Assembly: GCA_016207905.1 (NCBI GenBank)
Contig: JACQZC010000050.1
Coordinates: 1 to 35,308, forward strand
Direction of reading: 5' to 3'
Source of the DNA: Nitrospirota bacterium
GTDB lineage: Bacteria > Nitrospirota > Thermodesulfovibrionia > Thermodesulfovibrionales > JdFR-86
DNA: 35,308 nucleotides
Shown here: positions 1-35,308 of the stretch, piece after piece
Position numbering within the stretch: position 1 is the stretch's first letter
Layout of the letters: each line of letters starts with the position of its first letter
Notes under the pieces: generated by a model
Databases searched by the model: none
The model's input: the letters and a program-made list of their open reading frames with translations, nothing else
What the model was told of the DNA's origin: nothing
Program-made: the position numbers and the translations under genes

Positions 1-205
1 CCTTCGACAAGCTCAGGGCGACAGGCTCAGGGCGACGAAAGAGGAGACAGAGGGTGGAGAAGTGCAAATAAAATGCATAAAAGTGAACCAAAACGGAACT
101 AAACGGAACTAAAATGGAAGCAGGAATCATTAAAAATCAATAACTTAGGAGGATACCCCCCCTACCCTATTAAATCAAGCATATCCGAAGGGTTCTATGG
201 ATTTC
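1..205. repeat. Left arm of a long inverted repeat (REP/MITE-like element)
   Basis: Bases 1-131 are a perfect reverse complement of 33741-33871. Similarity continues, with mismatches, to about 205 (partner about 33668). The outer end starts with CCTTCGACAAGCTCAGGGCG, a motif type widely dispersed in environmental genomes. Inside are short tandem duplications: GCTCAGGGCGAC twice near 11-36, and AAACGGAACT twice near 94-114. No ORF is supported here. The window begins exactly at the repeat end, which suggests a contig boundary at a multicopy sequence. Confidence 0.9.
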
Positions 206-267
206 TGCATTATGTTAAAATAAAAAATTGCTTAAGACAGGCTTTATTACAGGGCTGAGGATGTTTC

Positions 268-1290
268 TTGAAGGTAGCTAAACTCTATAGTTTTGACGAC
301 ATACGTATTGAAGACATGCCTGTGCCAGATATTGGTCCAAAGGATGCCCTTCTTAAGACAAAGGCATCGGGCATATGCTCAGGGGATGTGATGAAGTGGT
401 ATATCGAAAAAAAGTCCCCTCTAATTTTAGGGCATGAGCCTTCAGGCGAGATAGTGGAAGTTGGAAAAGAGGTTAGCTCCTTTAAGGTCGGGGACAGGGT
501 CTTTGTGCATCATCATGCACCGTGCTTTACATGCAGGCTCTGTAGAAGGGGGGATTATGTGCACTGCGATACATGGCGGAACTCTAACATAATTCCCGGT
601 GGCATCTCAGAGTATATCCTCATCCCTCATATTAATTTAGAAAACGACACCCTGAGCCTGCCTAATAACCTGAGCTATGAAGACGGAGTCCTGATTGAGC
701 CACTTGCCTGTATAGTCAAGGGCTTAAGAAGGGCAAGGCTCAGGCATGGAGACACCGTGGCAGTCATAGGTCTTGGGTTTATGGGAATACTTAATGGAAT
801 CACTGCAAAAAGATATGGCGGAGGAAAGGTTATAGGAGCTGATACTGTACCATATAGGCTCAATAAGGCAATGGAGCTTGGTTTTGACTATGTTATCGAT
901 GTCTCAAAATCAGCACTTAAAGACAGGTTGAAAGATATTACATCAGAAGAGATGGCACATCTTGTAATTGTTGGGCCAAATACTGTGGAGGAATTAAAGG
1001 AGGGCATATCGTGTTCGGCTAAAGGAGGCAGTGTGCTCATGTTTACCCCTGTTAAGCCTGATGAGACCCTGACCTTAAAACCAAATGAGCTTTATTTTAA
1101 TGACATCTCTATTATAACAAGCTATTCGTGTGGACCAAATGACACGGCAGATAGCCTTGAGCTTATAGCCTCGGGCATTGTAAGGGCAGAAAGACTAATT
1201 ACACACAGATTCCCCATACAAGATGTAAAGAAGGCATATAGACTTACCGAAGAGGCAAGGGAGTCGCTTAAATGCATTATAGTCTTTTGA
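268..1290 (+). CDS. Zinc-dependent medium-chain alcohol/polyol dehydrogenase
   Basis: A 340-residue medium-chain dehydrogenase that oxidises an alcohol or polyol with NAD(P). The substrate cannot be read from sequence. The GroES-like N-terminal half has the catalytic zinc ligands C37 and the GHE motif (H56-E57), and the four-cysteine structural zinc lobe C86, C89, C92, C100. The Rossmann half carries GLGFMG at about residue 167. The start is TTG, chosen because a GCTGAGG-like ribosome site lies at 254-260 and homology begins at once; an ATG at 261 runs out of frame to a stop. It resembles threonine/sorbitol dehydrogenase-type enzymes. It lies 22 bases ahead of the cupin gene, so the two are probably co-transcribed. 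Confidence 0.85.
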   Translation: MKVAKLYSFDDIRIEDMPVPDIGPKDALLKTKASGICSGDVMKWYIEKKSPLILGHEPSGEIVEVGKEVSSFKVGDRVFVHHHAPCFTCRLCRRGDYVHCDTWRNSNIIPGGISEYILIPHINLENDTLSLPNNLSYEDGVLIEPLACIVKGLRRARLRHGDTVAVIGLGFMGILNGITAKRYGGGKVIGADTVPYRLNKAMELGFDYVIDVSKSALKDRLKDITSEEMAHLVIVGPNTVEELKEGISCSAKGGSVLMFTPVKPDETLTLKPNELYFNDISIITSYSCGPNDTADSLELIASGIVRAERLITHRFPIQDVKKAYRLTEEARESLKCIIVF

Positions 1291-1312
1291 TAGGTTATAA
1301 TATAAACCCTCT

Positions 1313-1768
1313 ATGCCTAAAACATTGACATGCGATTGGAAGACATCAAAAGGTAAAGGAAATCCCTCTTTAAAAACAAGGCTGATTAAGCATAGATGCA
1401 ATTACACATGGAAAGGGATTAAGATTGAAAGATATAAATCCGATGATAGCACATGGTTTAATGCCTCAAGAAGGGTGCTTACAGGCACCTATGGTGAAAA
1501 GACGAGGTTTCATGTGAGATACTTTCAGATAGCACCACAGGGTTATACGACCTTAGAAAGGCACAGGCATGAGCATGTTGTGGTTGGTATAAGGGGAAGG
1601 GGACTGTGCAGGGTTAATGGTAAATCCTATAGAATCGGTTTTTTAGATACCCTTTATATAGAGCCTCACGCAGGGCATCAGCTTAAAAACCCTTATAACG
1701 AGCCATTTGGATTTTTCTGTCTTGTGGATGCAAAAAGGGACAAGCCAAAGGTTTTAAAGGGCAGATGA
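1313..1768 (+). CDS. Cupin-domain protein
   Basis: A 151-residue protein with a single cupin barrel in its C-terminal two thirds. Motif 1 is seen as H84-R-H86-E-H88 followed by GIRGRG. Motif 2 has H119 and H122 (EPHAGHQLKN). Together these give a plausible mononuclear metal site. The first 50 residues are basic and have no recognised domain. The function is unknown; small cupins of this type are often isomerases, dioxygenases or sugar-binding regulatory proteins. The stop codon is followed directly, with no spacer, by the ATG of the K+ channel gene, which suggests translational coupling. No clear Shine-Dalgarno site is visible before the ATG. Confidence 0.75.
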   Translation: MPKTLTCDWKTSKGKGNPSLKTRLIKHRCNYTWKGIKIERYKSDDSTWFNASRRVLTGTYGEKTRFHVRYFQIAPQGYTTLERHRHEHVVVGIRGRGLCRVNGKSYRIGFLDTLYIEPHAGHQLKNPYNEPFGFFCLVDAKRDKPKVLKGR

Positions 1769-2785
1769 ATGGCTGAAGAGATAAGCACAATATCTGCATT
1801 CAAGAAGAAATTCCTACTTTCGTTTTCCCTTTTCATCCTTACCCTCACAGTCGGCACAATAGGATACTGGCTTATTGCAGTGGAGGAGTACCCTCTTATA
1901 GATTACATCTACATGACTGTCATAACCGTTGCAACAGTAGGCTATAGAGAGGTCATCGATGTTACAACGAGCACCTCTGGAAAGCTGTTCACTATTTTCC
2001 TCATATTTGCAGGGATGTCCGTAATACTTTATTTTTTGTCCAATGCAACTGCCTTTTTAATAGAAGGCGACATAAAAGAAATATTCTGGAGGAAGAAGAT
2101 GCAAAAGCTTATCGGTAAGATGAAGGACCATTATATCGTTTGTGGCATAGGCAGGCTTGGCTTGCATGTAGTGGAGGAGCTTCACCAGACAGGCAGGCAA
2201 GCAGTGGTAATCGATAATAACCCTGCACGGGTCGAGGAGTTTAAAGAAAGGTTCTCCAATATCGGAGTGGTTATTGCAGATGCAACGGACAGTGAGGTAT
2301 TGGAGAAGGCAGGCATTGCTTACGCAGGAGGGCTTATCGTTACAACCGGCTCTGATAAAGACAATCTCGTGATAACCCTTTCTGCAAGACAGTCATGCCC
2401 TAACCTAAGAATCGTGACCAGATGCAATGACATTAAAAACACCGAGAGGCTTAAGAAAGCAGGTGCAGACTCTGTTGTCTCTTCCAATCTCATAGGAGGC
2501 TTGAGAATGGCATCCGAGATGATTCGTCCTACTGTGGTGACATTCCTTGACCAGATGCTAAGGGACAGGGATAAGAACCTGAGGGTCGAGGAGATAAGAC
2601 TGACTGCTGGCTCTCCCCTCATAGGAAGACAGATTGGAGGGATTAAAAGGCAAGCCCTTATCCTTGCCCTTCTTGGAAAAGACGGCTCTTATGCGTATAA
2701 CCCTTCTGATGAGATTCTGCTCGAGGAAGGGATGGCATTGATATTCATGGGAAGTCCCGAGGACAGGAAAAAGTTGGAAGGTTAA
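1769..2785 (+). CDS. RCK-domain potassium channel (TrkA-N/TrkA-C)
   Basis: A 338-residue inner-membrane ion channel subunit, predicted to assemble as a tetramer. Two membrane helices (about 14-37 and 72-95) flank a pore loop with the selectivity-filter segment T56-V-G-Y59. The filter continues as R-E rather than the more usual G-D/E. A cytosolic RCK_N Rossmann domain starts near 120 (HYIVCGIGRLG), followed by a TrkA_C domain from about 255. The MthK/Kch-like architecture supports regulated K+ flux gated by a ligand or nucleotide bound to RCK. It is the last gene of the first + strand operon and converges on the hldE-like gene, 9 bases away. Confidence 0.87.
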   Translation: MAEEISTISAFKKKFLLSFSLFILTLTVGTIGYWLIAVEEYPLIDYIYMTVITVATVGYREVIDVTTSTSGKLFTIFLIFAGMSVILYFLSNATAFLIEGDIKEIFWRKKMQKLIGKMKDHYIVCGIGRLGLHVVEELHQTGRQAVVIDNNPARVEEFKERFSNIGVVIADATDSEVLEKAGIAYAGGLIVTTGSDKDNLVITLSARQSCPNLRIVTRCNDIKNTERLKKAGADSVVSSNLIGGLRMASEMIRPTVVTFLDQMLRDRDKNLRVEEIRLTAGSPLIGRQIGGIKRQALILALLGKDGSYAYNPSDEILLEEGMALIFMGSPEDRKKLEG

Positions 2786-2794
2786 GTCCAGCCT

Positions 2795-4096
2795 TTAGTC
2801 GTTTTGGGTATAAACCACATCGGGTCTTATCGCCTGAATTAAATTGTCAGGGGTATCTTCTTTAAATATACATATGTAATCGACATATTCGAGGGCAGAT
2901 AATACTTCAGCCCTGTCTTTCTCGTTGTTAATAGGCATTTCGGGTCCTTTAAGCCTCTTAATCGATGCATCGGAGTTCATGCCTACGATGAGAACATCTC
3001 CAAGTTTTTCCGCCTCCTTTAAATGAGCAATATGTCCTTTATGAATAATGTCAAAAAATCCGTTTGTAAAGACTATCTTTTTGTTTTTAAGCCTCAGGTC
3101 ATTTACAATCTTTGAAATTCTCTTGACATCAACTACCTTGTTGCTATCTCTATCATGGGAAAATATAAGTTCCTCGTACTCTAGGGTGGCAGTGCCCATC
3201 TTGCTGACTACGATTCCAGCCGCCTTATTTGCAAGCAGTGCAGATGCCTCCAGGTCAAGCCCGCACCCAATTGCTACAGAAAGTGTTGCCACAACCGTGT
3301 CTCCAGCACCTGAGATGTCGAATACCTCTTTTGCCTCTGTGGGAAAATGGCTGACGCCATGGTGCGAAACCAAAGACATGCCTTTTTCCGAACGGGTAAC
3401 AAGCAGATGCCTAACTCCATATTCGTTCAAAACCTCCATGCCGTATTTTTCAATCTCGGAATCCACATTTGCAATCTCTTTGCCCGCTATATAGCTTAGC
3501 TCTTTTACATTTGGCTTGACGACCGTAGCCCCCCTGTATTTGTCCCAATCTTTACCTTTTGGGTCAACTATTATATATACATTATTGTCATTTGCCGATT
3601 TAATAATATACCGACATATATCAGGACTACAGACGCCTTTGTCATAGTCCGAGATAATAATTGCATTAACTTTATCAACCATTTTTTTTGCATTTGCCAT
3701 TATTTCGGATGTATATCGATGGTTGATTTTGCCTATCTCCTCAAAATCGAGCCTAACAATCTGTTGATGCTCACCAATCACCCTGACCTTTGTTATCGTG
3801 GGCATTTCCGTTTCCACCAGAATAGATTTGACTCCTGCTTCATCGAGCAACTCCGAAAGGATAGCCCTATTGTTATCCCTGCCTACAAATCCAGTTAAAA
3901 CAGCATTCCCTTGAAGGTGGGCAATGTTATGCGCTACATTTCCGGCACCTCCGAGTGCGAAATGAGATTTTTCGACCTTTACCACAGGCACAGGCGCCTC
4001 AGGCGAAATCCTTCGGACTTTACCGAAATGATATTTATCCAGCATTATATCGCCTATGACAAGTACTGTTGCTTTAGTAAAATCTGGATGTTTCAT
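2795..4096 (-). CDS. hldE: HldE-like bifunctional heptose kinase/adenylyltransferase, C-terminally truncated
   Basis: Family role: phosphorylation of D-glycero-D-manno-heptose 7-phosphate and later adenylylation, making ADP-heptose for the LPS core. Residues 1-320 form a PfkB/ribokinase domain, with GGAGNVA at 49-55 and the catalytic GAGD at 263-266. Residues 338-433 form a cytidylyltransferase-like domain with TNGFFDIIHKGH, where H352-K-G-H355 is the HxGH motif. E. coli HldE has 477 residues. Here the protein ends at RPDVVYTQND, exactly where LVKGGDY and the later STT-type motif would follow, so about 45 residues are missing. The kinase half looks intact and the transferase half is doubtful. 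It is the last gene of a minus-strand operon behind the SDR gene (16-base gap). Confidence 0.82.
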   Translation of the reverse strand: MKHPDFTKATVLVIGDIMLDKYHFGKVRRISPEAPVPVVKVEKSHFALGGAGNVAHNIAHLQGNAVLTGFVGRDNNRAILSELLDEAGVKSILVETEMPTITKVRVIGEHQQIVRLDFEEIGKINHRYTSEIMANAKKMVDKVNAIIISDYDKGVCSPDICRYIIKSANDNNVYIIVDPKGKDWDKYRGATVVKPNVKELSYIAGKEIANVDSEIEKYGMEVLNEYGVRHLLVTRSEKGMSLVSHHGVSHFPTEAKEVFDISGAGDTVVATLSVAIGCGLDLEASALLANKAAGIVVSKMGTATLEYEELIFSHDRDSNKVVDVKRISKIVNDLRLKNKKIVFTNGFFDIIHKGHIAHLKEAEKLGDVLIVGMNSDASIKRLKGPEMPINNEKDRAEVLSALEYVDYICIFKEDTPDNLIQAIRPDVVYTQND

Positions 4097-4112
4097 ATAG
4101 CTTTATATGTTA

Positions 4113-4802
4113 TCAATATATTTTCCTGAATATATCTATCTCGCTTATTCGCATGCTTGAGTAGTCTCGGGACATCTCGAAGATGAATCGAGCGGCCTCT
4201 TCAGTTCGTATAAACTTCTCCGTGTCTCCTCTTTCAGCCGTCATATCAGTAGACATTGCCCCCGAATATATATTTATTATTGGCACATTGTATTTTAAAG
4301 CCTCGAACTGAAATGACCCCATGAAGCCTCTTAATCCATGTTTACTGGCACAATATGCGGATTCAAGCTGACCAAAGCTCTTGCCTGCAACCGAATTAAT
4401 ATTAATTATTAATCCCGAAGATTTTTTCTTGAATATTTCGAATATGCCTTTAGTCAACAAAATTGGAGAAAGCAGATTCACATTCAGCAGGTTTTTTAAT
4501 TCGTAAGGGCTCGTTTCGTCAACTGGTTTTTGAAAATATACTCCTGCATTGTTAATCAATATATCTATATCCGCCTTCTCTGCGCAGTTAGTTAGATTTA
4601 TTATGGTTTGCTCCTCGGTAATGTCTCCAATTACGACATAGCAGTCAACCTTGCTCTTTAATACCTCTTGTCTTACGCTATTTAATCTTCCCTCATCCCT
4701 GCCATGTAAAATTATATTATACCCGTTAGATGAAAAAACTAACGCTAAACTCTTACCCAGACCTCTGCTTGCACCAGTTATCAGTGCCGTTTTCCTTCTC
4801 AT
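4113..4802 (-). CDS. Short-chain dehydrogenase/reductase (SDR)
   Basis: A 229-residue classical SDR, a cytosolic NAD(P)-dependent oxidoreductase. It shows the cofactor motif TGASRGLG (residues 9-16), the NNAG motif near 88, the catalytic serine in NSVAGKS, and the YxxxK pair in YCASK. The C-terminal substrate loop is short. The substrate is unknown. Its place between a zinc dehydrogenase and an HldE-like protein suggests modification of an envelope sugar or lipid precursor; this is inference from context only. The start is an ATG 9 bases after the stop of the upstream dehydrogenase gene. Confidence 0.83.
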   Translation of the reverse strand: MRRKTALITGASRGLGKSLALVFSSNGYNIILHGRDEGRLNSVRQEVLKSKVDCYVVIGDITEEQTIINLTNCAEKADIDILINNAGVYFQKPVDETSPYELKNLLNVNLLSPILLTKGIFEIFKKKSSGLIININSVAGKSFGQLESAYCASKHGLRGFMGSFQFEALKYNVPIINIYSGAMSTDMTAERGDTEKFIRTEEAARFIFEMSRDYSSMRISEIDIFRKIY

Positions 4803-4811
4803 ATCTCTATA

Positions 4812-5861
4812 TTACTCGCTCATCTCGATGATGCATCGTCCTGTTTGCCCGGACCTCATTTTATCTAAAGCCAGGTTAATCTCATCGAGCGAAAACCTGT
4901 GGGTAATAAGACCTGTTAAATCGAGCTTTCCAGAGGAGTAAAGCCTGAGATACCGCGGGATATCCTCATCGGGGTTAGTTAAACCTCCCAGACTTGCAAA
5001 CATTTTTTTCCCACCATAGTGTTTGCTGAATGAATCGATTCTCAGGCTCTGGTCATATCGTGGCTGACCAACCAGAATTGTTTTCCCGGATGGCGATGTC
5101 AGAGCATATGCGAATGAGATATTGTCCACATTGCCTGTGCACTCGACAAAAACATCGACACCATGTCTGCCTGCTATTTTAAGTATTTCATTCCTGACAT
5201 CGGTATTTTGAGCGTTGACTATATGTGTCGCACCGTGCATGGACGCCATCTGCAATTTAATGTCTAATCTATCGATGGCTATAATTGGATATGCCGATGT
5301 CATCTTAGCCCCCTGAACTACATTTAATCCAACCCCGCCGCATCCAAAAACAGCTATCGATTGGCCAATCTTTAATTCAGCCTCGTTGTCTATAAGTCCC
5401 AATGCAGTCGTTACGGCACAGCCCATCAGTGCGGCAATCTCAAAGGGAATATCTTTCGGTATCGGCGTGATGCGGTTTTCCGATACTACCGCATATTCGT
5501 TGAAGGTTGTAACCAGACCGCCTCCAACGGAAGAGTCTCCTCTCTTATATCTGGGGAATGACGATTCTATTCCGCTTCCCTTGCGCCAGTGCATGACTAC
5601 ATGGTCGCCCTTCCGTATGGATGTAACCCCAGGTCCGGTTTCAACCACCACACCGCCTCCTTCATGACCCATCAGATGAGGCAGATATTTATCCTCGCCG
5701 AACCAGCCGTCTATCTCTCCAATTTGTTTTCCACATATTCCACTACAAATGACTTTCACCAGAACCTGTCCGACATCCAATTTTGGTATAATCAGCTGGT
5801 CGATGACTAATGGCGAATTCAATTTTTCAAGAAAAGCTGATTTCATTAGAAACTCGCTCAT
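4812..5861 (-). CDS. Zinc-type alcohol dehydrogenase lacking the structural-zinc cysteines
   Basis: A 349-residue medium-chain dehydrogenase. It has the catalytic-zinc region CSGICGK and GHE, and a Rossmann GCGGVG motif near residue 180. Most homologues have a four-cysteine structural zinc lobe after the GHE region; here that lobe is replaced by HWRKGSGIESSFPRYKRGDSS with no cysteine. A good ribosome site (AAGGAGAG) lies 3-4 bases before the ATG, supporting this start, although a second ATG lies six codons in. It is the first gene of the minus-strand operon with the SDR and hldE-like genes. The substrate is unknown; a role in nucleotide-sugar or lipid chemistry is a guess from its neighbours. 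Confidence 0.82.
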   Translation of the reverse strand: MSEFLMKSAFLEKLNSPLVIDQLIIPKLDVGQVLVKVICSGICGKQIGEIDGWFGEDKYLPHLMGHEGGGVVVETGPGVTSIRKGDHVVMHWRKGSGIESSFPRYKRGDSSVGGGLVTTFNEYAVVSENRITPIPKDIPFEIAALMGCAVTTALGLIDNEAELKIGQSIAVFGCGGVGLNVVQGAKMTSAYPIIAIDRLDIKLQMASMHGATHIVNAQNTDVRNEILKIAGRHGVDVFVECTGNVDNISFAYALTSPSGKTILVGQPRYDQSLRIDSFSKHYGGKKMFASLGGLTNPDEDIPRYLRLYSSGKLDLTGLITHRFSLDEINLALDKMRSGQTGRCIIEMSE

Positions 5862-5989
5862 AAACTCTCCTTCCTTATTGAGGACATCGTATTATAATGT
5901 AATACTTGAGAGGATTTTTTCAACACCTGCCACTTCCATACAAAGTATATTGACAACCGACCTCACCAGTGATACGATTCCGATTAATA
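5862..5989. other. Divergent intergenic region without a gene
   Basis: Between the minus-strand dehydrogenase and the molybdopterin-protein remnant. A TATAAT-like -10 hexamer (reverse complement of 5891-5896) faces the dehydrogenase and lies in the imperfect inverted repeat GTATTA..TAATAC at 5889-5905. I could not find a well-spaced -35. No RNA gene is seen. Confidence 0.35.
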
Positions 5990-6175
5990 TCTACTATTTC
6001 GACAAGGTTGAGGGGGCATAAGCCATCAAAGAACACTGTTTTCGATATTATATTTCCGAGGGTGCTTGCAGGGGAGAGGATAGGAAGGAAAGAGCTGGCA
6101 GAACTCGGACACGGGGGCTTGTGTCTTCACTGCTCCGAATGCAGGTATCCTGTCTGCTCTTTTGGAAAATATTAG
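5990..6175 (+). pseudogene. C-terminal fragment of a molybdopterin-binding (MoeA/MogA-like) protein
   Basis: The readable segment KPSKNTVFDIIFPRVLAGERIG then GHGGLCLHCSECRYPVCSFGKY matches, from memory, the cysteine-rich C-terminus of stand-alone molybdopterin-binding proteins often found next to moaA. No matching N-terminal domain lies upstream in any frame: 5862-5990 is the promoter region of the divergent dehydrogenase. A GTG at 5969 opens the frame but gives a non-homologous lead-in. The stop at 6173-6175 is six bases before moaA. The best reading is a remnant left by deletion of the rest of the gene. A short functional cysteine-rich protein is possible but less likely. Confidence 0.55.
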
Positions 6176-6181
6176 GGATAA

Positions 6182-7165
6182 ATGGGCGAGTCCGTCACAG
6201 ATTCATTTAACCGAAGGATAGACTACCTCCGCATATCCGTTACGGACAGGTGCAACCTCAAATGCGTGTATTGCATTCCAGAAGGTCCAATCCGCTACTT
6301 TGACGCCAAGGAGATGCTCACATCCGAGGAGATAGTCAGGTTCGTCAGGACTGCGCACAGGCATGGGGTCTCGAAGGTGCGGATAACCGGGGGCGAGCCG
6401 CTACTCAGGACCGACATACTGGAGATTGTTGAATCCATAAAGGGGATTGGCATCAAGGATTTGGCTATAACTACAAACGGCATCGAGCTTAAGAAAATGG
6501 CCGGAGCGATTAAAAAGGCCGGACTCGACCGCGTGAATATCAGCCTCGACACCCTGAAAGAGGACAGGTACAGGCTCATGACAAGGGGCGGCGAAATCTG
6601 CCGTGTCTGGGAGGCAATAGAAACTGCGGAGAGGGCTGGGATTTCGCCTATAAAAATCAATGTCGTGCCCATCCGCGGGATAAACGACGACGAAGCTGCC
6701 GATTTCGCCATGCTCACCATGGAGAAGGACTGGCATATAAGGTTCATCGAGCTGATGCCTGTCGGCCAGCGCGGCAGGTGGAGCAACGATGCCTGCGTAA
6801 AGAAGGACGAACTTATCAAGAAGATATCCGCTACCGGCAGGCTGAGCCTCCGGAAATTCAGGGGCAAGGGACCTTCAAGGAACTACCGTCTCGAAGGCGC
6901 AAGGGGAATCATCGGTTTTATTAGCCCCATAAGCGAGTGCTTCTGCGAGTGGTGCAACAGGCTTCGGCTGACTGCCCACGGCAGGATAAGGCCGTGTCTG
7001 TTTTCGGATACTGAAGTTGACATTATGACCCCAATGCGAAATGGGGCATCCGAGAAGGAGTTGGACGAGCTTTTCCTGCGTGCCGTATGCGTAAAGCCCG
7101 CCGGACACCGACTGAGGGAGAACGATTTCTCCGTCCTTCCCTCCATGTCGCAGATAGGCGGTTAA
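6182..7165 (+). CDS. moaA: GTP 3',8-cyclase MoaA (molybdenum cofactor biosynthesis)
   Basis: A 327-residue radical-SAM enzyme that converts GTP to 3',8-cyclo-GTP, the first step of molybdopterin synthesis. The N-terminal SAM cluster is C24-x3-C28-x2-C31 (CNLKCVYC), followed by GGEPLLR. The C-terminal substrate cluster uses C255, C258 and C272 in FCEWCNRLRL...RPCLF. The conserved C-terminal Gly-Gly (326-327) needed for catalysis is present. Length is normal. A GGGAT site precedes the ATG. The gene is visibly GC-richer than its neighbours. With fdhD and the FmdE-like gene elsewhere in the window it points to molybdenum or tungsten enzymes in this cell. Confidence 0.95.
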   Translation: MGESVTDSFNRRIDYLRISVTDRCNLKCVYCIPEGPIRYFDAKEMLTSEEIVRFVRTAHRHGVSKVRITGGEPLLRTDILEIVESIKGIGIKDLAITTNGIELKKMAGAIKKAGLDRVNISLDTLKEDRYRLMTRGGEICRVWEAIETAERAGISPIKINVVPIRGINDDEAADFAMLTMEKDWHIRFIELMPVGQRGRWSNDACVKKDELIKKISATGRLSLRKFRGKGPSRNYRLEGARGIIGFISPISECFCEWCNRLRLTAHGRIRPCLFSDTEVDIMTPMRNGASEKELDELFLRAVCVKPAGHRLRENDFSVLPSMSQIGG

Positions 7166-7203
7166 GCCCCCGCCAGTTTCCCGTATTATTCAATAGGTTG
7201 CAA

Positions 7204-7233
7204 TTGACAATTATCGCTGATATCTATTATAAT
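7204..7233 (+). promoter_or_regulatory. Strong sigma-70-type promoter for rplM-rpsI
   Basis: TTGACA at 7204-7209 and TATAAT at 7228-7233 with an 18-base spacer, 35 bases before the rplM ATG. Both hexamers match the consensus perfectly. It probably drives rplM-rpsI and the downstream arg/def/fmt run. Confidence 0.8.
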
Positions 7234-7267
7234 TTCAAATTCCTTAACAGAAACAGAGGTATCTTTA

Positions 7268-7711
7268 ATGAAGACTCTATTTGCAAAGAAGACCGATATA
7301 GGGCATAGATGGTATCTTGTCGATGCAGATGACAAGGTGCTTGGGAGACTTGCTACCAAGGTAGCCACTTATCTGAGGGGTAAGAATAAGCCTCAGTTTA
7401 CGCCTAATGTAGACACAGGGGATTTCGTAATCGTAGTCAATGCTGAAAAGGTTAAGCTTACAGGCAAAAAGCTTGACAGTAAAATCTACTACCGCCACTC
7501 AGGCTATCCCGGAGGCTTAAGGGCTGAAAGTGCAAAAGACCGCATCAGGAGAGACCCCGAAGGGGTTATAACAGATGCAGTCTGGGGCATGCTCCCAAAA
7601 GGCAGGCTCGGAAGAACTCTAATAAAGAAGCTCAAGGTATACAGAGGCGCTCTGCATCCTCATAGCGCCCAGAAACCGGAAATCTTAAAATTAAACTATA
7701 AGGAGCACTAA
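7268..7711 (+). CDS. rplM: 50S ribosomal protein L13
   Basis: A 147-residue protein of normal length for L13, an early-assembling 50S subunit protein. Recognisable family segments are [18 protein letters not shown] near the N-terminus, [10 protein letters not shown] in the middle and [12 protein letters not shown] near residue 104. It is first in the operon behind a consensus promoter. Its TAA overlaps the ATG of rpsI by one base (TAATG), the usual tight coupling of these two genes. Confidence 0.97.
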
Positions 7712-8103
7712 TGGCTGAGATTCTATATAATGCAACAGGAAGAAGAAAGACCGCTATAGCCAGGGTTACCATGGCTTCAGGCAATGGTCAGATAAGTATC
7801 AACAAGAAACCGTTTGAGACTTATTTCCCAAGCCCGACCCTCAGGATGATTATAAGACAGCCTCTTGAACTCTCAGGTATGGCAGGAAAATACGATATAT
7901 CCGCAAATGTCATTGGAGGCGGTCCGGCAGGACAGGCTGGTGCTTTAAGGCATGGCATCTCGAGGGCTCTCGTAGAGATAGAAGGAGACCTCAGACAGAA
8001 GCTTAAAAAGGAAGGCTTTCTTATGAGGGACCCGAGAGAAAAAGAGAGAAAGAAGTACGGGCAGAAGGGCGCAAGAAAAAGATTCCAGTTCTCAAAGAGA
8101 TAA
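7711..8103 (+). CDS. rpsI: 30S ribosomal protein S9
   Basis: A 130-residue S9 protein of the 30S subunit head; its C-terminal tail reaches the P-site tRNA. Family marks are the N-terminal [14 protein letters not shown], the central [19 protein letters not shown] and the basic C-terminus ending KRFQFSKR, whose final Lys-Arg is typical. It is coupled to rplM by a one-base overlap. argC follows after 16 bases, so the ribosomal and arginine genes are probably one transcript. Confidence 0.97.
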
Positions 8104-8119
8104 TTTGAGCATATAAGAT

Positions 8120-9160
8120 ATGCTTAGGATTGCCATATGTGGCGGCAGTGGATATACAGGCTCGGAGTTGATACGACTTCTTCTCGGGCATCCATTTGTC
8201 GAGATAACTGCTGTAACCTCCGAAAGGTCAAAAGGCAAATCCGTTTCAGAGCTTTTCCCGCACCTCTGCAAATGCCGAGACCTGACATATGAGCCCCTCG
8301 AAAAACAAGTCCTCCTTAAAAAGGCAGATCTGTTTTTCATGGCATTACCCCATGGAACATCTCAACTGCCAGTTGATTTTTTCTTTAGACATGGCAAAAA
8401 GGTCATAGACCTTTCTGCTGACTACAGGCTCAAAGACCCAAAGGTCTATGAGGACTGGTATAAGGTTTCTCATAAATTCATCTCAACTATAAAGAGAGCT
8501 GTCTATGGACTGCCTGAGCTTTACAGGGAAAGGATTAAAAAAGCAGACCTGATTGCAAATCCGGGCTGTTATCCAACAGGTGCACTCTTAGGCATGTATC
8601 CCCTTTTAAAGGCTAAGCTCATCGAGCCAAAAGGAATCGTTATAGACTCAAAGTCAGGCGCATCCGGTGCAGGAAGACAATCGGATATTGCCTTTTCCTT
8701 CTCAGAGGTAAACGAAGGCTTCAGGGCTTATGGACTTGCAGTTCACAGGCATACACCTGAGATTGAGCAGGAAATCTCAGCCTTTCTAAGAAAATCGGTC
8801 ATAGTTGACTTCACACCCCATCTTATCCCTCTTGATAGGGGAATCCTTACAACCATGTATGTAAAACTCAGGGGGATAAAGCATACAAAAGACCTCTATA
8901 GGCTTTATAAGAGGACATATGCTAAAGAGCCTTTTATAAATGTTCTCGAGGAGGGGATGTATCCAAATGTCAAAGATGTAAGGGGATCTAATCTCTGCGA
9001 GATTGGATTTAAGATGAATAAAAGGACAGGAACTCTGATAATCGTTACTGCAATAGACAATCTCGTAAAAGGCGCATCAGGGCAGGCAGTTCAGAATATG
9101 AATATCATGATGGGCTTCGATGAGAGAACTGCCCTTTCTGCCTCTGGCATTCATCCATGA
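8120..9160 (+). CDS. argC: N-acetyl-gamma-glutamyl-phosphate reductase
   Basis: A 346-residue cytosolic enzyme that reduces N-acetylglutamyl phosphate to the semialdehyde with NADPH in arginine synthesis. The NADP-binding GGSGYTG motif is at 8-14 and the catalytic cysteine is C150 in NPGCYPT. The long-form length is normal. The TGA overlaps the argJ ATG by four bases. The rplM-rpsI-argC order is a known arrangement in deltaproteobacteria and relatives, and supports the lineage guess. Confidence 0.95.
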   Translation: MLRIAICGGSGYTGSELIRLLLGHPFVEITAVTSERSKGKSVSELFPHLCKCRDLTYEPLEKQVLLKKADLFFMALPHGTSQLPVDFFFRHGKKVIDLSADYRLKDPKVYEDWYKVSHKFISTIKRAVYGLPELYRERIKKADLIANPGCYPTGALLGMYPLLKAKLIEPKGIVIDSKSGASGAGRQSDIAFSFSEVNEGFRAYGLAVHRHTPEIEQEISAFLRKSVIVDFTPHLIPLDRGILTTMYVKLRGIKHTKDLYRLYKRTYAKEPFINVLEEGMYPNVKDVRGSNLCEIGFKMNKRTGTLIIVTAIDNLVKGASGQAVQNMNIMMGFDERTALSASGIHP

Positions 9161-10341
9161 CAGCCATCTGTCCCATTGGCTTTAAGCTCTCCATAGTAGA
9201 GGCAGGAATAAAGAAATCCGATAGACCTGACATGGCACTCATATACTCCGAGAAAGAGGCGGTCTCTTCTGCCATGTTTACCACAAATAGGATAAAAGGT
9301 GCACCTGTCAAGCTCAATATTCATAGGATTAAATCAGGAAGAGGCAGGGCAATACTCATAAACAGCGGAAACTCCAATGTCATGACAGGCAAAAAAGGCA
9401 TAAGGGATGCCATCGAGATGGCAAGGCTTACTGCCAGAGAGCTTCGCATACCAGAGGAGCTTGTTTATGTGTGCTCGACAGGGGTTATAGGGGTTTTGCT
9501 TCCAATGGAAAAAATCAGGCAGAAGATACCTTTTCTTACAAAGTCATTAGGAGGTTTCACTCCTTTTGATACAGCAAGGGCAATAATGACAACCGATACA
9601 TTCCCAAAGGTCTCGGAAAGAATCGTAAGGGTCGGCAAAACTACAGGGAGAATTTTAGGCATCGCAAAGGGTGCAGGCATGATAGCACCTCACATGGCAA
9701 CGATGATGGCTTTTTTCATGACAGATATTGCCATAGAGAGAAATGCCATGAGGAAGGCATTCAGGGAGGCAGTTAACTGCTCATTTAACAGGATAACCGT
9801 AGATGGAGATATGTCAACATCGGATTCGGCATTCATAATGGCAAATGGAATGCTTGGAAATAAGACGATTAAGGAAGGCTCGACATATTATAGAGGTTTT
9901 AGAAAGGCACTCAATGACCTTGCATATGAGCTTTCAAGGATGATAGTGAGGGATGGGGAGGGTGCAACGAAGCTCATCGAGATAGAGATACGGGGTGCTA
10001 AGACAGACAAGGATGCCCTCAGGGCCGCATTTGCTATAGCAAACTCAAACCTCGTAAAGACCGCTATATATGGTGAGGATGTAAACTGGGGAAGGATAAT
10101 GGCGGCACTTGGACGCTCAGGAGCATCTCTTAAAGAGGAAAAAACCGATATTTATTTTGGAGATGTAAAGATTGTGGGAAGAGGTGTCTTTACTGGCAGA
10201 GCTGAGGAGGCAAAAAAGGTATTAGAGGGCAGTGAGATAAAGCTCACAGTTAACCTCAATTCAGGCATCTCAAAGGCAAATGTCCTTACATGCGACCTCA
10301 CGGAGGAGTATGTAAAGGTCAATGCAGAATATACGACATGA
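9157..10341 (+). CDS. argJ: Glutamate N-acetyltransferase / amino-acid acetyltransferase
   Basis: A 394-residue ArgJ that moves the acetyl group from N-acetylornithine to glutamate, closing the cyclic arginine pathway. The precursor self-cleaves into alpha and beta chains between A181 and T182, seen as KGAGMIAPHM|AT with the nucleophile T182. Family segments such as SGNSN and CSTGVIG are present. Its presence, rather than argE, implies acetyl recycling. The gene overlaps argC by four bases and the next gene by four bases (ATGA), so translation is likely coupled along the run. Confidence 0.95.
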   Translation: MTAICPIGFKLSIVEAGIKKSDRPDMALIYSEKEAVSSAMFTTNRIKGAPVKLNIHRIKSGRGRAILINSGNSNVMTGKKGIRDAIEMARLTARELRIPEELVYVCSTGVIGVLLPMEKIRQKIPFLTKSLGGFTPFDTARAIMTTDTFPKVSERIVRVGKTTGRILGIAKGAGMIAPHMATMMAFFMTDIAIERNAMRKAFREAVNCSFNRITVDGDMSTSDSAFIMANGMLGNKTIKEGSTYYRGFRKALNDLAYELSRMIVRDGEGATKLIEIEIRGAKTDKDALRAAFAIANSNLVKTAIYGEDVNWGRIMAALGRSGASLKEEKTDIYFGDVKIVGRGVFTGRAEEAKKVLEGSEIKLTVNLNSGISKANVLTCDLTEEYVKVNAEYTT

Positions 10342-10676
10342 TGGCAAGAGAGCCCCTCCAGTGTCCTTTCTGCAAGGAAACCCTCGAGCCTCCAGCTGAG
10401 GTAAAGCTTCGCTTTGAGACAATCGAGGGAGGCAGATGCACTTGTGGTGCAGTTTATGTATATGATAGAACTGGAAGGAAACTCGGAGAGGCTTTCGCAT
10501 CAGCACTTCTTCGTGCTTACGATGAAGACTACGATAAGGCATTTTCTGCGCCAGAAGGCGACTACGAGGAGACAGTCATAAGATATTACCAGAGGCTTGG
10601 CAAGTTCATAGAAGGCGAAGGAGGCAGGCTCGACAGGTCTCCTAAATTCTATTTCCTTAAAAGAAAAAAGGTATAA
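10338..10676 (+). CDS. Small zinc-ribbon protein of unknown function
   Basis: A 112-residue cytosolic protein. C9-x2-C12 and C34-x-C36 could form a zinc ribbon, followed by an acidic middle (YDEDYDKAF) and a basic C-terminus. I do not recognise a named family. I chose the ATG at 10338, which overlaps the argJ stop in ATGA. The longer frame from 10290 would overlap argJ by about 50 bases and adds residues with no pattern. It sits between argJ and def in a tightly packed run, so it is surely translated, but its role is unknown. Confidence 0.7.
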   Translation: MMAREPLQCPFCKETLEPPAEVKLRFETIEGGRCTCGAVYVYDRTGRKLGEAFASALLRAYDEDYDKAFSAPEGDYEETVIRYYQRLGKFIEGEGGRLDRSPKFYFLKRKKV

Positions 10677-10682
10677 TAAATA

Positions 10683-11192
10683 ATGGCTGTGCTCGAGATA
10701 AAGAAATACCCGGATACAATCCTTACCGAGAAAGCTGTATCCGTGGATGGACTGAGCAAAAGGCACCTGCGTCTCATAGATAACATGATTGAGACCATGT
10801 ATGCCGCACCTGGCATAGGGCTTGCCGCACCACAGGTTGGAGTCTCGGAAAGGATTATAGTAACCGATATAAGTAAGGCTGATGAGTTGTCCTCCCTTGT
10901 CGTCCTTGTCAACCCTGAGATTGTCCTAAAAGAAGGCTTAATTGAAAGCGATGAGGGATGCCTGAGTGTGCCAGGACTCACTGTAAACATAAAAAGGGCT
11001 GAAAGGGTTATTGTCAGAGGACTCGATAGAAACGGAAAAGCAATCGAGATACAAGCAGAGGGGCTTTTATCCCGAGTACTTCAGCACGAGATAGACCACA
11101 TAGATGGAATCCTTATCTTAAACAGAATAAGCTTTATCAAAAGAGAGTTTTATAAGAAGCGCCTTCATAAGACAGCGCTAACAGTTAAATAG
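10683..11192 (+). CDS. def: Peptide deformylase
   Basis: A 169-residue metalloenzyme that removes the formyl group from the initiator methionine of new proteins. All three family motifs are present: GIGLAAPQ (44-51), EGCLS (91-95, metal ligand C93) and HEIDH (135-139, two histidine ligands and catalytic glutamate). Length is normal for type 1 PDF. The order def then fmt, with a three-base gap, is the classic pairing of the enzymes that remove and add the formyl group. Confidence 0.97.
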   Translation: MAVLEIKKYPDTILTEKAVSVDGLSKRHLRLIDNMIETMYAAPGIGLAAPQVGVSERIIVTDISKADELSSLVVLVNPEIVLKEGLIESDEGCLSVPGLTVNIKRAERVIVRGLDRNGKAIEIQAEGLLSRVLQHEIDHIDGILILNRISFIKREFYKKRLHKTALTVK

Positions 11193-11195
11193 CGA

Positions 11196-12140
11196 GTGAT
11201 GGCTGAGGGGAAGCTCACTAAAAACATAATCTATTTTGGAACACCAGAGTTCTCTGTCCCTTCATTGGATGGTATCTTGAGAGCAGGGTTACAGGTCCCT
11301 TTGGTTGTCACCCAGAGCGACAAGCCAAAAGGCAGAGGCCATGTCATGGCAATGCCTCCTGTCAAGGAATTTGCCATCTCTCATGGCATAAGGGTCATTC
11401 AGCCTCTAAGGCTAAAGGATGAAAATTTTATCGATACCCTTAAATCCATAAACCCGGACTTTATAGTAGTTGTTGCTTATGGAAGAATACTTCCAAAGGC
11501 AATACTTGACATCCCAAAGGTTGCACCCATAAACCTTCATGCATCCTTGCTTCCAAAATTGAGGGGTGCATCGCCCATTGCATGGGCTATAATAAACGGA
11601 GAAACTAAAACAGGGGTTACTACCATGGTGATGTCAGAGGGACTTGACGAAGGCGATATACTCCTCAGGGAAGAGGTCGAGATTACCGATGACGACACAG
11701 CAAAGACACTCGGAATAAGGCTTTCGGTTGTGGGCTCAGGGCTTTTAGTAAGAACACTTGAGGGACTCATTAATGGCTCGGTAAAAAAAACACCTCAGAT
11801 AGGCACACCGAGCTATGCACCACCTCTTAAAAAACAGGATGGACGAATCGACTGGAGAAGGTCTGCAAGAGAGATTTTTCTCTTTATAAGAGGCATGGAG
11901 CCGTGGCCAGGGGCATACACGAGAATCGGCAATGAGACAGTTAAGATTCTCAAGGCTAAGCCATTGGATGGCACTGGCACAGAAGGTAGGATAGAGACAG
12001 TAACAGGGGACTCTATAACCATTGGAACTGCCAAAGGACTTCTTTCGGTCATAGAGGTTAAACCCCAAGGGAAAAGGGCAATGTCCGTAAAAGAATTCCT
12101 TCAGGGAAGAAGGCTTAAAGGAGGAGAGCTTCTCATATGA
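11196..12140 (+). CDS. fmt: Methionyl-tRNA formyltransferase
   Basis: A 314-residue enzyme that formylates Met-tRNA(fMet) using 10-formyl-tetrahydrofolate, before translation initiation. The N-terminal catalytic domain starts IIYFGTPEFS and carries the folate/catalytic motif in NLHASLLPKLRGASPI. The C-terminal OB-like tRNA-binding domain begins near 205. Start is either GTG 11196 or the adjacent ATG 11199; the ATG is the safer choice, though no clear ribosome site is seen and coupling to def is likely. The TGA overlaps the next ATG by four bases. Confidence 0.96.
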   Translation: MMAEGKLTKNIIYFGTPEFSVPSLDGILRAGLQVPLVVTQSDKPKGRGHVMAMPPVKEFAISHGIRVIQPLRLKDENFIDTLKSINPDFIVVVAYGRILPKAILDIPKVAPINLHASLLPKLRGASPIAWAIINGETKTGVTTMVMSEGLDEGDILLREEVEITDDDTAKTLGIRLSVVGSGLLVRTLEGLINGSVKKTPQIGTPSYAPPLKKQDGRIDWRRSAREIFLFIRGMEPWPGAYTRIGNETVKILKAKPLDGTGTEGRIETVTGDSITIGTAKGLLSVIEVKPQGKRAMSVKEFLQGRRLKGGELLI

Positions 12141-12655
12141 GCTACAGGTTCCTGAGAGGGGTTTTGCTTAAGCTTTGCTATCCACTTTTAATGCTCATAG
12201 GCTCTTTTTGGAAAAAAGAACAACTTCAGTCATTCGTCATAAACCTCAATAATAGGCTTGTCAAAAAGGAAAAGCCAAGGGTTAAAAAACTCCTTCTACT
12301 TCTTCCGCATTGCCTTCAGATAGATGAGTGTAAAATCAGGCTCACGCATAACATATACAATTGCGAGGGATGCGGAAAGTGCGAGATAAAAAACCTGATT
12401 GAGCTCGCAGAAAGATATAAGCTTAACCTTTTCGTTGCAACAGGAGGCACTCTGGCAAGAAGAATAGTTAGCGATGTAAAGCCTGAAGCCATTGTGGCAG
12501 TTGCATGCGAGATGGACCTTAGTAGTGGAATCCCGGACACATATCCGCTTCCAGTCATAGGGATTCCAAATGAAAGGCCATTTGGACCCTGCCTTAATAC
12601 GAAAGTAGACCTCGAGAAGGTAAAAGAGGCTATAAGCTTTCTGAGCGGGAATTGA
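12137..12655 (+). CDS. DUF116 family cysteine-rich protein
   Basis: A 172-residue protein resembling the DUF116 family, whose function is not established. A hydrophobic N-terminal helix (about 8-25) may anchor it to the membrane. Family landmarks are LLPHCLQ (C59), C65, the cluster-like CEGCGKC (C76, C79, C82), VACEMDL (C124) and FGPC (C152). This spacing suggests a metal or iron-sulfur site. It often follows def-fmt in related genomes, as here (four-base overlap with fmt). Its last 28 bases are duplicated 1.1 kb downstream. Confidence 0.8.
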   Translation: MSYRFLRGVLLKLCYPLLMLIGSFWKKEQLQSFVINLNNRLVKKEKPRVKKLLLLLPHCLQIDECKIRLTHNIYNCEGCGKCEIKNLIELAERYKLNLFVATGGTLARRIVSDVKPEAIVAVACEMDLSSGIPDTYPLPVIGIPNERPFGPCLNTKVDLEKVKEAISFLSGN

Positions 12656-12693
12656 GACCTACGCCCTAACCCCTTACTCAATACCCATGTTTT

Positions 12694-13026
12694 TTAATCG
12701 GTATCTATCATCACCTTCAGCATTCTTACTGCCATGTGCCTCTGCCTTTTGTCTTTAAGCCTTCTGAAGGTAGTCAAGATCTCTATCTCATCATCTGCCA
12801 TCTCTTCTATGATGGATTTATTGTTTTCTCTGATGAATATGCTTATGGGCACATGAAGGGCGTCTGCAACCTGCCTGAGCCTTCTTATGGTAAGCTCTGA
12901 CCTGCCTCTTTCGTATTTCTGGACCTGCTGGTAGGTAAGGCTGAGTTTATCGGCAAGCCCCATCTGTGTCATGCCCGATGTCTTTCTGAGATGTCTTATA
13001 AGACCCCCTATATTTACCTCTGCCAT
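12694..13026 (-). CDS. XRE-family helix-turn-helix regulator
   Basis: A 110-residue DNA-binding protein. The HTH_3 domain covers about 8-62, with the recognition region MTQMGLADKLSLTYQQVQKYERGRSEL. The C-terminal half is a short basic/acidic helix region (EMADDEIEILTTFRRLKDKRQRH) without a sensor domain. The start is supported by a near-perfect ribosome site (GGGAGGTGG) before the ATG. It is divergent from a second HTH gene across a 223-base region with hairpins and a palindrome. Such pairs often regulate each other; the target genes are unknown. Confidence 0.85.
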   Translation of the reverse strand: MAEVNIGGLIRHLRKTSGMTQMGLADKLSLTYQQVQKYERGRSELTIRRLRQVADALHVPISIFIRENNKSIIEEMADDEIEILTTFRRLKDKRQRHMAVRMLKVMIDTD

Positions 13027-13065
13027 TTTCCACCTCCCTTACTTCTACCTACTTCCTATAAAAGA

Positions 13066-13094
13066 TTGACTGAAAATATAAAAACATATAAAAT
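13066..13094 (+). promoter_or_regulatory. Candidate promoter toward the second HTH gene
   Basis: TTGACT at 13066-13071 and TAAAAT at 13089-13094 with a 17-base spacer. It would start a transcript near 13101 with a leader of about 150 bases ahead of the ATG at 13250. Weak but reasonable hexamers. Confidence 0.4.
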
Positions 13095-13103
13095 GCATAT
13101 ACA

Positions 13104-13192
13104 GCAGGCTTACCCTTAGTTTTCGGCTGAAAGATAAGCCTGCCTTGCGTGGGCTTCAGGCTTAGTGGCGTTTTTATGCCTGTCCTTAGCCC
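13104..13192 (+). promoter_or_regulatory. Two-hairpin leader region
   Basis: Hairpin 1 pairs GCAGGCTTA (13104-13112) with TAAGCCTGC (13135-13143), a perfect 9-bp stem. Hairpin 2 pairs GGGCT (13151-13155) with AGCCC (13188-13192) and CAGGC (13157-13161) with GCCTG (13178-13182). The structure lies between two divergent regulators and would be in the 5' leader of the + strand gene. It matches no riboswitch class I recognise. It could also be a small RNA or a remnant of a repeat. Confidence 0.5.
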
Positions 13193-13198
13193 CGCTTT

Positions 13199-13216
13199 TA
13201 TGACTTTTATGTCATA
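13199..13216. promoter_or_regulatory. Operator-like palindrome
   Basis: TATGAC (13199-13204), six bases, then GTCATA (13211-13216) form a perfect inverted repeat with helical-turn spacing, 34 bases before the ATG of the second HTH gene. It suits a dimeric HTH repressor. Which of the two regulators binds is not known. Confidence 0.45.
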
Positions 13217-13249
13217 ATTTGGCTTAAATTATAGACATTAATTTCATAT

Positions 13250-13678
13250 ATGTCAAGTAAAAACGACATGGGTTTAGAAAAATACGACACAATTGGGAAA
13301 AGACTCCGCTACTTCAGGGAGGAAGACCTCGGCGAGCCGAGGGAGAAGTTCGTCCATGGGCTTGACATCACACCGAGAACACTTGAAAGATACGAAAGCG
13401 ATGAATCCCACCCTGATGCACAGTTTCTTACAAAGCTCAATGCAAAATATCAAGGTAGCATAAACCTTGACTGGCTCCTTACAGGCAGGGGAAATCTGTA
13501 CTTAGCCTCTAAGGTTGAACCAGAGACTACAAAAGAGGCATCCACACCATACTCCGATATAATCATTGAAAAGATGCAGGAACAGCTTAGGAGAATCTAC
13601 AATGAGAGGAATTTCTTAAAGTTAGCTACCCTTCAAAGCCTTCTTAATCTTTTAGACCCAGAAAGTAAGAAAGACTAA
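13250..13678 (+). CDS. CI-like helix-turn-helix protein
   Basis: A 142-residue protein with an N-terminal phage CI/HTH-type DNA-binding fold at about 12-70 (IGKRLRYFREEDLG...ITPRTLERYESDESHPDAQFLTKL), followed by DWLLTGRG, a signature often found after the HTH in CI-like repressors. A helical C-terminus (95-140) could dimerise. There is no LexA-type peptidase domain, so RecA-induced self-cleavage is unlikely. It is divergent from the other XRE gene. It may derive from a mobile element, but no phage gene is near. The target is unknown. Confidence 0.75.
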   Translation: MSSKNDMGLEKYDTIGKRLRYFREEDLGEPREKFVHGLDITPRTLERYESDESHPDAQFLTKLNAKYQGSINLDWLLTGRGNLYLASKVEPETTKEASTPYSDIIIEKMQEQLRRIYNERNFLKLATLQSLLNLLDPESKKD

Positions 13679-13689
13679 AAATCCTTCCT

Positions 13690-13783
13690 GCAGAGGACTA
13701 CATACAAAGAGAAGTCTGATGAGGTTCAATCAATCCCATTGGAAGAGGCGATTGAGGCTATAAGCTTTCTGAGTGGGAATTAG
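13690..13783 (+). pseudogene. Remnant of a second DUF116 gene end
   Basis: Bases 13754-13781 match 12626-12653 at 27 of 28 positions. Both read EAISFLSGN then a stop. Upstream the frame continues as EEAI and then loses similarity, so only the tail of a duplicated DUF116-like gene remains. Confidence 0.6.
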
Positions 13784-13851
13784 TATATCTATGAAAGTGA
13801 AAAGGTTGACATCCCTCTGAGGCAGTGGTAAAGTATGCTTGGAGGCATTGA

Positions 13852-14166
13852 ATGGAGCTTTTTGGAATCGCAATAACAATACTTGCTGCAATCCTTACCT
13901 ATCAGGCATGGAAAAACGGCAGGTGGATGAAGCAGGCACATCAGGACACGCAGAATCTCATAAAAGAAATGCATAAAGATACAACTGAGTCATTCAAAAA
14001 GATGGATGATACATTAAGACATATGGACGAGACCGCTAAAGAGTCATTCAAAAGGATGGATGATACCGCTAAAGAGATAGCCAAGAAGACAGAGGATACA
14101 TTAAGATATATTGCTGACCTGATAGTTGCAGAGGGTCAAAAAACCCGAGCAGTCATAGAGAAGTAA
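13852..14166 (+). CDS. Small membrane-anchored coiled-coil protein
   Basis: A 104-residue protein of unknown function. The N-terminal helix (about 3-19, LFGIAITILAAILTYQA) is a likely membrane anchor. The rest is a charged helical stalk with an internal duplication: ESFKKMDDT (near 46) and ESFKRMDDT (near 65), each followed by similar residues, as expected for a parallel coiled coil. No enzymatic motif is seen. It lies between two short sequences duplicated from the DUF116-XRE junction, so it may have arrived as an insert. Similar short repetitive coiled coils exist in many genomes without a defined role. Confidence 0.6.
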   Translation: MELFGIAITILAAILTYQAWKNGRWMKQAHQDTQNLIKEMHKDTTESFKKMDDTLRHMDETAKESFKRMDDTAKEIAKKTEDTLRYIADLIVAEGQKTRAVIEK

Positions 14167-14213
14167 GCTTCCTGTTAGTTAACAGTCTAAGTTAAAGTCT
14201 ATCCGTTATTGCT

Positions 14214-14236
14214 CCTTACTCAATGCCCATGTTTTT
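14214..14236. repeat. Short duplicate of 12672-12694
   Basis: 22 of 23 bases match the stretch just after the DUF116 gene. With 13754-13781 this marks two halves of one duplicated junction, now about 430 bases apart and flanking the coiled-coil gene. No gene is seen in 14167-14331. Confidence 0.7.
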
Positions 14237-14331
14237 CAGGACACTCTCTCAAGGCTTTCCCATCAAGACCTCAGGCTCATCAAGAAATCCCTCAAGCTTC
14301 TTAGCAGAGCTTTTTCAAGGGTGTAACCAGT

Positions 14332-15006
14332 TTAACCCCTACTTATCAGCCCATCTTTCATAGTTATAATACGATGAGTCTTTTGTGCAAGCTCCATGTT
14401 ATGGGTTACGAGTATCACGGTATGTCCCTTTAAATTTAGCTCTTTAAATATGCCGAATATCTCCCTGCCTGTTTTTGTATCGAGATTTCCAGTTGGCTCG
14501 TCGGCAAGGATTATTGGCGGCTTATTTACGATTGCCCTTGCGATTGCCACCCTCTGCTGTTCGCCTCCTGAAAGCTCATTTGGAAGCCTTAATGCCTTGT
14601 CTTTTATGCCAACCATTTCGAGAGCCCCAAATGCAGTGTCTTCCATGTGGTTTTTGTTTCTTTCTGAAATCGAAAGCGGAAGCATCACATTTTCCAGTGC
14701 ATTAAGATAGGTTATGAGGTGAAACTGCTGAAATACAAACCCTATATACTGCCTTCTGAAATCGGCAAGCCTTTCTGGGTCAAGCTCTAAGAGCCTGATG
14801 CCATCCACTGTTATATCACCGGCTGTGGGTGGTGTAAGCCCGCCTATTATGCTTAGGAGTGTGCTTTTGCCAGAGCCTGACTCTCCTGTAATCGATATAA
14901 AATCGCCTTCCATAAGTGAGAGGTCAATGCCCTTCAGGGCAATAAAAGATGTGCCATTTGTATTAAATGTCTTTGTTACAGAGCTTATCTCGATTATCAT
15001 ATCCAT
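14332..15006 (-). CDS. ABC transporter ATP-binding protein (MacB/LolD-like)
   Basis: A 224-residue cytosolic ATPase. Walker [10 protein letters not shown] is at 41-49, the signature LSGGEQQ at 145-151 and Walker B IILADE at 165-170, followed by PTGNLD, the typical MacB/LolD-family tail. It energises the FtsX-type permease encoded just upstream (10-base overlap). The partner permease and the DUF2318 gene suggest the export/uptake systems linked to iron-uptake clusters. The substrate is not readable from sequence. It is the last gene of the operon. Confidence 0.93.
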
Positions 15007-16181
15007 CTCAATGCCTCAAGTGGCTCAAGCCTCGATGCCCTCATTGCAGGGTATATACTGCTACTCATTCCCACTATTAGTGCCAATGCCACTGACACTG
15101 GCATCATCGAGAGGTCAAATGCCTTCTCATTTATGCCTGTTAGATGGGTCGAAAGTAAAAGCGTAGAGAGGGCTCCAAATGCCCACCCTAAAAACCCTGA
15201 CACATTGCTCACGACAAATGCCTCTGTGAGTATTATCTTTATTATGTGGGATTTCCTGAATCCGATTGCCCTCAGCACCCCTATCTCCTTTGTCCTTTCG
15301 TTTATAGAAGAGGTCATGGAAACAAAAACTATTAAAAACCCGATTGCGAGGACAACGGCTGAGACAGCCATCGAAAACCTAACGACCTGCTCAACGGTCT
15401 GCATCCTGAGTGTCATTGCCTGTTTTACAGCAGACACCTTTACATGAGGGAGCTTCTCTCCTATCTGAGCAATAATATCTTCAATCGGACAGGCAGAGCA
15501 TAATGCACTGACCTCGATAAGGCTTAGCCTTCCGGTTTTCCCAAGAAGCCTCTGAGCCTCCTTGATGTCCATAAAAATGGCTATATCGTCCTCAGATGCA
15601 TTCTCCTCGAGGATCCCCTTTACTTTATAGTTTCTGCCTCCAAGCTCTATTGTTCCACCTGCTGCAATCCCTAACGACTCTGCGGCTGAACTGCCAATTA
15701 GAGTCTCCTCAGGCAAGACACTGAGGTTTAAGGGCATTCGCCTATGAGAGTTGGCATTGCCTTTAAGTCCCCACCACTTTTTGATTCGGAACTCTGATTG
15801 AAAGTCCACTCCGACTATGAGATAGCTTCTGTCTTTTATCGTTTGGGCTCCGATGACCTTTCCTGCCACTACGCTTATGTTTTCTTTATTTTTAATGGTC
15901 TTTATGAGACCTGCATCTTCCTCCTCGAGCTCTGCCACATCGTATGATGCATCGGTGATTCCAACACCGCCATAGGTCAGAGATATGCTTTTTGTTTTCG
16001 GAGTGATAATAATGTTTGCACCAAACTCATCGAGTTTTCTTGCAATATCAGCCTCCATCCGATGAGTTATCGAGGTCATAGAAACAACCATTGCCACTGC
16101 TATGGAAAGACCTGCGACGAGGAGAAATGTCTTTCCCTTTCTGCGTCTGAGATTTCCCGTGGATATACGGCTCAGTCTCAT
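14997..16181 (-). CDS. FtsX/MacB-type ABC permease
   Basis: A 394-residue inner-membrane permease. The N-terminal membrane helix (about 17-38) is followed by a large periplasmic MacB_PCD-like domain (about 40-260), then three helices in the C-terminal FtsX domain (about 270-390). The periplasmic part contains a Cys pair in LCSACP. This four-helix layout is that of the MacB/LolCE/FtsX superfamily, which often acts mechanically rather than as a channel. It overlaps the DUF2318 gene by one base and the ATPase gene by ten, so the three are co-translated. Confidence 0.9.
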   Translation of the reverse strand: MRLSRISTGNLRRRKGKTFLLVAGLSIAVAMVVSMTSITHRMEADIARKLDEFGANIIITPKTKSISLTYGGVGITDASYDVAELEEEDAGLIKTIKNKENISVVAGKVIGAQTIKDRSYLIVGVDFQSEFRIKKWWGLKGNANSHRRMPLNLSVLPEETLIGSSAAESLGIAAGGTIELGGRNYKVKGILEENASEDDIAIFMDIKEAQRLLGKTGRLSLIEVSALCSACPIEDIIAQIGEKLPHVKVSAVKQAMTLRMQTVEQVVRFSMAVSAVVLAIGFLIVFVSMTSSINERTKEIGVLRAIGFRKSHIIKIILTEAFVVSNVSGFLGWAFGALSTLLLSTHLTGINEKAFDLSMMPVSVALALIVGMSSSIYPAMRASRLEPLEALRWI

Positions 16182-16660
16182 CAGAAATAACCTGCTCCGA
16201 CTTTGATGTCCTCTTCGCTAAGCATGAGGTATTTGCCTTGTACCTGCCTTTCCACTGGAATAGGGTTACATCCTCCACGAAGCTCGTTAATCTTCTCGGA
16301 GGGAAATGCCTGACCGCAGTTATTGCAGACCATTAAATCCCCTTCCTGCCTGTAGCCCTTTTTCTCACGGAAACACACATCGCATGCATCGAAGGCAGTC
16401 CTTAGAACGCCATCTGAGCTTTTCAGGACAAAGAACCTTATTCCATTTAGACTAAAAAACCTTGCCTTACCATCAGAGACATCCGCTACAGGTATCTTCA
16501 CAATCCCTGCCTCTGCGTTTACAGGCGTAACCCTGTCTCCACTGCCTGACAACAAGATAAAGCCTACTGCCGAAATCACCAGAATGCCTATTACGATAGC
16601 GATTAATTTATTGTTTTTCTTTGGCTCTACCACAAAAGTTTTCTTCTTATCTTTTGACAT
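16181..16660 (-). CDS. DUF2318 (Fe-S-containing) membrane-anchored protein
   Basis: A 159-residue protein with a cytoplasmic lysine-rich start, one membrane helix (18-38) and a periplasmic domain of the DUF2318 type. Conserved cysteines are C93-x2-C96 (CDVC), C112-x2-C115 (CNNC) and C131 (GGCNP), expected to bind metal or a cluster. In Campylobacter-type FTR1/P19 iron systems, as I recall, a similar protein sits beside ABC permease and ATPase genes. Here FTR1 and P19 are absent from the window. Periplasmic metal handling is the likely role, by analogy. The ribosome site GGGAGAT lies before the ATG. Confidence 0.8.
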   Translation of the reverse strand: MSKDKKKTFVVEPKKNNKLIAIVIGILVISAVGFILLSGSGDRVTPVNAEAGIVKIPVADVSDGKARFFSLNGIRFFVLKSSDGVLRTAFDACDVCFREKKGYRQEGDLMVCNNCGQAFPSEKINELRGGCNPIPVERQVQGKYLMLSEEDIKVGAGYF

Positions 16661-16678
16661 GTTATCTCCCTTACTTCT

Positions 16679-16990
16679 TTAATATATAGACCTCAGCCTT
16701 CCTGTTTTCCTGTCAAATATAACTCTATCGACGAGTTTTTCGCCTTTATAGATGTCTGCCTTTATGAACCTTCCCTTTGAACTTATATTTTTGACAAATA
16801 GGTTTTTCTTTTTGAAATAAGTTTCTATTGCCAAGATAGCCTCTTTGTGTTTCAATTCCTTCTTACAGATGCCATAATTCCTGCATGAGCAATAATCTCC
16901 ATAAGGTATCACTCTGCCTTTTGGCTCGGCATAAACCAATGGGGCAGAAAGGATTGTGATTAATAGAGCAGTTAGAATCAACCTCTTCAT
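16679..16990 (-). CDS. Small secreted protein (PepSY-like end)
   Basis: About 103 residues. A clear signal peptide MKRLILTALLITILSAPLVYA precedes the mature part. The mature part has a cysteine group (CSCRNYGIC) and ends DRVIFDRKTGRLRSIY, which resembles the closing strand-helix of small PepSY-like or DUF domains. The role is unknown; its place just ahead of the DUF2318/ABC genes suggests a periplasmic partner. I prefer the ATG at 16990. A TTG at 17005 would add five residues before the basic start of the signal peptide. No good ribosome site is visible for either start. Confidence 0.65.
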   Translation of the reverse strand: MKRLILTALLITILSAPLVYAEPKGRVIPYGDYCSCRNYGICKKELKHKEAILAIETYFKKKNLFVKNISSKGRFIKADIYKGEKLVDRVIFDRKTGRLRSIY

Positions 16991-17056
16991 AAGAACATTA
17001 AACAATAAAATCTTGAAGAAATTATGAAATCGTTTCCATCTCCTTTTTTTATATGT

Positions 17057-17284
17057 TCAGATGTTTTCGACTAAGTCTTTGTCTTTATTTGGTTTTTCAG
17101 CCATTTCACAGTTCAAATGTTCAGATAAATCATGGTTTTCTTGAACAGAGACACCATTGATTTTTAAGGGATTTTCTTTTGAACCTTCTGTCCGTTCAAA
17201 TCCCTGTTCAGATAAATTGGGTTTCAGCTTTGAATCTAAAGGATTTTCCTGTTCAAATAACCTTGCCTTAGAAATCTTCTTCAT
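17057..17284 (-). CDS. Small hydrophilic protein, unknown
   Basis: A 75-residue charged protein with no recognised domain. A strong ribosome site (GGGAGGT) five bases before the ATG argues that it is translated. The DNA is locally repetitive: the 12-mer GTTCAGATAAAT occurs at 17119-17130 and 17206-17217, and GTTCAAAT occurs three times. This yields a repeated (D/N)LSE(H/Q) motif in the protein. It is the first gene of the minus-strand group ending at 14332. It may instead be the decayed front part of something larger. Confidence 0.45.
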   Translation of the reverse strand: MKKISKARLFEQENPLDSKLKPNLSEQGFERTEGSKENPLKINGVSVQENHDLSEHLNCEMAEKPNKDKDLVENI

Positions 17285-17332
17285 AATACCTCCCTAAGCC
17301 AGCTTAAATTAAAAAATATGAAATTGTCCATA

Positions 17333-17360
17333 TGAAATCCTTCACCTGAAATCCTTCACC
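17333..17360. repeat. 14-bp direct tandem repeat, two copies
   Basis: TGAAATCCTTCACC occurs at 17333-17346 and again at 17347-17360, in the gene-free region 17285-17609. That region otherwise holds the 22-bp repeats and the REP-like hairpin, but no gene. Confidence 0.75.
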
Positions 17361-17388
17361 TTGACAATTTCACGGCTTTTATGATCTC

Positions 17389-17448
17389 CCTCCGCGTCAT
17401 TCCCCGAACCCCTCCGCGTCATTCCCCGAACCCCTCCGCGTCATTCCC
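17389..17448. repeat. 22-bp tandem repeat, about three copies
   Basis: CCTCCGCGTCATTCCCCGAA plus two bases begins at 17389, 17411 and 17433. The third copy turns after CATTCCC into the REP-like hairpin at 17443. It looks like local expansion of the end of a REP element. There are no unique spacers, so it is not a CRISPR. Confidence 0.85.
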
Positions 17449-17462
17449 GCGCAGGCGGGAAT
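17443..17462. repeat. REP-like palindrome
   Basis: ATTCCCGC (17443-17450), GCAG, GCGGGAAT (17455-17462): a perfect 8-bp stem with a 4-base loop, flanked by GTC and CCA. This form (GTCATTCCCGC...GCGGGAATCCA) is a common dispersed palindrome. It sits between divergent genes, so it is unlikely to be a terminator for either. Confidence 0.75.
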
Positions 17463-17609
17463 CCATTCTTTTAAATATCTTTCAAACGTCATTCTGAATT
17501 TATTTTTTTCTAAATCCCTCTCGTTCCCCCTTTAGAAAATTTCAGTGTAATGAAGGAGGCTGAAGGGTTAAAAATAATTCGGAAAACCAAATTTCTTATA
17601 TGCTAAAAT

Positions 17610-18098
17610 ATGCTTATGCCGAGGGGCTTTACTATAATCGAGACCGTGATGGTAATGGTCATAGTTGCCATCCTTTCGGTTGTTTTGCTTTTAAGGTGGG
17701 GGGCATCCGATAAGGCAAGGCTCGATTCTTCGGTAAGAAAGATAGTATCCGACATAAGATACGCACAGAAGCTGTCGGTATCCTCGCAGACAAGGGCAGG
17801 AATAATATTTTATCCCGATAGCTATGAGGTATATGCAGTAATAAATAGCACTCCGCCAACACTTGCAAACAGCCCAGGGGAACCATGCTCTACGGATAGC
17901 TCGGGGAAGTTTGTCGTTAACTTTACGCAGGGTAGATGTAAGGAGTTTGAGGGTGTAACTCTTAGCTATATTACAAACACAATCTCATTTGACTCCATTG
18001 GCGGGCTTGTTAATTCTACAGGAGAGGACATAACTGTTAATTATAAAGGGTCAAAGACCCTATCCATAGAGAATAGCACGGGAAGGGTGAGTTATTGA
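17610..18098 (+). CDS. Minor pilin / pseudopilin, FimT/GspH type
   Basis: A 162-residue prepilin. The class III signal is MLMPRG|FTIIE, with cleavage after Gly6 and Glu at mature position 5, followed by a hydrophobic helix (about 7-28). The C-terminal globular part is beta-rich, like GspH/FimT. It would be cleaved by PilD and join the initiating tip of the type IV pilus. A second ATG at 17616 (MPRG) is an equally good start. It is the first of four pilin-like genes overlapping by four bases each, so one transcript is near certain. PilA itself is not in the window. Confidence 0.85.
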   Translation: MLMPRGFTIIETVMVMVIVAILSVVLLLRWGASDKARLDSSVRKIVSDIRYAQKLSVSSQTRAGIIFYPDSYEVYAVINSTPPTLANSPGEPCSTDSSGKFVVNFTQGRCKEFEGVTLSYITNTISFDSIGGLVNSTGEDITVNYKGSKTLSIENSTGRVSY

Positions 18099-18481
18099 AA
18101 AAGAGTGGCTTTACCCTTATAGAGGTGATTATGATAATCGTAATCTCCGCAATAGCAATCCCAGTGCTTTTAGTAATGATGGGGCAGAGCGCAAGACTCG
18201 GCGTTCAGCCTGAGCAGGAGATAACTGCATCTAATCTTGGACAGGCACTCATGGAAGAGATATGGTCAAAGGACTTTGACAGCATTACTGGTTTTTCAAA
18301 TACCATAACATTTGGAGGTGTCACCTTCACACAGAATGTCGAGGTCTGTAATGTCCCTGATAGTGACCTTAATGATACCTCAGCGTGTAGTATATCCTCA
18401 GATTACAAGCGCATAAGGGTAGCTGTCTCAAGTGCCAGTTCAAGTGTAGAGATTATAACACTCAGGACAAACTACCGATGA
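18095..18481 (+). CDS. Minor pilin, PilV/GspI type
   Basis: A 128-residue prepilin with leader MKKSG|FTLIE and a membrane helix to about residue 27. The start is TTG, overlapping the previous stop (TTGA), and homology begins at once. The globular part has Cys pairs (VCNVPDSDLNDTSAC) that may form a disulfide. It probably acts in the minor-pilin complex that primes pilus assembly. Size and position (second of the set) fit PilV. Confidence 0.82.
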   Translation: MKKSGFTLIEVIMIIVISAIAIPVLLVMMGQSARLGVQPEQEITASNLGQALMEEIWSKDFDSITGFSNTITFGGVTFTQNVEVCNVPDSDLNDTSACSISSDYKRIRVAVSSASSSVEIITLRTNYR

Positions 18482-18939
18482 AGAATAAAGGCTTTACCCT
18501 CGTAGAAACAATTATGACGATAGTAATTGTCTTCATAGTTGGCTATATAGTTGCAGATGCTGTAACAAAAGGCATGAAGACTTACCTTGTGACTGACCAG
18601 AGAAAAGAGGCACTGGATGAGGCAAGGACTGCAATAGAGAGAATGACAAGAGAGATGAGGAATTTAATTGCTGTTAACTCTATATCTGCTACAGAGCTTT
18701 GTTTTACAAATATAGATGGGACAAAAATAAGTTTCAGGCAGTCAGGAGGAAGCATCATAAGAAATACAGGTTGGACCTCATGTCCTCCTACTACAGGTGG
18801 CACAGACAATACCCTTTCAACGAATATAACAGAGCTTTCATTTGCACTTATACAGAACTCACTAACAGTAAACCTCACATCCACTTTTCAAGGTGAGTCA
18901 GTGCCTCTTCAATCAGAGGTTTATTTGAGGAATAGATGA
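18478..18939 (+). CDS. Minor pilin, PilW/GspJ type
   Basis: A 153-residue prepilin with leader MKNKG|FTLVE, a hydrophobic helix (about 6-26), then a helix rich in charged residues (DEARTAIERMTREMRNLI) and a beta-rich tail. The DEARTAIERMTREMR pattern is typical of PilW/GspJ proteins. It overlaps the upstream gene and the downstream gene by four bases each. Predicted function: minor component of the pilus tip complex. Confidence 0.82.
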   Translation: MKNKGFTLVETIMTIVIVFIVGYIVADAVTKGMKTYLVTDQRKEALDEARTAIERMTREMRNLIAVNSISATELCFTNIDGTKISFRQSGGSIIRNTGWTSCPPTTGGTDNTLSTNITELSFALIQNSLTVNLTSTFQGESVPLQSEVYLRNR

Positions 18940-19589
18940 GTATGGAGCAATGCATTCTAAAAGATGTCATGCTGAATTTATTTCAGCATCTCTTTCGGCT
19001 TCAGAATGACAGAAAGGGTCTTTCAATCATTACAGTAATCCTAAGCCTTCTAATCCTTTCCCTTTTTGGTGCAGTAGCTGTTTCCCTGATAACAACCTCA
19101 GCCAATATAGGGCTTCAGGAGGAGCAGGGACAACAGGCATTCTATATAGCAGAAGGGGGATTGGAATATGCCCTTATGAATGGCACATACTGTAACTATA
19201 ATACCTCAAGCATCACATTTGGAGAAGGGAGCTTTTTTACAAACTCGGTCTTTACAAATGCGGTTCTTAGCGGATACATAAACAACTCTACAGGCACACT
19301 CTATCTTACTTCAGCTCCGCAGAGGGGGTTTATCAACTCAGGCTTTACAGTGCCAGGCACGATAGCGATAGACTTAGAATACCTCTTTTGCAAAGGCAGT
19401 ATCAGCGGTATCAACAATAGCTTCACAGTGTGTGAGCGTGGCTATGCAGGCTCGGCCCGCTCTGAGCACAACAACGGTGCGGCAGTCACTCAATGCTCTG
19501 TTCGCTCAACTGGAACTGTCTCCAAGGGACTGGGTTTTGGAAGTGTAAAGAGGGTTGCACAAATAAATGTTGTGGAGGTGGATGAGTGA
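18936..19589 (+). CDS. PilX/GspK-like minor pilin with REP-encoded N-terminal extension
   Basis: 217 residues. The pilin-like helix is RKG|LSIITVILSLLILSLFGAVAVSLI, lacking Glu at mature position 5, as is usual for PilX/GspK. The helix is followed by FYIAEGGLEYA, common in PilX proteins. The 28 residues before it are unusual for a prepilin leader. Residues 10-26 (DVMLNLFQHLFRLQNDR) are the translation of a REP-like palindrome at 18965-19012. The insertion is in frame, so the gene may still work if PilD accepts a long leader. It ends in a four-base overlap with the next gene. Confidence 0.75.
   Translation: MSMEQCILKDVMLNLFQHLFRLQNDRKGLSIITVILSLLILSLFGAVAVSLITTSANIGLQEEQGQQAFYIAEGGLEYALMNGTYCNYNTSSITFGEGSFFTNSVFTNAVLSGYINNSTGTLYLTSAPQRGFINSGFTVPGTIAIDLEYLFCKGSISGINNSFTVCERGYAGSARSEHNNGAAVTQCSVRSTGTVSKGLGFGSVKRVAQINVVEVDE
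18965..19012. repeat. REP-like palindromic element inside the PilX-like gene
   Basis: The ends TGTCATGCTGAA and TTCAGAATGACAG are near inverted repeats, and an inner hairpin TGCTGAA/TTCAGCA is present. 26 bases (18966-18991) are identical to 21959-21984. Confidence 0.8.
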
Positions 19590-20728
19590 TAACCGCCCCG
19601 GCATTCCGCGCCATGCGTTTGTGGACATGGCTGTTGGTGTTTGGTATTGTGGCTGTATGCCTGCTTTCCCACACGGACACAGCCTATGCATATGACGAAA
19701 CCCAATGCGCCGGAGATAGATTCGGCGAGGATTTGAACTGCACTGCTCAGGATGTTTCTATCACCAACATACGGGTCATTGGCGATACCACATCCTGCAT
19801 AGGTGGCAGTAGCATCACGCTTGACCTGGAGGTCACGGTTAACTTCGCCACACCTGACCGATGGGACATCGGCGTTTTCGTCTCTAACGACGGCAAAACC
19901 CCGCAGTTGACCGTTGCAAATGGCGGGGCTACCAGTTGTGCTGTGGCTATCCTGCCAGCCTCCAGTCCATTCCTGGACTTAGACGGAGTTCCGAAAGGGA
20001 CAACCGACACCTGCGGTGACGGTAACAAGGGAATCGGTGGGGGCACAGGCAATGGCATCCTTTACATGCCCAACTCCACTGTGCAGTGCCAAGCTATCAG
20101 CGGAAGCAGTGGTAATCTCTTCATTCCCTATGTTGTAAGCTGGGACAATCAGGCAAGCCCAGCAGGTAGTCTCTGCACATCCATTGCCGACCCTGTGCCC
20201 AATACAAAGTCCAAATGCAACGCACCTACCGTAGATCAGGGCACAGTTAGTGTCGTAGTTCTGCCCACTATCACCAAGACAGACAGCATCACCTTCATCA
20301 AGTCAGGCAACACCACCACTTATACTGTCGTCATCACCAATACAACGAAAGTTGCGTTAAGTGGCGCAGTCTTCAAAGACCCAGCAGTAAGCGGTATCAA
20401 TGTCAATAGCGTAACCTGCTCGGCAGGAGAAGGGGCGTCCTGCCCAGCCAGCCCCACAGTGGCAGATATGCAGGGTGCAGGCATTACTATTCCTTCCATG
20501 CCGGTTGACAGTAGCGTAACCTTCACAATCAATGCCACCTTAAGCGGCAATCCCGGAGATACTCGCACTAACACAGCCAGCGTCACCGTCAGTAGCCAGA
20601 CTAACTCAGCCAGTGATACCGACACCATTACTGGAGAGATTGCAATAAGCCCTTCGAGTTCTTCCAAATATGGCTCTCAGGGAACATTAATGGTATTTAA
20701 TTATGCCCTTTGGAACTTTGGTTTCTAA
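19586..20728 (+). CDS. DUF11-type surface protein, 5' part (frameshifted)
   Basis: A 380-residue frame. The GTG at 19586 overlaps the previous stop, but the ATG at 19613 gives a clean signal peptide (MRLWTWLLVFGIVAVCLL...AYA), so that is the likely start. Residues 50-200 form a cysteine-containing beta domain. Residues about 225-345 form a DUF11-like repeat (TYTVVITNTTKVALSGAVFKD...). The frame then enters another repeat and hits a stop at 20726, while the frame from 20710 continues the protein. It is probably a secreted or pilus-associated adhesin encoded with the minor pilins. The 5' kilobase looks GC-richer than the pilin genes around it. Confidence 0.65.
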   Translation: MITAPAFRAMRLWTWLLVFGIVAVCLLSHTDTAYAYDETQCAGDRFGEDLNCTAQDVSITNIRVIGDTTSCIGGSSITLDLEVTVNFATPDRWDIGVFVSNDGKTPQLTVANGGATSCAVAILPASSPFLDLDGVPKGTTDTCGDGNKGIGGGTGNGILYMPNSTVQCQAISGSSGNLFIPYVVSWDNQASPAGSLCTSIADPVPNTKSKCNAPTVDQGTVSVVVLPTITKTDSITFIKSGNTTTYTVVITNTTKVALSGAVFKDPAVSGINVNSVTCSAGEGASCPASPTVADMQGAGITIPSMPVDSSVTFTINATLSGNPGDTRTNTASVTVSSQTNSASDTDTITGEIAISPSSSSKYGSQGTLMVFNYALWNFGF

Positions 20729-21906
20729 CAGTGCCTGCAGACAGTTCAGAGAATTTTATAGTAAAGGTGCAAATCCCTGCTGACGCAGCTATAGGGACAG
20801 TTGATACAACAACCATTACTGCGGTATCAGGCAATGACCCAAGCAACAAAGCAACTGCAACTGCTGTCAGTACTGTGAGCGAGCCATTAACCTTAACGCC
20901 TGATAACACAGGCTCAGGTGGAAAAGGCTCTTCGGCATTTTATAACCACAGGGTGCAGAATAATACAGCCTCAAGCCAGACAGTTAGTTTTTCAACTGAA
21001 TTTTTAGACCCATGCACAGGCTGGACTAAAGTCACTCCTGAAACAGTGACACTTTCACCTTTTGGAGGATATGAAGATATTGTGGTCAAGGTAACAATAC
21101 CCTCCACTGCCGTGGCTGGAGATGTATGTAGAGTAACTGTGACTGCCACGGCAGGAGGAAATTCAGCACTTGCAACTGACACCACAACAGTAAAAGACAT
21201 TGTCCTTTATTCAGACCCCGACTACACAAATGAAAGCTACATATTCCCTGTAGGGAATGCTGTTTATGCAAGGGCATTTGGCACTCTGAGCACAACTTAT
21301 AGATTCTACTGGTATGATTCAAGCAATAATTTAAAAAGAACCTCGCCGCTCTACACAGGCCCGGAAATATTATCTGACACTTATGACCCAATTGCAGGGC
21401 CCCTCGGAACATGGCGCGTGGAGGTAAGGCGTGTCAGCGACAATGCTCTTTTTGCCCAGGCTTATTTTTATGTTGGACCTGACCATGTAAATGCAAGCTA
21501 TACAGGGCCAAATCCGCGTGTGAATACCAATGTAACTATTAACCTCACCTTACATGACAAGGATAATCATGTTGTGCCCATAGACCCAGCTACCGGAAAT
21601 GTTGTTCAAGGAAACCCGCCAACAACAAAAGACCCATTAAAAATAACTGTATCCGTAAACGGCTCTGCAACAATTGTATCTACTACCTTGAGCGGAGCTG
21701 TAATTGTCGGACAGACAGTTACCGGAAACCTCGACAGTGTAACAGGAACCGCCACAATAACAATCACTGATAGCGTCACGGAAATAGTGACTATTACTCC
21801 GGCTTCCTATAATTCGGCATTATACGGCTCACCATCGAGGGATGAACCAACAACAGTCTCCTTTAAAAAAATAAAGATAGTTGACTGGCGTGAGATTCTT
21901 CCCTGA
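20710..21906 (+). CDS. DUF11-type surface protein, 3' part (frameshifted)
   Basis: A 398-residue frame that continues the previous gene in another phase; its nominal TTG start has no ribosome site. It begins TVPADSSENFIVKVQIP, the end of a repeat unit, then a full unit (TPDNTGSGGKGSSAFYNHRVQNN...GGYEDIVVKVTIP), then beta-rich domains with TYRFYWYDSSNN and an Ig-like end. Comparing the two units, about 30 residues seem missing at the junction, so this is a deletion plus frameshift rather than a simple one-base slip. It is either a broken gene or an assembly error at repeats. Confidence 0.6.
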   Translation: MELWFLTVPADSSENFIVKVQIPADAAIGTVDTTTITAVSGNDPSNKATATAVSTVSEPLTLTPDNTGSGGKGSSAFYNHRVQNNTASSQTVSFSTEFLDPCTGWTKVTPETVTLSPFGGYEDIVVKVTIPSTAVAGDVCRVTVTATAGGNSALATDTTTVKDIVLYSDPDYTNESYIFPVGNAVYARAFGTLSTTYRFYWYDSSNNLKRTSPLYTGPEILSDTYDPIAGPLGTWRVEVRRVSDNALFAQAYFYVGPDHVNASYTGPNPRVNTNVTINLTLHDKDNHVVPIDPATGNVVQGNPPTTKDPLKITVSVNGSATIVSTTLSGAVIVGQTVTGNLDSVTGTATITITDSVTEIVTITPASYNSALYGSPSRDEPTTVSFKKIKIVDWREILP

Positions 21907-21957
21907 AAACTGAGCCTTTATAAATTGACAGCCCTTTGTCATGCTGGTAACCCCTTT

Positions 21958-22020
21958 TGTCATGCTGAATTTATTTCAGCATCTCAGCCCTTAGACCCTG
22001 AAACAAGTTCAGGGTGACAG
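21958..22020. repeat. REP-like element between the surface-protein and sod genes
   Basis: Begins with the same 26 bases as the element in the PilX-like gene (21959-21984) and ends GTTCAGGGTGACAG, which resembles the ends of the long inverted repeat. A partial extra copy (TTGTCATGCTGG) lies at 21937-21948. The elements in this window seem to belong to one family. Confidence 0.75.
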
Positions 22021-22086
22021 AGAGATGGCTTGCATAGATAGTTGTTTTATGCTAAGAGTTTTTCATGGGCATGAAAGGAGGCATTT

Positions 22087-22665
22087 ATGGCTTACACAGC
22101 AAAAGACTATTCAAGACTCATTGGTATGCAGGGCTTTTCAGAGACCCTTCTAAAAAATCACTTCACCCTTTATTCAGGGTATGTGACAAACACAAACAAA
22201 CTTCTTGAAACACTTACTGCGATGCTTAAGGATGGGAAAACCAATACACCTGAATATGCAGAGCTTAAAAGAAGGCTCGGCTGGGAGTTTAATGGAATGA
22301 GGCTTCATGAATATTATTTTGAAAACTTAGGAGGAAAAGGTAAACTGGACGAGACAGGAAGGCTGATGAAAGGACTCTGTGAGTCCTTTGGAAGTTATGA
22401 GCTATGGGAGAAAGATTTCAGGACAGTTGGAAGTATGAGGGGAATTGGCTGGGCATGCCTTTATCAGGATATAATGGAAGGAAGACTTATTAATTTCTGG
22501 ATTAATGAGCACGATGTCTCACACCCAGCAGGTTGTAACCTCATACTCATCATGGATGTTTTTGAGCATGCCTTTATGCTCGATTACGGACTTAAAAGAG
22601 CAGACTACATAGAGGCATTCTTTAAAAACATACATTGGTTGCAGGTAGAGGCAAGATTAAAATAA
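22087..22665 (+). CDS. sodB: Iron/manganese superoxide dismutase
   Basis: A 192-residue SOD of the Fe/Mn family, converting superoxide to oxygen and peroxide. The four metal ligands can be placed: H25 (NHFTLYSGYV), H74 (MRLHEYYF), D157 and H161 (MDVFEHAFMLDY). Iron versus manganese cannot be decided from these residues alone; the symbol is tentative. A good AAAGGAGG site lies before the ATG. It heads an operon with a ferredoxin and an FmdE-like protein, suggesting an oxygen-sensitive metabolism that needs protection. Confidence 0.92.
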   Translation: MAYTAKDYSRLIGMQGFSETLLKNHFTLYSGYVTNTNKLLETLTAMLKDGKTNTPEYAELKRRLGWEFNGMRLHEYYFENLGGKGKLDETGRLMKGLCESFGSYELWEKDFRTVGSMRGIGWACLYQDIMEGRLINFWINEHDVSHPAGCNLILIMDVFEHAFMLDYGLKRADYIEAFFKNIHWLQVEARLK

Positions 22666-22680
22666 AAAGGAGGTTTTCTC

Positions 22681-22875
22681 ATGAAAAAAATACCATTTGT
22701 TGATTTTGGATTGTGCGAGGGCTGTGGCTCATGCAGTGCGGTCTGCCCAGAGGTGTTTGAAACGAGGGACGATGGAAAGGCATATGTTATAGGTCCTAAT
22801 AAATGTAATACCTGCGATTGTCAGGAGGCAGCAGATATATGCCCTGTTCAGGCAATTACATTTTTCGAGGAATAA
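22681..22875 (+). CDS. Small ferredoxin
   Basis: A 64-residue electron carrier. C12-x2-C15-x2-C18-x3-C22-P is a standard [4Fe-4S] motif. A second cysteine group (C42, C45, C47, C54-P) is irregular, and may hold a second cluster or only the fourth-cysteine/disulfide arrangement of single-cluster ferredoxins. An AAGGAGG site precedes the ATG. It is co-transcribed with sod (15-base gap). Its partner is unknown; the FmdE-like protein next door is a candidate. Confidence 0.9.
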   Translation: MKKIPFVDFGLCEGCGSCSAVCPEVFETRDDGKAYVIGPNKCNTCDCQEAADICPVQAITFFEE

Positions 22876-22909
22876 GAAAAAACTCTCTCTTTAGTATAAA
22901 ATCTATGCT

Positions 22910-23506
22910 ATGAAGTCTCTAAGGGATGTCTCTCGGTTTCACGGGCATATGTGTCCGGGGCTTGCACTGGGCTACAGGGTCTCTGAATTTGCACTCAGGA
23001 AATTAGGCACAAGGGCAAAGGACGAGGAGATTGTGGCAGTCGTGGAGAACGACTCATGCGCAGTGGATGCCATTCAGGTTATGACCGGGTGCACATTTGG
23101 CAAGGGAAATCTGATATTTAAGGATTACGGAAAACAGGTCTATACATTCATACAAAGGGGTATAAGAAAGCCAAAAGTCAATGCCTTGAGAATCTCGGTT
23201 AAATGGCAGTCTCCAGAGGAAACACCTATAGAGACCTCGATGTGGCAGAGGTATATGAAAGGACAAAGAACACCTGTGGTATTAAAGGCAGTGCATAAGA
23301 GAAAATCTAAAAAGATAAATGCTATACTGAATGCCAAAGACAGAGAGCTTTTTGATGTCAGAGTGAAGAAGATTAAGCCTCCTTTGGAGGCACATATATG
23401 GGTGAGCATTCCCTGTAGTGTTTGCGGAGAAAAGGTTATGGAGACAAGGGCAAGAATTAAAGAGGGAAAGGTTATGTGTATTCCATGTTTGGAGAGAGAT
23501 AGATGA
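22910..23506 (+). CDS. FmdE-family protein with zinc-ribbon tail
   Basis: A 198-residue protein. The N-terminal FmdE domain (formylmethanofuran dehydrogenase subunit E family) has F10-H-G-H-M-C15-P-G, C50 in NDSCAVDAIQ and C61 in TGCTFGKGN, a typical metal-binding core. The C-terminus is a zinc ribbon (CSVCGE...CIPC, about 172-194). Outside methanogens such proteins are linked to molybdenum/tungsten enzyme systems, with function unproven. The frame overlaps argB by four bases. Confidence 0.85.
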   Translation: MKSLRDVSRFHGHMCPGLALGYRVSEFALRKLGTRAKDEEIVAVVENDSCAVDAIQVMTGCTFGKGNLIFKDYGKQVYTFIQRGIRKPKVNALRISVKWQSPEETPIETSMWQRYMKGQRTPVVLKAVHKRKSKKINAILNAKDRELFDVRVKKIKPPLEAHIWVSIPCSVCGEKVMETRARIKEGKVMCIPCLERDR

Positions 23507-24372
23507 AACCCATTGAAAAGGCAAATATCCTTATAGAGGCATTGCCTTATATAAAGAGTTTTTACGGAAAGACATTTGTCATAAAATACGGTGGCTCTGC
23601 TCAGTCAGACGAGAAACTGAAGAGTGCCTTTGCACAGGATATCGTGCTACTGAATTTCATCGGCATACACCCTGTGATAGTTCATGGAGGAGGGCCAAAG
23701 ATAACCGAGATTATGCAAAAGATGGGCAAAAAGCCCCTATTTATACAGGGTCAGCGCATAACAGACAAAGAGACAATGGACATTGTTGAGATGGTTCTTG
23801 GAGGTCTCATAAACAAAGAGATTGTCGCATTGATAAATACCCACGGAGGAAAAGCAGTTGGCTTAAGCGGAAAAGACGGCGGGCTCATCAAAGCAAAAAA
23901 GAAGCTTCTAAAAAAATCATCTGCCGAAGAAGAGATTATCGACATAGGTCTTGTTGGAGATGTGAGCTCGGTTGAGCCAAAGATATTGCGGTCCATTCAA
24001 GGTGAGGGGTTTATTCCTGTGATTGCACCAATAGGTACGGACTCCAAAGGCGAGGCATTAAACATCAATGCAGATTATGTAGCATCCGAAATCGCATCCG
24101 CAGTAGGTGCCGAAAAATTGATTGTCCTTACAGATGTCCCGGGGATAAAAGGCAAAAGGGGAGATATACTGTCCAGCATCGACAAAAAGGGCATTAGAAA
24201 ACTGATTGCAGATGGAACCGTAGGAGGAGGAATGCTTCCAAAGGTTCATGCCTGTATGAGTGCACTTTCAGCAGGCACAAAGAAAACACATATAATCGAT
24301 GGCAGAGTGCCTCATTGCCTCCTTCTTGAGATATTTACAAAAGAGGGAATAGGCACTGAGATAACAGAATAA
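23503..24372 (+). CDS. argB: Acetylglutamate kinase
   Basis: A 289-residue amino-acid kinase that phosphorylates N-acetylglutamate, the second arginine step, feeding ArgC. Motifs are KYGGSAQ near the N-terminus, the GGGP loop, and GGMLPK near the C-terminus. An extra N-terminal helix (KANILIEALPYIKSFYGK) is the feature of hexameric, arginine-inhibited enzymes, so feedback control is likely. It overlaps the FmdE-like gene by four bases. It is apart from argC-argJ, which lie 13 kb upstream. Confidence 0.95.
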   Translation: MKPIEKANILIEALPYIKSFYGKTFVIKYGGSAQSDEKLKSAFAQDIVLLNFIGIHPVIVHGGGPKITEIMQKMGKKPLFIQGQRITDKETMDIVEMVLGGLINKEIVALINTHGGKAVGLSGKDGGLIKAKKKLLKKSSAEEEIIDIGLVGDVSSVEPKILRSIQGEGFIPVIAPIGTDSKGEALNINADYVASEIASAVGAEKLIVLTDVPGIKGKRGDILSSIDKKGIRKLIADGTVGGGMLPKVHACMSALSAGTKKTHIIDGRVPHCLLLEIFTKEGIGTEITE

Positions 24373-24399
24373 AAAGAGGTAATCACAACCCCCATTCGG

Positions 24400-24428
24400 T
24401 TGACTTTCAATGGCTTTTAAGATACATT
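24400..24428 (+). promoter_or_regulatory. Possible promoter ahead of the first pilB copy
   Basis: TTGACT (24400-24405) and TACATT (24423-24428) with a 17-base spacer. A start about seven bases later would make the mRNA almost leaderless; no Shine-Dalgarno site is seen before the ATG at 24436. Confidence 0.3.
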
Positions 24429-24435
24429 AAAAGAT

Positions 24436-24783
24436 ATGGCTGTAAAATTAGGGCAGTTACTTCTGAACTCCAATATTATCACTCAGGAACAGCTTAACCA
24501 GGCACTTAACATTCAGAAAAAAGATGGTGGAAGGCTCGGCACAAACCTCGTCAAATTAGGCTATGTCACAGAGGAAAAACTCGTAACATTCCTGAGCAAG
24601 CAGTTTGGTGTGCCTGCAATAAACCTCTCTAACTATAAGATAGACCCAGCAGTGCTCAAGCTCATCCCAGCTTATGAGTGCCATTACAGAGTATTATGGA
24701 GGCAAAGGTGCGGTTGCCACTACCACAAAGGCATCTCCTACCGAATCATCACGGATACTCGAGGCAAAGGATTATACTTTTGA
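24436..24783 (+). CDS. pilB: PilB-like assembly ATPase, copy 1, N-terminal fragment
   Basis: The first 76 residues (to VLKLIP) are the start of the T2SSE_N domain of PilB, the hexameric ATPase that powers pilus extension. After 24663 the frame leaves homology (AYECHYRVLW...) and stops at 24783. The expected second half of the N-domain (about 65 residues) is missing, and homology resumes in another frame at MSAITEYYGG (24674). So a deletion plus frameshift separates this piece from the ATPase core. 141 bases (24523-24663) are identical to the second copy. Confidence 0.75.
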   Translation: MAVKLGQLLLNSNIITQEQLNQALNIQKKDGGRLGTNLVKLGYVTEEKLVTFLSKQFGVPAINLSNYKIDPAVLKLIPAYECHYRVLWRQRCGCHYHKGISYRIITDTRGKGLYF

Positions 24784-26092
24784 TGGTGAGGAGGAGACTT
24801 TAGGCGCTGTCTCAGAGCAAAGCAATCTGCTCGATGTCGAAGAGTTTGATAAGGTAGTTGGTAGTGCCCTCGATGGCATAGAGGCGGTTGAGGAAAAGGA
24901 AGATGAAGATGTAATAAAAGAGGTAGATGCACCAATAGTGAAGCTCGTAAACGGGATATTTGTCAATGCCATAAAAGCAAGTGCAAACGATATACACATA
25001 GAGCCCTACGAGACATCGGTCAGGGTGAGATACAGGGTTGATGGCAAGCTTTACTCTGTGATGAACCTTCCTGCAAAGATAAAGAATGCCATAGCTGCGA
25101 GGGTAAAGGTCATGTCAGAGCTTGATATTGCCGAAAGGAGGCTTCCACAGGACGGAAGGATAAAGCTTAAGTTAGGTAAAAAAAGGGAGATAGACTTCAG
25201 GGTCTCGACTGTTCCTACGATGTTTGGCGAAAGATGCGTTCTCAGGCTTCTCGATAAGTCAAAGCTTCAGGTGGACTTTTCAAAATTAGGCTTAGATGAA
25301 GAGGCATTGAAGATATTTATGGATGCACTCGATAAGCCTTATGGAATGATACTCGTTACAGGGCCAACTGGATGTGGAAAGACTACAACGCTTTATTCGG
25401 CACTCTCTTATCTGAATAAAATTGGCGTGAATATCTCGACTGCCGAAGACCCTGTAGAGTATAACTTCTTAGGTATAAATCAGGTTCAGGTGAGGGATGA
25501 GATAGGGCTTACATTTGCCTCTGCATTAAGGTCATTTCTCAGGCAGGACCCTGATATAATCATGGTCGGTGAGATAAGGGATTATGAGACTGCCGATATA
25601 TCGGTCAAGGCAGCACTTACAGGGCACCTCGTTTTAAGTACACTTCATACAAACGATGCCCCTGGTACCATAAGCAGGCTTGTTAATATGGGCATAGAGC
25701 CATTCCTCGTTGCCTCGGCAGTTATAGTTATTGCAACCCAGAGACTTATAAGAAAAATATGCCCTGAATGCAAAGAGGAGGTAAAGGTCCCTGTGCCTGC
25801 CCTCATAAAAGTCGGATTTTCAGAGGAAGAGGCAGGCAGTATAAAATGCTACAGGGGTAAGGGATGTCCTGCGTGCAATAACTCAGGCTATAGGGGAAGG
25901 ATTGCCATCTTTGAAGTCATGCCTATAAAGGATGATATAAGAGACCTCATACTTGAAGGTGCCACTTCGGCAGAGCTTAAGAAGACCGCCATAAAGCTCG
26001 GCATGAAAACCCTGAGGAAGAGTGGTCTTGTAAAGGTCAAGGAAGGCATAACCACTATAGAAGAGGTCATCAGGGTCTCTTTTGAGGACTGA
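24674..26092 (+). CDS. pilB: PilB-like assembly ATPase, copy 1, ATPase core
   Basis: A 472-residue frame beginning AITEYYGG, the end of the N-domain. The ATPase core is complete: VNGIFVNAIKASANDIHIEPYE, Walker A GPTGCGKTT (cysteine in place of the usual serine), the Asp box AEDPVEY, Walker B DPDIIMVGEIRD and the His box HLVLSTLHTNDA. A four-cysteine zinc motif (CPEC...CPAC) follows. Its own ATG has no ribosome site, so translation depends on the upstream frame or is lost. If the frameshift is an assembly error, this is the working pilB. Confidence 0.8.
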   Translation: MSAITEYYGGKGAVATTTKASPTESSRILEAKDYTFDGEEETLGAVSEQSNLLDVEEFDKVVGSALDGIEAVEEKEDEDVIKEVDAPIVKLVNGIFVNAIKASANDIHIEPYETSVRVRYRVDGKLYSVMNLPAKIKNAIAARVKVMSELDIAERRLPQDGRIKLKLGKKREIDFRVSTVPTMFGERCVLRLLDKSKLQVDFSKLGLDEEALKIFMDALDKPYGMILVTGPTGCGKTTTLYSALSYLNKIGVNISTAEDPVEYNFLGINQVQVRDEIGLTFASALRSFLRQDPDIIMVGEIRDYETADISVKAALTGHLVLSTLHTNDAPGTISRLVNMGIEPFLVASAVIVIATQRLIRKICPECKEEVKVPVPALIKVGFSEEEAGSIKCYRGKGCPACNNSGYRGRIAIFEVMPIKDDIRDLILEGATSAELKKTAIKLGMKTLRKSGLVKVKEGITTIEEVIRVSFED

Positions 26093-26109
26093 GTCTCACG
26101 CCATTTTAT

Positions 26110-26124
26110 TGACAATAATTGTCA
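26110..26124. promoter_or_regulatory. Palindrome overlapping a -35-like site
   Basis: TGACAAT-A-ATTGTCA is a perfect 15-bp palindrome between the two pilB copies. TTGACA (26109-26114) overlaps it and TATTGT (26132-26137) is 17 bases on, so it may be an operator on a weak promoter for the second copy. Confidence 0.4.
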
Positions 26125-26143
26125 TTTTATTTATTGTAAGGTT

Positions 26144-27577
26144 ATGGTTATAAAACTTGGACAGATGCTCATAAACTCCGGCATTATTACCGAGGAACAG
26201 CTCAAACAGACACTTGTTCTTCAAAAAAGGGATGGTGGAAGGCTCGGCACAAACCTCGTCAAATTAGGCTATGTCACAGAGGAAAAACTCGTAACATTCC
26301 TGAGCAAGCAGTTTGGTGTGCCTGCAATAAACCTCTCTAACTATAAGATAGACCCAGCAGTGCTCAAGCTCGAGACATCAAAAATCCTTCAGGTAAAAGA
26401 CTATACGATGTCTGCCGAGGATATGGTGGCAGGTGGCACCATGGGTGAGAGTGATGAGGGCCCCACAGTCGATGTCGATGAATTTGACCAAGTGGTTGGC
26501 AGTGCCCTCGATGACATAGAGGCTGTTTTAACAAAGGACGAAGGTGTATCAAGCCAGGTAGATGCACCAATAATTAAGCTTGTCAACGGCATATTCGTTA
26601 ATGCCCTTAAGGCAGGTGCAAGCGATATACATATAGAGCCTTATGAAGGGGTTTTAAGGATAAGATACAGGGTTGATGGTGTTTTGCATACGGTTATGAA
26701 TCTGCCTACAAAGATAAAGAGTCCCCTTACTGCGAGGGTAAAGATAATGTCCCGTCTTGACATCGCTGAAAGAAGACTTCCACAGGATGGAAGGATAAAG
26801 CTCAAATTAGGACCTAAAAGGGAGATTGACTTCAGGGTCTCTGTCTTACCATGCCTTTTCGGTGAAAAGACCGTCTTAAGGCTTCTTGACAAGTCAAGCC
26901 TTCAGGTAGACCTTACGAAGTTAGGCTTTGAGGAGAAAGCCCTCAGTGAGTTTCTGGCGGTGCTGAGTAAGCCATACGGAATGGTACTCGTTACAGGTCC
27001 AACTGGAAGTGGTAAGACCACAACCCTTTATTCGGCACTTAGCCATCTCAACAATCCTGATGTGAACATAATGACTGCCGAAGACCCTATAGAGTATAAC
27101 TTTTTAGGTATAAATCAGGTTCAGATGAAGGAGGAGATAGGGCTTTCGTTTGCCTCTGCATTACTCCTTAATATGGGCATAGAGCCTTTCCTTGTATCCT
27201 CATCTGTCTTAATGATAATTGCACAGAGACTTGCAAGAAAGCTCTGTCAGCAGTGTAAGGAAGAAGAAAAAGTGCCAATTCCTGCTCTTATGAAGATTGG
27301 TTTTTCAGAAGACGAGGCAAATGTGGTAAGATGCTTCAAAGGCAAAGGCTGTCCTACCTGCAGTAATTCGGGGTACAAGGGAAGGATCGCACTTTATGAG
27401 GTGATGCCCATAGGCGATGAGATTAAGGAGCTGGTGCTCGAGGGTGCCTCTGCCGCTGAGATCAAGAAAGCCGCAATAAAGCTTGGGATGAAGACCCTGA
27501 GAATGTCAGGGCTTACAAAAGTAAAAGAAGGTGTAACCTCGATAGAAGAGGTTGTGAGGGTGACCTTTGGAGATTAA
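26144..27577 (+). CDS. PilB-like ATPase, copy 2, lacking Walker B and His box
   Basis: A 477-residue in-frame paralogue of copy 1. The N-domain is cut after KIDPAVLKL and jumps to ETSKILQVKDYT, so its second half is missing too. Walker A GPTGSGKTT and the Asp box AEDPIEY are present. FASAL is then followed directly by LLNMGIEPF: the 50 residues equal to copy 1 bases 25529-25678 are absent, and with them the Walker B motif and the HTND box. It cannot be a normal ATPase as written. The C-terminal zinc motif and tail are intact. It may be a degraded duplicate, a regulatory subunit, or a product of assembly collapse. Confidence 0.75.
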   Translation: MVIKLGQMLINSGIITEEQLKQTLVLQKRDGGRLGTNLVKLGYVTEEKLVTFLSKQFGVPAINLSNYKIDPAVLKLETSKILQVKDYTMSAEDMVAGGTMGESDEGPTVDVDEFDQVVGSALDDIEAVLTKDEGVSSQVDAPIIKLVNGIFVNALKAGASDIHIEPYEGVLRIRYRVDGVLHTVMNLPTKIKSPLTARVKIMSRLDIAERRLPQDGRIKLKLGPKREIDFRVSVLPCLFGEKTVLRLLDKSSLQVDLTKLGFEEKALSEFLAVLSKPYGMVLVTGPTGSGKTTTLYSALSHLNNPDVNIMTAEDPIEYNFLGINQVQMKEEIGLSFASALLLNMGIEPFLVSSSVLMIIAQRLARKLCQQCKEEEKVPIPALMKIGFSEDEANVVRCFKGKGCPTCSNSGYKGRIALYEVMPIGDEIKELVLEGASAAEIKKAAIKLGMKTLRMSGLTKVKEGVTSIEEVVRVTFGD

Positions 27578-27611
27578 GTGGTACCTGCAAATAAATATAT
27601 AAAGGAGTAAT

Positions 27612-28691
27612 ATGCTTAGTATTTATGACCTTTTAAAGACACTGATTGAAAAAAAGGCATCTGACCTTCACATAACTACAGGGAGTCCCCCACGAATTCG
27701 GATTGATGGAAGACTCATGCCTCTCGATGGAGAGCCCCTTGGACCTGCTGATACAAAGGCACTCTGTTACAGTATCCTTACCGATGCCCAAAAGCATAAA
27801 TTCGAGGAGAATAATGAGCTTGACCTATCATTTGGGCTTAAAGGCTTATCGAGGTTCAGGGCTAATATATTTACGCAAAGGGGCGCTGTTGCAGGTGCCT
27901 TCAGGTCAATACCATTTGAGATAAGGACATTCAGGGACCTTGGGCTTCCGGAGATACTCAACGACCTGACTAAAAAGCCAAGGGGGCTTATACTTGTCAC
28001 AGGCCCTACTGGCTCTGGAAAGTCAACAACGCTTGCCTCTATGGTTGACCGTATAAATTCCGAAAGACCTGACCATATCATAACCGTAGAGGACCCAATA
28101 GAATATCTTCATGGACATAAAAAGGCTCTCATAAACCAGAGAGAGGTCAATGCAGACACCGCATCCTTTAAGTCGGCATTAAAGTATGTCTTAAGGCAGG
28201 ACCCCGATGTTGTTCTGATTGGTGAGATGAGGGACCTTGAGACCATAGAGGCAGCGCTTGCTGTCTCTGAGACAGGTCATCTTACGCTTGCAACCCTTCA
28301 CACAAACTCCGCAGTTCAGACCATAAACCGAGTAATAGATGTATTTCCGCCGCATCAGCAGGAGCAGATAAGGGTTCAGCTTTCTTTTGTCCTTGAGGGA
28401 ATCCTTGCACAACAACTTATCCCGAGGAAGTCAGGACAAGGAAGGGTTCTTGCAATTGAAATCCTTATTCCGAATGCGGCAATCAGAAACCTTATAAGGG
28501 AGGACAAGATACATCAGCTTTATTCCATGATGCAGACAGGTCAGGCAAAATTCGGCATGCAGACGATGAATCAGTCCCTCCATGAGCTTTATACAAAAGG
28601 TCTTATATCTTATGATGAGGCACTGGGACGCTCATCTGTGCCAGATGAAATGCTTACGATGCTTCAAAGAGTGGCAACCCAAAGGAGGTAA
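27612..28691 (+). CDS. pilT: Twitching motility retraction ATPase PilT
   Basis: A 359-residue hexameric ATPase that drives pilus retraction. Walker A GPTGSGKST is at 131-139, the Asp box EDPIE at 160-164, Walker B DVVLIGEMRD at 199-208 and the His box HLTLATLHTN at 223-232. The C-terminal AIRNLIREDK motif, needed for retraction in studied PilT proteins, is present near 291. Full length and no damage, in contrast to the pilB copies. An AAAGGAG site precedes the ATG. pilC follows after three bases. Confidence 0.96.
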   Translation: MLSIYDLLKTLIEKKASDLHITTGSPPRIRIDGRLMPLDGEPLGPADTKALCYSILTDAQKHKFEENNELDLSFGLKGLSRFRANIFTQRGAVAGAFRSIPFEIRTFRDLGLPEILNDLTKKPRGLILVTGPTGSGKSTTLASMVDRINSERPDHIITVEDPIEYLHGHKKALINQREVNADTASFKSALKYVLRQDPDVVLIGEMRDLETIEAALAVSETGHLTLATLHTNSAVQTINRVIDVFPPHQQEQIRVQLSFVLEGILAQQLIPRKSGQGRVLAIEILIPNAAIRNLIREDKIHQLYSMMQTGQAKFGMQTMNQSLHELYTKGLISYDEALGRSSVPDEMLTMLQRVATQRR

Positions 28692-28694
28692 GAC

Positions 28695-29903
28695 ATGGCT
28701 ACGATGGTTTTTCAGTGGTCAGGTAAAACAAGTAGGGGGACTATAGAGTCCGGAGAGATTACTGCGGCTTCAAAAGAAGAGGTCATAGCACAGCTCAGGC
28801 AGAAAAATATAACACCCACAATCGTAACTGAAAAGGTAAAGAAGAAATTTGGCTTTGGGGGGGGCAAGGTCGGCAGCAAAGATATAGTTATCTTCACAAG
28901 ACAGTTCTCGACAATGATAGATGCAGGGCTTCCACTTGTGCAGGCATTAGATGTACTTTCAGGACAGGTGGAAAATAAAACACTCGCAAAGACCCTTTCG
29001 CAGATAAAGGTGGATGTCGAAGGCGGCTCCACATATGCAGATGCCCTGAGAAAGCACCCAAAGGTCTTTGACGAGCTTTACGCCAATATGGTTGCCGCAG
29101 GAGAGGCAGGCGGAATACTCGATACAATCCTGGGAAGACTTGCAACCTATATAGAGAAGGCAATGAAGATTAAAAAGAAGGTCAAAGGAGCACTGGTCTA
29201 TCCGATAGTTGTCTCTACGGTTGCAGTGCTTGTTGTTGCAGTAATCATGGTGTTCGTTGTGCCAACATTTATAGAGATGTTTAAGGCACTCGGAGGAACT
29301 CTTCCTCTTCCGACAGTAATTGTCGTCACTATAAGCAATTTCCTTAAGGGCATAGGAGGCATCGTTCTCCTCGGAGCCATAGTGGGTACTATAATGGGTA
29401 TCTCACAATTCAGAAGAACAAAAAGGGGCAAAAAGATAACCGATGCTATACTCCTTAAGTCACCAATCTTTGGAGTTATGCTTGTAAAGGCTGCAGTTGC
29501 CAAATTTACAAGGACCATGGGAACCCTTATCAGTAGCGGTGTTCCTATACTGGATGGACTTGAGATAACGGCAAAGACAGCAGGCAATAAGGTTATCGAG
29601 GATGCAGTTATGACTGTGAGATCTGCTGTTACCGAGGGTAAAACCCTTGCCGAGCCTCTTTCAAAGGCAAAGGTCTTTCCCCCAATGGTAACGCATATGA
29701 TAGCAGTTGGAGAATCCACAGGCGCATTGGATGCCATGCTCGGAAAGATTGCGGACTTCTATGACGACGAGGTCGATGCCGCAGTGTCAAACCTTACTGC
29801 CATGATGGAGCCTTTGCTTATGATATTTTTAGGCACTACCGTAGGGTTTGTCATAGTTGCCATGTATCTACCCATATTTAAGATGATTACACTCATAAAG
29901 TGA
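28695..29903 (+). CDS. pilC: Type IV pilus platform protein PilC
   Basis: A 402-residue inner-membrane protein with two T2SSF domains (about 65-190 and 270-393). Hydrophobic helices lie near 167-195, 215-238 and 370-395. It anchors PilB and PilT and takes up pilin subunits. Family segments are FTRQFSTMIDAGLPLVQAL in the first half and FTRTMGTLISSGVPILDGL in the second. An AAAGGAGG site lies before the ATG. It overlaps pilS by four bases. Confidence 0.96.
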   Translation: MATMVFQWSGKTSRGTIESGEITAASKEEVIAQLRQKNITPTIVTEKVKKKFGFGGGKVGSKDIVIFTRQFSTMIDAGLPLVQALDVLSGQVENKTLAKTLSQIKVDVEGGSTYADALRKHPKVFDELYANMVAAGEAGGILDTILGRLATYIEKAMKIKKKVKGALVYPIVVSTVAVLVVAVIMVFVVPTFIEMFKALGGTLPLPTVIVVTISNFLKGIGGIVLLGAIVGTIMGISQFRRTKRGKKITDAILLKSPIFGVMLVKAAVAKFTRTMGTLISSGVPILDGLEITAKTAGNKVIEDAVMTVRSAVTEGKTLAEPLSKAKVFPPMVTHMIAVGESTGALDAMLGKIADFYDDEVDAAVSNLTAMMEPLLMIFLGTTVGFVIVAMYLPIFKMITLIK

Positions 29904-31498
29904 AGGAAACTCCAAAAAGTGCCCTGAGCAATAAGCTTAAGACCCTGACTGCATTCAGGGCACTTTTCGTTACTGTCCTTTTAGGCACCTTCTATATCTT
30001 TGAGATAGGACTCCGAATATTCCCATACCCATATGGGGTGCTTTATTTAGTAATATTCCTCTACCTGCTTACAATTGTTTACTCATTGATGCTTTTGAGG
30101 TTTGGAACACCTGCCTTTGCCTATGCGCAGTTATGCCTCGATGTAGTGTCTGCTATAACATTAGTCTTTCTGACAGGCGGAATCGAAAGCTGGTTTTCCA
30201 TTCTTCTGCCGATTGTAGTGATAGCCTCTGCAATTATCCTGAATAAAAGGGCAGGGTATGTCATTGCCACCATAGGCGCTGTGCTTTATGGCTCTCTCAT
30301 AGACCTTCAGTTCTATAAAATACTTCCAATCCCCTATGACCCAATGTTCGGAGAAAAAGATTTTCTCTACAATATATTCTCGCACACATTAGCCCTTTAT
30401 CTGACTGCTTACCTTATAGGTCATCTTGTTGAGAGGCTCGAAAGGGCAACCATAGGGCTTGAAAAGAAAGATTCGGACCTGAAGGACCTTACTGTGTTTA
30501 CCGATGAGGTCATAGAAGGTATGCCAAGCGGACTATTTACAACCAACCTTAAAGGTAGGATAATCTTGTTTAACAGTGCCGCCGAGGAGATAACAGGCAT
30601 TGAAAGACACAGGGCTATCGGCATGGAAATCAATAGTGTCTTCCCATTTATAGGTAACATAAGACAAAAGGAGCGGATTGAAGGACTCATAGAGCATGCG
30701 GGTAGCAGTAAGGTTATAGGGCTTACTGTCTCGGAGATGCAGGATGCAAATGGTCAGCGCACTGGTTTTATAGGCATATTCGATGACCTCACAGAACTAA
30801 AGAGGATGCACGAGGAGATAAAACAAAAGGAAAAACTGGCAGACATAGGTGAGCTTGCCGCTAACATAGCCCATGAGATTAGAAACCCACTTGCTTCGCT
30901 TAAAGGCTCTATAGAGATGCTAAAGGAAGATAAGGTTTCAGCAGAATACAAAGGCAGGCTGATGGAAATAGCACTCGGTGAGATGCAGAGACTGGATGTA
31001 ATCATAACCGAATTCCTCATCTATTCAAAGCCCAAGGCAATCGAGCTGGAGACCTTTGACCTGCACCAGATGCTCGATGAGACCATCGAGATGCTTAAAC
31101 AAAGAAATACAGGCGAGGTCACATTTATAAAGGGATTTAATGGCCCTCTCTATATAAAGGCAGACCCACAGAGGCTTCAGCAGGTCTTCTGGAACTTAGG
31201 CATTAATGCCATAGAGGCTATGCCTGATGGAGGTAAGCTCTCTATAAGCACAACCGACAGTAAAGATGTGATAAAGATTATATTTGAGGACACAGGCATA
31301 GGGATAAGTCCTGAAAACATGAAGAAGGTTTTATATCCGTTCTTCACTACAAAGCCAGAGGGGACAGGGCTTGGTTTGAGCATAGCATACAGGATTGTAG
31401 AGGACCATAACGGAGGACTTGCCTTCACCAGCAAGCAGGGTGAGGGCACAAAATTCAGGGTCTTTCTGCCTAAAGGCAATGTAAATGGAAAAGAGTAA
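29900..31498 (+). CDS. pilS: Sensor histidine kinase PilS
   Basis: A 532-residue membrane kinase. Several helices fill residues 20-175, followed by a PAS domain (about 195-300) and a HisKA domain with the phospho-acceptor H325 in AHEIRNPLASLKGS. The HATPase_c domain has the N box NLGINAIEAM, the G1 box DTGIGIS and the G2 box GTGLGLSIAYR. It starts with GTG overlapping the pilC stop. In studied systems PilS senses pilin level in the membrane and phosphorylates PilR, which then drives pilA expression with sigma-54. The gene overlaps pilR by 14 bases. Confidence 0.93.
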   Translation: MKETPKSALSNKLKTLTAFRALFVTVLLGTFYIFEIGLRIFPYPYGVLYLVIFLYLLTIVYSLMLLRFGTPAFAYAQLCLDVVSAITLVFLTGGIESWFSILLPIVVIASAIILNKRAGYVIATIGAVLYGSLIDLQFYKILPIPYDPMFGEKDFLYNIFSHTLALYLTAYLIGHLVERLERATIGLEKKDSDLKDLTVFTDEVIEGMPSGLFTTNLKGRIILFNSAAEEITGIERHRAIGMEINSVFPFIGNIRQKERIEGLIEHAGSSKVIGLTVSEMQDANGQRTGFIGIFDDLTELKRMHEEIKQKEKLADIGELAANIAHEIRNPLASLKGSIEMLKEDKVSAEYKGRLMEIALGEMQRLDVIITEFLIYSKPKAIELETFDLHQMLDETIEMLKQRNTGEVTFIKGFNGPLYIKADPQRLQQVFWNLGINAIEAMPDGGKLSISTTDSKDVIKIIFEDTGIGISPENMKKVLYPFFTTKPEGTGLGLSIAYRIVEDHNGGLAFTSKQGEGTKFRVFLPKGNVNGKE

Positions 31499-32843
31499 GA
31501 TACTGATTGTTGAGGACGAAAAGAACATGAGGGAGGTTCTTAAGATTCTCCTTGAGGGAGAAGGCTATGAGGTCGTAACTGCGCATGATGGCATTGACGG
31601 ATTGGGCTGTATCCAAAAGGACATATTTGACCTTGTAATATCGGATATAAAGATGCCAGGTGTAGATGGCTTTGGCATACTCAAGAAACTTCATGAGGTG
31701 TCTCCTGAAACATTTGTAATAATGATTACAGCCTTTGGTACTACTGAGTCTGCTGTTGAGGCAATGAAATTAGGAGCCTACGACTACATCTATAAACCCT
31801 TTAGGATAGACGAAATAAGGCTTATAGTCAAAAACGCTCTGGATAAAAAGAGGCTAAATGCCGAGGTCTCCATCTTAAGGGAGAAGGTTAAAACCGTATA
31901 TGGAGTCGGCAATATTATAGGGAAAAGCCCTGCAATGCAGGAACTAATAAGGCTTATACCAAAGGTTGCACAGAGTGGCTCGAATGTCCTTATCCAAGGG
32001 GAATCTGGCACTGGGAAGGAACTTGTAGCCAATGCACTGCATAACCTAAGCCCGCGGGCAGAAAAAAGCCTTGTTGCCATAAACTGTGCGTCATTGCCTG
32101 AAGGACTGCTTGAGTCAGAGCTTTTCGGTCACATGAAGGGCTCATTCACAGGTGCAGTCCATAATAAGCAGGGGCTTTTTGAGGTTGCTGACAGAGGCAC
32201 ACTCTTTTTAGATGAGGTCGTAGAGATGCCCTTAAATCTTCAGTCAAAACTTCTTAGGGCTATTGAATTAGGAGTATTCAGGCGCGTAGGAGGCACTGAT
32301 GACATCAAGGTCGATGTAAGGATAATTTCAGCCACAAATAAAGACCTGAAAGAGGAGGTTTCAGCAGGTAGGTTTAGGGAAGACCTCTTCTATAGGCTCA
32401 ATGTAGTTCCTCTAAGGATTCTGCCTCTAAGGGAAAGAAAAGGGGATATTCCGCTTTATGTAGAGCATTTCTTAGGCAAGCTATCCGAAAGAAAAAGGCA
32501 GTTCTCAAAAAAGGCAATGAGCCTCTTTATGAGCTATCCATGGAATGGCAATGTCAGAGAGCTTGAAAATGTAATTGAAAGAACCCTGCTTTTTAGCGAT
32601 AAGGATACTATACCCGAAGGGGACCTTCCGCCTGAGATTACAATGTTTCGCCCTGAAGAGAAGATTGCTTTGCCTGATATATCTAAGGGGATAGACATCG
32701 AGGAGGTTATGGGCTCTATAGAAAAGAGCTATATCCTCGAGGCACTTAAGCTTAAAGGAGGCAAAAAAACAGATGCCGCAAAGCTCCTTCGTCTATCCTT
32801 CCGTTCCCTAAGACACAGGCTTCAAAAATACGGAATAAAATGA
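31485..32843 (+). CDS. pilR: Sigma-54-dependent response regulator PilR
   Basis: A 452-residue NtrC-type activator. The receiver domain has phospho-acceptor D54. The AAA+ domain has Walker A GESGTGKE (172-179), FLDE Walker B (241-244), and the sigma-54 contact loop as GSFTGA (219-224) in place of the common GAFTGA. A Fis-type HTH closes the protein (DAAKLLRLSFRSLRHRLQKYGI). It probably regulates pilin genes with sigma-54; no target promoter was found in this window. It converges on fdhD with a three-base gap. Confidence 0.93.
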   Translation: MEKSKILIVEDEKNMREVLKILLEGEGYEVVTAHDGIDGLGCIQKDIFDLVISDIKMPGVDGFGILKKLHEVSPETFVIMITAFGTTESAVEAMKLGAYDYIYKPFRIDEIRLIVKNALDKKRLNAEVSILREKVKTVYGVGNIIGKSPAMQELIRLIPKVAQSGSNVLIQGESGTGKELVANALHNLSPRAEKSLVAINCASLPEGLLESELFGHMKGSFTGAVHNKQGLFEVADRGTLFLDEVVEMPLNLQSKLLRAIELGVFRRVGGTDDIKVDVRIISATNKDLKEEVSAGRFREDLFYRLNVVPLRILPLRERKGDIPLYVEHFLGKLSERKRQFSKKAMSLFMSYPWNGNVRELENVIERTLLFSDKDTIPEGDLPPEITMFRPEEKIALPDISKGIDIEEVMGSIEKSYILEALKLKGGKKTDAAKLLRLSFRSLRHRLQKYGIK

Positions 32844-32846
32844 TTT

Positions 32847-33605
32847 TTATAATATCCTTTCGGGATGCGTATAGACATTAAACCTCCTGCCTCTCAGAAA
32901 ACCTACTGTGGTCAGAGCATTTTTTTCTGCTATAGAGATGGCAAGGTCAGTTGGGGCAGTTTTACTTACTACGATTGGGATGCCCCACCTCGAACACTTA
33001 GAGAGTATCTCCGATGTAAGTCTTCCACTTGTAAGCATTATCTTTCCCTTAAACCCTATATCTTCGATGAGGCAATAACCAATAACCTTGTCCACTGCGT
33101 TATGCCGCCCAATGTCTTCTGCCATGCAAAGAATCTCTTCGGTGTCTGCAAGTGCCGCACTATGAACGCATCCTGTAAGTTTGTAAAGTTCAGATAGTGT
33201 CTGGAACTTGCTATAAAGCTCCCTTAGTTTTTCAGCGCTGATTGTCAATGGGTCAGAGGTGGGCAATGCCTTTTCCCTTTCAGGAAATACCACTCCGCCT
33301 GCACAACCCGATGTTTTGACCCCGCCACTAACATCCACTGTTCCCTCGGCAGTTACATCTGCTTTTACCTCCTCGCCATAGTAGAGTGCTATCCCCTCTG
33401 CACACCACTGACCCCTGATTATATCTTCTGTAGATAGTATTCCCACTACAAGCTCCTTGAGCATTATAGGCGTGCAGTAAAGGCTTAAGACCTCTTTTCC
33501 ATTCACCAATATCCTTAGCCTTTTCTCAACTGCAATTGTGTCTATGACTTCTTTTGATGTGCTGTTAATGATTCTAAGAAGTGTCTTTTTAACTGTCTTG
33601 TCCAC
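32847..33605 (-). CDS. fdhD: Formate dehydrogenase accessory sulfurtransferase FdhD
   Basis: A 252-residue protein that in E. coli passes sulfur from IscS to the molybdenum cofactor of formate dehydrogenase. The key loop reads KTSGCAGG with C101; the second cysteine of the E. coli CxxC pair is glycine here, a change I believe is common outside enterobacteria. The GRHNAVDKVIG and LTSGRLTSEI motifs are present. It starts with GTG, without a clear ribosome site. No formate dehydrogenase gene is in the window, so the client is elsewhere. It faces pilR and has no operon partner here. Confidence 0.93.
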   Translation of the reverse strand: MDKTVKKTLLRIINSTSKEVIDTIAVEKRLRILVNGKEVLSLYCTPIMLKELVVGILSTEDIIRGQWCAEGIALYYGEEVKADVTAEGTVDVSGGVKTSGCAGGVVFPEREKALPTSDPLTISAEKLRELYSKFQTLSELYKLTGCVHSAALADTEEILCMAEDIGRHNAVDKVIGYCLIEDIGFKGKIMLTSGRLTSEILSKCSRWGIPIVVSKTAPTDLAISIAEKNALTTVGFLRGRRFNVYTHPERIL

Positions 33606-33667
33606 AATGAATTATAATCCTTTATGAAGTTCGTGGTCAAAAGAGATATTTTGCTTTTTTTAATCTC

Positions 33668-33871
33668 ATCGATAGAACCATTTCTTTACATCTGCTTTAG
33701 TTTATAGGGGAGGGGGGTGCCTCATAACCCATTGATTTTAAATGATTCCTGCTTCCATTTTAGTTCCGTTTAGTTCCGTTTTGGTTCACTTTTATGCATT
33801 TTATTTGCACTTCTCCACCCTCTGTCTCCTCTTTCGTCGCCCTGAGCCTGTCGCCCTGAGCTTGTCGAAGG
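33668..33871. repeat. Right arm of the long inverted repeat
   Basis: 33741-33871 is a perfect inverted copy of 1-131; 33668-33740 is a weaker inverted match to about 132-205. It fills most of the gap between fdhD and the rlmB-like gene and ends 13 bases before codons homologous to rlmB. No gene lies in it. Confidence 0.9.
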
Positions 33872-33889
33872 GCATCTCCTCTAAACCCT

Positions 33890-34594
33890 GTGTTTGAAGC
33901 ACTGAGGGCTCAAAGAAAGATTAAGGCAATATATATCCACGCAGGAAGACATAAGGATGTGGAAAGACTCAGGAATGAGGCTGAGATAAGAGGGATCCCT
34001 GTCAAGCTGATGAACCGTGCTTTTTTCGATAGCAGGTTTCCAAAAGGCAATCAGGGTGTAGCAGTAGAGGTATCAGAGAGAGGCTATGTAGGGTTTGATG
34101 AGCTCATGGATGTCCCTATAGAAAAAAACGAAAAAGCTTTTTTCCTTATACTCGATGGCATCGAAGACCCGCGAAACCTTGGGGCAATACTCAGGTCCTC
34201 CGAGGCATCGGGAGTTCATGGAGTTATAATCGAAAAGCATAGGTCAGCAAGCCTTAGTCCCGAGACTGTTAAGGCATCTGCAGGTGCCTCTGAATATGTA
34301 GCAGTCTCGATGGTATCGAATATCAAAAATGCAATCGAGGAGATGAAAAAACAGGGCATCTTCGTTTTAGGAGCAGAAGGAGGCTCAAATCTTACTCCAT
34401 ATGACATAGACCTCACTGTGCCCCTCTGTCTTGTAATAGGCTCTGAAGCAAGAGGGCTCAGAATGACTGTTAAAGCCCGATGCGATAAGATAGTTAGCCT
34501 TCCAATGAGAGGAAAAATCGATTCCCTTAATGTCTCGGTGGCTGGAGGCATACTTTTGTATGAGATTTTAAGGCAGAGACTTAGAAAAACTTAG
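33890..34594 (+). CDS. rlmB: TrmH/SpoU 2'-O-methyltransferase (RlmB-like), 5' end lost at the repeat
   Basis: A 234-residue SPOUT enzyme that methylates a ribose in 23S rRNA or tRNA. An N-terminal ribosome-binding-like domain (1-70) is followed by the three SPOUT motifs: GIEDPRNLGAILRSSEASG, LVIGSEARGLR and LPMRGKIDSLNVSVAGGILLYE. Upstream codons read N-P before the GTG, so the family start (G-x-NPVxEALR) is present only from NPV. The first 5-10 residues are replaced by repeat DNA. Translation could start at the GTG (33890), but no ribosome site is seen. It may be functional or freshly impaired. Confidence 0.82.
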   Translation: MFEALRAQRKIKAIYIHAGRHKDVERLRNEAEIRGIPVKLMNRAFFDSRFPKGNQGVAVEVSERGYVGFDELMDVPIEKNEKAFFLILDGIEDPRNLGAILRSSEASGVHGVIIEKHRSASLSPETVKASAGASEYVAVSMVSNIKNAIEEMKKQGIFVLGAEGGSNLTPYDIDLTVPLCLVIGSEARGLRMTVKARCDKIVSLPMRGKIDSLNVSVAGGILLYEILRQRLRKT

Positions 34595-34630
34595 ATTTTT
34601 GAAGAAAATGGCTAAAAATTTAAGTTATTC

Positions 34631-34660
34631 TTGAAATTTCCCTATTGACCATTGTATAAT
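34631..34660 (+). promoter_or_regulatory. Promoter of the tRNA-tuf operon
   Basis: TTGAAA (34631-34636), 18 bases, then TATAAT (34655-34660), with the first tRNA about 55 bases on. The -10 is consensus. It suits a strongly expressed stable-RNA operon. Confidence 0.7.
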
Positions 34661-34715
34661 TTATAAATTATCCTAATAGGTTAGAGCTTTGAAAGGAGTG
34701 GTGTTGCCTTTTTTA

Positions 34716-34788
34716 GCCACCGTAGCTCAGCAGGCAGAGCAGCTGATTTGTAATCAGCGGGTCGGGGGTTCGATTCCCTTCGGTGGCT
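34716..34788 (+). tRNA. tRNA-Thr (TGT)
   Basis: Acceptor GCCACCG pairs with CGGTGGC. The anticodon stem GCTGA/TCAGC encloses loop TTTGTAA, so the anticodon is TGT (reads ACA). Discriminator base is T and CCA is not encoded. First of four tRNAs before tuf, matching thrU in E. coli. Confidence 0.97.
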
Positions 34789-34878
34789 TCTATTCGGGAT
34801 AAATGTCAAGTTGAGGAGGGTTTTAAAATAGTAGAAAACTATGAGGTTAATATCGGTATTGTCTCTTTTTGTGTGGAA

Positions 34879-34960
34879 GGAGAGGTTCCCGAGTGGCTAA
34901 AGGGGACGGGCTGTAAACCCGTTGGCTATGCCTACGGAGGTTCAAATCCTCCCCTCTCCA
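34879..34960 (+). tRNA. tRNA-Tyr (GTA)
   Basis: Acceptor GGAGAGG pairs with CCTCTCC. Anticodon stem ACGGG/CCCGT encloses CTGTAAA, giving anticodon GTA. A long variable arm marks a bacterial class II tyrosine tRNA. The T arm GGAGG/CCTCC is intact. CCA is not encoded. Confidence 0.97.
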
Positions 34961-34984
34961 CTTTGGGATTTGAAATTTTATGGT

Positions 34985-35056
34985 GCGGGAGTAGCTCAGT
35001 GGTAGAGCGTCAGCCTTCCAAGCTGAGGGTCGCGGGTTCGAATCCCGTTTCCCGCT
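34985..35056 (+). tRNA. tRNA-Gly (TCC)
   Basis: Acceptor GCGGGAG pairs with TTCCCGC (one G-T wobble). Anticodon stem TCAGC/GCTGA encloses CTTCCAA, giving TCC (reads GGA). Matches glyT in position. Confidence 0.97.
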
Positions 35057-35073
35057 TCGAAATTATCAGTGCT

Positions 35074-35146
35074 GCCCATGTAGCTCAGTTGGCAGAGCAC
35101 ATCCTTGGTAAGGATGAGGTCACCGGTTCAATCCCGGTCATGGGCT
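35074..35146 (+). tRNA. tRNA-Thr (GGT)
   Basis: Acceptor GCCCATG pairs with CATGGGC. Anticodon stem CATCC/GGATG encloses TTGGTAA, giving GGT (reads ACC/ACT). Matches thrT in position, 35 bases before the tuf ATG. Confidence 0.97.
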
Positions 35147-35181
35147 TAGGAACAGAATTATTATTTAAGGAGGAATAGGTT

Positions 35182-35308
35182 ATGGCTAAGGCAAAGTTCG
35201 AGAGGGTAAAGCCTCATGCAAATGTAGGCACGATAGGGCATGTAGACCATGGGAAAACCACCCTTACTGCGGCTATGACGAAGGTTATGGGCTTTAAGGG
35301 ACTTGCCA
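35182..35308 (+). CDS. tuf: Elongation factor Tu (5' part, runs off the window)
   Basis: The first 42 codons of EF-Tu, which delivers aminoacyl-tRNA to the ribosome: [32 protein letters not shown]. The G1 GTP-binding loop GHVDHGKT is complete. A strong AAGGAGG site (35167-35173) lies eight bases before the ATG. The gene is cut by the window end. tuf is often present twice per genome, which would explain a contig break here. Confidence 0.97.

Follow-up and report, generated by a model that had tools for sequence, protein, structure and literature searches.

A truncated HldE-like protein that probably works as a heptose kinase beside a stand-alone HldC in a Nitrospirota bacterium

The window, which is the whole 35,308-nucleotide stretch of Nitrospirota DNA analysed here, carries on its minus strand a gene for an HldE-like protein in which an intact heptose-7-phosphate kinase domain is followed by a truncated adenylyltransferase domain. 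Judging from sequence comparisons, this protein is probably an HldE of a non-native lineage, by now reduced to a single function and working beside a stand-alone HldC. HldE is an enzyme used in the construction of the bacterial outer surface. The truncated HldE would act as the heptose-7-phosphate kinase, the 7-phosphate would be removed by GmhB, and AMP would be transferred from ATP by the HldC encoded elsewhere in the genome. Selection on the second half of HldE may have been relaxed because its hosts already had HldC, and the same loss, with different damage, would have taken place in a relative, G038. The case is one of tidy domain erosion rather than a new system. The gene and its parts are as follows.

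2795–4096, minus strand: HldE-like protein, 433 aa, consisting of an intact heptose-7-phosphate kinase domain and a truncated adenylyltransferase domain
3164–4084, minus strand: kinase half, approximately residues 5–311, PfkB / rfaE_dom_I, GAGD motif present (TIGR02198, phmmer)
2798–3121, minus strand: shortened adenylyltransferase half, residues 326–433, with TNG, HKGH, NSD, KG and EDTP and without KGG and STT
2795–2797, minus strand: TAA stop of the HldE-like gene, with TQND at the KGGD position of the family

The open reading frame at 2795–4096 (minus strand) has the C-terminus ...DNLIQAIRPDVVYTQND (RPDVVYTQND before the stop), and the coverage of TIGR02199 (rfaE_dom_II), limited to model positions 2–100 of 144, agrees with this boundary, at which the first-pass annotation had also ended the cytidylyltransferase (adenylyltransferase) domain; the HxGH motif, described there as kept, is present as HKGH. 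The protein scores above the cut-off of the kinase model TIGR02198 (375.7 against 345 bits) and below those of TIGR02199 (140.7 against 181.5 bits) and of the whole-protein HldE model NF008454 (486.4 against 521 bits), although the last shortfall is not decisive because the HldE of genome G198, in which the motifs are complete, also misses this cut-off (496.3 bits), and that of G370 just reaches 521. Pfam assigns PfkB to residues 10–304 and CTP_transf_like to residues 344–430 (profile positions 2–86 of 133), and in phmmer residues 6–311, the kinase half, match the solved heptose 7-phosphate kinase 4e84.

The loss of a tail that includes an STT-type motif, as proposed in the first-pass annotation, is borne out, but needs a correction: where LVKGGDY and about 35 more residues had been given as missing and the stop placed just before the last catalytic motif, approximately 44 residues (44 model positions) are absent, and with KGG(D) and STT two motifs are gone. 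The protein has 433 aa against 477 aa for E. coli HldE, and its KGG position is occupied by TQN, followed by D and the stop. A tail profile built from stand-alone HldCs gave nothing significant in the six frames of the window (best E 2.5), and beyond the stop, the frame yields only sequence antisense to the K+ channel gene. A local frameshift or hidden tail was rejected because the six frames are without tail signal and the tail has no room ahead of the K+ channel gene. A search of the protein's own genome (G000) with HldC as query (E up to 10) returned three places, namely HldC, the HldE-like gene of the window and a weak match (E 0.04) aligned with HldC residues 18–84, outside the tail, so that no tail besides HldC's own was found there; the genome search suggested earlier for hldC and for the missing C-terminus thus located a stand-alone HldC and no detached C-terminus.

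The motif names used here follow PMC7993394, which places KGG and the STT segment in the active site of B. pseudomallei HldC on the basis of docking and structure comparison. Without KGG, the motif that binds the sugar phosphate, and without the C-terminal part that bears STT, the second half of HldE is most likely inactive. Conservation was scored against 35 reference adenylyltransferase domains (33 HldC and 2 HldE), a conserved column being one shared by at least 90% of them. Ahead of the cut, 30 of 37 such columns are retained in the window protein and 22 of 37 in the G038 copy; beyond it, the numbers are 1 of 16 and 4 of 16, respectively. Among the 26 columns ahead of the cut that are invariant, the window protein keeps 24 and G038 keeps 16. 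This good conservation ahead of the stop suggests that the loss may be recent or that a residual role may persist. The structure prediction recommended for the shortened domain gave a confident model of the 108-residue remnant (pLDDT 93.5), obtained with an alignment of 34 viral-contig relatives trimmed to the same span (34 of 80 viral-contig loci were taken), with B. pseudomallei HldC 5xf2 as its best PDB match (TM 0.81, query length). The model shows that the shared part is able to adopt the fold, which is not evidence of function. A single-sequence fold of the whole protein was uninformative (pLDDT 35.1).

The view that ADP-heptose synthesis would then need another adenylyltransferase is supported by a complete stand-alone HldC predicted in the same genome (contig C28, 38466–38930), which has 155 aa, contains KGGDW and STT and scores above the TIGR02199 cut-off (185.8 against 181.5 bits). 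This HldC and the HldE-like gene itself are the two matches to the HldE-like protein in that genome (E up to 0.001); at the same threshold, no separate HldA-type kinase was found in the assembly, which is 98.08% complete and comprises 98 contigs. The truncated HldE would therefore be the only heptose kinase in its own genome, since no native HldA is present, at least in the assembly, and we infer that it has replaced HldA here. The truncated gene most likely encodes a heptose-7-phosphate kinase, with HldC completing the pathway. The GmhA-like and GmhB-like matches of this genome lie below their cut-offs (196.2 against 209.45 bits and 115.5 against 149.6 bits, respectively), as they do in all four genomes tested, and they are only suggestive, weak evidence because such a loose match also occurs in 9 of 14 control genomes for GmhA and in 5 of 14 for GmhB. 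No clear HldD was found in this genome (best match 139.3 against a cut-off of 274.6 bits) by a search that was positive in 14 of 14 controls. The heptose pathway can probably still run in the host with the truncated gene.

In a comparison of this genome with 40 relatives, a separate kinase match was present in 39 of the 41 genomes (absent in G000 and G005, with longer open frames in G004, 703 aa, and G002, 426 aa) and an HldC-type match in 40 (absent in G024); by these match counts, the HldA + HldC split pathway is the usual one in this order. Matches to the window protein at E up to 1e-82 were found in 4 of 395 phylum genomes, themselves a sample of a larger group, namely G000, G038, G198 and G370, and the HldEs of G198 and G370 have complete motifs and adjoin a gmhA-like gene (annotation by reading). 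In an order-level search of 176 genomes, only G000 and G038 matched. Close relatives that end equally early and have a functional enzyme would have refuted the first-pass annotation; no such case emerged, but a single close relative was found, the G038 protein (59% identity), which is also the closest. A contig search for further relatives returned one distant Saprospiraceae kinase only, and every one of the 61 plasmid records with a match had an identity of <60%. The G038 gene (L003:1417–2799, minus strand) still encodes most of its decayed second domain, in which TNG is changed to TYG, HxGH to QKWH and NSD to VSD; KGG and STT are lost, the gene stopping in the alignment at the expected start of STT, and the TIGR02199 score is 83.4 bits. 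A kinase and an HldC encoded by genes of their own are present in G038 as well.

The two proteins are identical at 201 of 307 positions in the kinase halves (65.5%) and at 49 of 103 in the adenylyltransferase halves (47.6%); over the same part, the stand-alone HldCs of G000 and G038 share 71 of 101 residues (70.3%). The second half of the window protein has a higher identity to the reference domains (median 55.4%) than to its G038 counterpart. In the kinase tree, one split with 100/100 support separates the window/G038 pair and three HldEs (E. coli, G198 and G370) from 23 native HldAs, and the window kinase thus falls outside the native HldAs of the order; however, because the tree is midpoint-rooted, the three HldE branches are long and the HldAs come only from this order, the pair could be a third lineage. 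Seven loci (L013, L014, L015, L025, L027, L030 and L032) were left out of this tree by a motif filter. Of 38 HldC-type places listed outside G000 and G038, 31 were fetched. The adenylyltransferase tree has end branches of >5 for G038 and 1.97 for the window domain against a median of 0.44, and these long-branched domains receive no clear placement in it. The rates and the kinase tree fit an HldE of non-native lineage whose second half would have been under relaxed selection in HldC-bearing hosts. At the GCFD site, both proteins carry F in place of the C found in the 35 references. This shared change is a faint hint that decay may have begun before the window and G038 copies split, and a weak one because E. 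coli HldE and B. pseudomallei HldC carry V at this site.

The HldE-like gene belongs to a block of three genes, and the features around it are as follows.

4113–4802, minus strand: short-chain dehydrogenase (SDR), second gene of the ADH-SDR-HldE block, 58% identity to G038
4812–5861, minus strand: zinc-type alcohol dehydrogenase (ADH), which opens the block and is 77% identical to its G038 counterpart
1769–2785, plus strand: convergent K+ channel / TrkA-N gene, almost complete in the Pfam match (TrkA_C 1–66 of 71)
2786–2794: 9-bp gap that separates the stop of the HldE-like gene from that of the convergent K+ channel gene
6023–6169, plus strand: 3′ stump, approximately 49 codons, of a longer protein whose body is absent in the window

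The order ADH-SDR-HldE is common to the window and G038 (77, 58 and 59% identity, respectively) in a comparison that covered 13 stretches from relatives. In G038, where the HldE copy does not adjoin a K+ channel gene, the block sits in an apparent surface-sugar cluster with a GT9-like gene directly after HldE (annotation by reading), for which the window's genome gave a single weak match (E 4.7e-5). Just upstream of the G038 ADH, L035:12101–13372 (minus strand) encodes a single chain of 423 aa that matches E1 alpha of pyruvate dehydrogenase together with the initial part of E1 beta, a predicted TPP-type enzyme beside surface-sugar genes. The G001 ortholog of the K+ channel gene (68% identity, two residues longer at the end) does not adjoin the block and is followed by a phosphoesterase-like gene (annotation by reading) and no hldE block; G001 has no HldE match at 1e-82. 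At the other end of the block, the full-length counterpart of the stump is a 402-aa protein located directly upstream of moaA in G038 (71–73% over 48–49 residues), and no other close copy of the stump protein was found in the window's genome. Insertion of the block as the cause of the stump is weakened, since G001, without an HldE match, also has a mere 22-residue remnant upstream of moaA (59%, E 5e-4), and the loss of the stump protein may thus predate the block. The window's moaA (6182–7165, plus strand) has a GC3 of 0.68 against 0.39–0.50 in 18 other genes measured. Base composition gives no clear sign that the block is foreign: the G+C of HldE and ADH is within the range of other genes, and that of SDR (0.384) is the lowest of 19 genes measured.

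Three further features of the window were observed. The second of two adjacent PilB/GspE-like ATPases (26144–27577, plus strand) is, by eye, without approximately 50 residues that its neighbour (24674–26092) has, including RQDPDIIMVGEIRD...LSTLHTND, which we take to be the Walker B/His-box region; it may represent a degenerate paralog or a collapsed assembly. At 19586–21906 (plus strand), two overlapping open reading frames (380 and 398 aa) apparently encode one secreted protein and differ in frame where joined, a possible frameshift. The translation of an open reading frame at 34783–35178 (plus strand) has a pattern often seen when tRNA genes are translated as if they were coding, and this region is presumably a tRNA cluster.

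The stop of the HldE-like gene is close to the convergent K+ channel gene, as stated in the first-pass annotation, the two being separated by 9 bp, and a rearrangement had been proposed there as what cut the 3′ end. At the left end of the block, such an event appears plausible because the K+ channel ortholog of G001 has a different downstream neighbour, and the narrow gap and the wholly absent tail agree with it; it is not demonstrated, since the eight direct and six inverted repeat families found in 1200–6300 include none that overlaps 2786–2797 and G038 is also without KGG and STT. It is quite conceivable, if somewhat less than probable, that HldE was fully bifunctional, with an active second domain, until a recent event at the K+ channel gene, a deletion or a rearrangement, cut it and was the sole cause of the loss. 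This account concerns history and is compatible with the preferred explanation of present function. It is favoured by the 24 of 26 invariant columns kept ahead of the stop and by a pre-stop part nearer to the reference domains than to G038's, and opposed by the absence of KGG and STT from G038 in another setting, by the lack of overlapping repeats at the junction and, weakly, by the F for C common to both proteins. Because G038 lacks these motifs without a K+ channel neighbour, the loss of the second activity may be a property of a small lineage, to which the cut would be secondary.

The strong conservation up to the stop and the confident model with 5xf2 as best match would also suit a truncated half that is still useful, either in binding or oligomerisation or through a complex of the enzyme with HldC, which would provide what has been lost; this appears quite unlikely, as the G038 copy has lost several motif residues yet retains the domain, and a recent cut would account for the conservation too. 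An assembly artefact, in which the K+ channel gene and the block are chimerically joined and the real gene continues, is more improbable still: the genome is in 98 contigs, and flanks and block are not neighbours in the G001 and G038 stretches examined, but a loose tail occurs on no contig of the genome (HldC query, E up to 10), and the G+C of HldE and ADH is unremarkable, although SDR is the lowest. It is also unlikely, if a little less so than these two, that the ADH-SDR-HldE block forms a cassette of its own, retaining an HldE whose second half is dead as the kinase dedicated to a modified heptose or another surface sugar. In that case, the sugar would be produced with the two dehydrogenases and separately from ordinary ADP-heptose, and in this genome the HldE of the block would have replaced HldA as well.

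The preferred reading, an HldE reduced to its kinase step and working beside HldC, can be set against known systems. With HldE (RfaE), the window protein shares the domain order, a kinase half above cut-off, second-half positions 2–100 of 144 and the same side of the kinase tree, whereas it is without KGG, the C-terminal part and STT, and its genome has a separate HldC. As in the HldA + HldC split pathway, one protein is predicted for the kinase step and a separate HldC for the adenylyl step, but the window kinase lies outside the native HldAs of the order and is extended by approximately 110 residues left over from the truncated second domain. The shortened-domain model resembles B. pseudomallei HldC (5x9q/5xf2; 47% identity over 103 columns), from which the domain differs in being without the last part, which bears the KGG lysine and the FEHDRSTT segment (PMC7993394). 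HldE domains can work apart: domain 1 of H. pylori HldE alone (residues 1–325) yielded active product when used in a reconstituted mixture (PMC10269868), and Neisseria meningitidis and Ralstonia eutropha have HldA + HldC instead of HldE (PMC10221265). The titles and abstract starts of the open-access literature searched describe no case in which HldC makes up for a cut adenylyltransferase half of an HldE. If the preferred reading is true, the two genomes, with their different damage, would provide a clean natural case of a fused enzyme losing an activity where a stand-alone enzyme covers the step; the annotation "bifunctional HldE" would be wrong here, and the adenylyl step would belong to a gene elsewhere in the genome.
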